Shown in pieces: positions 1 to 35,156 of a DNA stretch of 35,156 nt. The stretch covers positions 1-35,156 of the forward strand of contig NEWP02000034.1 of NCBI GenBank assembly GCA_002869895.2, in the 5' to 3' direction. Origin of the DNA: Nitrospira sp. CG24E. GTDB lineage: Bacteria > Nitrospirota > Nitrospiria > Nitrospirales > Nitrospiraceae. Below the pieces are notes generated by a model, which saw only the letters and a program-made list of their open reading frames with translations, ran no database searches and was not told the DNA's origin. Each line of letters begins with the position of its first letter. Position 1 is the first letter of the stretch. A program made the position numbers and the translations under genes.

Positions 1-71
1 GCGCAGCGATCCGTTTCATGACGTCGGCGCCCGTGCCGGTGGTCCACATAATGGGAAGCAACCCGCCCATA
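1..71 (-). pseudogene. CusA C-terminal fragment (partial, runs off the window)
   Basis: These 71 bases repeat 1925-1995 of the complete cusA with one mismatch (position 56). On the minus strand they read in frame as MGGLLPIMWTTGTGADVMKR, which corresponds to residues about 980-1003 of CusA. The match stops abruptly at 71/72. Upstream of it the same frame stays open back to the DUF4396 stop codon at 194-196, but the roughly 40 intervening codons are His/Asp-rich and not CusA-like. No full-length gene can therefore begin here. It is either a broken second cusA or the junction of a rearrangement. How far the copy continues leftwards cannot be seen. Confidence 0.75.
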
Positions 72-106
72 TCGTCTTGCAGCTCGAACTGGCAATGGAG
101 ATCACA

Positions 107-138
107 AGAGCGATCGTGGTCATGACTATGATCGCTCT
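107..138. repeat. 32-base near-perfect palindrome
   Basis: Nine-base perfect arms (AGAGCGATC / GATCGCTCT) enclose a second palindrome, GTCATGAC. In total 14 of 16 positions pair. It lies between the DUF4396 gene and the cusA fragment. It could be an operator, a cruciform or an mRNA hairpin; no known operator was recognised. Confidence 0.6.
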
Positions 139-193
139 TGCTCGCCTGAGGGTGTCGATCTTCGCCCCGTCTATCCTCCCATCGACGTGCGGT

Positions 194-787
194 TCAGTGA
201 ACATGATGCGCGTGCACCAAGGCATGGCCTTTCCCACGTGCAATCAACCAGCGGTTTACCGGATACGCAGCGGCTCCCGCCAGCACTAATGACACCGCAA
301 GGCTGCTCCAGAATAACGGATCGAGCAAACCGGCCTCCATCGCGCCGGGAATTACCAGCATGATTGCATTATCCACGAATTCCATCGCCGTCATGGACAG
401 GGTATCGGATGCGAAGGCCAAGCCGAGTGCAGCGCTCCAAGCCATACCTGCGCGGCGCAACGGCCAGATGGTCATGCCGTAGCCGAAGAGAAATGCCAGC
501 GTCACAGCAAGTGCGACCGTCGGCCAATTCGCCCATCCAAGTGTTGTGCCTATCACCATGCCGAGGACTTCGCCGATGGTGCAACCCGTCAAGCAATGCA
601 GGGTCGCCATAACGGCGGTCCGGCTGAGAGACGCCGCCTCATGCCTCTCTCCATGATGCCCGTGATGTTCGTGGCGTCGATGGTCCTCATGCTCGGTATG
701 GTGCCGCTCCTGCCGGTTCGGCTTGGCGCAGCAAGAGTTCGGTTCTTCTTCGTGCGATAGTGTGGCGGCGGATTCGAGCTGCAACAT
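194..787 (-). CDS. DUF4396 family membrane protein with His-rich N-terminus
   Basis: This 197-residue protein has a soluble N-terminus with a Cys pair (C19-C20) and a dense histidine stretch at residues 29-49. Several membrane segments follow, starting with the motif HCLTGC at 64-69. The membrane part matches the DUF4396 family as I recognise it; the family has no established function. The His/Cys-rich head suggests metal binding in the cytoplasm or at the membrane, which is inference. A strong ribosome binding site (AGGGAGG) lies six bases before the ATG. The gene follows the ECF sigma factor by 75 bases on the same strand and sits in a copper-efflux block, so a role in metal homeostasis is plausible but unproven. 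Confidence 0.8.
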   Translation of the reverse strand: MLQLESAATLSHEEEPNSCCAKPNRQERHHTEHEDHRRHEHHGHHGERHEAASLSRTAVMATLHCLTGCTIGEVLGMVIGTTLGWANWPTVALAVTLAFLFGYGMTIWPLRRAGMAWSAALGLAFASDTLSMTAMEFVDNAIMLVIPGAMEAGLLDPLFWSSLAVSLVLAGAAAYPVNRWLIARGKGHALVHAHHVH

Positions 788-862
788 GTGAAACCTCCCT
801 GTGAGTAGTGAAGTTGTCGTTCACCCTTACAGACGGAGGAGGGAGCGGATTATTACAGTGGG

Positions 863-1480
863 TCAGCAGGTGCAGTTCAGGCAACCATGCTTGGTGCAGA
901 TTCCGCAAGATTGTTCGAGGGTTGCCCGTAGAGCATGGCGCGCCCGGTGGAGGCGGACGGTAAGATTATTGGCGGTCAGTTTCAAGTCTTTGGCTACGGC
1001 AGCCAGCGACTCCCCTTCCAAGTCGATACGCCTGATAAGGTCGGCATAGGACGGACGCATTTCTTTTAGTACGGCTTCAAGACAGGTACAGATAGTTGGA
1101 CGGAGATCGTCCAACGCCGGTGCCTGATCTTCACCTGACGCAACCATCTTCTGAAGCAAGCCATCCACCTTTCGATGATCGGCGGCATGCGACCGGTAAT
1201 AGTCCACCACCACATTGCGCAGGATACGATAGAACCAACTCACGGCGCTTTCGGCTTTCTCCAAATCGCGGTGCCGCTCGACAGCCTTCATCAGACTCTG
1301 CTGCAGCAGATCTTCCACCACCACATCATCGGAGAGCCGCTTGCGCAGGAACGCACGGAGAGCCGATTGTTGTTCCAGCAATCGGTGCGTGAGATCATCT
1401 AATAACCCATCCGCAGCTTGATCTGTCCGTTTCGCCGTAGAGATCGTCTCGACTGCCTGGGATTTCGTTCTATTGACCAT
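863..1480 (-). CDS. ECF-type sigma factor with Cys/His-rich C-terminal tail
   Basis: A 205-residue RNA polymerase sigma-70 family protein of extracytoplasmic-function size. Region 2 spans about residues 41-98 (AVSWFYRILRNVVVDYYRSH is the core-binding and -10 recognition helix). Region 4 spans about 135-190 and contains a helix-turn-helix. After region 4 comes a short tail with C192, C195, H198, C200, C203 and C205, plus C131 and C133 in the linker. A metal-binding cysteine tail recalls CorE-type sigma factors, where such a domain senses copper. Here that is an analogy, not a demonstrated relationship. No anti-sigma gene is adjacent, which fits a self-sensing factor. It lies downstream of cusCBA and upstream of the DUF4396 gene, its likely co-transcribed partner. 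Confidence 0.85.
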   Translation of the reverse strand: MVNRTKSQAVETISTAKRTDQAADGLLDDLTHRLLEQQSALRAFLRKRLSDDVVVEDLLQQSLMKAVERHRDLEKAESAVSWFYRILRNVVVDYYRSHAADHRKVDGLLQKMVASGEDQAPALDDLRPTICTCLEAVLKEMRPSYADLIRRIDLEGESLAAVAKDLKLTANNLTVRLHRARHALRATLEQSCGICTKHGCLNCTC

Positions 1481-1781
1481 CCTGTCGCCTTATCTCATCT
1501 TTCTGTTTCGACGCCAACAATACCCCTAGCACACCTTCTCAAAGATGTGCGGCCACATTGGCACTTCTTTGGCCTGAAACAATACCGATAGGCTACGATT
1601 CCAGGATGATGCTGTCAATCGCCCATCAACGACGTTCTTCATACACGATAATCCAGCCGCCGATGTAGGCGAGTACGCCGCTAATCAGTGATCCTGATGC
1701 TGTCCCGCTCGGCAACAACTTGGATGCCGCTGCTTGCGTCTACACCCGCGAACTCCCTGCAGCAATCTCAATCTGTTACGG
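1481..1781. other. intergenic stretch between cusA and the sigma factor gene
   Basis: No convincing gene is present. At 1520-1529 the + strand reads ATACCCCTAG, which resembles half of a CsoR/RcnR-family operator and shares TATGGGG/TAGGGG-TAT character with the site upstream of the cus operon. On the minus strand 1626-1718 could encode a 30-residue peptide from a TTG codon, ending in a hydrophobic stretch (SLISGVLAYIGGWIIVYEERR is 21 residues; its core is GVLAYIGGWIIV). It has no clear ribosome binding site and may be the tail of a lost membrane protein gene. Confidence 0.4.
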
Positions 1782-4700
1782 CTACTCTGATTTAGCTATG
1801 TGATGAGATGGCACATCCAGCGGTTGATCCACTGCTTGAATGGATCGGCTTCGCCACAAGGCATACAGGACCGGAATGACGATCAGCGTCAGGATGGTCG
1901 AGCTGACCATACCTCCGATCATCGGCGCAGCGATCCGTTTCATGACGTCGGCGCCCGTGCCGGTGGTCCACATAATGGGGAGCAACCCGCCCATAATCGC
2001 CGCGACCGTCATCATCTTCGGGCGCACTCGCTGGACTGCGCCCTCCATGATGGCTTCGCGCAAGTCATGAACCGTCGCCATGCGGCCTTCACGTACCCGC
2101 TGCTCATAGGCCTCGTCGAGATAGACGAGCATGACGACCCCCGTCTCTGCAGCCACGCCGGCCAGGGCGATGATGCCGACCCAGACCGCCACGCTCATGT
2201 TATAACCCAGATAGTCGAGATACCAGATGGCCCCGATTGCGGCGAAGGGGACGGACAGGAGCACGATCAGCGACTTCACGAGCGAACCGAAGTTGAGATA
2301 GAGCAGCAAGAGAATGATCCCGATGGTGACTGGGACGACCAGCCTCAACCGTTCCTCTGCCCGCACCAGATGCTCGTATTGACCAGCCCAGATCAGCCGG
2401 TATCCAGGAGGTAATGCCACCTTGTCTCGCACCGTACGCTGAGCCTCTTCGACGTAGCCCCGAAGGTCACGGCCGCTGACCGAGACCGAAACTAAGCCGG
2501 CCAAGGCCCCTGCCTCATCCGCAAGCGACGGCGGCCCCTGCGTAATGACCAGATCGGCAACTTGTGCGAGCGGAATCTGTGCCCCGCCCGGCGTGGGAAT
2601 GAGCACCCGCTTGAGCCGATCCGGGTCGTCACGCAGCTCACGCTTATAACGCACATTGACGGGATACCGTTCCCGCCCTTCAACCATGGTCGTCACGGTC
2701 TCGCCGCCGATGGCCGAGGTGATCAACGCTTGCACGTCTCCCACCGCCAGACCATAACGGGCTGCTTCGCGTCGGTTCACGATGATGTCCAGGTAATAGC
2801 CTTCATTCAGCCGCTCGGCAAAGGCACTTTTTGTGCCCGGCACAGTCCCCAAGACCTGTTCGATCTCAATGCCGATGCGTTCGATCGTCTTCAAGTCCGG
2901 TCCCAGGACTTTGATGCCGACCGGGCTTCGCACACCGGTCGTGATCATCTCGGTGCGAGTCTGAATCGGCATCCACCAGATGTTCGGAAATCCTGGAATA
3001 TGCAGTTTGGCATCCATCTCATCCAAGAGCCGATCCCAGGTCATGCCGGGCCGCCATTGCGCTTCCGGTTTGAGAGTCACTGTGATCTCCGCCATGCCGA
3101 CAAAAGCCGGATCGGTGGCAGTCGGGGCCTTCCCCATTTTTCCGAATACCCGTTCCACCTCCGGGAAGGTCGTGAGCAATTGATCCTGGACCTGCAAGAC
3201 CTTGGCAGATTCAGGAATCGAAAGGCCTGGGACAGTGGTCGGCATGTAGAGAATAGTCCCCTCATTGAGCGGCGGCATGAATTCCGCGCCGAGGCGGGAA
3301 AAGATCGGCACGGTGAATCCCACCACCACCACCGCCAATGCGAGCGTCAGCCACCGGACGCGCAACGCGACAGAAAGGATAGGCCGATACAAGGCGATTA
3401 ATAGTCGGTTCAACGGATTCTTGACCTCCGCTCTGATGCGCCCTCTGATAAGCAAAACCATCAGGACAGGCGCCAAGGTCACAGACAGGGCTGTAGCGAA
3501 CAACATCGAGAAGGTCTTGGTGTAGGCCAGGGGCGTGAACAGTCGGCCTTCCTGCGATTCCAATGCGAAGATCGGCAGGAACGAGACGGCGATTACGAGC
3601 AACGAGAAGAACAGAGGACGGCCGACTTCTTTGGCTGCTGCAATAATCGTCTCGATCCTGTCTGTGTGTGGAGACTGCTCCAACCGCTTGTGCGCGTTCT
3701 CCACCATGACAATGGCGGCGTCCACCATCGCGCCGATAGCAATGGCAATCCCACCGAGCGACATGATGCTGGAGGTGATGTTCAAGTAGGCCATCGGGAT
3801 GAAGGCGAGCAGCACAGCCACCGGCAAAATGAGAATCGCCACCAGGGCGCTACGCAGGTGAAAGAGGAAGACGATCGCGACCAGGCTGACGATGATACTC
3901 TCCTCCACGAGCTTCTCGCGGAGCACGGCAATGGCCCGATGAATGAGATCGGACCGGTCATAGGTGGGCACAACGTGGACACCCTTCGGCAGGGCCGGTG
4001 TAATTTCATCCAGCCTGGCTTTGATCCGTTCGATCACGGAGAGTGCATTTTCTCCGGCCCTCATGATCACGATGCCGCCGACCGTCTGCCCCTTGCCGTC
4101 CAACTCGGCGACACCCCGCCGCTGGTCCGACCCGATTTGGACATGGGCGATATCCCGGATCAGGATAGGCGTGCCGCGGCCATCGGTTCCGACGGGGATC
4201 AGCTCGATATCGTCGATCGAGCGCAAGTAGCCCCTCCCTCGAATTACATATTCCGTCCCGGCCATTTCCAAGACACGGCCGCTCACTTCCGCATTGCTGT
4301 TCCGGACCGCCTCGATGATCGTCTTAATCGGTAGCTTGTAGGCAGCCAACGTGTTCGGATCCACTTCGATTTGATACTGTTTGACGAACCCGCCGACCGC
4401 CGACACTTCTGCGACACCTGGCACACTTTCCAGCTGGTAGCGCAGATACCAATCTTGCAGACTCCGGAGCTGCGCCAGGTCGTGCGTGCCGGACTCATCG
4501 ACCAGCGCATACTGATAGACCCACCCGACGCCGGTCGCGTCGGGACCGAGCGCCGGCGAGACACCGGAGGGCAACCTCCCAGTCAGCTTCTGCATATATT
4601 CCAATACACGACTCCTGGCCCAATACAGGTCCGTCCGGTCTTCGAAGATCACATAGACATAAGAAACCCCGTATTCTGAGACCCCCCGCACCCGTTTGAC

Positions 4701-4934
4701 CCTTGGCCCAGCCAGCAGAGAGGTGACGATCGGATAGGTGACCTGGTCTTCAATCAACGTAGGACTGCGCCCAGGCCACTCGGTGTAGATGATCACCTGG
4801 GTATCGGACAGGTCAGGAATCGCATCCAGCGGAACTCGAAATCCCGCCCACAGACCCCCCGCCGCCAATAGCAGTACGCAGAGAATGACCAGGATCGGAT
4901 TGCGGGCGCTTCCTTCAATGAGTCGTGCAATCAT
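1782..4934 (-). CDS. cusA: Cu(I)/Ag(I) efflux RND transporter CusA
   Basis: A 1050-residue inner-membrane RND proton antiporter of the heavy-metal-efflux class, full length for the family. It is the pump of a CusCBA complex that drives monovalent copper or silver from periplasm or cytoplasm to the outside. The three methionines that carry metal in E. coli CusA have counterparts at M564 (LYMPTTVPG), M614 (VGMAEITVTLKP) and M663 (TEMITTGVRSP). The TM4 motif GAMVDAAIVMVENAHK fits the CusA-like group rather than the divalent CzcA group. Its ATG lies six bases after the cusB stop, so translational coupling is likely. Part of its 3' region is duplicated at the left edge of the window. Confidence 0.95.
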   Translation of the reverse strand: MIARLIEGSARNPILVILCVLLLAAGGLWAGFRVPLDAIPDLSDTQVIIYTEWPGRSPTLIEDQVTYPIVTSLLAGPRVKRVRGVSEYGVSYVYVIFEDRTDLYWARSRVLEYMQKLTGRLPSGVSPALGPDATGVGWVYQYALVDESGTHDLAQLRSLQDWYLRYQLESVPGVAEVSAVGGFVKQYQIEVDPNTLAAYKLPIKTIIEAVRNSNAEVSGRVLEMAGTEYVIRGRGYLRSIDDIELIPVGTDGRGTPILIRDIAHVQIGSDQRRGVAELDGKGQTVGGIVIMRAGENALSVIERIKARLDEITPALPKGVHVVPTYDRSDLIHRAIAVLREKLVEESIIVSLVAIVFLFHLRSALVAILILPVAVLLAFIPMAYLNITSSIMSLGGIAIAIGAMVDAAIVMVENAHKRLEQSPHTDRIETIIAAAKEVGRPLFFSLLVIAVSFLPIFALESQEGRLFTPLAYTKTFSMLFATALSVTLAPVLMVLLIRGRIRAEVKNPLNRLLIALYRPILSVALRVRWLTLALAVVVVGFTVPIFSRLGAEFMPPLNEGTILYMPTTVPGLSIPESAKVLQVQDQLLTTFPEVERVFGKMGKAPTATDPAFVGMAEITVTLKPEAQWRPGMTWDRLLDEMDAKLHIPGFPNIWWMPIQTRTEMITTGVRSPVGIKVLGPDLKTIERIGIEIEQVLGTVPGTKSAFAERLNEGYYLDIIVNRREAARYGLAVGDVQALITSAIGGETVTTMVEGRERYPVNVRYKRELRDDPDRLKRVLIPTPGGAQIPLAQVADLVITQGPPSLADEAGALAGLVSVSVSGRDLRGYVEEAQRTVRDKVALPPGYRLIWAGQYEHLVRAEERLRLVVPVTIGIILLLLYLNFGSLVKSLIVLLSVPFAAIGAIWYLDYLGYNMSVAVWVGIIALAGVAAETGVVMLVYLDEAYEQRVREGRMATVHDLREAIMEGAVQRVRPKMMTVAAIMGGLLPIMWTTGTGADVMKRIAAPMIGGMVSSTILTLIVIPVLYALWRSRSIQAVDQPLDVPSHHIAKSE

Positions 4935-4940
4935 GATGGA

Positions 4941-6671
4941 TTACATGCCGCCGGACACCGAGAACTGAAATTTTTCGGCAACTGGCGCTTTCCCTGGTAC
5001 CGTCGCGTTGACCGTCACCACCCAGGTGCCACCCATGCCGAACAGCACATTCCCTTCATAGACCCCATCCTTGATATGGCGAACCGCCGCCTTGGAGTCC
5101 ATCATGCCCGGCATCGGCATCGTATAGACGAACACAACTTGTGCATTGGTCACCGGCTTGCCTGCTGAATCTGTGATCGTCAGCTTGAGCGGCGCCATAC
5201 CAGGCCTGAGGGTTTCCGATACCGTCGCGAGAGAAAGAGTGAGTCCGTTCACCTGATGGGTCTGAGCCCCTGAAGCGCTTCCCTTTCCCATGTCCATGCC
5301 CGGCATATTTTCCATCCCCTTCATGCCTTGCATGCCCTTCATCCCCTCCATACCCTCCATACCCTTCATGTCTCCCATCGGCATGCCTTTCATGCCCTCC
5401 ATACCCCCTTGCCCCATGTCCATCCCTTCCATCTTGCCCTCATACGCGCCGCGCATCTGCCAATCGCCCATGCCGATCCGGCCCATCATGGCCTGCATGC
5501 TCGACGCCGAAGTCAACTTACTTTCCGCGTCCAACAGAAAATTGGCCGAGGTGACGACCTGATCCCCTTCCTTGATTCCCTCCAGCACTTCAACAGAATC
5601 CTGGCTCCTGCGGCCTAGCTTGACCTGGTAGGGGGTATAGGATCCTTCGCCACGATCCAGAAACACAATTTGGCGAAGTCCCGTGTCCAGCACCGCTTCC
5701 TTGGGAACAACCAACATCCTCGCCGCATCGGTCACCAAGGTGACGGTTCCGAACATGCCGGGCTTCAGCCTGAGTCCAGGATTCGGCAATTCCAACCGTA
5801 CCCGCACGGTGCGGGCCTCGCTATTCAGCGTGGGATAGATGTAGGAAACCTTGCCTTGAAACGTTTCTCCTGGATAGGCGGCGAAGGTGACGGACGCCGG
5901 CTGGTTGAGCGTCACCGCCGCAACCTCGGACTCGTAGATGTCGGCGGAGATCCAGACCTTAGAGAGATCCGCCACCTCATACAAGGTCGTACCAGGCTCC
6001 ACATATTTTCCCGGAACTGCCTCGCGCTTCATGACGATCCCGGAGGACGGGGCGGCGACCATCATCACCGGCTCCGCCTTATCTCGACGTTTCAGTGCAG
6101 CAATTTGCTGATCCGTCACATCCCATAGTCGGAGGCGTTCCCTCGTACTGGCCACGAGGGAATCCGCATTGGCCTTCACTTCAGCGAGGGGACTGGCAGC
6201 CAACCGGCCCTGCATGTTCACGGCAAGAAGATACTCGTCCTGCGTAGCCAGAAGATCCGGCGAGTAGAGAGTAAAGAGGGGTTCGCCTTTGCGGACGGGG
6301 CGACCGATCGAGTCGACAAAGACCTCTCGCACCCACCCGGGAGTCTTCACTGTGACCTGCGTGAAACCACGTTCGTCGTAACCGACCGTACCGACCGCGC
6401 GAATTTCTTGCCCCAGTACCTCGACGCTAGCCGGCGCGCTACGGACTCCGATCAATTGTTTCATCACAGCCGGAACCACCACTGCCCCGGACGGCGACGC
6501 TGACATGCCTTGCATGCCCTGCATAGACATCCCCTTCATATCCATTTGCTTCATATCACCCATCTCAGAGACCTGTCCGTGGGCGGCGAAGAAGCCGGCG
6601 GCAACTCCGGCAATCACGCCGATCGCCACAGTGCCGACGATGAAATGTTTCCTATATGGATGCTGGTCCAT
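4941..6671 (-). CDS. cusB: CusB-type periplasmic adaptor with Met-rich repeat and FixH-like tail
   Basis: The membrane-fusion protein of the Cus pump (576 residues), linking CusA to CusC. A signal anchor lies near residues 10-30. A first Met-rich patch (GDMKQMDMKGMSMQGMQGM) follows. The centre is a standard adaptor with a barrel-sandwich and beta-barrel region (about 75-385). Next comes a second methionine block of 17 Met in about 51 residues (DNA 5281-5430), then a C-terminal beta domain of about 100 residues that resembles FixH/YtkA-type domains. The ATG at 6671 was chosen over a GTG two codons upstream because AAGGAGG lies at the right distance from the ATG and runs up to the GTG. No separate cusF metallochaperone is visible, so the Met-rich blocks may do that job (inference). 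Confidence 0.93.
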   Translation of the reverse strand: MDQHPYRKHFIVGTVAIGVIAGVAAGFFAAHGQVSEMGDMKQMDMKGMSMQGMQGMSASPSGAVVVPAVMKQLIGVRSAPASVEVLGQEIRAVGTVGYDERGFTQVTVKTPGWVREVFVDSIGRPVRKGEPLFTLYSPDLLATQDEYLLAVNMQGRLAASPLAEVKANADSLVASTRERLRLWDVTDQQIAALKRRDKAEPVMMVAAPSSGIVMKREAVPGKYVEPGTTLYEVADLSKVWISADIYESEVAAVTLNQPASVTFAAYPGETFQGKVSYIYPTLNSEARTVRVRLELPNPGLRLKPGMFGTVTLVTDAARMLVVPKEAVLDTGLRQIVFLDRGEGSYTPYQVKLGRRSQDSVEVLEGIKEGDQVVTSANFLLDAESKLTSASSMQAMMGRIGMGDWQMRGAYEGKMEGMDMGQGGMEGMKGMPMGDMKGMEGMEGMKGMQGMKGMENMPGMDMGKGSASGAQTHQVNGLTLSLATVSETLRPGMAPLKLTITDSAGKPVTNAQVVFVYTMPMPGMMDSKAAVRHIKDGVYEGNVLFGMGGTWVVTVNATVPGKAPVAEKFQFSVSGGM

Positions 6672-6697
6672 GTGCACCTCCTTGATACGTGATGATG

Positions 6698-7987
6698 TTA
6701 GCTCTGCCGATCGAGCGTGACACCGACAACCTGCTCAAGTTCCGCCAACCTATACTGGCGGTCCACGAGAGCCTTGAAATACTCAAGCTGAAACCCCCGC
6801 CAGGTCCGCTGGGTATCGATCAGGTCTAAGAAACCCGCTTTGCCCGCACGATACCCGACGCGCGCCGATTCCAGGCTCTGCTCGGCCTGTGGCAAGATGG
6901 TGGTGCGGTACAACGTCGCCACTTGGTCAGTCGCCCGGAGCTTGGCCAGGAGGTCGTTGATCTGAAACCTGGTCATGTTTTCTAAGGTATGTTGCTGTGC
7001 CTGCGCGACCGAAACTGCAGCCTCTGCTTCCTGTACTCCCGCGTCGTACTTCGGCTTAGTCCAAAACGCGAACGGGAGACTCATTGCCACATAGGCGCCG
7101 AATCCATCGTTAGCCTGATAGTTCTGGAAGCGCTGAAACGCCACGTTGAAGTCCGGGTAGTATTGACGCTGGGCCAGCGCACGGGACTGCTCGCTCCGCT
7201 GCACATCGAGCTCGGCGGCTTTCAGTTCAGGCCTGTCGTTTAGCGCGAGACTGTGCAGTTTATCGACGGACTCATCGAGTGGCAGTTGAGCGGGCTCCTG
7301 CGCCAAGCCCAAGGGTGTTGAAGGATCCTGATCGAGCAGCGTGTTCAGCACCGCTGCAGCAGTCTTGCGACGCTGTTCCAGGACGGGGAGATATTGAAAC
7401 AGCAGGGAGAGTTCGACTTGGGCCTTGAGGACATCGGCCTGACTTCCTTTGCCTGCGCGGAACTTCGAGTTTGTAATCTCCACAAACTGTCTGAGCAGTT
7501 CAACCTGTTCATGATGAATCTGGACCGCCTTCTGCGCGAGAAAGAGATCGTAGTAGGCCTGCTTCAGACGAGCGATGAGTTCCCGTTCCTTTGCTCGGAC
7601 CAACTGCTCGGTCATATCGGCCGAACGGCTCGCCACATCGCTTTTGAGGGAACGCTTGCCGGGAAAGGGGAGGTTCTGCGAGAGACCAAAAATGCTGTTG
7701 TCTGATCTTGTGGCATTGAACGACTGAGGGAAGTTCCATAACTGGACGGACAGGATTGGGTCATCCAACGACCCAGCCTGGGTAATCCGGCTCGTGGCAA
7801 CTTCCCACTGCTTGCGCGTCGCAACAAGCTCGGGATTTCGAGCCAGAACCTCTTGGATCAATTCCGGCAACACCAGCCTGTTGCGCAGCGTAGGATCAGG
7901 ATCCTGCGCCCTCGACAATCCGCTGCTCAGAAGCAGCATCAGCACTGACGCAACCATCACCCAATGACGTCGGCTATTCGATCTCAT
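6698..7987 (-). CDS. cusC: TolC/CusC family outer-membrane efflux protein
   Basis: A 429-residue outer-membrane channel component of the Cus system. A cleavable signal peptide covers about residues 1-28 (hydrophobic core VMVASVLMLLLSSG, then SRAQ). Two outer-membrane-efflux repeats follow, with the usual long helices rich in Ala, Gln, Glu and Arg and the phrase GLSQNLPFPGKRSLK near the start of the first repeat. The ATG at 7987 is preferred to one 51 bases upstream because GGGAGGT stands seven bases before it and the signal peptide then begins correctly. It is the first pump gene and is followed by cusB after 26 bases. Confidence 0.92.
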   Translation of the reverse strand: MRSNSRRHWVMVASVLMLLLSSGLSRAQDPDPTLRNRLVLPELIQEVLARNPELVATRKQWEVATSRITQAGSLDDPILSVQLWNFPQSFNATRSDNSIFGLSQNLPFPGKRSLKSDVASRSADMTEQLVRAKERELIARLKQAYYDLFLAQKAVQIHHEQVELLRQFVEITNSKFRAGKGSQADVLKAQVELSLLFQYLPVLEQRRKTAAAVLNTLLDQDPSTPLGLAQEPAQLPLDESVDKLHSLALNDRPELKAAELDVQRSEQSRALAQRQYYPDFNVAFQRFQNYQANDGFGAYVAMSLPFAFWTKPKYDAGVQEAEAAVSVAQAQQHTLENMTRFQINDLLAKLRATDQVATLYRTTILPQAEQSLESARVGYRAGKAGFLDLIDTQRTWRGFQLEYFKALVDRQYRLAELEQVVGVTLDRQS

Positions 7988-8144
7988 GGCAATGACCTCC
8001 CAAAGTTCCCACATGTTCAAAGCCCTGTCTGTGCTCATGCCCTAGGTGGCCAAGAGAACTGGACGATAGGCCGGTCGCTCAAACTGAGCGTCGAACGGCA
8101 CACGTGATAGCAAAGGAGCGATTACGCGGTATGGGAGAGGAAGA

Positions 8145-8516
8145 TCAGATGCGAAGCACCGAAATCTTGAGCAGGAGATCCTGCGGAGGACCGACTATAG
8201 GATGATCGGTCAAGCGGCTGCTGGGTGAAGTGAGGACAGCAAGAAGTGCTAATGAGGCTGTGTCTTCGGAACAGATCGTCTGGGAATCACTACTGAGTTG
8301 GAGCTTATCGATGGACTGTACGCTGAGTGTCTTGAATGCATCGCATAACTGGTAGACCGGTTGCTCATCTGGAGTCGAGCAGCCCTTCTCCATTGTAGAG
8401 GCCGTGACGCTATTCACCGGCAGGAGGCAGGCATAGGCATTGAAGCTCACTGCGAAAAAGAGCACGACGAGTGTGCAGGCCAGGACCGAAAGGGAGCGAT
8501 GAGATAAAACTCGCAT
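8145..8516 (-). CDS. small secreted protein upstream of cusCBA, function unknown
   Basis: A 123-residue protein with a clear N-terminal signal peptide (hydrophobic core VLACTLVVLFFAVSFNAYA). The mature part has Cys residues in the phrases YACLLP, EKGCSTP, YQLCDAF and TICSED, consistent with periplasmic disulfides or metal contacts. There is no methionine-rich motif, so it is not an obvious CusF. It is the first gene of the apparent cus transcription unit, 157 bases ahead of cusC, so a role in copper handling is a reasonable guess. I recognise no domain. Confidence 0.65.
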   Translation of the reverse strand: MRVLSHRSLSVLACTLVVLFFAVSFNAYACLLPVNSVTASTMEKGCSTPDEQPVYQLCDAFKTLSVQSIDKLQLSSDSQTICSEDTASLALLAVLTSPSSRLTDHPIVGPPQDLLLKISVLRI

Positions 8517-8522
8517 GGCGTT

Positions 8523-8567
8523 ACTCTACCCCTCTCCATCCCAGCCGTCAACCGTATACCCCATACG
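8523..8567 (-). promoter_or_regulatory. putative promoter and inverted repeat ahead of the cus operon
   Basis: On the minus strand TTGACG (8546-8551) and TAGAGT (8523-8528) are separated by 17 bases, a plausible sigma-70 promoter. The -10 ends only six bases before the ATG, so the transcript could be nearly leaderless. Just upstream, 8553-8567 is the inverted repeat CGTAT-ACCCC-ATACG, in an activator-like position. Its TATACCCC core resembles CsoR/RcnR-type boxes, but no such regulator gene lies in the window. Confidence 0.45.
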
Positions 8568-8681
8568 TATAGCCAAGATAGTCTGGTCGTTCTGCTGGGT
8601 GCGGAACAGAAAAGAGGGGATGGGGCCTGATGATCTTCTGTGCTCGCGCAACGCGCGGCTTCCGAAGGATGGGAAGGGAGC

Positions 8682-8763
8682 GGCCAGGTGCCCTTCTTGC
8701 TCGCAGAACGCGCACAATCAGAATGTGCTCGTTCGATGCGCGCAGTAAAGGGCAGCCTTGGCC
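8682..8763 (+). repeat. structured repeat, copy 1 (predicted three-way junction)
   Basis: An outer stem pairs GGCCAGG-TGCCCTT (8682-8695) with AAGGGCA-CCTTGGCC (8748-8763), with small bulges. Inside are two hairpin units: TGCTCGCAGAACGCGCA (8698-8714) and GTGCTCGTTCGATGCGCGCA (8725-8744), ten bases apart. Each unit closes TGC with GCA and CG with CG. The same layout recurs on the minus strand at 13942-14008 with nearly identical units but a different outer stem. Confidence 0.6.
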
Positions 8764-8965
8764 ACTCCCTTAACGCAAAGGTCTGAGGGTATAGGGAGCC
8801 GGAAGGTGTGCAATCGAGGATCGATCAGGCACTCTCGTTTGACTCGTCTCCCAAGTCCCGCCTGTCTCGATCATCTCGCGTCAAAGAAATTATGTGCGCA
8901 GTGAAGGGTAGGCTGGCAAGGGCATGAAGTACAAGGTCAAGCGATGACGTACGTGCAGCTCTCCG

Positions 8966-8992
8966 AAGGTCGGGTACAACGGCTTGTTATGA
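8966..8992 (-). other. attC-like motif A (left end only)
   Basis: On the minus strand TAACAAGCCGTT follows, and overlaps, the stop codon of the HEPN-like gene, then leads into ACCCGACC. The pattern TAACAA-NN-CGTT is shared with motifs B and C and matches the conserved left end of integron attC sites. No matching right end was found within 150 bases, so it may be truncated. Confidence 0.4.
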
Positions 8993-9595
8993 CTCACCTA
9001 TAGATTCGTCCAGGCGGTTCCGGATGGCCGCCCTGACTGCTTCACAAGCAAAAAGTAGCAGAAGATATTCGAACTGGTAACTCTGAAAACCATCTTCCTT
9101 GGGGTCGCCTTCAAATACGTATCTCCATACCTTAAACACGTCCTTCGACCTCTCCAACAAACTTCCGAGCGCCTTCGACTCCTGGCGATAATCTTGCCAC
9201 ACTGGCACCTCCTGGCGAATCGCTTTTCCAAGTGTGATCGAGGCTCGAACTGGCAGAGGTTGGGAGCGCCCTTTATCATCATATCTGTTCTCGATCTCAG
9301 ATCTAACCTTCGGAGGCAAGTCTTTATAGAGCTTGGACAGATCGTGCGTTTTTGGAACCGACAAGCCAAGTTGGGCGCGAAGGATCTTAAGGTATGTCTC
9401 AAGCGCAAAAGCCAGATTTGTGGCGGAAACGATAAGATCACCGAAACCTCGCTCGTGTGTTTCTTGTAAGGAACCTTCGGGAAGGTCTTTGGCAATACGT
9501 TCTATGAATGGCTCTGCCGTTTTTTGAAACGATTCTGCGCATGCAAGCGCCATTTCCACAGCCCAGCCATTTCTAGTTTTATAGAATTTCCCCAA
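8987..9595 (-). CDS. possible HEPN-like protein in a cassette-like context
   Basis: About 202 residues from a TTG start at 9595, chosen because AGGAG stands five bases before it and the frame further upstream runs through an attC-like structure. The protein is largely helical. Around its middle it has ALETYLKILRAQLG followed by KTHDLSKLYKDLP, a pattern seen in HEPN-type domains. The usual R-x(4-6)-H RNase motif is not evident, so the assignment is weak. The TAA stop is embedded in the attC-like motif A, and a candidate attC right end lies 15 bases before the start, a typical mobile gene cassette arrangement. A defence or toxin role is possible but only inferred. Confidence 0.6.
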   Translation of the reverse strand: MGKFYKTRNGWAVEMALACAESFQKTAEPFIERIAKDLPEGSLQETHERGFGDLIVSATNLAFALETYLKILRAQLGLSVPKTHDLSKLYKDLPPKVRSEIENRYDDKGRSQPLPVRASITLGKAIRQEVPVWQDYRQESKALGSLLERSKDVFKVWRYVFEGDPKEDGFQSYQFEYLLLLFACEAVRAAIRNRLDESIGES

Positions 9596-9609
9596 GACAT
9601 CTCCTTGAA

Positions 9610-9742
9610 TTATAACGACCCCGCGGCTCACCGGCGGGCGTGGAGCAACCAGAAATTGTCCGATGTAGCCGCTGGTTCGGGCGCGCGTCGCGCCGCAACA
9701 CACTCGCGATAGCTACGGCGTCCCTTTAACGACTTGTTACGT
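9610..9742 (-). other. candidate attC recombination site B
   Basis: Reading the minus strand, the site opens with ACGTAACAAGTCGTT (R''-like ACGTAAC) and could close with CGTTATAA (R'-like GTTATAA) 133 bases later, inside the 57-141 range known for attC. The toxin remnant stops inside the first core and the next gene starts 15 bases after the second. Internal pairing is imperfect, for example GTAGC with GCTAC, so this is a candidate only. Confidence 0.4.
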
Positions 9743-9848
9743 GCGGTTCTTCCAACTGCGTGGGTTTCTGCTGCCATGCATGACTGCGACGACACCGATT
9801 GTGCTGATCTCGACTCGATACCAAACGCTAACGAAACTCAAGAGTCAT
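9737..9848 (-). pseudogene. ParE/RelE-family toxin remnant with a large internal deletion
   Basis: An ATG overlaps the antitoxin stop (ATGA) and reads MTLEFR before a stop. One base out of that frame the sequence continues SVWYRVEISTIGVVAVMHGS and then RNPRSWKNRT, closing with TAA at 9737-9739. This is a typical ParE toxin C-terminus (arginine-rich, hydrophobic strand, AVMH, RxPxxW). The beginning and the end of a normal toxin of about 95 residues are thus present, while about 60 codons between them are missing, with a frame change. No active toxin can be made. The remnant ends in attC-like motif B. Confidence 0.75.
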
Positions 9849-10054
9849 AGTTTGCGTCGAATGTCGGCCACCGCATCAGCGGCCAAGCGGCCAGGACTTC
9901 TATCAGCTTCGTAGGAGTCGAGACGTCGATTGAGTTCGGCCTTTTGCTCGGCGGTAAGCGGTAGGGATTTTTGATCGGCGGCAATACTGTCCCACAGGTC
10001 TTCAACAATCCTGATTCGTTCTTCTACAGGGAGTGCTTGCAACTTTGTGCTCAT
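9845..10054 (-). CDS. addiction-module antitoxin, RelB/ParD-like (TIGR02574-type)
   Basis: A 69-residue protein that begins MSTKLQALPVEERIRIVEDLW and continues DSIAADQKSLPLTAEQKAELNRRL. This matches the small addiction-module component family that pairs with ParE/RelE toxins. GGAGG lies seven bases before the ATG. Its last codon overlaps the ATG of the toxin remnant, the normal antitoxin-toxin coupling. Because the toxin is destroyed, the antitoxin is an orphan. It may still bind its own promoter or neutralise a related toxin elsewhere; this is inference. Confidence 0.85.
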   Translation of the reverse strand: MSTKLQALPVEERIRIVEDLWDSIAADQKSLPLTAEQKAELNRRLDSYEADRSPGRLAADAVADIRRKL

Positions 10055-10090
10055 AACACAACCTCCATCGATATCTACCGTCCGACAAAA

Positions 10091-10157
10091 CGGGAATATT
10101 CTGTATTTCTGCTCACAACATAATTCCCCACCGACTCAGGAAAACCAGAATGGCCCC
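10091..10157. repeat. 67-base hairpin repeat, copy 1
   Basis: Similar at roughly three quarters of positions to 10884-10950. The ends form an imperfect inverted repeat: ATTCTG-TATTTC near the left and GGAAAACCAGAAT near the right. It lies just upstream of the antitoxin start, so it may be in its leader or promoter. Confidence 0.65.
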
Positions 10158-10261
10158 GTTCATTCCTCCCACATAGCGTCCTTGACGTAAGATGTGTGAG
10201 AGAGGCGGAACTTGCGAGGCGAATAAAGGAGGTGGACTGGTAGAGTTCTTAGGCTACGGTA

Positions 10262-10287
10262 ACGTCGGCTGTAACGCATTGTTATGC
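10262..10287 (-). other. attC-like motif C (left end only)
   Basis: On the minus strand GCATAACAATGCGTTACAGC followed by CGACG closely fits the conserved left end of attC sites (TAACAA-NN-CGTT, then GCCGACG). No gene ends here on the same strand and no right end was found, so it may be a relic. Confidence 0.4.
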
Positions 10288-10315
10288 CCCCGGTAGTTCT
10301 GGTAATCTGGCCGTC

Positions 10316-10531
10316 ATGAAAACCGTGATTCAAGTTGACTCTAGCATCCTTGGCGGGACTCCGGTGTTCCAAGGAACTCGAGTGCCCATTCAGAACCTAT
10401 TCGACTACATTGAAGGGGACGAAACAATTGATGAGTTCTTGACCGACTTCCCCACCGTGACCAAGGAACAAGTGATTCAACTTCTCGAACAACTCAAAGA
10501 CCAGGCCCTCAACGGAACCAAGGCCGCTTGA
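10316..10531 (+). CDS. DUF433 family protein, antitoxin of a DUF433/DUF5615 pair
   Basis: A 71-residue protein with the DUF433 signature GGTPVFQGTRVPIQNLFDYI and then FLTDFPTVTKEQV, a compact helix-turn-helix fold. Members normally stand before a PIN-like DUF5615 gene and act as the DNA-binding antitoxin; that is family knowledge. Its TGA overlaps the TTG start of the next gene, so the two are translationally coupled. The ribosome binding site is weak. The pair is flanked by the two copies of the 67-base hairpin repeat. Confidence 0.88.
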   Translation: MKTVIQVDSSILGGTPVFQGTRVPIQNLFDYIEGDETIDEFLTDFPTVTKEQVIQLLEQLKDQALNGTKAA

Positions 10532-10848
10532 AGATCCTGCTGGATGAGTGCGCGCCTCGAAGGCTGAGGACGATCATTGCAGTTCACGAAGTCATCACCG
10601 TTCCCGACGCCGGCTGGGCTGGCGTACAGAACGGCGAACTTCTGAAAAAAGCGGCAGCCACGTTCGACCTATTTCTTACTGTTGACCGCAACCTTGCCTT
10701 TCAACAAGATTCTTCCTCGCTTCCCATTCCCGTCATCGTCCTCAAATCCACCTCAACAAAATTCAGAGACCTTGCTCCGCTGATTCCCAGACTGCTTCAG
10801 CTCCTCCAAACCGACCTTAAAAAGACCGTCTACCGCATAGAGGCATAA
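10528..10848 (+). CDS. DUF5615 PIN-like protein, probable toxin
   Basis: A 106-residue protein starting MKILLDECAPRRL (TTG start). The acidic LLDEC motif, GWAGVQNGELL and FLTVDRNLAFQQ are the conserved acidic patches of PIN-like nucleases in the DUF5615 family, with D6, E7 and D52 as likely metal ligands. PIN-type toxins cleave RNA; activity here is inferred. It overlaps the DUF433 antitoxin by four bases. Unlike the ParE remnant nearby, this module appears intact. Confidence 0.85.
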   Translation: MKILLDECAPRRLRTIIAVHEVITVPDAGWAGVQNGELLKKAAATFDLFLTVDRNLAFQQDSSSLPIPVIVLKSTSTKFRDLAPLIPRLLQLLQTDLKKTVYRIEA

Positions 10849-10883
10849 CAGCACACATCGAGGTCGTTGCGTAAAGGGGAAAC

Positions 10884-10950
10884 CGGGAGATTCTGCATTT
10901 CCGCTCATGACAGGACTCCCGCCGACTCGGGAAAACCCAGAATGTCCCCC
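10884..10950. repeat. 67-base hairpin repeat, copy 2
   Basis: Second copy of the repeat at 10091-10157, in the same orientation. The inverted ends are clearer here: ATTCTGCATTTCC on the left and GGGAAAACCCAGAAT on the right. It lies 36 bases after the DUF5615 gene and could serve as its terminator-like 3' structure, although no T tract follows. Confidence 0.65.
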
Positions 10951-10962
10951 TGTCGCTCATGC

Positions 10963-11199
10963 TCACCCAACCGATGAGCCGGGGATCTTGCCATCTACGA
11001 TCTGTTGGCCATGGGCAATGCAATGGGCCGTGGCTTCGTCTTCCGTCGCATACCGACCGACCAAATAGAAATGGCGACAGTCCTCTTCCTCTTCGGTGGA
11101 CCAGGAGATGAAGACGTTCAATTCCCACTGGCCGGTGTCGGGTAGTTGCCGGAGTGCCGGTTGAATGGTATACCCCTTGTAGATCACGGCCTTGCTCAT
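10963..11199 (-). CDS. small conserved-looking protein, function unknown
   Basis: A 78-residue protein from an ATG at 11199, preceded by AGAGGA. It begins MSKAVIYKGYTIQPALRQLP and contains GQWELNVFISW, a run of acidic residues and a tail AHCIAHGQQIVDGKIPG. The alternation suggests a single beta-beta-alpha domain. No transmembrane segment or signal peptide is present. It starts 19 bases after the stop of the PilZ gene, so the two are probably co-transcribed. I cannot assign a family with confidence. Confidence 0.65.
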   Translation of the reverse strand: MSKAVIYKGYTIQPALRQLPDTGQWELNVFISWSTEEEEDCRHFYLVGRYATEDEATAHCIAHGQQIVDGKIPGSSVG

Positions 11200-11218
11200 T
11201 TCTGTCTCTGATCCTCTT

Positions 11219-12154
11219 TCAGAAGGGTTTCGCCCTATACGCACCTGGCTCGGTCTCGTCATTGCTCCTATTTCGCATTTCCCTTTCGGCCTCCACGCGG
11301 CGTCGCTCCGACGCGATCATTTTGTCGAGTTCTGCAATATGCGTCTCGGCGAACGCTTTAACTGCAGGTCGTCCGTCCGTCAGCCACTTCGTCAGCAATT
11401 CCTTCTTGCCCCGCCATGCTTCCGCAAGCCCGAAGTCACCAGAGACCACGCCGGTACTATTGATGTGGCTCCTGACTCCGCCCATTTTGTGTTCGTCATT
11501 CGGAAATCGCGACACAATCTCTTTCAAGACCACGTCGGGGGATGTCTCCCCAGGATAGTTCTGGAGAATCGCTAGGGAGCAATCTGCCTCCGTATCGCCG
11601 CCGGCTTTTACCGACTCGGCGAGCGCGGCAGCGAACTCCGGGGTGCAGCTGGGAAACGCTCTGCTGAGGAGGCCCCCCCCTCGAAACCGGAATTGCTCCC
11701 GGTCTTGAGCGAACCAGATCAGTCCCTTGCTGATTGCGAGTCGAGGGTCCTTCGAGAGCTCCTTTTCCAGTTCTTGGAGCTCAACCGGCGCAGCCTCGAA
11801 CCGCTCTTCGGCGCCGTCCTCGGACTTTTTGGCGAGCCGAGTTGCGATCACTTCATCGAGTCGCTGCCGCTCAGTCTCCCTCATTTGAACAAACGCCAGC
11901 CCGGCAGTCTCCTCGTCCGCCCACTGCACATCGGCCCCATCAATTATGATCGGCCACTCCCAGCCCGGCACATCGATGCGCAGCTCTAACGAGAGGCCCG
12001 GCAAAATAAGCAGCGGGCTTTCCAGCCGGCACCCGCCACTTGAGAGATCGAGCAGAATGCCTGCTCCATCGGGCTGTGCGGAGCCCGACACCGTGGTATG
12101 AAACTGGACGGGGAAACGGGGTATAACCCGTCGCTCCTCCACCTTCATGTCCAT
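11219..12154 (-). CDS. PilZ-domain protein with an unrecognised C-terminal domain
   Basis: About 311 residues if translation starts at the ATG at 12154 (MDMKVEERRVIPRF); the frame is open further upstream and the start is uncertain. The N-terminal third is a PilZ domain with the c-di-GMP signature RRVIPR and DLSSGGCR, followed by beta strands up to about residue 110. The C-terminal two thirds begin near LEKELSKDPRLAIS. They are helical and contain RFPNDEHKMGGVRSHINSTG and VVSGDFGLAEAWRGKKE, ending in a charged helix (AELDKMIASERRRVEAE). I do not recognise this part. The combination suggests a c-di-GMP-regulated adaptor or effector. Confidence 0.75.
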   Translation of the reverse strand: MDMKVEERRVIPRFPVQFHTTVSGSAQPDGAGILLDLSSGGCRLESPLLILPGLSLELRIDVPGWEWPIIIDGADVQWADEETAGLAFVQMRETERQRLDEVIATRLAKKSEDGAEERFEAAPVELQELEKELSKDPRLAISKGLIWFAQDREQFRFRGGGLLSRAFPSCTPEFAAALAESVKAGGDTEADCSLAILQNYPGETSPDVVLKEIVSRFPNDEHKMGGVRSHINSTGVVSGDFGLAEAWRGKKELLTKWLTDGRPAVKAFAETHIAELDKMIASERRRVEAEREMRNRSNDETEPGAYRAKPF

Positions 12155-12518
12155 GACTGATCGACTCTCCACCTTTCCATCAATGGCACCGATCACTTCC
12201 CCTTCGGCAGAATCCCCTTCTTCATGAGCTCCTGAACATAAGCTTCTGCAACCTGCGCTGCAGAGCAACGCAGCCTCAGCACTCCATTGAGGGCAAGTCT
12301 ACTGCAAAGCCGCACACTTATCCATGGCACTGCGTCCTTAACTACCCGAGCCATACCCCACTACTTGTCCTTGACTCAAATAGCGCCGATGCCCAACCTG
12401 TGCCTAGACCGCGGTACAAGAAGATGGTTATTTGGTTTGTTCGATTTGTATATTTTATCTGCTTCGAACGAAGCAACTAGACGGACCGATAGACCAGACC
12501 GTCAAGAGAATAAATCGC
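12155..12518. other. gene-free stretch between purA and the PilZ gene
   Basis: No convincing coding sequence. An AT-rich segment (about 12425-12460) precedes the perfect 16-base palindrome TGCTTCGAACGAAGCA at 12460-12475, which lies 43 bases past the purA stop and may help end or stabilise that transcript. It lacks a T tract. A promoter for the PilZ gene is expected here but is not obvious. Confidence 0.4.
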
Positions 12519-13883
<1,365 letters not shown>

Positions 13884-13885
13884 TC

Positions 13886-13914
13886 ATGTTAGGGACCCCC
13901 CTAATGATTGTCAA
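13886..13914 (-). promoter_or_regulatory. sigma-70 promoter for purA
   Basis: TTGACA (13909-13914) and TAACAT (13886-13891) on the minus strand, 17 bases apart. The start point would fall near 13879, leaving a leader of about 50 bases that consists mainly of the terminator-like hairpin. Confidence 0.7.
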
Positions 13915-13941
13915 GAACTGTAGTAGGATAGGCCCTCCCTT

Positions 13942-14008
13942 TCGTCTCTAGTGCGCGCGTCGAACGAGCACCTTCCGAGCCTGCGCGTTCCACGAGCACA
14001 AGAGACGA
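13942..14008 (-). repeat. structured repeat, copy 2 (predicted three-way junction)
   Basis: On the minus strand the outer stem TCGTCTCT / AGAGACGA (eight perfect pairs) encloses two hairpin units, TGCTCGTGGAACGCGCA and GTGCTCGTTCGACGCGCGCA, nine bases apart. Unit 2 differs from copy 1 at a single position, while the outer stem is completely different in sequence yet still paired. It lies between the purA and tRNA promoters. Confidence 0.6.
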
Positions 14009-14034
14009 GTGGGGCATGCCCGGTTCCACTTTTC

Positions 14035-14063
14035 TTGACTGCCATGGAGTGCCGTGTTAGCAT
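14035..14063 (+). promoter_or_regulatory. promoter for tRNA-Ala
   Basis: TTGACT (14035-14040) and TAGCAT (14058-14063) are separated by 17 bases on the + strand. The tRNA begins 48 bases past the -10. No other start of transcription is needed for the tRNA. Confidence 0.6.
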
Positions 14064-14111
14064 GACCGCGGTTTCACAAGGATTTTCGCGTATTTCCAAG
14101 TCAACCGATGT

Positions 14112-14187
14112 GGGGCTGTAGCGCAGTTGGGAGCGCGCGTGAATGGCATTCACGAGGTCGCCGGTTCAATCCCGGCCAGCTCCACCA
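14112..14187 (+). tRNA. tRNA-Ala (anticodon GGC)
   Basis: Full cloverleaf, 76 bases with encoded CCA. Acceptor stem GGGGCTG/CAGCTCC (one G-T pair). D arm GTAGCGCAGTTGGGAGCGC. Anticodon stem CGTGA/TCACG with loop ATGGCAT, giving anticodon GGC for GCC/GCU codons. T arm contains GGTTCAATCC. The G3-T70 wobble pair that marks alanine tRNAs is present. Confidence 0.97.
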
Positions 14188-14321
14188 TTTTTGGGCCAGC
14201 GGCACTAGGCAAGAGGCTAGAGGAAAGAAACTCTTGAGGATCGTGCCCTCGCACTCACTATCACTGTGGATATCACCTTCTACCTCTAGCCATTAGCCCC
14301 TCGCCCCATACCTAGCTTCTC
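14188..14321 (+). other. spacer between tRNA-Ala and the ABC-F gene, with inverted repeat
   Basis: GGCTAGAGG (14215-14223) is the inverse complement of CCTCTAGCC (14283-14291), giving a nine-pair stem with a 59-base loop just ahead of the ABC-F gene. It may end the tRNA transcript or shape the leader of the next gene. No T tract follows. Confidence 0.4.
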
Positions 14322-16166
14322 ATGCTCCAAATCGAGTCGGTCTATAAACAATATTCCACGAGGATTCTGCTTGAAGGAGCCACGGCGCATCTCCGTCCCG
14401 GCTCGCGGGTCGGGTTGGTAGGGCCCAATGGCGCCGGCAAGACCACTCTCTTTCGCATGATCCTTGAGGAAGAATCGCCGGACAAGGGCAAGATCCGTAA
14501 GCGGCCTCGTCTCCGCATCGGCTATCTCCCACAGGAACTCGAAACCATCACGGGCAAGACCGTGCTGGATGCTACTCATCGCGATCTCTACCCGGAACAT
14601 GAAGCCGAACGGATTCTCATGGGATTGGGATTTTCGGAGATCGACTTCAGCCGTGAGATAGAAAAACTGTCCGGCGGCTATCGCATGCGGGTCGCCTTAG
14701 CGCACCTCCTATTGACCAACCCTGACGTCCTCATGCTCGACGAACCGACCAACCATTTGGACAAGCCGACGCAACGCTGGTTTGAACAGTTCCTCTTGAA
14801 CTCGGAAATGACGCTGTTGATCATCAGCCACGACACAGCCTTTCTCGATCGTGTCGTCACCCACATCTGGGATCTTCGACACCATAAGATGGAAGAGTAT
14901 CGCGGCAACTATACCTCGTTCAAAAAGATCCGTGCGGAGCGGGACGCGCAGCGTGAAGCGGCTGCCGGGCGCCAGGCGAAAGAGGTCGCACGGGTCCAGA
15001 CCTTCGTGGATCGATTCCGCTATCAGGCCAACAAAGCCAGCCAGGTCCAATCGCGCATCAAGCAGCTTGAAAAGGTCAAGATGATTGAGATCAAGCGCGA
15101 TCCCAAGCGGGTGAAGTTCAAATTTCCCCTCCCTGCAGCAAGCGGTCGGCAGGTGTTAGAGCTCCAGGGCGTCGCAAAACGCTATGGAGAAAAAGTCGTG
15201 TATGAACGAGTCGATTGTTCGGTCGAACGTGGTCAGCGCATTGCGCTGGTGGGAGAAAACGGCGCCGGGAAAAGCACGTTGCTCAAGATGTTGGCCGGCG
15301 TGTTGGCCTTCGACAAAGGGACCAGGACGGTCGGCCATGGTGTGACACTCCACTACTTCGCCCAACACCAGGCAGAAACTCTGAACCCTGAACAGACGAT
15401 CCTCGAATCTCTTTCTGAGATCTCCAGCCAAGCGGAGACGAACTTCCTCCGCGGGATTGCCGGCGCCTTCCTGTTCACCGGGGACGATCAAAAAAAACCG
15501 ATCAAGGCCCTGAGCGGAGGGGAACGTAATCGCGTCGCGCTCGCACGGATGCTGGTTGAACCGGCGAATACCCTGTTGCTCGACGAGCCAACCAACCATC
15601 TCGACCCGGCTTCGGTCGATATGCTCACCGATGCGCTCTCAGAATTCCCCGGTACGATCATCTTCATCTCCCACGACCCAACCTTCCTGACCAGAGTCTG
15701 CACGCGCGTCATTGAAATTGAAGAGGGCAATGCCCGCAGCTTCTCCGGCGACTATGAATACTATTTGTGGAAGAAAGCCCAGGAGATCGAATCGATCAAG
15801 GAATCGAGCGACGACCTGAAGGGAGTGAATCACGGAAAAATTGTCGCGCCGACCAGGGCCATGGCTTCACAGGCTCCGGCCAAGCCCTCATCCGGAGATC
15901 GCCGCGATCTGAACAAGACCCAGGCCCGCCTGGAGAAGCAAGTCGCGCGAGCCGAAGCGGAAATTGAAGAATACGAAACGAAAATTAAGGCTCGGGATCT
16001 CGAATTGGCCAATCCTGCACTCTATAAAGATGAATTCACCAAGTGGAGCGCGCTCCATTTGGAACATGACGGGTGGAAGAAAGAGCTGGCCCGGCTCACC
16101 GCCAAGTGGGAAACTCTCTCAGCCGAACTGGAAGAAGTCAAACAGAAGCTGGCAGCTTTTGCGTAG
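14322..16166 (+). CDS. ABC-F family ATPase (Uup/YheS-like)
   Basis: A 614-residue soluble protein with two ATP-binding cassettes and no membrane segments, the ABC-F layout of ribosome-associated translation factors. Cassette 1 has Walker A GPNGAGKTT (about residue 34), signature LSGGYRMR and Walker B LMLDEPTNHLD. A charged linker of about 80 residues follows. Cassette 2 has GENGAGKST, LSGGERNRVALARM and LLLDEPTNHLD. The C-terminus is a long coiled coil (KTQARLEKQVARAEAEIEEY onwards), as in Uup-type members. Members resolve stalled ribosomes or confer antibiotic protection; which applies here cannot be told. Confidence 0.93.
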   Translation: MLQIESVYKQYSTRILLEGATAHLRPGSRVGLVGPNGAGKTTLFRMILEEESPDKGKIRKRPRLRIGYLPQELETITGKTVLDATHRDLYPEHEAERILMGLGFSEIDFSREIEKLSGGYRMRVALAHLLLTNPDVLMLDEPTNHLDKPTQRWFEQFLLNSEMTLLIISHDTAFLDRVVTHIWDLRHHKMEEYRGNYTSFKKIRAERDAQREAAAGRQAKEVARVQTFVDRFRYQANKASQVQSRIKQLEKVKMIEIKRDPKRVKFKFPLPAASGRQVLELQGVAKRYGEKVVYERVDCSVERGQRIALVGENGAGKSTLLKMLAGVLAFDKGTRTVGHGVTLHYFAQHQAETLNPEQTILESLSEISSQAETNFLRGIAGAFLFTGDDQKKPIKALSGGERNRVALARMLVEPANTLLLDEPTNHLDPASVDMLTDALSEFPGTIIFISHDPTFLTRVCTRVIEIEEGNARSFSGDYEYYLWKKAQEIESIKESSDDLKGVNHGKIVAPTRAMASQAPAKPSSGDRRDLNKTQARLEKQVARAEAEIEEYETKIKARDLELANPALYKDEFTKWSALHLEHDGWKKELARLTAKWETLSAELEEVKQKLAAFA

Positions 16167-16242
16167 AAGACGGCGCGGGACTGGCGAGACTAGCGGGAAA
16201 AGCGCGACTGGTGGCTTCAGAAGTTGCGCGTCGCGCAGTGAG

Positions 16243-16632
16243 TCAGAGGGAGGACTTGACCGTTTCTTCTAGATAATAATACAGCCAGCGATTCTTCTCT
16301 TTCGTCACCAGCTCGTCCCAGACCACGCCGATCAGAAAACCCTTCTCCCAGGATTTTGCCCAGGCGACTTTCCCCTCAAGCTTTTCCATCTGTTCCGCGC
16401 GATCTGAGTCGAGAAACGCCAGCGAGACGGTTACTGGCTGGTCTATCGCCAACTTCTCTTTCGTGTGCAACCCTGCGCCGACTCTATTGACATTATCCAA
16501 CACCGCCGTAATCGCCTTGGCTCCGCTCTTCGGTGAAATCAGCGCAGAACCGACCAGGGTTGCCCGGACAAATTTACGCCGTTCGTTCGTCGCCGCTATC
16601 GATTCTGTGGATTTCAGATTCTGCCGTTTCAC
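16243..16632 (-). CDS. small PilZ-domain protein
   Basis: A 129-residue single-domain protein. The c-di-GMP motif is RRKFVR (about 19-24), followed by a degenerate second motif NVNRVGAGL, where the family usually has (D/N)xSxxG. The rest is beta-rich (GKVAWAKSWEKGFLIGVVW). It probably binds c-di-GMP as a cytosolic receptor or adaptor, perhaps weakly because of the motif change. It is convergent with the ABC-F gene (76-base gap) and is followed upstream by rarA on the same strand. Confidence 0.85.
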   Translation of the reverse strand: MKRQNLKSTESIAATNERRKFVRATLVGSALISPKSGAKAITAVLDNVNRVGAGLHTKEKLAIDQPVTVSLAFLDSDRAEQMEKLEGKVAWAKSWEKGFLIGVVWDELVTKEKNRWLYYYLEETVKSSL

Positions 16633-16688
16633 AAGCCTAAGTATAACCGATTAGAAATCTTTGTCCACCACCTTATCGAGCCTATTCC

Positions 16689-17981
16689 TTAAATATCTTT
16701 AGGCCGGTAGTACCGACGGCCTTTGAGCGATTCCGGGAGGTGTTCCTGCACCTTCGCCTGGGGGTCGTCGTGGACATAGCGATAGCCCTTCCCATAGCCC
16801 AGCCCCTTCATCATCGAGGTCACGGCATTCCGCAAATGGAGCGGAACACCAAGATTTCCATAGGTTTTTGCGTCTTCCATGGCCTCAAGAAGCCCGACAT
16901 AGGAGGCATTATCTTTAGGCCTGCTTGCGAGGTAGGTCGTCCCCTGGGCCAAATTGATCTGGGCCTCGGGAAGTCCCACAAACTGCACGGCCTGAGCGAC
17001 CGCAGCAGCGACTACCAGACCCATTGGATCGGCATTCCCCACATCCTCGGAGGCAAAAATAACCAGGCGCCTGGCAATAAACTTCGGATCCTCCCCCCCT
17101 TCCAACATGCGGGCAAGCCAGTAGAGGGCGCCATCAGGATCGGAATCCCGCAGGCTCTTTATATAGGCAGAAATGACGCTGTAGTGTTCTTCGCCTGATT
17201 TATCGTAACGAATTGACTTCTTCATCAGCGCTGCCTCCAACGCCGTCGCATCGATTAGACGTGTACCGTCAGGCCCTGCCGGTTGCTGTGTAACCACAAA
17301 GTCCAGCGCTGTCAGGAGCGCTCTCGCATCGCCGTTTCCATAGGCAATCAGCCGTTGTCTGGCATCAGACGCCAGGCGGGCTTTCCACTTTCCCAACCCA
17401 ATCGCAGGGTCCGCGAGTGCCCGATCCAGAATCTGCCCCAGAGCCTCATCCGAAAGGGGCTTGAGGACAATGAGCAGGGATCGGGACAGGAGCGGTGAGA
17501 TCACTTCAAATGAGGGGTTCTCCGTGGTCGCACCGACCAGGATGATGGTCCCCCGTTCGACATGGGGCAGAAAGGCATCCTGCTGCGCCTTGTTGAATCG
17601 ATGGATTTCGTCGACAAAGAGGATGGTACGTTGGCCGTTAATTGCTTGACGTTGCTCTGCTGTCTTGATGATGGCACGCAGCTCAGGAACACCCCCTGTA
17701 ACCGCCGAAAATGGCACAAACTGCGCCTTCGTGTGGCGCGCAATGAGATGCGCCAGTGTGGTCTTGCCTGAACCTGGAGGCCCCCAGAAAATGACGGAAG
17801 AGAGTTGATCCGCCTCAATCGCCCGTCGTAACGGCCGATCCGGCGCAGTGATCTCCTCTTGCCCGACAAAGTCCGCAAACTCGTTCGGCCTCAGACGCTC
17901 AGCCAAGGGAGCTTCAACGGATCTCCCTCCCTCGGGGGTACCAAACAAGTCAGGAGCCCGATCGCCTGAAGTCGTCATCAA
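16689..17981 (-). CDS. rarA: replication-associated recombination protein A (RarA/MgsA)
   Basis: A 430-residue AAA+ ATPase that acts at stalled replication forks. Walker A is [15 protein letters not shown], Walker B is [20 protein letters not shown], and sensor 1 lies in [13 protein letters not shown]. The C-terminal tetramerisation region has [20 protein letters not shown] and the closing YRYVHDDP...RRYYRP motif. Length and motifs are normal. The frame has two adjacent ATG codons; either could be the start. Confidence 0.96.
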
Positions 17982-18417
17982 GTGTCCCCAAGAATGGCGT
18001 GAATTGTATACGCCGGCTATCGTGATCGCAAACGGTCCCTTATCTCAGAGCTCGGCAGAGGAGAGCAAAACTGACCACCCAACTCTGTTCCAAATCAAAA
18101 TTTCAGTCAGTCCCCTCACTGCGACGACGATATCGACACAGTGAGGCCATGCTGAACCACACTCTAATTCAGTTGATCCTTGCCTTAGTCCAACTCGGAT
18201 GTGGGTACGTGGTATGAAGACGGGTGGCTGGGTAAGCCCTACCACGGATTGCGGTTGGAATTGGAAAGAGCACGAGTCGGGGTTGGCAGTATCGCTATTC
18301 TGGCACGCAGACACCAAGGTCTTGAATAGCCAACGCTCTCTGAAATGCTGAGGTCACATGGGCTGACCTCACGGCAATAAACTTCGTCGTCCCTGAAGAA
18401 TACTCGTCAAGGACCGT
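17982..18417. other. gene-free stretch left of the IS element
   Basis: No convincing gene; the longest open frame (minus, 18045-18317) lacks a ribosome binding site and recognisable features. A perfect hairpin TGAGGTCA-N7-TGACCTCA lies at 18349-18371, without a T tract. The right boundary is the IS200-type end. Confidence 0.4.
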
Positions 18418-18957
18418 AGTAAAGAACCCCGCCCTTCCGGGCAGGGCTTTCTAGAAGAGGCCCAATTGTTCAGCCCCTTTCTTCTTCGCCTCATGAAACC
18501 GAATGTACTTCTTGATCACCTCGGCGGTCACTTGGTCACCCACCGTTCGAACAAAATACCCATCCTCCCCAAATTCCCCGCCCCACAGGTGCTTGCGAAC
18601 CTCCGGAAACTCTTCCCGAATCTCCTTCGCCCTAACGGCTTTCATCAACCCCACCACCTGTCCAATCGAATACTTCGGCGGAACACTCAGAAACAGATGC
18701 ACCTGATCCTTGTCTACTTCCATCTCCTCAATCTCAAATCCATGATGCCCGGCAAGGTCCTGAAACAATTCCGTCACCCGTTGCCGAATCGCCCCCTGCA
18801 ACACCCACTTGCGATATTTCGGTGCCCACACCAGATGATAGCGCGTGTCATACACACCGTGGCTGGCTCGCTGGACTCCCCTGCCAGCACTCTACCGGAT
18901 TCCTGCTGCCGGAGGCAGCACGCATTTTTCATCCCCGCCCTCCCGGGCGGGGCATTC
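18418..18957 (-). mobile_element. IS200/IS605-type insertion element (tnpA only)
   Basis: A single-gene element with subterminal hairpins instead of terminal inverted repeats. The left end has the perfect hairpin CCCCGCCC-TCCC-GGGCGGGG (18933-18952) and an inner one, TGCTGCC-GGA-GGCAGCA (18904-18920). The right end has CCC-GCCC-TTCC-GGGC-A-GGG (18428-18446). The right boundary near 18418 is supported by the matching sequence at 35134-35156, which diverges at the same point. The left boundary is approximate. No tnpB accompanies it. Confidence 0.75.
18451..18855 (-). CDS. tnpA: IS200/IS605 family transposase TnpA, probably inactive
   Basis: A 134-residue Y1-type HUH transposase that would move single-stranded DNA by a covalent tyrosine intermediate. 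The core YHLVWAPKYRKWVL and the tail IKKYIRFHE with the candidate nucleophile Y117 are present. The HUH metal site reads DQVHLFLS, with Q51 in place of the first histidine; one base change would account for it. The only start is a GTG (Val-Tyr-Asp), with a stop 15 codons upstream and no clear ribosome binding site. The missing histidine predicts loss of nicking unless another element supplies transposase. Confidence 0.88.
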   Translation of the reverse strand: MYDTRYHLVWAPKYRKWVLQGAIRQRVTELFQDLAGHHGFEIEEMEVDKDQVHLFLSVPPKYSIGQVVGLMKAVRAKEIREEFPEVRKHLWGGEFGEDGYFVRTVGDQVTAEVIKKYIRFHEAKKKGAEQLGLF

Positions 18958-19369
18958 AAATGCAATCTTTCGTAAACATACAGGAGAGTGTGGTCGCTTT
19001 CATTAGGCATTCATTGGGTAGTGAGTTCGCGTAACTATTCGCGCCGATCATTCCCATGACTATAAAAGAAACAAACAGGTGAACTGACTTGGGTAGTTTC
19101 ATAGCAGTATTGTTGTCTCCTGCTAAATGGTAGCTGGTATGAAACGATTCGTCAAAAAAGCAGAGGCTTAGAACTTGGCGAAACGCTCCCTCTCAGTCGG
19201 CAATCGTCGCAACTTTCTGTTCACGAGAGGATGATGCCTCAATTTGGAATCAGCAGAAGGCTCACATTACGAGATGCAAAGTGATGGCCAAACTGATCCA
19301 GCATTACTCTAAGAGACGCCTGCAGGTTTTGAATAGCTCACAGCGGGAAGGAAATGGAGAAAGCACGCA
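18958..19369. other. gene-free stretch right of the IS element
   Basis: I see no gene, RNA or repeat that I can support here. It ends at the large palindromic repeat at 19370. Confidence 0.4.
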
Positions 19370-19489
19370 GGACGTTCAAAAAGGCCATCCAGCAAGGCCG
19401 CAGCGAACGAAAGCCCGAGGCGTACTGTTTTAAGTACGTTGAGGGTTTGAGCGAAGCGAGAACGAAGCTGGGGGGCGTTTTCAACGTCC
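19370..19489. repeat. 120-base nested imperfect palindrome
   Basis: The two halves are imperfect inverted copies centred at 19429/19430. The outer arms are GGACGTTCAAAAAGGCC and the complement of GGCGTTTTCAACGTCC; the centre is GTACT-GTTTTA-AGTAC. Partial pairing continues between (CCAGC in both arms). It begins four bases after the folE stop on the minus strand, so it would fold at the 3' end of that mRNA. Confidence 0.7.
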
Positions 19490-19492
19490 TGA

Positions 19493-20140
19493 TTAGTCGG
19501 AGTCGCCGACGCTGCCTCTGCGTATGAGCTTGAGGAACTCCAGCCTGGTTTGCGGCTGGCTGCGGAAGGCGCCTAACATGGAGCTGCTGACCGCGACGGT
19601 GTTCTGCTTTTCGACGCCCCGCATCATCATGCAGAGATGCCGCGCTTCGACGACCACTCCCACTCCATGCGCATTGAGCTTCGATTTCAGGGTTTCGGCA
19701 ATCTGGACTGTCAGCCGTTCCTGGACTTGTAGTCGTCGCGCGAAAACATCCACGATACGAGGAATCTTGCTGAGCCCCACCACTTTCTTATTCGGCAAGT
19801 ACCCGACATGGACCCTGCCGTAGAATGGCAGCAGGTGATGCTCGCACATGCTGAAGAAATCGATGTCCTTCACGATCACCATCTCGTCGTACTCGATCGG
19901 GAACAGCGCCCCGTTCAGGAGTTGATCGACGTCGCGGTGGTACCCCTGGGTCATGAAGGCAAGGGCCTTGGCGACTCGTTCAGGAGTCTTGAGCAGTCCG
20001 TTCCTGCCAGGTTTTTCGCCGAGGGCCAGCAACATTTCTGTGACCAGAGATTGCAACACGGCCAAATCTGCCGGTCTGCCATTCCCACCGATATCTTCGA
20101 CCTGTCGCCGACCTCGCCGTTTGATGACCTGCTTAGCCAT
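19493..20140 (-). CDS. folE: GTP cyclohydrolase I FolE
   Basis: Converts GTP to 7,8-dihydroneopterin triphosphate, the entry to folate, queuosine and tetrahydropterin synthesis. 215 residues from the ATG at 20140, where GAGGAAC gives a ribosome binding site. Zinc ligands lie in [20 protein letters not shown] (Cys and His) and in [11 protein letters not shown] (second Cys). The substrate motif [20 protein letters not shown] is intact. A basic N-terminal extension (KRRGRRQ) is present. It follows the PTPS homologue by about 110 bases, suggesting one pterin pathway. Confidence 0.96.
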
Positions 20141-20251
20141 GCCGTTCCTCACTATACCGTAATGCCCAATATGAAATGATACATTTTGAATGTGGAATGT
20201 TGGGAGATCATCAAACCGTCAGACATTCTTCCGATTCCGGCAATTCTCCAT
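20141..20251 (-). other. short spacer with TTGAATG-type repeats
   Basis: Between the PTPS homologue and folE the minus strand repeats AATGTTGAATG-like words (about 20195 and 20252-20282), running into the 3' end of the PTPS coding sequence. It resembles other low-complexity spacer repeats of this window. Confidence 0.4.
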
Positions 20252-20686
20252 TCAACATTTATCATTCAACATTCCCATTGCCCCCGCATACTCGAAGTAG
20301 TTGTCGCGGGTTTCAATCAGCCCAACTTTTTCCAGTTGCCCGGCAGGAAGACTTTTCACTAACAGATCCCAGATCAGCAGCACCAGATTTTCTCCCGTGG
20401 TGGTGCGAGCGGCAAATTCAGGATCTTGGTTGAGATCGTGATGATCGAATCGCGTGATTACTTGTTGCCCCACAGTCCGATCCAGCAGATCGAGATCCAG
20501 CCCTCCACCGGCCGCGGTCGGCACTGCGCTCTTCACGGTCACCAACACGACGTAGTTGTGGCCATGTCCATTGGGATTATTGCACTTCCCAAATGCCGCC
20601 AGGTTTTCTTGAGGAGACAGATGATCCGAGTGCAGCCGGTGCGCCGCGCAGAATCGATACCGCCTTGTGAGACTCGCCTGTGCCAT
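20252..20686 (-). CDS. 6-pyruvoyl-tetrahydropterin synthase / QueD homologue
   Basis: A 144-residue enzyme of the T-fold pterin family, acting on dihydroneopterin triphosphate. Zinc-binding His residues lie at FCAAHRLHS and in GKCNNPNGHGHNY. The Cys of the latter is the catalytic proton donor, so it is not a PTPS-III (Cys to Glu) replacement. The later motif FDHHDLNQDPEF and Glu of LIETRDNYFEYAG complete the active site. GKCNNPNGHGHNY resembles the animal PTPS motif. The product could therefore be 6-pyruvoyl- or 6-carboxy-tetrahydropterin. Adjacent folE supports pterin synthesis; queuosine or tetrahydropterin cofactor use cannot be separated from sequence. Confidence 0.9.
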   Translation of the reverse strand: MAQASLTRRYRFCAAHRLHSDHLSPQENLAAFGKCNNPNGHGHNYVVLVTVKSAVPTAAGGGLDLDLLDRTVGQQVITRFDHHDLNQDPEFAARTTTGENLVLLIWDLLVKSLPAGQLEKVGLIETRDNYFEYAGAMGMLNDKC

Positions 20687-20710
20687 CGTCGATTCAGCTC
20701 ACTTCCAGCG

Positions 20711-20759
20711 CAATAAAAAAGAAGCCAGGACTGGCCGTTGTATCCGGACAATCCTGGCT
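20711..20759 (-). terminator. intrinsic terminator after the Fe-S carrier gene
   Basis: On the minus strand AGCCAGGA (20752-20759) pairs with TCCTGGCT (20723-20730), followed by TCTTTTTT. It lies between the erpA-like gene and the PTPS homologue and would separate the two transcripts. Confidence 0.8.
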
Positions 20760-20811
20760 CCACTTGTCATACATTCGACTGGCCGGCTGAAGCCACTTCA
20801 GCGCCAATTTC

Positions 20812-21132
20812 TTAGGCAGTGAAGGAGCTGCCACAGCCGCAGGTGGTCTTGGCTTGTGGGTTCTTGATCGAGAACCCTGACCCTTGGAGGCTATCCACGT
20901 AATCGACTTCGGCTCCCTGAAGGAGCGGAGCGCTCTGCGAATCCATGATGACCTTCACGCCGCCCTTTTCAACCACGGTGTCGTCGTCGGCCATCTTCGA
21001 CTCGAAGGCCATCCCATATTGATAGCCATGGCACCCACCGCCCTTGACATAGACCCGCAGGCCGACGATATCCTTTTCTTCCACCATCAATTCCTTGATC
21101 TTCTGTTCTGCAATCGCCGTAATGGTAACCAT
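20812..21132 (-). CDS. A-type iron-sulfur carrier protein (IscA/ErpA family)
   Basis: A 106-residue scaffold or carrier that delivers Fe-S clusters to apo-proteins. The three conserved cysteines are present: one in KGGGCHGYQYGM and two in the C-terminal TTCGCGSSF. AGGAGGAGCACA directly precedes the ATG, a strong ribosome binding site. The gene follows the ferredoxin and nuoF on the same strand, both Fe-S proteins, so it may mature their clusters (inference). ErpA and IscA cannot be told apart safely here. Confidence 0.93.
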   Translation of the reverse strand: MVTITAIAEQKIKELMVEEKDIVGLRVYVKGGGCHGYQYGMAFESKMADDDTVVEKGGVKVIMDSQSAPLLQGAEVDYVDSLQGSGFSIKNPQAKTTCGCGSSFTA

Positions 21133-21201
21133 TGTGCTCCTCCTCCTGTGACCAAACCGTCCTTCAAAGACCTGCTTGGAATGATTTAGTGTAACATCTC
21201 T

Positions 21202-21549
21202 TTACCGGATTTCAATCCCCTGTGACTCAGACTGCTCCATGGTAGGCGCAACCCACTTGCCTTGCGGCACCCGAACAACGACGTCTCCCAGCACCTTGGC
21301 CTGGCATCCCAGGCGATGCCACGGCTCACTGAGGGCTTCCCGATCGAGGAGATCCTGCTCATCGAAGTCGATCTCCGACAGGTTCTCGGCGCCGACCTGT
21401 ACCTCGACCCGACAGGTGGTGCAGGAGGCATTCCCACCACAATCGTGATTCAACACAAACCCGAGCAGCTTCGACGCTTCCAACAGCGACGTATTGGGAT
21501 CAACTTCTCCGCTTCTGCCTTCAGGATGGAGAAATGTCACTTGCGGCAT
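21202..21549 (-). CDS. 2Fe-2S ferredoxin
   Basis: A 115-residue plant/bacterial-type ferredoxin. The cluster ligands are HDCGGNASCTTC (C-x5-C-x2-C) and a fourth Cys in HRLGCQAKV. The ATG at 21549 is chosen because GGGGGGAG stands before it and the fold begins MPQVTFLHPEG; the open frame extends upstream into nuoF. It starts 13 bases after the nuoF stop, so the two are almost certainly co-transcribed. A role as electron partner of NuoF is inferred. Confidence 0.93.
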   Translation of the reverse strand: MPQVTFLHPEGRSGEVDPNTSLLEASKLLGFVLNHDCGGNASCTTCRVEVQVGAENLSEIDFDEQDLLDREALSEPWHRLGCQAKVLGDVVVRVPQGKWVAPTMEQSESQGIEIR

Positions 21550-21562
21550 TGCAACTCCCCCC

Positions 21563-22864
21563 TCAATGTACCAGCGCAGCGGCTGCCACCGGCTGATAGG
21601 GACAGCGTTGCAATCGGACATGTTCCTCAAATTCGTGGCGAAACAACTTCATACTGCTCTGCACCAACACAGATGCCCCTGTGACTAACGTGCAATAGCC
21701 AGTCCCCTTCACAAATCCACAGATCTGCAGGAGACTCTCCATATCCTTATCCGTCCCTTCGCCCTGCTCAATCTTCGTCATGAGTGCGGCAAGATTGATC
21801 GTCCCCATTCGACAGGGTGGGCACTGTCCGCAACTCTCGACTTTAAAAAAATTAGAAAACTTGAGCGTCAACGCCACCATACAGGTCGCATCATCGACCA
21901 CAATCACACCGGCCGATCCAAGCCCCGTCCCGGCCTTCTTCAGCGAATCGAAATCCATCGTCAGGTCGAGCTGATCGGCGGTGACCATTGAAAATGCCGG
22001 CCCACCGGGAAATACAGCCTTGACCCTGCGCCCGCCTGGCACCCCTCCACCGCACTTGTCCACAAGATCACGGATCGTTGTACCCATCGGCATCTCGTAC
22101 ACGCCGGGACGATTGACGGCCCCGCTCAGCGAGAACATCATCGTGCCAGGACATTTTTCTGTCCCCACCTGGGTAAACCAGGCAGCACCCTTCAGCAGAA
22201 TCCGTGGAATGTTGCACAGGGTTTCGACATTATTAACCAGGGTCGGCTTCCCATAGAGACCGAAATCTGTCGGATAGAAAGGCGGCTTCTGTCTCGGCAT
22301 CGCCGGACGCCCTTGCATGGATTCGAGCATGGCTGTTTCTTCACCTGCCACGTAACTCCCATGGCCCTCAAATACTTGTAAATCCAGACTCACACCGCTC
22401 CCCAGAATATTGCTACCCAAGAACCCTTGAGCCTTGGCCTGCGCTAAGGCCTTCTTCAGATTTTCCCGTTCTTCGTGGTATTCATGATTCACATAGATAA
22501 ACGCCGCCTTGGCTTGGACCGTGTACGCAGCGATAAGACAACCTTCAATCAGCTGATGCGGCGCATGCTTGAGCAAGTAGCGATCTTTAAATGTTCCAGG
22601 CTCATGCTCGCCCGCATTACAGACGAAATAATGTTCCTTGACCCGATGGTTGAGGACCTTTTCCCACTTGATACCGGTGGGAAAGCCAGCCCCCCCACGA
22701 CCACGAAGCCCCGCTTTCTTCAGTTCATTGACGATATCGTTCGCGCTGAGCTCTTTGATGCACTTCTTCCAGGCCTCATAGCCCCCGATCTTCCGGTAGA
22801 CCTCGATATCCCAAGGAGCGCCTTCAAGCGTTTGAAGAATCCGTGGCTCAGCTGCAGTCGTCAT
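21563..22864 (-). CDS. nuoF: NADH-quinone oxidoreductase subunit F (NuoF), stand-alone
   Basis: The flavin-bearing NADH dehydrogenase subunit (433 residues), which takes electrons from NADH through FMN to a 4Fe-4S cluster. The NADH-binding GLRGRGGAGFPTGIKW is intact. The FMN motif reads CNAGEHEPGTFKDR instead of the usual CNADExEPGTxKDR. The N3 cluster ligands ESCGQCPPCRMG lie at C345, C348 and C351, with a fourth Cys in GTGYC. No nuoE or nuoG is adjacent; a 2Fe-2S ferredoxin follows at once. A soluble NADH:ferredoxin-type oxidoreductase or a remote complex I subunit are both possible. Confidence 0.93.
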   Translation of the reverse strand: MTTAAEPRILQTLEGAPWDIEVYRKIGGYEAWKKCIKELSANDIVNELKKAGLRGRGGAGFPTGIKWEKVLNHRVKEHYFVCNAGEHEPGTFKDRYLLKHAPHQLIEGCLIAAYTVQAKAAFIYVNHEYHEERENLKKALAQAKAQGFLGSNILGSGVSLDLQVFEGHGSYVAGEETAMLESMQGRPAMPRQKPPFYPTDFGLYGKPTLVNNVETLCNIPRILLKGAAWFTQVGTEKCPGTMMFSLSGAVNRPGVYEMPMGTTIRDLVDKCGGGVPGGRRVKAVFPGGPAFSMVTADQLDLTMDFDSLKKAGTGLGSAGVIVVDDATCMVALTLKFSNFFKVESCGQCPPCRMGTINLAALMTKIEQGEGTDKDMESLLQICGFVKGTGYCTLVTGASVLVQSSMKLFRHEFEEHVRLQRCPYQPVAAAALVH

Positions 22865-23059
22865 GTGCCTTTATCCTACCCCCTATGGCCCTACCAATGG
22901 AGCGATACTATAAGGTGTTTTGTCGGTATTCGTCAAGGCGACGGCTCGATAATAGACCTGAATCTCAACAACTTAGGGCCACTGCCCTATGCCCAACTAG
23001 CCATATAGGCCATCTGAACGGATCAGCATGCACTGAAGATCTTAGAGAGGAAGATAACT

Positions 23060-23091
23060 GGGTTGCCGGCGGGCTCTCCCGCCGGCAACCC
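23060..23091. terminator. perfect 14-pair GC-rich hairpin, terminator-like
   Basis: GGGTTGCCGGCGGG, loop CTCT, CCCGCCGGCAACCC. It lies nine bases past the stop of the PuuD-like gene. No T tract follows, so it may protect the 3' end or work with Rho rather than act alone. Confidence 0.55.
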
Positions 23092-23099
23092 TACAGCAT

Positions 23100-23687
23100 C
23101 TATCTGAGGTGGCTGCCGGCTCCCATAAGTAACAGCATGGGAATCGACAACATAAAGTTGACTCGCGAAGCAAGAAGGGCAGTCCGGCCCCACTGAGCCA
23201 TTTCAGGTGGCGCTGGGGTCCCCTGAGCCGCGGCCGTCACAGCTGCAATAATCCTCTTCTGGTTCGGCCAAATAATCGCATGGACATTGGCCATCATAAT
23301 GATGCCTAAGAGCCCACCGATTCCCAGCGCGATCGCGCCTGTTCCACCTCTTTGATACATGTAGAGGTACAACACAATCCCGGCAAGCACCGTGACCGTC
23401 GCGCCATGACGGAACCAGTTCAACGCCGCCGGCATCAACTTGGGAATGACGATATTTTTGGTTGGACCGTCCAAACTCTTCAAGAACGCCGCATTGACCA
23501 GATTGAAAAAATACAACATTCCGATCCAGACGATTCCGGCCAAGAAATGGACCCAGCGAAACACCAACCCTACCCAATCGACATCGCCGGCTCCTATGCC
23601 GGCCATGCCCAGGTACCCCATCATCAGCACGATCGCGAGCGCAAACCCTACGCTCATTGTTTGCATCGGACTCTCTAGAAATTTCAT
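23100..23687 (-). CDS. PuuD-like (urate oxidase N-terminal type) membrane protein
   Basis: A 195-residue integral membrane protein with about five hydrophobic segments (near 12-32, 40-66, 92-112, 118-140 and 168-190). It has the conserved patterns FRWVHFLAGIVWIGMLYFFN, LNWFRHGA and NVHAIIWPNQKRII, the hallmarks of the urate_ox_N/PuuD family. In PuuD this domain is fused to a cytochrome c and oxidises urate. Here no haem motif CxxCH is present, so it is the membrane part alone. It may use a separate cytochrome or have another role. Neighbours are mdh upstream and nuoF downstream. Confidence 0.8.
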   Translation of the reverse strand: MKFLESPMQTMSVGFALAIVLMMGYLGMAGIGAGDVDWVGLVFRWVHFLAGIVWIGMLYFFNLVNAAFLKSLDGPTKNIVIPKLMPAALNWFRHGATVTVLAGIVLYLYMYQRGGTGAIALGIGGLLGIIMMANVHAIIWPNQKRIIAAVTAAAQGTPAPPEMAQWGRTALLASRVNFMLSIPMLLLMGAGSHLR

Positions 23688-23849
23688 CGTGTCTCCTTGC
23701 TCAGTATATGGCTATGCCGCTGTCTGTACTGTAGGCCCTCTACTCTTGTCAAGTAACGGATAGGTCACTTAGAGGTCACTGGTCATTAGTCAACGGTGTG
23801 AACAGCTGCCTCCACCAATGAAGACTGACCATTGACCGCTAATTACTTT
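23688..23849 (-). other. spacer with GGTCA/TGACC words
   Basis: Between mdh and the PuuD-like gene, related words recur (GGTCACTTAGAGGTCACTGG and GACTGACCATTGACC), partly inverted. This is a low-complexity spacer like others in the window; no gene was seen. Confidence 0.4.
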
Positions 23850-24788
23850 CTAGGCCATCAGACAATCGACCGTGATACAAAGTTCCCGCACCGCGCTCGC
23901 AGAGACCACCAATGCCGCTCGTTCCTCAGCCGTCAACTCATACTCAACCACCTGTTCCACCCCACCACGACCCAGCCGGACCGGCACTCCGACGACAACA
24001 TCCTTTAATCCATACTCACCCTCACAGAGCACCGCACAGGGCAGCACTCGTTTCTGGTCCTTCACGATCGCTTCGACCATACTCACAGCCGATGCCGACG
24101 GGGCATAAAACGCGCTGCCCGTGTTCAATAGACCTACGATTTCGGCGCCCCCCTCGCGTGTCCGCTTCACAATCGCCTCCAACCGCTCCTCCGATATCAG
24201 CTCTGAAATCGGTTTACCCCTCACCGTTGTGTAGCGTGGCAGCGGTACCATCGTGTCACCGTGCCCCCCCAACACCATCGCAACCACATCAAGGCCCGGC
24301 ACGCTCAATTCCGCGGCGATGAAGGCACGCATACGAGCGGAATCGAGCACTCCCGCCATCCCCAGGATGCGCGACTTCGGCAGTCCACTCACACGGCGCG
24401 CCACATGAACCATGGCGTCCAGCGGATTGGTGACAAGAATCAGAATGACGTTCGGCGATCGAGAGACCAGCTCGGAGACGACCGATTGCACGATCTTCGC
24501 ATTCGTGGTCAATAACTCGTCGCGACTCATTCCCGGCTTCCGTGGGATTCCAGAGGTAATAACCGCCACCGACGAGCCGGCCGTTTCATCATAGCCGTTG
24601 GTGCCCACCACGCGGGTGCTATAGCCACAGACCGGCCCGGCCTGTGTGATATCGAGGGCCTTGCCTTGCGGAACCCCCTTGACGATGTCGACCAGCACGA
24701 CTTCATACTCGTCTTTCTCGGCCAGTCGCTGCGCCGTCGTGCCTCCGACGTTCCCCGCGCCCACCACTGTAATCTTCGGTCTCCCCAT
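23850..24788 (-). CDS. mdh: malate dehydrogenase
   Basis: Interconverts malate and oxaloacetate with NAD in the TCA cycle. 312 residues, LDH-like type. The nucleotide fold begins [20 protein letters not shown]. Substrate arginines lie in [12 protein letters not shown] and [12 protein letters not shown], and the catalytic His in [16 protein letters not shown]. The ATG at 24788, with GAGGTGAGGTA before it, was chosen; the open frame extends 15 codons upstream through a spacer repeat. The upstream gene is the unknown 136-residue protein. Confidence 0.95.
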
Positions 24789-24806
24789 TACCTCACCTCG
24801 TGAAGT

Positions 24807-24824
24807 GTGAAACGTAAAACGTGA
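24807..24824. repeat. spacer repeat GTGAAACGTAAAACGTGA
   Basis: Seventeen of 18 bases match part of the longer repeat at 25287-25304. It sits just ahead of the mdh ribosome binding site. Confidence 0.5.
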
Positions 24825-24859
24825 CGCGTACAATCTCCTTACGCCTCACCCCTAACTCC

Positions 24860-25270
24860 TCACGCATGTTCATGTTCTGTCCAGCCCGCGACTTTAAAGT
24901 TGATCGTGCAGACGAAATTGTCTCCGTCATAAAAGTTTACTTTGATCTTCTTCTTGCCATAAGTTTTACCCAGGAACGCATCCGGATCATCGATCAGTTC
25001 CTGATACCCGCCCGCCGGATACTCACCGAGATCGTGAAAGACCACGATCATCCCCACTTTGACCTCTTGAAGAATCTTGGCCCAACAACGGGGATAGACC
25101 TCCCAAAATTTGGCCTCGATCATGTCCTTCGTCGGTTCCTGGCGATCCTCCCCCGGCTTGATGGGCTGGGCAAACTTTGCCAACCGACGGACGTAGGGAT
25201 ACTGATGCCCTGTAAACAGCTTGTGCAGCCAAGGCGGTACGGTCGGTCTCTCTGTTGAATTCGTCGTCAT
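24860..25270 (-). CDS. unrecognised 136-residue soluble protein
   Basis: I cannot assign a family. The protein is charged and soluble, with no signal peptide or membrane segment. Notable phrases are WLHKLFTGHQYPYVRRLAKFA, split here as WLHKLFTGHQ and YPYVRRLAKFA, then KFWEVYPRCWAKILQEVKVG, MIVVFHDLGEYPAGG and a beta-rich end KKIKVNFYDGDNFVC. It lies between the large VWA protein (upstream, 107 bases away) and mdh on the same strand. Repeats occupy both flanks. The ATG at 25270 follows AAGATG rather than a strong ribosome binding site. Confidence 0.65.
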   Translation of the reverse strand: MTTNSTERPTVPPWLHKLFTGHQYPYVRRLAKFAQPIKPGEDRQEPTKDMIEAKFWEVYPRCWAKILQEVKVGMIVVFHDLGEYPAGGYQELIDDPDAFLGKTYGKKKIKVNFYDGDNFVCTINFKVAGWTEHEHA

Positions 25271-25280
25271 CTTCTCTCAC

Positions 25281-25383
25281 ACGTGAAAGGTGAAACGTCA
25301 AACGTGAAATGTTTGGGTCCGGATTGCTGCGTTATTATTCATCCTCTTCGCACTTTTCACCTTTTACGTTTCACCTTTCACGT
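25281..25383. repeat. inverted pair of ACGTGAAAGGTGAAACGT repeats
   Basis: ACGTGAAAGGTGAAACGT at 25281-25298 is repeated exactly in inverted form at 25366-25383. The spacer is about 67 bases, so an mRNA stem of at least 18 pairs can form between the VWA gene and the unknown gene. The VWA stop codon lies inside the right arm. Confidence 0.75.
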
Positions 25384-28300
25384 CGTCAGCCGCTGATAAA
25401 TTCTCGGCAATCGCAGCGGCAGGGCTTCGAGCCGGTCAATGACCGCGAACTGCACATCCCCATACATTCTCCGGACATACCCATCGGCATCCCGATCGAT
25501 CGTGATACAAAACGGATGCACTCCCCGCTGACGCGCCTCCCGTAACGAGACCTTTGTGTCTTCCAGTGAATACTCGTCTTTGTAGCCGTCGTCGAGCGGA
25601 CGTCCATCGTTGATCAGGACGAGCAACCGCGTCCGCGCTTCCCGCGCAAGCAATTTGGCAGTGGCATGGCGAATGGCTGCCCCATCACGGTTTTGCCGCA
25701 TGGGAACCAGTCCGCCCAAACGCTGTGCGGCCTTCCCGCCCAACCGATCGTCGAAATCCTTCATCACAAGAAAGTCCACCTGCCCTCGGCCCTGGCCCGA
25801 ATAGCCATAGAGCGCATATTGGTCTCCGACTGCCTCAAGCGCTTCGCACAAGAGCACGAGTCCCTCTTTCTCCAGATCGATCACGCGGCGGCCGTTGTCC
25901 AATTGACGGCTGGTTGACCCGCTCACGTCGACCAGAAACGCGGCCGCGACATCCCGTTCTTTTCGTTCCCGCCGGACGTAGATCCGGTCCGATAGGTCGA
26001 TACCAGCCGCCCGCTCGGAACACATACGAACCGATGCATCCACATCGAGTTCATCGCCATCGGCTTGGCCTGGCACACGCCGCAATCCCGGCGGCCGCAG
26101 ACCTTCGAAGAATCGTCGAAGGGCCGAGACCTCGCTCCCGTGCGCGCTCAACGTGTCACCGACGATATCTCCGTTCCCTTCCTCTGCGGCACGTTCCACA
26201 ACACGACACCAGTTAAGGCGATAGTCGTTGATCCCTTGATCCCATTCCGGATAACGCACTGAACGGTCGCCTGGTCCAGCATGATCAATCGGCGTCGGCT
26301 GTTCGACTTGTAAAGCCAAAAGTTCTTCCACGTGAGAGGGTAACTGCTGCCCCCCGGCAAAACTGTCGTTCTCTGTCTCCGCGCTCATACCCTCACGATT
26401 TCGTTGGCCCTGCGCTGAAGACTCCTGTACTCCACCGGCAGCGCTTGCCATTCGCTCGACGTCTTCCGATTGTTTTTGATCGTCCGATGCGCCTTGATCC
26501 TGTTGCTGCTGGCGAATGAACTCCGGATTCATCGCCCCTCGATAGACCCAGTTGGTGACGGGACGATAGGCGTCACTCGTCTCTTCGGAAGCAGAGGGAC
26601 CCACCCCCAGATCTTCTGACTCGTGATCGGCCTGATCCGCCTTGATCATCCCCTCCTTCGGCATCAGCAACTCTTCGAGCCGCACATAGAGAGTATGGGC
26701 CACCCGTACGGCCTCTTCTGCTGTGGCTGCGGGGGATAGAATCGCTTGACATATCGACCAGAGGGTGGCGATTTCCCCTTTGATAGCTTCATGAATCGCG
26801 ATAGACTCCGACCCGGCGGTCGACAGTTGAAGCAATTGATCGACTACGAGTTCTTTAACGGTCAGCCCATGCGTCAGCGACCTTGTCGTGATCCCCTCCC
26901 GCGCAAATTGCTGGAGATCCCGCCGAAGTCCCGGATACTCGCGCTGCAGCAGAAACTCCACCCGCGCATCTTCTACGAGCATCCACAAATCTTGGATCAG
27001 TCCCGGATGAGGATACAGGCGAAACAACGAGGCCAAGGAATCCGGCGCCGCCAGTTTGATGCGGCCATACCTCTGGCACAAAACCAGGACGAGGTCTGAG
27101 AGCGGTCCAAGAGTCAACCGGTACGTCCCAAACTCCACATGGCCTGCTTCGTGAGCCGCCATCACCAGATACAAGCGCCTATTCGCTTCGGCAGTGGGAT
27201 AGCGACGGAGCAGCGCCGGCAGCGAGATGCTGCGTCCATCCTGACTCACCGTGGCCCGCGCAGACGGCTCGTGGCTCAGGGAGTCTGGGACTGCTTGAAT
27301 CGCCAGGTCCGCTCCACAAAGCCCTTGTACGAAGAGCTTCAAGGTACGGGCCACCTGCCGGAGCGACACACCACTCAAAGCCTCTTCCACCGATGTGAGG
27401 GCCTTCTGCGACTCCAAGGAAAAATAGGCCCTGGCTCCATCCACACTGTATGCCAAGACCTCCATCCCACCGGTAAACCAGGCCTCAAAGCGAGCCATAG
27501 ATTCGGCTGACTCGCCGATGATACTCATGAGTTCAGGAGCACGTCGCAAATAGGCCAGCGCCGTTGCTGCATCACGTTCTGCCACCAAGGCCCCATACTG
27601 CAATACTTTCAGCCGACGGCTCTCATTCGGCAGCATGCGAAGAAGACGGGGCGATTCCGACAACCAGGCTATACCAGATGCTTGATCGCGCTCAGCAAGC
27701 AACGACCCGACCATAACGACCTTGGCCCTGGTCGATTGATCGTCCACATCTCCGAGGATGAGCGGACTCGTGCGGAGAAATTCGATGGTCCCGAAATAGT
27801 CGGTCTTGCCGAAACTGTTCTGAGAAATGAGTTTCAGCCCGAACATCGCCCAGGCTCTGGCATCCTGAATGGGTAACACTTGGGCGACCGCAGGAATTTT
27901 TCGGATGTACTCCAACGCAACGACAAAATCGACCTGTGTCAGTTCGAGCCCGATCTCTAACCAGCCACCCAGTTGATCCGCGGAGACAACCGCCACCAAC
28001 TCCGGAGATACACGGAAAAACTCCAGTGCGATATTCGCATCCTGCTCGGCCAGCTCCAAAGCAGTTTTCAACACCAGCGATCGAACCGGCGCTTGCTCGA
28101 TGAGACCCAGAACCAGAGGGCTCTCCTTGAAAAACTTGAGCCCAATCGCCCCAGACGATTCGGCAAGTGCCGTCCCCAGATCCAGCCAGGCTACCACATC
28201 GCTGAGTCGACCCCTCTGTTGCAACTCAGGGAACGATTCGATCGCGGCGCAAGCCACCTTAGGCGAGACTTCAGCTAACTCATCGAGTACCAGCAAGACG

Positions 28301-28425
28301 CCTTCCGCCTGCTTCGGTTTTTCATTGGCTTCGACGAGACGAAGGAGCAGGTGCTGAGCCGTCGCTGGCCCCAGCTCCTCTGCCAATTTGGCAATCAATC
28401 GCTTATGGGAATCCGGCATCTCCAC
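25378..28425 (-). CDS. large VWA-domain protein, NorD/CbbO-like
   Basis: A 1015-residue protein. Residues about 1-330 are helical repeats of about 32 residues with recurring phrases such as ALEYIRKIPAV, TALAYLRRAPELM and GLKFFKESPLV. The middle holds YLVMAAHEAGHVEFGTYRLT with an HExxH motif at 425-429. An acidic, Gln-rich region follows. The C-terminus is a von Willebrand A domain with MIDAS motif DVSGSTS starting at D833. NorD and CbbO proteins share the last two parts and work with MoxR-type AAA+ ATPases (NorQ/CbbQ) to activate metalloenzymes. No MoxR gene is visible in this window. The target enzyme is unknown. Confidence 0.85.
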   Translation of the reverse strand: MEMPDSHKRLIAKLAEELGPATAQHLLLRLVEANEKPKQAEGVLLVLDELAEVSPKVACAAIESFPELQQRGRLSDVVAWLDLGTALAESSGAIGLKFFKESPLVLGLIEQAPVRSLVLKTALELAEQDANIALEFFRVSPELVAVVSADQLGGWLEIGLELTQVDFVVALEYIRKIPAVAQVLPIQDARAWAMFGLKLISQNSFGKTDYFGTIEFLRTSPLILGDVDDQSTRAKVVMVGSLLAERDQASGIAWLSESPRLLRMLPNESRRLKVLQYGALVAERDAATALAYLRRAPELMSIIGESAESMARFEAWFTGGMEVLAYSVDGARAYFSLESQKALTSVEEALSGVSLRQVARTLKLFVQGLCGADLAIQAVPDSLSHEPSARATVSQDGRSISLPALLRRYPTAEANRRLYLVMAAHEAGHVEFGTYRLTLGPLSDLVLVLCQRYGRIKLAAPDSLASLFRLYPHPGLIQDLWMLVEDARVEFLLQREYPGLRRDLQQFAREGITTRSLTHGLTVKELVVDQLLQLSTAGSESIAIHEAIKGEIATLWSICQAILSPAATAEEAVRVAHTLYVRLEELLMPKEGMIKADQADHESEDLGVGPSASEETSDAYRPVTNWVYRGAMNPEFIRQQQQDQGASDDQKQSEDVERMASAAGGVQESSAQGQRNREGMSAETENDSFAGGQQLPSHVEELLALQVEQPTPIDHAGPGDRSVRYPEWDQGINDYRLNWCRVVERAAEEGNGDIVGDTLSAHGSEVSALRRFFEGLRPPGLRRVPGQADGDELDVDASVRMCSERAAGIDLSDRIYVRRERKERDVAAAFLVDVSGSTSRQLDNGRRVIDLEKEGLVLLCEALEAVGDQYALYGYSGQGRGQVDFLVMKDFDDRLGGKAAQRLGGLVPMRQNRDGAAIRHATAKLLAREARTRLLVLINDGRPLDDGYKDEYSLEDTKVSLREARQRGVHPFCITIDRDADGYVRRMYGDVQFAVIDRLEALPLRLPRIYQRLTT

Positions 28426-28559
28426 GCTCTATACCAAGCCCCCTAGAATTTGCAGGAAGTGTTGGATTGTAAAGGACGCACCAGCGCTTGTAAACTACGC
28501 CCTATGGCACAGAACTACTCGCTCACCCCTACCCGGTATATTTTGCCAAAGGAGTTTCA

Positions 28560-29000
28560 ATGGCCGAACCCACGCAAGTGAATCTCGACAAAATGTGGAA
28601 GTATGTGAAGGGATTTGCGGAGAAGAGCGGGACGACCATGCATCCCACTCCCGCAGTCACCGAGGCCGTAGTCAAAGGCTTGGCGGTGCACATGGATGAA
28701 CTGGGTAAGCCCCTTTGCCCATGCAATTTCTACAAGGATAAACAGGCAGAAGCCAAGCTCCGCCGCTGGATGTGTGCGTGCGACGAAATGCAGATTTACA
28801 AATACTGCCACTGCCTCTTATTTGTGCGGGAGGACGGCCTTCCAATCACAGAGTATCTTCCGGAAGGCCACGAAGGACGGGAAATCTATGGCACCGTCAC
28901 AGATCCAACTCCAGACAAAGGCCGAGCCCTCAAACACAAGGCTCTTGCCGCATCGACACCTTTGGCCGAAACGCCAAAATCCTCTACACCCACTTTGTAA
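28560..29000 (+). CDS. ferredoxin:thioredoxin reductase catalytic subunit
   Basis: A 146-residue protein whose 4Fe-4S/disulfide centre follows the exact family pattern CPC-x16-CxC-x8-CHC (CPCNFYKDK at about 53, CACDEMQIYKYCHC at about 72). It passes electrons from reduced ferredoxin to thioredoxin disulfides. A Pro/Thr/Lys-rich tail of about 30 residues extends the family core. AAAGGAG lies six bases before the ATG. The variable subunit gene is not adjacent, so it may be encoded elsewhere or be absent, as in some non-photosynthetic bacteria. It is divergent from the VWA gene. Confidence 0.95.
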   Translation: MAEPTQVNLDKMWKYVKGFAEKSGTTMHPTPAVTEAVVKGLAVHMDELGKPLCPCNFYKDKQAEAKLRRWMCACDEMQIYKYCHCLLFVREDGLPITEYLPEGHEGREIYGTVTDPTPDKGRALKHKALAASTPLAETPKSSTPTL

Positions 29001-29005
29001 CAGCT

Positions 29006-29638
29006 ATGCCGCGGCAAAGACGCCTCCTATACGGAATGGTCATCACCCTCCTGCTGGGAGGACTGTGGTCCAATCAGGTGCAGGCCGGCGAAGCGGGTAC
29101 GACACCTCGTGCCATTCTGCCACAGCCTCCAGTCCTCAACGAAAAAGACCTATCCCCTTACAAACAGAAGGGACGAAGTACGCTGGCAGGACAGGCGTTT
29201 CTTGGTCTGCCATCCGGGAAAGCCGTTACACAAGCCGGCGCTCTGGTGCATCTTATCCCCATCACCCCATACACACGCTATTGGTTCGACCGGACTGTGA
29301 GAGCTCCAGTCTGGTCAACGACAGGTACCTCTACCGTCCCTGAAAGCACCCCTGCGACAAGCACTCTGGCTGACTGCGCACACGAAGCTCTGAGTCGGCT
29401 TCGGATGGAAAAACGCTTGGCACCCTATCTCCGCGCAACCAGAGCAAACCCTACCGGCCATTTCTGGTTCACCAAGATTCCAGCCGGGCGCTACTACATC
29501 ATCAGCCTGATCGAGGGTGATCGGGAACGCGCCAAGGAAGAGCAGTTCGTGGGACTGGCCTGGTTGATTCTCGATCTGGAAGCAGGAGAAAAAGTCTCGA
29601 ATCTCGTTGTGACCGATTGTAAAACGAGCCTCTGCTGA
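29006..29638 (+). CDS. secreted protein of unknown function
   Basis: A 210-residue protein starting MPRQRRLLYGMVITLLLGGL and ending its signal peptide near QVQAG. The mature part has GQAFLGLPSGKAVTQAGALV followed by HLIPITPYTRYWFD, then a Thr/Ser-rich linker, and near the end GHFWFTKIPAGRYYIISLIE. The last two patterns are like carboxypeptidase-regulatory or transthyretin-like beta sandwiches, often used as surface or periplasmic modules. No catalytic motif was seen. It starts five bases after the upstream stop, so it is likely in one operon with the thioredoxin reductase subunit. Confidence 0.65.
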   Translation: MPRQRRLLYGMVITLLLGGLWSNQVQAGEAGTTPRAILPQPPVLNEKDLSPYKQKGRSTLAGQAFLGLPSGKAVTQAGALVHLIPITPYTRYWFDRTVRAPVWSTTGTSTVPESTPATSTLADCAHEALSRLRMEKRLAPYLRATRANPTGHFWFTKIPAGRYYIISLIEGDRERAKEEQFVGLAWLILDLEAGEKVSNLVVTDCKTSLC

Positions 29639-29809
29639 GCCTGGCGATCCCCACGTACCCTGCCAATAATCGACGCCAGAGATTTTTCTCGATCAGGCCG
29701 TTGACACATAACCGCTCGAAATTATCGGGATTGCATAGCGTCAAGCCAGTCTGCTAAGGTGCTCAAAATATAAAGAGCCTTCACCACCATCTTCAGCCAA
29801 ATACTTCGC
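29639..29809 (+). other. leader region of hflKC
   Basis: A TTGACA at about 29700 is a possible -35, but the matching -10 is poor (TATCGG after 16 bases). No gene or clear terminator seen. Confidence 0.3.
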
Positions 29810-30865
29810 ATGGTCTGGGACCCCAAAGATCCTTGGAGTAGAAAGAGCGACCCACTTGAGGATGCCCTCAAGCAGGCCCAGTCGCAATTCAAGAATTTGA
29901 TGCCCTCATTCGGGAATCTGCTGCCCTCAAGCGGTTTCAGGAACATCGCGTTGGCAGGGCTGTTCATCTTCCTCGCCTGGCAATGCGTATTTATCGTCGC
30001 CCCTGATGAGGAGGGTGTTGTCAAGAGGTTTGGCAACCCTGTCCGAACCGTGGAGCCTGGTCCCCATTTGAAAATCCCGATCGTCGAATCTGTCCTGCAG
30101 CCGAAAGTCCAGAAACTCCACCGTATCGAGGTCGGCTTCCGCACAGATCGGCAAGGCCGTCAGCAAACGCTGGCGCAAGAAGCGCTGATGCTCACCGGCG
30201 ACATGAATATCCTAGCCGTCCAATTCATCGTACAATTTAAGATTAAAGAGTCGTCAAACTATCTCTTTAACGTCGCTCAAATTGAGGAAACGATCGGTAA
30301 AGCCGCCGAGGCCTCAATGCGTGAAGTGGTAGGCAAGGGCAAGATCGATGAGGCCTTGACGACTGGCAAGGCCCAGATCCAACAAGATACCCAGGTACTT
30401 CTGCAGTCCCTTCTGGATCAGTATCAGAGCGGTGTCCAGGTCGCCGCCATCCAACTCCAAGACGTGAGTCCTCCTGAAGCCGTGGCGGCAGCATTCAAGG
30501 ATGTGACCAATGCAAAGGAAGACCGGGAGAAATTGATCAATCAGTCTCAGAGCTATCGCAACGACATCCTCCCCAAAGCTCAGGGCGAAGCCGCTCAGGT
30601 GGTAAACCAGGCCAAGGGAAATGCCCAGGCCCGAGTAGATCGCGCCCACGGTGAAGCCAACCGTTTTATGGCGACCTTGAAAGAATATAATCAAGCCAAA
30701 GACATCATCAGCAAGCGGATCTACATCGAAACCATGGAAGAGATCCTGCCGAACATCGAAAAAATCATCATTGACGGCAAGACCGCCGAGCGTATGCTGC
30801 CGTACCTCCCACTCGACCGCCACAAACCGAGGCCGAGTACCTCCGGTGAGGGCCAGAACCCATGA
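29810..30865 (+). CDS. hflK: HflK, membrane protease modulator
   Basis: A 351-residue SPFH/prohibitin-family protein. An N-terminal cytoplasmic stretch (WDPKDPWSRKSDP) precedes a single membrane segment at about 44-64 (NIALAGLFIFLAWQCVFIVA). The periplasmic SPFH domain follows, with EGVVKRFGNPVRTVEPGPH, then a long helix rich in Ala/Gln/Glu. With HflC it forms a cage around the protease FtsH and modulates membrane protein turnover. Its stop overlaps the hflC start by four bases. FtsH is not in the window. Confidence 0.93.
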   Translation: MVWDPKDPWSRKSDPLEDALKQAQSQFKNLMPSFGNLLPSSGFRNIALAGLFIFLAWQCVFIVAPDEEGVVKRFGNPVRTVEPGPHLKIPIVESVLQPKVQKLHRIEVGFRTDRQGRQQTLAQEALMLTGDMNILAVQFIVQFKIKESSNYLFNVAQIEETIGKAAEASMREVVGKGKIDEALTTGKAQIQQDTQVLLQSLLDQYQSGVQVAAIQLQDVSPPEAVAAAFKDVTNAKEDREKLINQSQSYRNDILPKAQGEAAQVVNQAKGNAQARVDRAHGEANRFMATLKEYNQAKDIISKRIYIETMEEILPNIEKIIIDGKTAERMLPYLPLDRHKPRPSTSGEGQNP

Positions 30866-31722
30866 CCAAACAAGGGTTCATTATTGCAGTGATGGTGATC
30901 ATCACCGGCTTGTTCTTTCTGGGAGCCTCGCCGCTCTTTATCGTGGACATCACCCAAAATGCGATCGTGGTCCAACTTGGAAAGCCCGTTCGCAATCTCA
31001 CGGAACCAGGACTCTATGTGAAAGCGCCATTCGTTCAAGAGGTGATTTACTTCGATAAGCGCCTGCTGGACTACGACTCATCGGCACAAGATGTGATTAC
31101 CCAAGACAAAAAGACCCTGCTTCTAGACAACTATGCCAAATGGAAGATTATCGACTCCCTCAAGGTCTTTCAGAACTTCCAAACCCAACGGGGGGCGCTG
31201 CAACGACTCAACGACATCATCTATTCTGAACTGCGCGTCGAACTCGGACGCCATGACCTCCTAGAAATCGTCGCGACACACCGGGGCGAGCTCATGAAAA
31301 TTGTGACCCAGCGGTCGAATGAAAAAGCGTCCGCCTACGGAATCGAGATTCAGGATGTCAGGATCAAACGCGCCGATCTTCCTGAGCAGAATGAGAAGGC
31401 CGTGTTTGCCCGAATGCAAGCTGAGCGGGAACGACAGGCGAAACAATACCGTGCAGAAGGCGCTGAGGAAGCGCAAAAAATCCGTTCAGAAGCGGAAAAA
31501 GATAAAGAGATTATTCTGGCTCAGGCGTACAAGGAATCGGAGGAGCTTCGTGGCGCGGGGGATGCGAAGGCATTCAAGGTCTACGCCGATGCCTACCGGC
31601 AGGATCCTCATTTTTTTGAATTCACCCGTTCAATGGAAGCCTATAAGAAAACCTTCAAAGATAAGTCCACCCTGGTGATGAGTCCGGACTCAGAATTCTT
31701 CCGCTATCTGAAACAGCGTTAG
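30862..31722 (+). CDS. hflC: HflC, membrane protease modulator
   Basis: A 286-residue SPFH-domain partner of HflK. The N-terminal membrane anchor is about 6-26 (FIIAVMVIITGLFFLGASPL). The domain starts VDITQNAIVVQLGKPVRNLT and contains RLLDYDSSAQDVITQDKKTL, typical of HflC. A charged helix with RAEGAEEAQKIRSEAEKDKE follows, and the end is SEFFRYLKQR. Start ATG overlaps the hflK stop (ATGA), indicating coupling. It converges with the formate-tetrahydrofolate ligase gene, three bases away. Confidence 0.94.
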   Translation: MTKQGFIIAVMVIITGLFFLGASPLFIVDITQNAIVVQLGKPVRNLTEPGLYVKAPFVQEVIYFDKRLLDYDSSAQDVITQDKKTLLLDNYAKWKIIDSLKVFQNFQTQRGALQRLNDIIYSELRVELGRHDLLEIVATHRGELMKIVTQRSNEKASAYGIEIQDVRIKRADLPEQNEKAVFARMQAERERQAKQYRAEGAEEAQKIRSEAEKDKEIILAQAYKESEELRGAGDAKAFKVYADAYRQDPHFFEFTRSMEAYKKTFKDKSTLVMSPDSEFFRYLKQR

Positions 31723-31725
31723 CCG

Positions 31726-33408
31726 TTAGGACAGCCCCACAATCTCGCCCGTGCCCGGATCGATTCCAATTCGTTCCCCTGCCGGTTTCTTCGGCAAGCC
31801 CGGCATGAGCTGGATCCCCGAACAGATTGCCGTCAGAAATCCAGCCCCTGCGAGCATTCGCACCTCCTTGATCGGCAGCGTAAACCCGGATGGGCGCCCC
31901 TTCAACGCCGGATCGTGCGACAGCGATAACGGCGTTTTTGCCATACAGATAGGCAGCTGATCGAGTCCAAGCTGTTGCGCCAACTCAATGTCTCGTTCCG
32001 CATCTGCATCGAACGACACAGACGAGGCCCCATACATTTGCATGGCAATGGTCTGGATTTTTTCCTTGATAGGCCAGGCGACTTCGTACAAATGCCTGAA
32101 GATAGACTTTCTCTCTGTAGCCCTGACTACCGCCTTCGCTAACTCTTCGGCTCCCTTGCCGCCATCAGCCCAATGGGTTGAGACTGCCGCATCCTCCGCA
32201 CCAACCTCTCGAGAGCGCGCTCGAACCCATTCCAGCTCAGCCACCGGATCATCGCTGAAGGCATTAACCGCCACCACCACTGGTACCCCATGGGCTTTCA
32301 CATTTGCAATGTGCTGCTCTAAGTTCGCAAAGCCCTTTACCAATGCCTCCTGATTAGGCCCGGTTAGCCCTGCCGGAAGGGGGGCTCCGACCTTGACCTC
32401 TCCTCCGCCACCGTGAAGCTTAAGCGCCCGCAGCGTCGCAACCACCACGGCTGCTGCCGGCTTGAATCCTGAGAGGCGGCATTTGATGTTGAAAAATTTC
32501 TCTGCCCCGAGATCGCTCCCAAATCCGGCCTCCGTGACGACATAGTCGGCACAGCGCAATGCAATGGCATCTGAAAGAATCGAACAATTCCCGTGGGCGA
32601 TGTTCCCAAACGGACCAGTATGCACAAACGCTGGAGTTCCCTCCAGCGTTTGTACCAAGTTCGGCAATAACGCTTCTCTCAGCAAGACCGCCATGGACCC
32701 GGCACATCCAAACTCTTCTGCCCGTAATGGCTTACCTGCCGCTGTAAACCCAACAATAATCCGCCCGAGTCTCTGCCGCAGATCGACCTGACTCGATGCC
32801 AAAGCAAGCATGGCCATGACTTCGGACGCCTCGGTGATCACAAACTGACCCATGCGAGCCGCAACACCCTCTCCAAGCGAAATCTGCCGTAACGCTCTAT
32901 CACTGACTCCCAACGTCCTGGGCCAGGTGATCCGATCCCGGTCTATCTGAAGATCATTCCCATGAAATACGTGATTATCAACGAAGGCGGACAAGAGATT
33001 GTGGCTGGAAGATACAGCATGGGCATCGCCGGTCAAATGGAGGTTGATCTCTTCCATCGGGAGGACTTGCGCCCGCCCTCCCCCGGTCCCTCCGCCTTTG
33101 ATTCCAAACACCGGCCCCTGGGAAGGCTGCCGAAGCGTAACTGCCGATTGATGGCCGAGACGGGAAAGGCCCATGGCAAGCCCGATCGACGTCGTCGTCT
33201 TGCCTTCTCCGAGTGGGGTCGGATTAATGGCAGTCACAAGTACGTACCGCCCAAGAGGCGCAACTTGAAGCCGCTCAAGTATGTCCAACGAAACCTTTGC
33301 TTTCGACTTTCCGTATGGAAGCAGCTCGCTGGCCTGAATGCCAAGCTGACCAGCGACATCCTGAATGGAACGCGCCTTCACTGACCGGTTGATTTCAATA
33401 TCCGTCAT
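31726..33408 (-). CDS. fhs: formate-tetrahydrofolate ligase
   Basis: A 560-residue enzyme joining formate to tetrahydrofolate with ATP, giving 10-formyl-THF for one-carbon metabolism. The P-loop is TPLGEGKTTTSIGLAMGL. Family motifs such as VTLRQPSQGPVFGIKGGGTG, HLTGDAHAVSSSHN and the folate-site FNIKCR are present. The protein is complete and near the usual length of 555-560. It stands alone, converging with hflC. In autotrophs it can feed the methyl branch of C1 assimilation or simply purine and formyl-Met synthesis; which is not shown. Confidence 0.96.
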   Translation of the reverse strand: MTDIEINRSVKARSIQDVAGQLGIQASELLPYGKSKAKVSLDILERLQVAPLGRYVLVTAINPTPLGEGKTTTSIGLAMGLSRLGHQSAVTLRQPSQGPVFGIKGGGTGGGRAQVLPMEEINLHLTGDAHAVSSSHNLLSAFVDNHVFHGNDLQIDRDRITWPRTLGVSDRALRQISLGEGVAARMGQFVITEASEVMAMLALASSQVDLRQRLGRIIVGFTAAGKPLRAEEFGCAGSMAVLLREALLPNLVQTLEGTPAFVHTGPFGNIAHGNCSILSDAIALRCADYVVTEAGFGSDLGAEKFFNIKCRLSGFKPAAAVVVATLRALKLHGGGGEVKVGAPLPAGLTGPNQEALVKGFANLEQHIANVKAHGVPVVVAVNAFSDDPVAELEWVRARSREVGAEDAAVSTHWADGGKGAEELAKAVVRATERKSIFRHLYEVAWPIKEKIQTIAMQMYGASSVSFDADAERDIELAQQLGLDQLPICMAKTPLSLSHDPALKGRPSGFTLPIKEVRMLAGAGFLTAICSGIQLMPGLPKKPAGERIGIDPGTGEIVGLS

Positions 33409-33575
33409 GGTTGAGCAAGGGTATGGACTCTACTACCTCAGCGGAACGGCAGTATAGCATAAGATGTGGGTCGATTCGGTCAGATCAATGAATGGGATAG
33501 TGAGTTCAGTGCGGCTTGATGATGAATTAAGTCAGTTGATGACAATTCGGTAGGTAGGGAGGAAAACCCAATGCG

Positions 33576-34619
33576 CTATTCGAGAATATACTTTACCGGA
33601 TCTAACGCTTGGCCATTAGCCTTGACCATGTAATGTAAATGGGGACCCGTAGCTAGTCCTGTACTACCGACTAAACCAACCACATCACCACGTTTCACGC
33701 GCTGCCCTTCTTTGACTAAGGCCTTGGCCAGGTGTCCATAGAGGGTCTCAATACCGAACCCATGGTCGACCTTTACAAGATTTCCCAGCTTAGGATCGAA
33801 ACCGACTGCCGTAACTCGCCCCTGAGCCGAAGCCTGAACTGGTGCATTAGCAGCAGCTCCGATATCCAACCCGTCATGCCACGCGGGCTTTTCTGTAAAT
33901 GGGGAGACCCTGGGCCCGAATCCAGACGTGACCCAACCCTTCACTGGCCAAATGGAAGGGGTCGCTGCCCATCGCGAAGATTTCTGTTCGGCAGCCAAGG
34001 ACAACTCTTGAAGCGATTGCTCCTGAATTGCAGCTTCTTTCGACAGCCAATCTATACCATCCTTAATTAAAGCGATCTTCTCCTGCTCTGTGAGGTTACC
34101 CGAATCGGCAGATGAGCTTGCTTGACCGGATGGAGAACTCTGACTGGTCTCTACGGAACTTGATGGTTGAGCCCCAGCGCCATTCTTGTATGGTTTCTCG
34201 GCAGCAGGAAACGTATCGCCATCAGGAAGAGGCGCATCTGTACCACCCCGACCATTCGTCATATCCCCTGTTTTTGGAGGTTCTATTCCCAGCATGACAC
34301 GGAGCCGCTGATTGACCTCCTTCATGCTTGTTAAACGCTTCTTTAGATCGTCAATGGAGCTGGAAAACTCCCCTGTCTGTTCCCTAGCACTCATGGCTTC
34401 TTGTCGATAGGATGAGAGCTCCCAAACTTCGCCGGTTCTAATCACATAATGTGCGACAACAAGAGTGTTGGCTATAACAAAAATAGATCCAACAATCAAT
34501 AGCTTACTAACAAGTTTGCGATGGAAATTGAACCGAAGTGGTTTAGCGGATGAGCCACGAAAGACTACAACTGTGTAGGCATCACTGTTTTCTGTGCCGT
34601 TCGTTTGTCCCATAGCCAT
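33576..34619 (-). CDS. M23-family peptidase (LytM domain) with membrane anchor
   Basis: A 347-residue envelope protein. A cytoplasmic N-terminus of about 36 residues precedes one membrane segment (about 38-60, LLIVGSIFVIANTLVVAHYV). A short coiled coil (about 80-110) and a Ser/Gly/Gln-rich linker follow. The C-terminal M23 domain (about 220-345) contains HDGLDIG and GPHLHYMVK, the zinc ligands of lysostaphin-type endopeptidases, together with GFGPRVSPFT. It probably cleaves peptidoglycan cross-bridges or regulates amidases. GGGGGTGA precedes the ATG. Confidence 0.9.
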   Translation of the reverse strand: MAMGQTNGTENSDAYTVVVFRGSSAKPLRFNFHRKLVSKLLIVGSIFVIANTLVVAHYVIRTGEVWELSSYRQEAMSAREQTGEFSSSIDDLKKRLTSMKEVNQRLRVMLGIEPPKTGDMTNGRGGTDAPLPDGDTFPAAEKPYKNGAGAQPSSSVETSQSSPSGQASSSADSGNLTEQEKIALIKDGIDWLSKEAAIQEQSLQELSLAAEQKSSRWAATPSIWPVKGWVTSGFGPRVSPFTEKPAWHDGLDIGAAANAPVQASAQGRVTAVGFDPKLGNLVKVDHGFGIETLYGHLAKALVKEGQRVKRGDVVGLVGSTGLATGPHLHYMVKANGQALDPVKYILE

Positions 34620-34737
34620 TCACCCCCTGCGGAATAGACCCTCTCGGACCACAGCCTCAGACTCGGCGAGTCTATCAATCCCTATCACTTCGGTCAATCC
34701 CTCATTTTAGTAACAACAAAATCAGGCTTATCAACAA

Positions 34738-35070
34738 TTAGCTGTGGGTCTCCCGGCAAACCCACCCAACATATTGATCAGAGCCCTTCTTAATAGGCAA
34801 AGCGATGATTTCTGGAGTCTCATAGGTATGTATCATCTTGATCGCTTTCTCCAATGCCCCATACCGGGATTGCGTGGACTTCAATATGAGGAGAGTCTCC
34901 TGTGCTTGTGTAACCTTTCCCTTCCATCTATAGATGGATTGGACCGCTGGGATGATATTCGCACAGGCAGCCAGCTTTGCATTCACCATTCCCTTACCAA
35001 TTCTTACCGCTTCCTTCTGACTTGCCGCTGTAACCAAGACGACAAGAACCTGCTCTACTGATTTTTTCAT
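34738..35070 (-). CDS. cutA: divalent-cation tolerance protein CutA
   Basis: About 110 residues from the ATG at 35070 (an in-frame TTG lies four codons upstream). CutA1 signatures: KLAACANIIPAVQSIYRWKG, then VTQAQETLLILKST, HTYETPEIIALPI and the closing YVGWV. CutA forms a trimer with a ferredoxin-like fold and is linked in E. coli to copper tolerance, though its exact role is unsettled. It is not near the Cus genes and shows no shared regulation. The start is close to the presumed second IS element. Confidence 0.93.
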   Translation of the reverse strand: MKKSVEQVLVVLVTAASQKEAVRIGKGMVNAKLAACANIIPAVQSIYRWKGKVTQAQETLLILKSTQSRYGALEKAIKMIHTYETPEIIALPIKKGSDQYVGWVCRETHS

Positions 35071-35133
35071 TTGGAACAGCAACCCCTGCCAGAAAATCGT
35101 TACCTATGAAATGGTCTTTACCATCCACTATGG

Positions 35134-35156
35134 CAGTAAAGAACCCCGCCCTGCCG
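35134..35156 (-). mobile_element. right end of a second IS200/IS605-type element (cut by window edge)
   Basis: AGTAAAGAACCCCGCCCT is identical to 18418-18435, the right end of the first element, and the next bases begin the same hairpin with one loop change. Outside the shared block the sequences differ, which marks the element boundary. The rest lies beyond the window, so its transposase cannot be assessed. Confidence 0.7.

Follow-up and report, generated by a model that had tools for sequence, protein, structure and literature searches.

Comparative sequence analysis makes it quite probable that the class Nitrospiria, whose members include nitrite-oxidising and comammox Nitrospira, shares a three-protein remodelling machine. 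Its components would be an AAA+ ATPase of the CbbQ/NorQ type, a long VWA protein akin to NorD and CbbO, and a class-specific adaptor, P2, encoded beside the VWA gene. The trio is near-universal, occurs in one copy and marks the class, yet the two textbook targets of such machines are unrecognisable in the genome of Nitrospira sp. CG24E. The window, by which we mean the whole 35,156-nucleotide stretch analysed (positions 1-35156 of contig NEWP02000034.1 of this organism), provides the numbering for all features in Table 1, including that of the CbbQ gene beyond its end.

Table 1. Features of the VWA-P2 locus and of the same contig beyond the window
Feature	Positions	Strand	Basis or remark
VWA co-chaperone (NorD/CbbO-like), 1015 aa	25378..28425	minus	Pfam VWA, NorD structure match, AlphaFold2 model
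P2, 136-aa partner	24860..25270	minus	Conservation; no Pfam/NCBIfam/PADLOC family
Malate dehydrogenase (MDH), third in VWA-P2-MDH order	23850..24833	minus	Order conserved within the taxonomic order; deeper families lack it next to P2
Ferredoxin:thioredoxin reductase catalytic (beta) chain	28560..29000	plus	Divergent from VWA gene (two families); more likely a neighbour than a machine component
CbbQ/NorQ-type ATPase (AAA_5 + CbbQ_C), 272 aa	35341-36159, beyond window	minus	Same contig

The VWA gene is a single open frame of 1015 codons with a GTG start, and its product, as the sequence-only reading had proposed, is a NorD/CbbO-like VWA protein that is detected in 59 of the 61 genomes of the order. 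It is laid out as helical repeats (residues 1-336), an N-domain (about 345-590) that contains the previously noticed HEAGH motif at residues 425-429, a disordered linker (about 591-720) and a VWA part (721-1014). Pfam VWA matches residues 829-982 (E 5.5e-6), the NorD structure 9qhd aligns over residues 710-1013 (E 3.4e-51), and the PDB entries that rank highest, by sequence as well as by fold, are NorD structures; CbbO matches reach E 1e-52 over the VWA part and are weak (E 8e-4) at residues 334-386. Homology to NorD/CbbO covers the C-terminal ~300 residues. The earlier claim of about 10 helical repeats rests mainly on the AlphaFold2 model, which places 19 helices within residues 1-336 (pLDDT >85 for most of them); these make up about nine helical hairpins, near the number proposed. 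Self-BLAST of residues 1-345 found no sequence repeat, and weak, offset second matches occur in some relatives. The MIDAS that had been assigned to the VWA domain departs from the canonical form, with DxSxS (833-837) and D940 kept but with N912 of the NRDG loop (912-915) standing where relatives have threonine, and with D914 nearby.

The same reading described the protein as being without a MoxR partner, and here it was mistaken. The nearer (3') end of the CbbQ gene lies 185 positions past the last base of the window, and the partner appeared to be lacking because the window edge falls short of that gene. CbbQ is the sole CbbQ_C protein of the genome, and it is present in 58/61 genomes of the order and in all 16 further-tested class genomes, 15 of them outside the order. 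Its H2i motif, GRYLLKGQET, fits GRxLL/IxxxxT and recurs in 24 of 25 aligned CbbQ sequences, the exception being a Miltoncostaea plasmid protein; NorQ grips the finger of NorD through this motif (PMC13036017). The CbbQ and VWA genes of CG24E are 6.9 kb apart with plus-strand genes between them, and families f3 and f4 have them at distant places or on separate contigs. Because the two genes do not form one operon, their pairing here rests on the uniqueness of CbbQ and on deeper relatives, where CbbQ-VWA-P2 stand in that order on one strand in 9/14 deep regions (families f7, f9 and f10). In families f8 and f6, CbbQ adjoins the VWA gene in two regions (L207 and L208) and is separated from it by one 121-codon frame in a third (L209).

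The 136-codon frame on the same strand as the VWA gene had been noted as a neighbour that might act with it, and its conservation establishes it as a gene. P2 identity is 61-88% across most of the order and 47-49% in f4, where the P2 start overlaps the VWA stop (L083-L085). A single copy is found in 157/163 genomes of the class, compared with 0/232 other genomes of the phylum, the range over which this absence holds. In a contig search, the best 80 of at least 158 relatives were all titled Nitrospira or Nitrospirae/Nitrospirota/Nitrospiraceae except for one ‘uncultured Nitrosospira’, and a plasmid search gave two matches, at E 0.5 only. When neighbourhoods were compared across relatives, P2 lay beside the VWA gene in 78/78 informative loci, and this neighbourhood is seen in four families of the order; judged by this constancy, P2 is a true partner of the VWA protein. 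One class genome that is 94% complete (G228) encodes CbbQ and a long VWA protein with no detectable P2, which suggests that P2 may be dispensable. Two others (G291 and G045) keep CbbQ and are missing both the VWA gene and P2, probably through assembly gaps. No family for P2 was found in Pfam, NCBIfam or PADLOC, a Pfam search of 16 P2 members at E 10 gave scattered matches only (best 0.007), and we found no paper describing P2 or the trio in the openly available literature.

The P2 model has an alpha-beta-beta-alpha-beta-beta order. When it was compared with the PDB in Foldseek, the six leading rows all came from RuBisCO entries, their chains being small subunits to judge from the length, with a best E of 0.08 and none at 0.001; against viral models nothing reached E 0.001 or better. 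The VIA fold comparison gave RbcS a Z of 5.1 (rmsd 3.5 over 66 residues) and transthyretin 4.9; families missing from the VIA list were given no weight as evidence. With hhalign, P2 against a profile of 10 RbcS sequences yielded P 0.16 by the tool, and 0.048 (local) and 0.39 (global) by script, while P for unrelated control families came to 0.021 and 0.030, and 1/60 column-shuffled RbcS profiles attained the same score. A permissive P2-RbcS alignment is colinear over residues 23-129. The controls thus lend no support to homology of P2 with RbcS, which we carry forward only within a bold reading; the fold resemblance is weak and the profile similarity is not significant.

The surroundings of P2 vary with depth in the class. 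The order VWA-P2-MDH holds in four families of the taxonomic order, in much of which P2 is followed by MDH, NuoF, Fer2, PTPS and GTP cyclohydrolase; of these five, f4 has only MDH and the deeper families none. A Der/EngA-like GTPase (identified by eye) follows P2 in f7 and f10. A zinc-ribbon coil protein, a membrane cytochrome c and a Usp/rubredoxin/PCP_red protein surround it in f6 and f8, the first two of these lie near it in f5, and the first and third in one f9 region. Because no P2 neighbour is common to all families, the target cannot be deduced from the neighbourhood.

We suspect that the machine works much as its solved relative does. By analogy with the NorQD complex, a CbbQ hexamer would hold one VWA protein by the finger and C-terminus of the latter, whose disordered linker would be twisted and stretched as ATP is hydrolysed. 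The altered NRDG loop may touch either P2 or the target, and a target-recognition arm may be formed by P2 and the additional helical repeats. The trio would thereby mature an enzyme that is probably neither of the two best-known targets, RuBisCO and cNOR. Experimentally defined targets of such machines are few in the literature covered, namely RuBisCO, cNOR and the RavA/ViaA partners.

As far as the CG24E genome allows recognition, the target is neither RuBisCO nor a recognisable cNOR, which agrees with the earlier suggestion that it is not a known one. A search for the RuBisCO large subunit at E 0.001 drew a blank in CG24E; it was matched in 2/61 genomes of the order, and the other 59 show none. 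The COX1/NOR superfamily was also unmatched at E 0.001 in CG24E, where a very divergent oxidase or NOR could still exist. Of the combination that was to refute the sequence-only reading, the linked MoxR gene exists, but it has no known target and the neighbouring gene is very strongly conserved, so that the combination as a whole does not occur here. The target may be a metalloenzyme, and the most plausible candidates are the unusual membrane cytochrome bd-like oxidases, a guess that we would sooner expect to fail than to succeed. Partial PF01654 matches in long frames place such oxidases in 21/21 class genomes tested, and for one of them, from Nitrospira, heme and copper sites have been proposed in the literature. 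They have no operon link to the trio; CbbQ is missing from one genome with a bd-like oxidase (G066), and two (G074 and G076) have CbbQ/VWA without a clear bd-like oxidase. Co-occurrence of the oxidase and the trio within the class is expected from shared ancestry alone. If the bd-like oxidase is the target, the trio would be its assembly factor and offer a test of the way in which terminal oxidases are put together in these aerobes. An extended version, which we consider unlikely, would have P2 as an RbcS-like adaptor kept with a CbbQ/CbbO-like motor where RuBisCO was lost or never present, the trio having been redirected, by way of the altered loop at its metal site, to the maturation or repair of a different key enzyme, with a copper/heme bd-like terminal oxidase as the lead candidate.

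Other interpretations account for parts of the data. The trio might service a carbon-fixation or central-carbon enzyme of the reverse TCA cycle, as CbbQO does RuBisCO, with the operon's MDH gene and the slight likeness of the P2 fold to RbcS as traces of that role. The VWA-P2-MDH order, the strength of the CbbO matches, the RuBisCO small-subunit chains that lead the weak fold matches and the description of reverse TCA genes as characteristic of Nitrospiria in PMC11033732 all fit. We nevertheless find it rather improbable given that MDH leaves the side of P2 in deeper families, that P2 and RbcS share no significant sequence similarity, and that a sister lineage with reverse TCA genes should carry P2, which no phylum genome outside the class does. 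A conventional norQD pair, serving to mature cytochrome c nitric oxide reductase in an NO-reducing organism, would explain why NorD structures are nearest, and 22/61 relatives do show COX1 matches that are weak (at E 0.001 or better); PMC11033732 also interprets the presence of norDQ but not norB in a sister lineage as a possible new way of reducing NO. We hold this to be very unlikely: COX1 matches exceed the cut-off in only 6/61 relatives, and the 23 class VWA proteins placed in the tree form their own clade (95/90), apart from NorD and CbbO, with no grouping with norCB-linked NorD found. Moreover, the metal-site loop is NRDG in 23/23 of them versus TRxG in 10/10 others, with Asn in all 23 at the position that is Thr in 9/9 other aligned proteins, and 424 residues precede the HEAGH column here versus 116-118 in three NorD. 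A NOR in disguise was considered and set aside, as the 430-residue frame at the sole weak COX1 match sampled (G032, L104) is, by eye, what we take to be an NnrS-type membrane protein rather than a NOR. Papers count Nitrospira ‘norD/norQ’ among NO-reductase genes, and on our preferred reading of a three-part machine with another target such labels would mislead.

The HEAGH motif raises the idea, to our minds highly improbable, that the VWA protein is a zinc metallopeptidase. HExGH is present in 45/46 Nitrospira-type sequences and the downstream E485 is invariant in 23/23 class members, but HExxH is kept in just 15/23 and is missing from the three aligned NorD. Because the other eight have lost it (HKAGH in f4, YQAGY in f7, FQAGH in f10, FQAGF in f11 and FQAGY in f12 are the variants), HEAGH is probably non-catalytic and not a protease site. 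Least credible is an immunity role, in which P2 would be the third member of a MoxR-VWA ternary conflict system. Three-part systems of such a kind exist, according to PMC8195603, but no effector domain was found on the VWA protein or P2, PADLOC gave no match for either and weak AAA-type matches for CbbQ, and neither effector fusions nor patchy presence among strains was seen; P2 instead behaves as a core gene, in both copy number and identity.

The three-part machine favoured here can be set against several known systems. One is the orphan norDQ of family 9FT-COMBO-42-15, where norD and norQ are reported to occur without norB in a Nitrospirota lineage (PMC11033732); unlike our system it belongs to a sister class, and P2 is confined to Nitrospiria within the phylum. 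Genomes of f14, f17 and f20, in which the VWA N-terminal region is short, were not matched by name to that family. An orphan CbbQ/VWA pair on a Miltoncostaea oceani plasmid (L227) includes the best plasmid match (E 5e-68), with a long N-terminal part and HGAGR at the HEAGH position, but this VWA protein is split into two annotated genes and has a TRMG loop, with P2 not recognised beside it. The CbbQ-CbbO rubisco activase (Cereibacter plasmid L226) shares the motor and the VWA protein. It differs in that RuBisCO is missing here and in its separate clade, its 257 residues before the HEAGH column and its TRMG loop; CbbO has a perfect five-residue MIDAS, as stated in PMC4660213, and none was found in the class VWA proteins, Asn replacing Thr in each. 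Compared with NorQ-NorD of Paracoccus denitrificans and Jhaorihella thermophila (9qh6, 9qhd), our system lacks a recognisable cNOR, carries ~300 extra N-terminal helical-repeat residues, has NRDG for TRxG and the extra partner P2, and falls in a separate clade. The two are alike in their CbbQ/NorQ-type motor, long disordered linker and H2i motif, and in a VWA domain that aligns across the finger region and the C-terminal tail.

The sequence-only reading had left the NorD/CbbO-like VWA protein without a MoxR-type partner, but a CbbQ/NorQ-type ATPase is encoded on the same contig, its gene lying 185 positions beyond the edge of the window (contig positions 1-35156); the partner seemed absent only because the window stops short of it. 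This 272-residue ATPase is the sole CbbQ_C protein found in a search of the source genome, and its segment GRYLLKGQET is the H2i motif, which in the solved complex grips the NorD finger, according to the portion of the structural report available (PMC13036017). The VWA protein itself has only VWA-type matches in Pfam and no match in NCBIfam, and its residues 710-1013 match the NorD sequences 9qhd and 9qh6 in the PDB (E 3.4e-51). An AlphaFold2 model built from 46 sequences (mean pLDDT 75.7, pTM 0.42) places 19 helices in residues 1-336, followed by an N-domain that ends near residue 590, a linker modelled at low confidence as far as about residue 720, and then the VWA domain; the top six PDB fold matches of the model are all NorD chains.

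Genes of the window and the ATPase gene beyond its edge (positions on contig NEWP02000034.1)
Feature	Position	Strand	Remarks
RND efflux-type operon	1782-8038	minus	AcrB-family pump, CusB/HlyD-type adaptor with YtkA domain, outer membrane efflux protein
IS200-like Y1 transposase	18451-18855	minus	
195-aa membrane protein (by eye)	23100-23687	minus	resembles urate oxidase N-terminal family PF06181; lies between malate dehydrogenase and a NuoF/Fer2 pair
Malate dehydrogenase (MDH)	23850-24833	minus	
P2, 136 aa	24860-25270	minus	next gene downstream of the VWA gene, same strand
VWA protein	25378-28425	minus	1015-codon frame, GTG start
Ferredoxin:thioredoxin reductase catalytic chain	28560-29000	plus	adjoins the VWA gene divergently in families f1 and f2
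CbbQ/NorQ-type ATPase, 272 aa	35341-36159	minus	AAA_5 E 1.3e-33, CbbQ_C E 1e-32

The small neighbour P2 matches nothing in Pfam or NCBIfam. The earlier suggestion that it goes with the VWA gene was borne out: the two are together in 78 of the best 80 of 158 P2 loci, always on the same strand, and 4-128 bases apart in 77 of these 78, the exception being L110, where a stop interrupts the VWA frame. MDH is present in 78 of the same 80 loci, the nearest named of which are Nitrospira genomes (P2 95-96% identical). Wherever the contig extends far enough, each of the order's four families shows the gene order VWA-P2-MDH, and in f4 (L083-L085) the VWA stop is overlapped by the P2 start. In a set of 61 genomes from the order, 59 gave a match for the VWA protein, 58 for CbbQ_C and 53 for P2; this genome count and the locus count are not independent, because many of the 80 loci come from the same species as these genomes. 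The eight P2 misses are mostly incomplete assemblies, and at least three of them (G046, G049 and G055) have a VWA gene that reaches or nears a contig end. At one locus (L031, genome G010), the VWA match ends at residue 946 with MDH directly after and P2 missing, a deletion or misassembly.

With a deeper profile, P2 was detected in 157 of 395 genomes of the phylum, once in each: 157 of the 163 genomes of class Nitrospiria, where the available part of one study places Nitrospira (PMC11033732), and 0 of the remaining 232. Fourteen of the latter are shown as 'same phylum', and the other 218 are assumed to lie beyond the class, given that the genome table runs in order of kinship. By sequence and gene order, therefore, P2 appears to be a partner of the VWA protein that marks the class within the phylum.

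We compared 14 regions around P2 in the deeper families f5-f10 and f12. CbbQ, VWA and P2 genes follow one another in that order on one strand in nine of them (f7, f9, f10), which we take as the ancestral operon. In f6 and f8 CbbQ adjoins the VWA gene with P2 elsewhere (L209 has a 121-codon frame between the first two), and in f5 about 4 kb separates CbbQ from the VWA gene. In genome G228 (f11) CbbQ occurs with a long VWA protein, yet P2 gave no match there, which counts against P2 being indispensable. At five deep loci (L189, L193, L196, L197, L199) P2 occurs with a ~105-aa coiled-coil zinc-ribbon protein, and some of these add a membrane cytochrome c, a Usp-rubredoxin-PCP_red protein and a weakly CopD-like membrane protein.

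The P2 model (mean pLDDT 83; five models range 66-83) has a helix-strand-strand-helix-strand-strand core. RuBisCO small-subunit chains head its Foldseek list (E 0.08-0.2), and VIA gave Z 5.1 for one such chain and 4.9 for transthyretin and others. Profile comparison with the small subunit was not significant against controls, so that a RuBisCO-small-subunit-like fold may be taken as a lead only.

What might the machine act on? The RuBisCO large subunit occurs in 2/61 genomes of the order, and the COX1 superfamily, which holds NOR, in 22/61 at E 0.001 and 6/61 over the cut-off; searches of the source genome matched neither at E 0.001. These two known targets thus fail to account for a system so nearly universal, although the genome may hold a very divergent oxidase. 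The accessible text of one study describes the analysed Nitrospira as without a canonical heme-copper oxidase and one of their bd-like oxidases as having putative heme b and copper sites (PMC6606698). Since NorQD is described, in the portions available, as inserting iron into a heme-copper-superfamily enzyme (PMC9976466, PMC13036017), it is plausible that a bd-like oxidase is served in a comparable way, and our guess is that this oxidase could be the target. Such oxidases were found in 21/21 class genomes tested, as partial PF01654 matches in long frames with copper-site type and paralogues pooled. Of 14 non-class genomes, G071 and G066 have a clear one and G062 a fragment; the others have full-length CydA-type or weak shorter PF01654 matches, or none. 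Descent alone could produce this correlation, and no operon link between bd-like oxidase and trio was found. A weak pointer towards the oxidase is that in f5, f6 and f8 P2 adjoins a membrane cytochrome c that is a distant relative (~28-38% identity) of those encoded near bd-like oxidases. Targets other than NOR and RuBisCO likely exist, because plasmid-borne CbbQ/VWA pairs lie near an aliphatic amidase (L232:2364-4924), cytochrome oxidase subunit III/IV-type genes and a hemerythrin (L228:2096-5891), and acetolactate synthase (L227:4236-10204).

The trio is real, conserved and of the MoxR-VWA kind, and it is near-universal in the class while neither textbook target is recognisable in the source genome. 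Our search of the openly available literature found no published account of P2 or the trio. In the parts available, Nitrospira norQ and norD are listed under NO-reductase genes (PMC7193043, PMC6131200), and a sister lineage that has norD and norQ but lacks norB led to a proposal of novel NO reduction (PMC11033732). New here are P2 and its co-occurrence across the class, the NRDG loop, and the fact that the class proteins group apart from NorD and CbbO. A maximum-likelihood tree built on 33 VWA domains joins the 23 from the class in one clade (support 95/90), outside which stand cNOR-linked NorD (100/98) and CbbO with a long-branched amidase-linked protein (100/99); these proteins thus appear to be a lineage separate from NorD and CbbO. 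The base of the CbbQ tree (25 rows) is poorly resolved. HExxH is kept in 15/23 class proteins and lost in f4, f7, f10, f11 and f12, and we therefore do not read HEAGH as a catalytic zinc site. Ahead of its column stand 321-457 residues in the class proteins (321 is L211, cut by a contig end; the next lowest is 373), compared with 101-257 for nine further proteins and 328 for a Miltoncostaea orphan. DxSxS and D940 of the MIDAS are kept in every row having letters there. At the third position, all 23 class proteins and 46/46 Nitrospira-type sequences have NRDG, whereas 9/9 non-class VWA proteins and the Miltoncostaea protein have TRxG, so that the class carries a changed metal-site loop rather than a perfect MIDAS.
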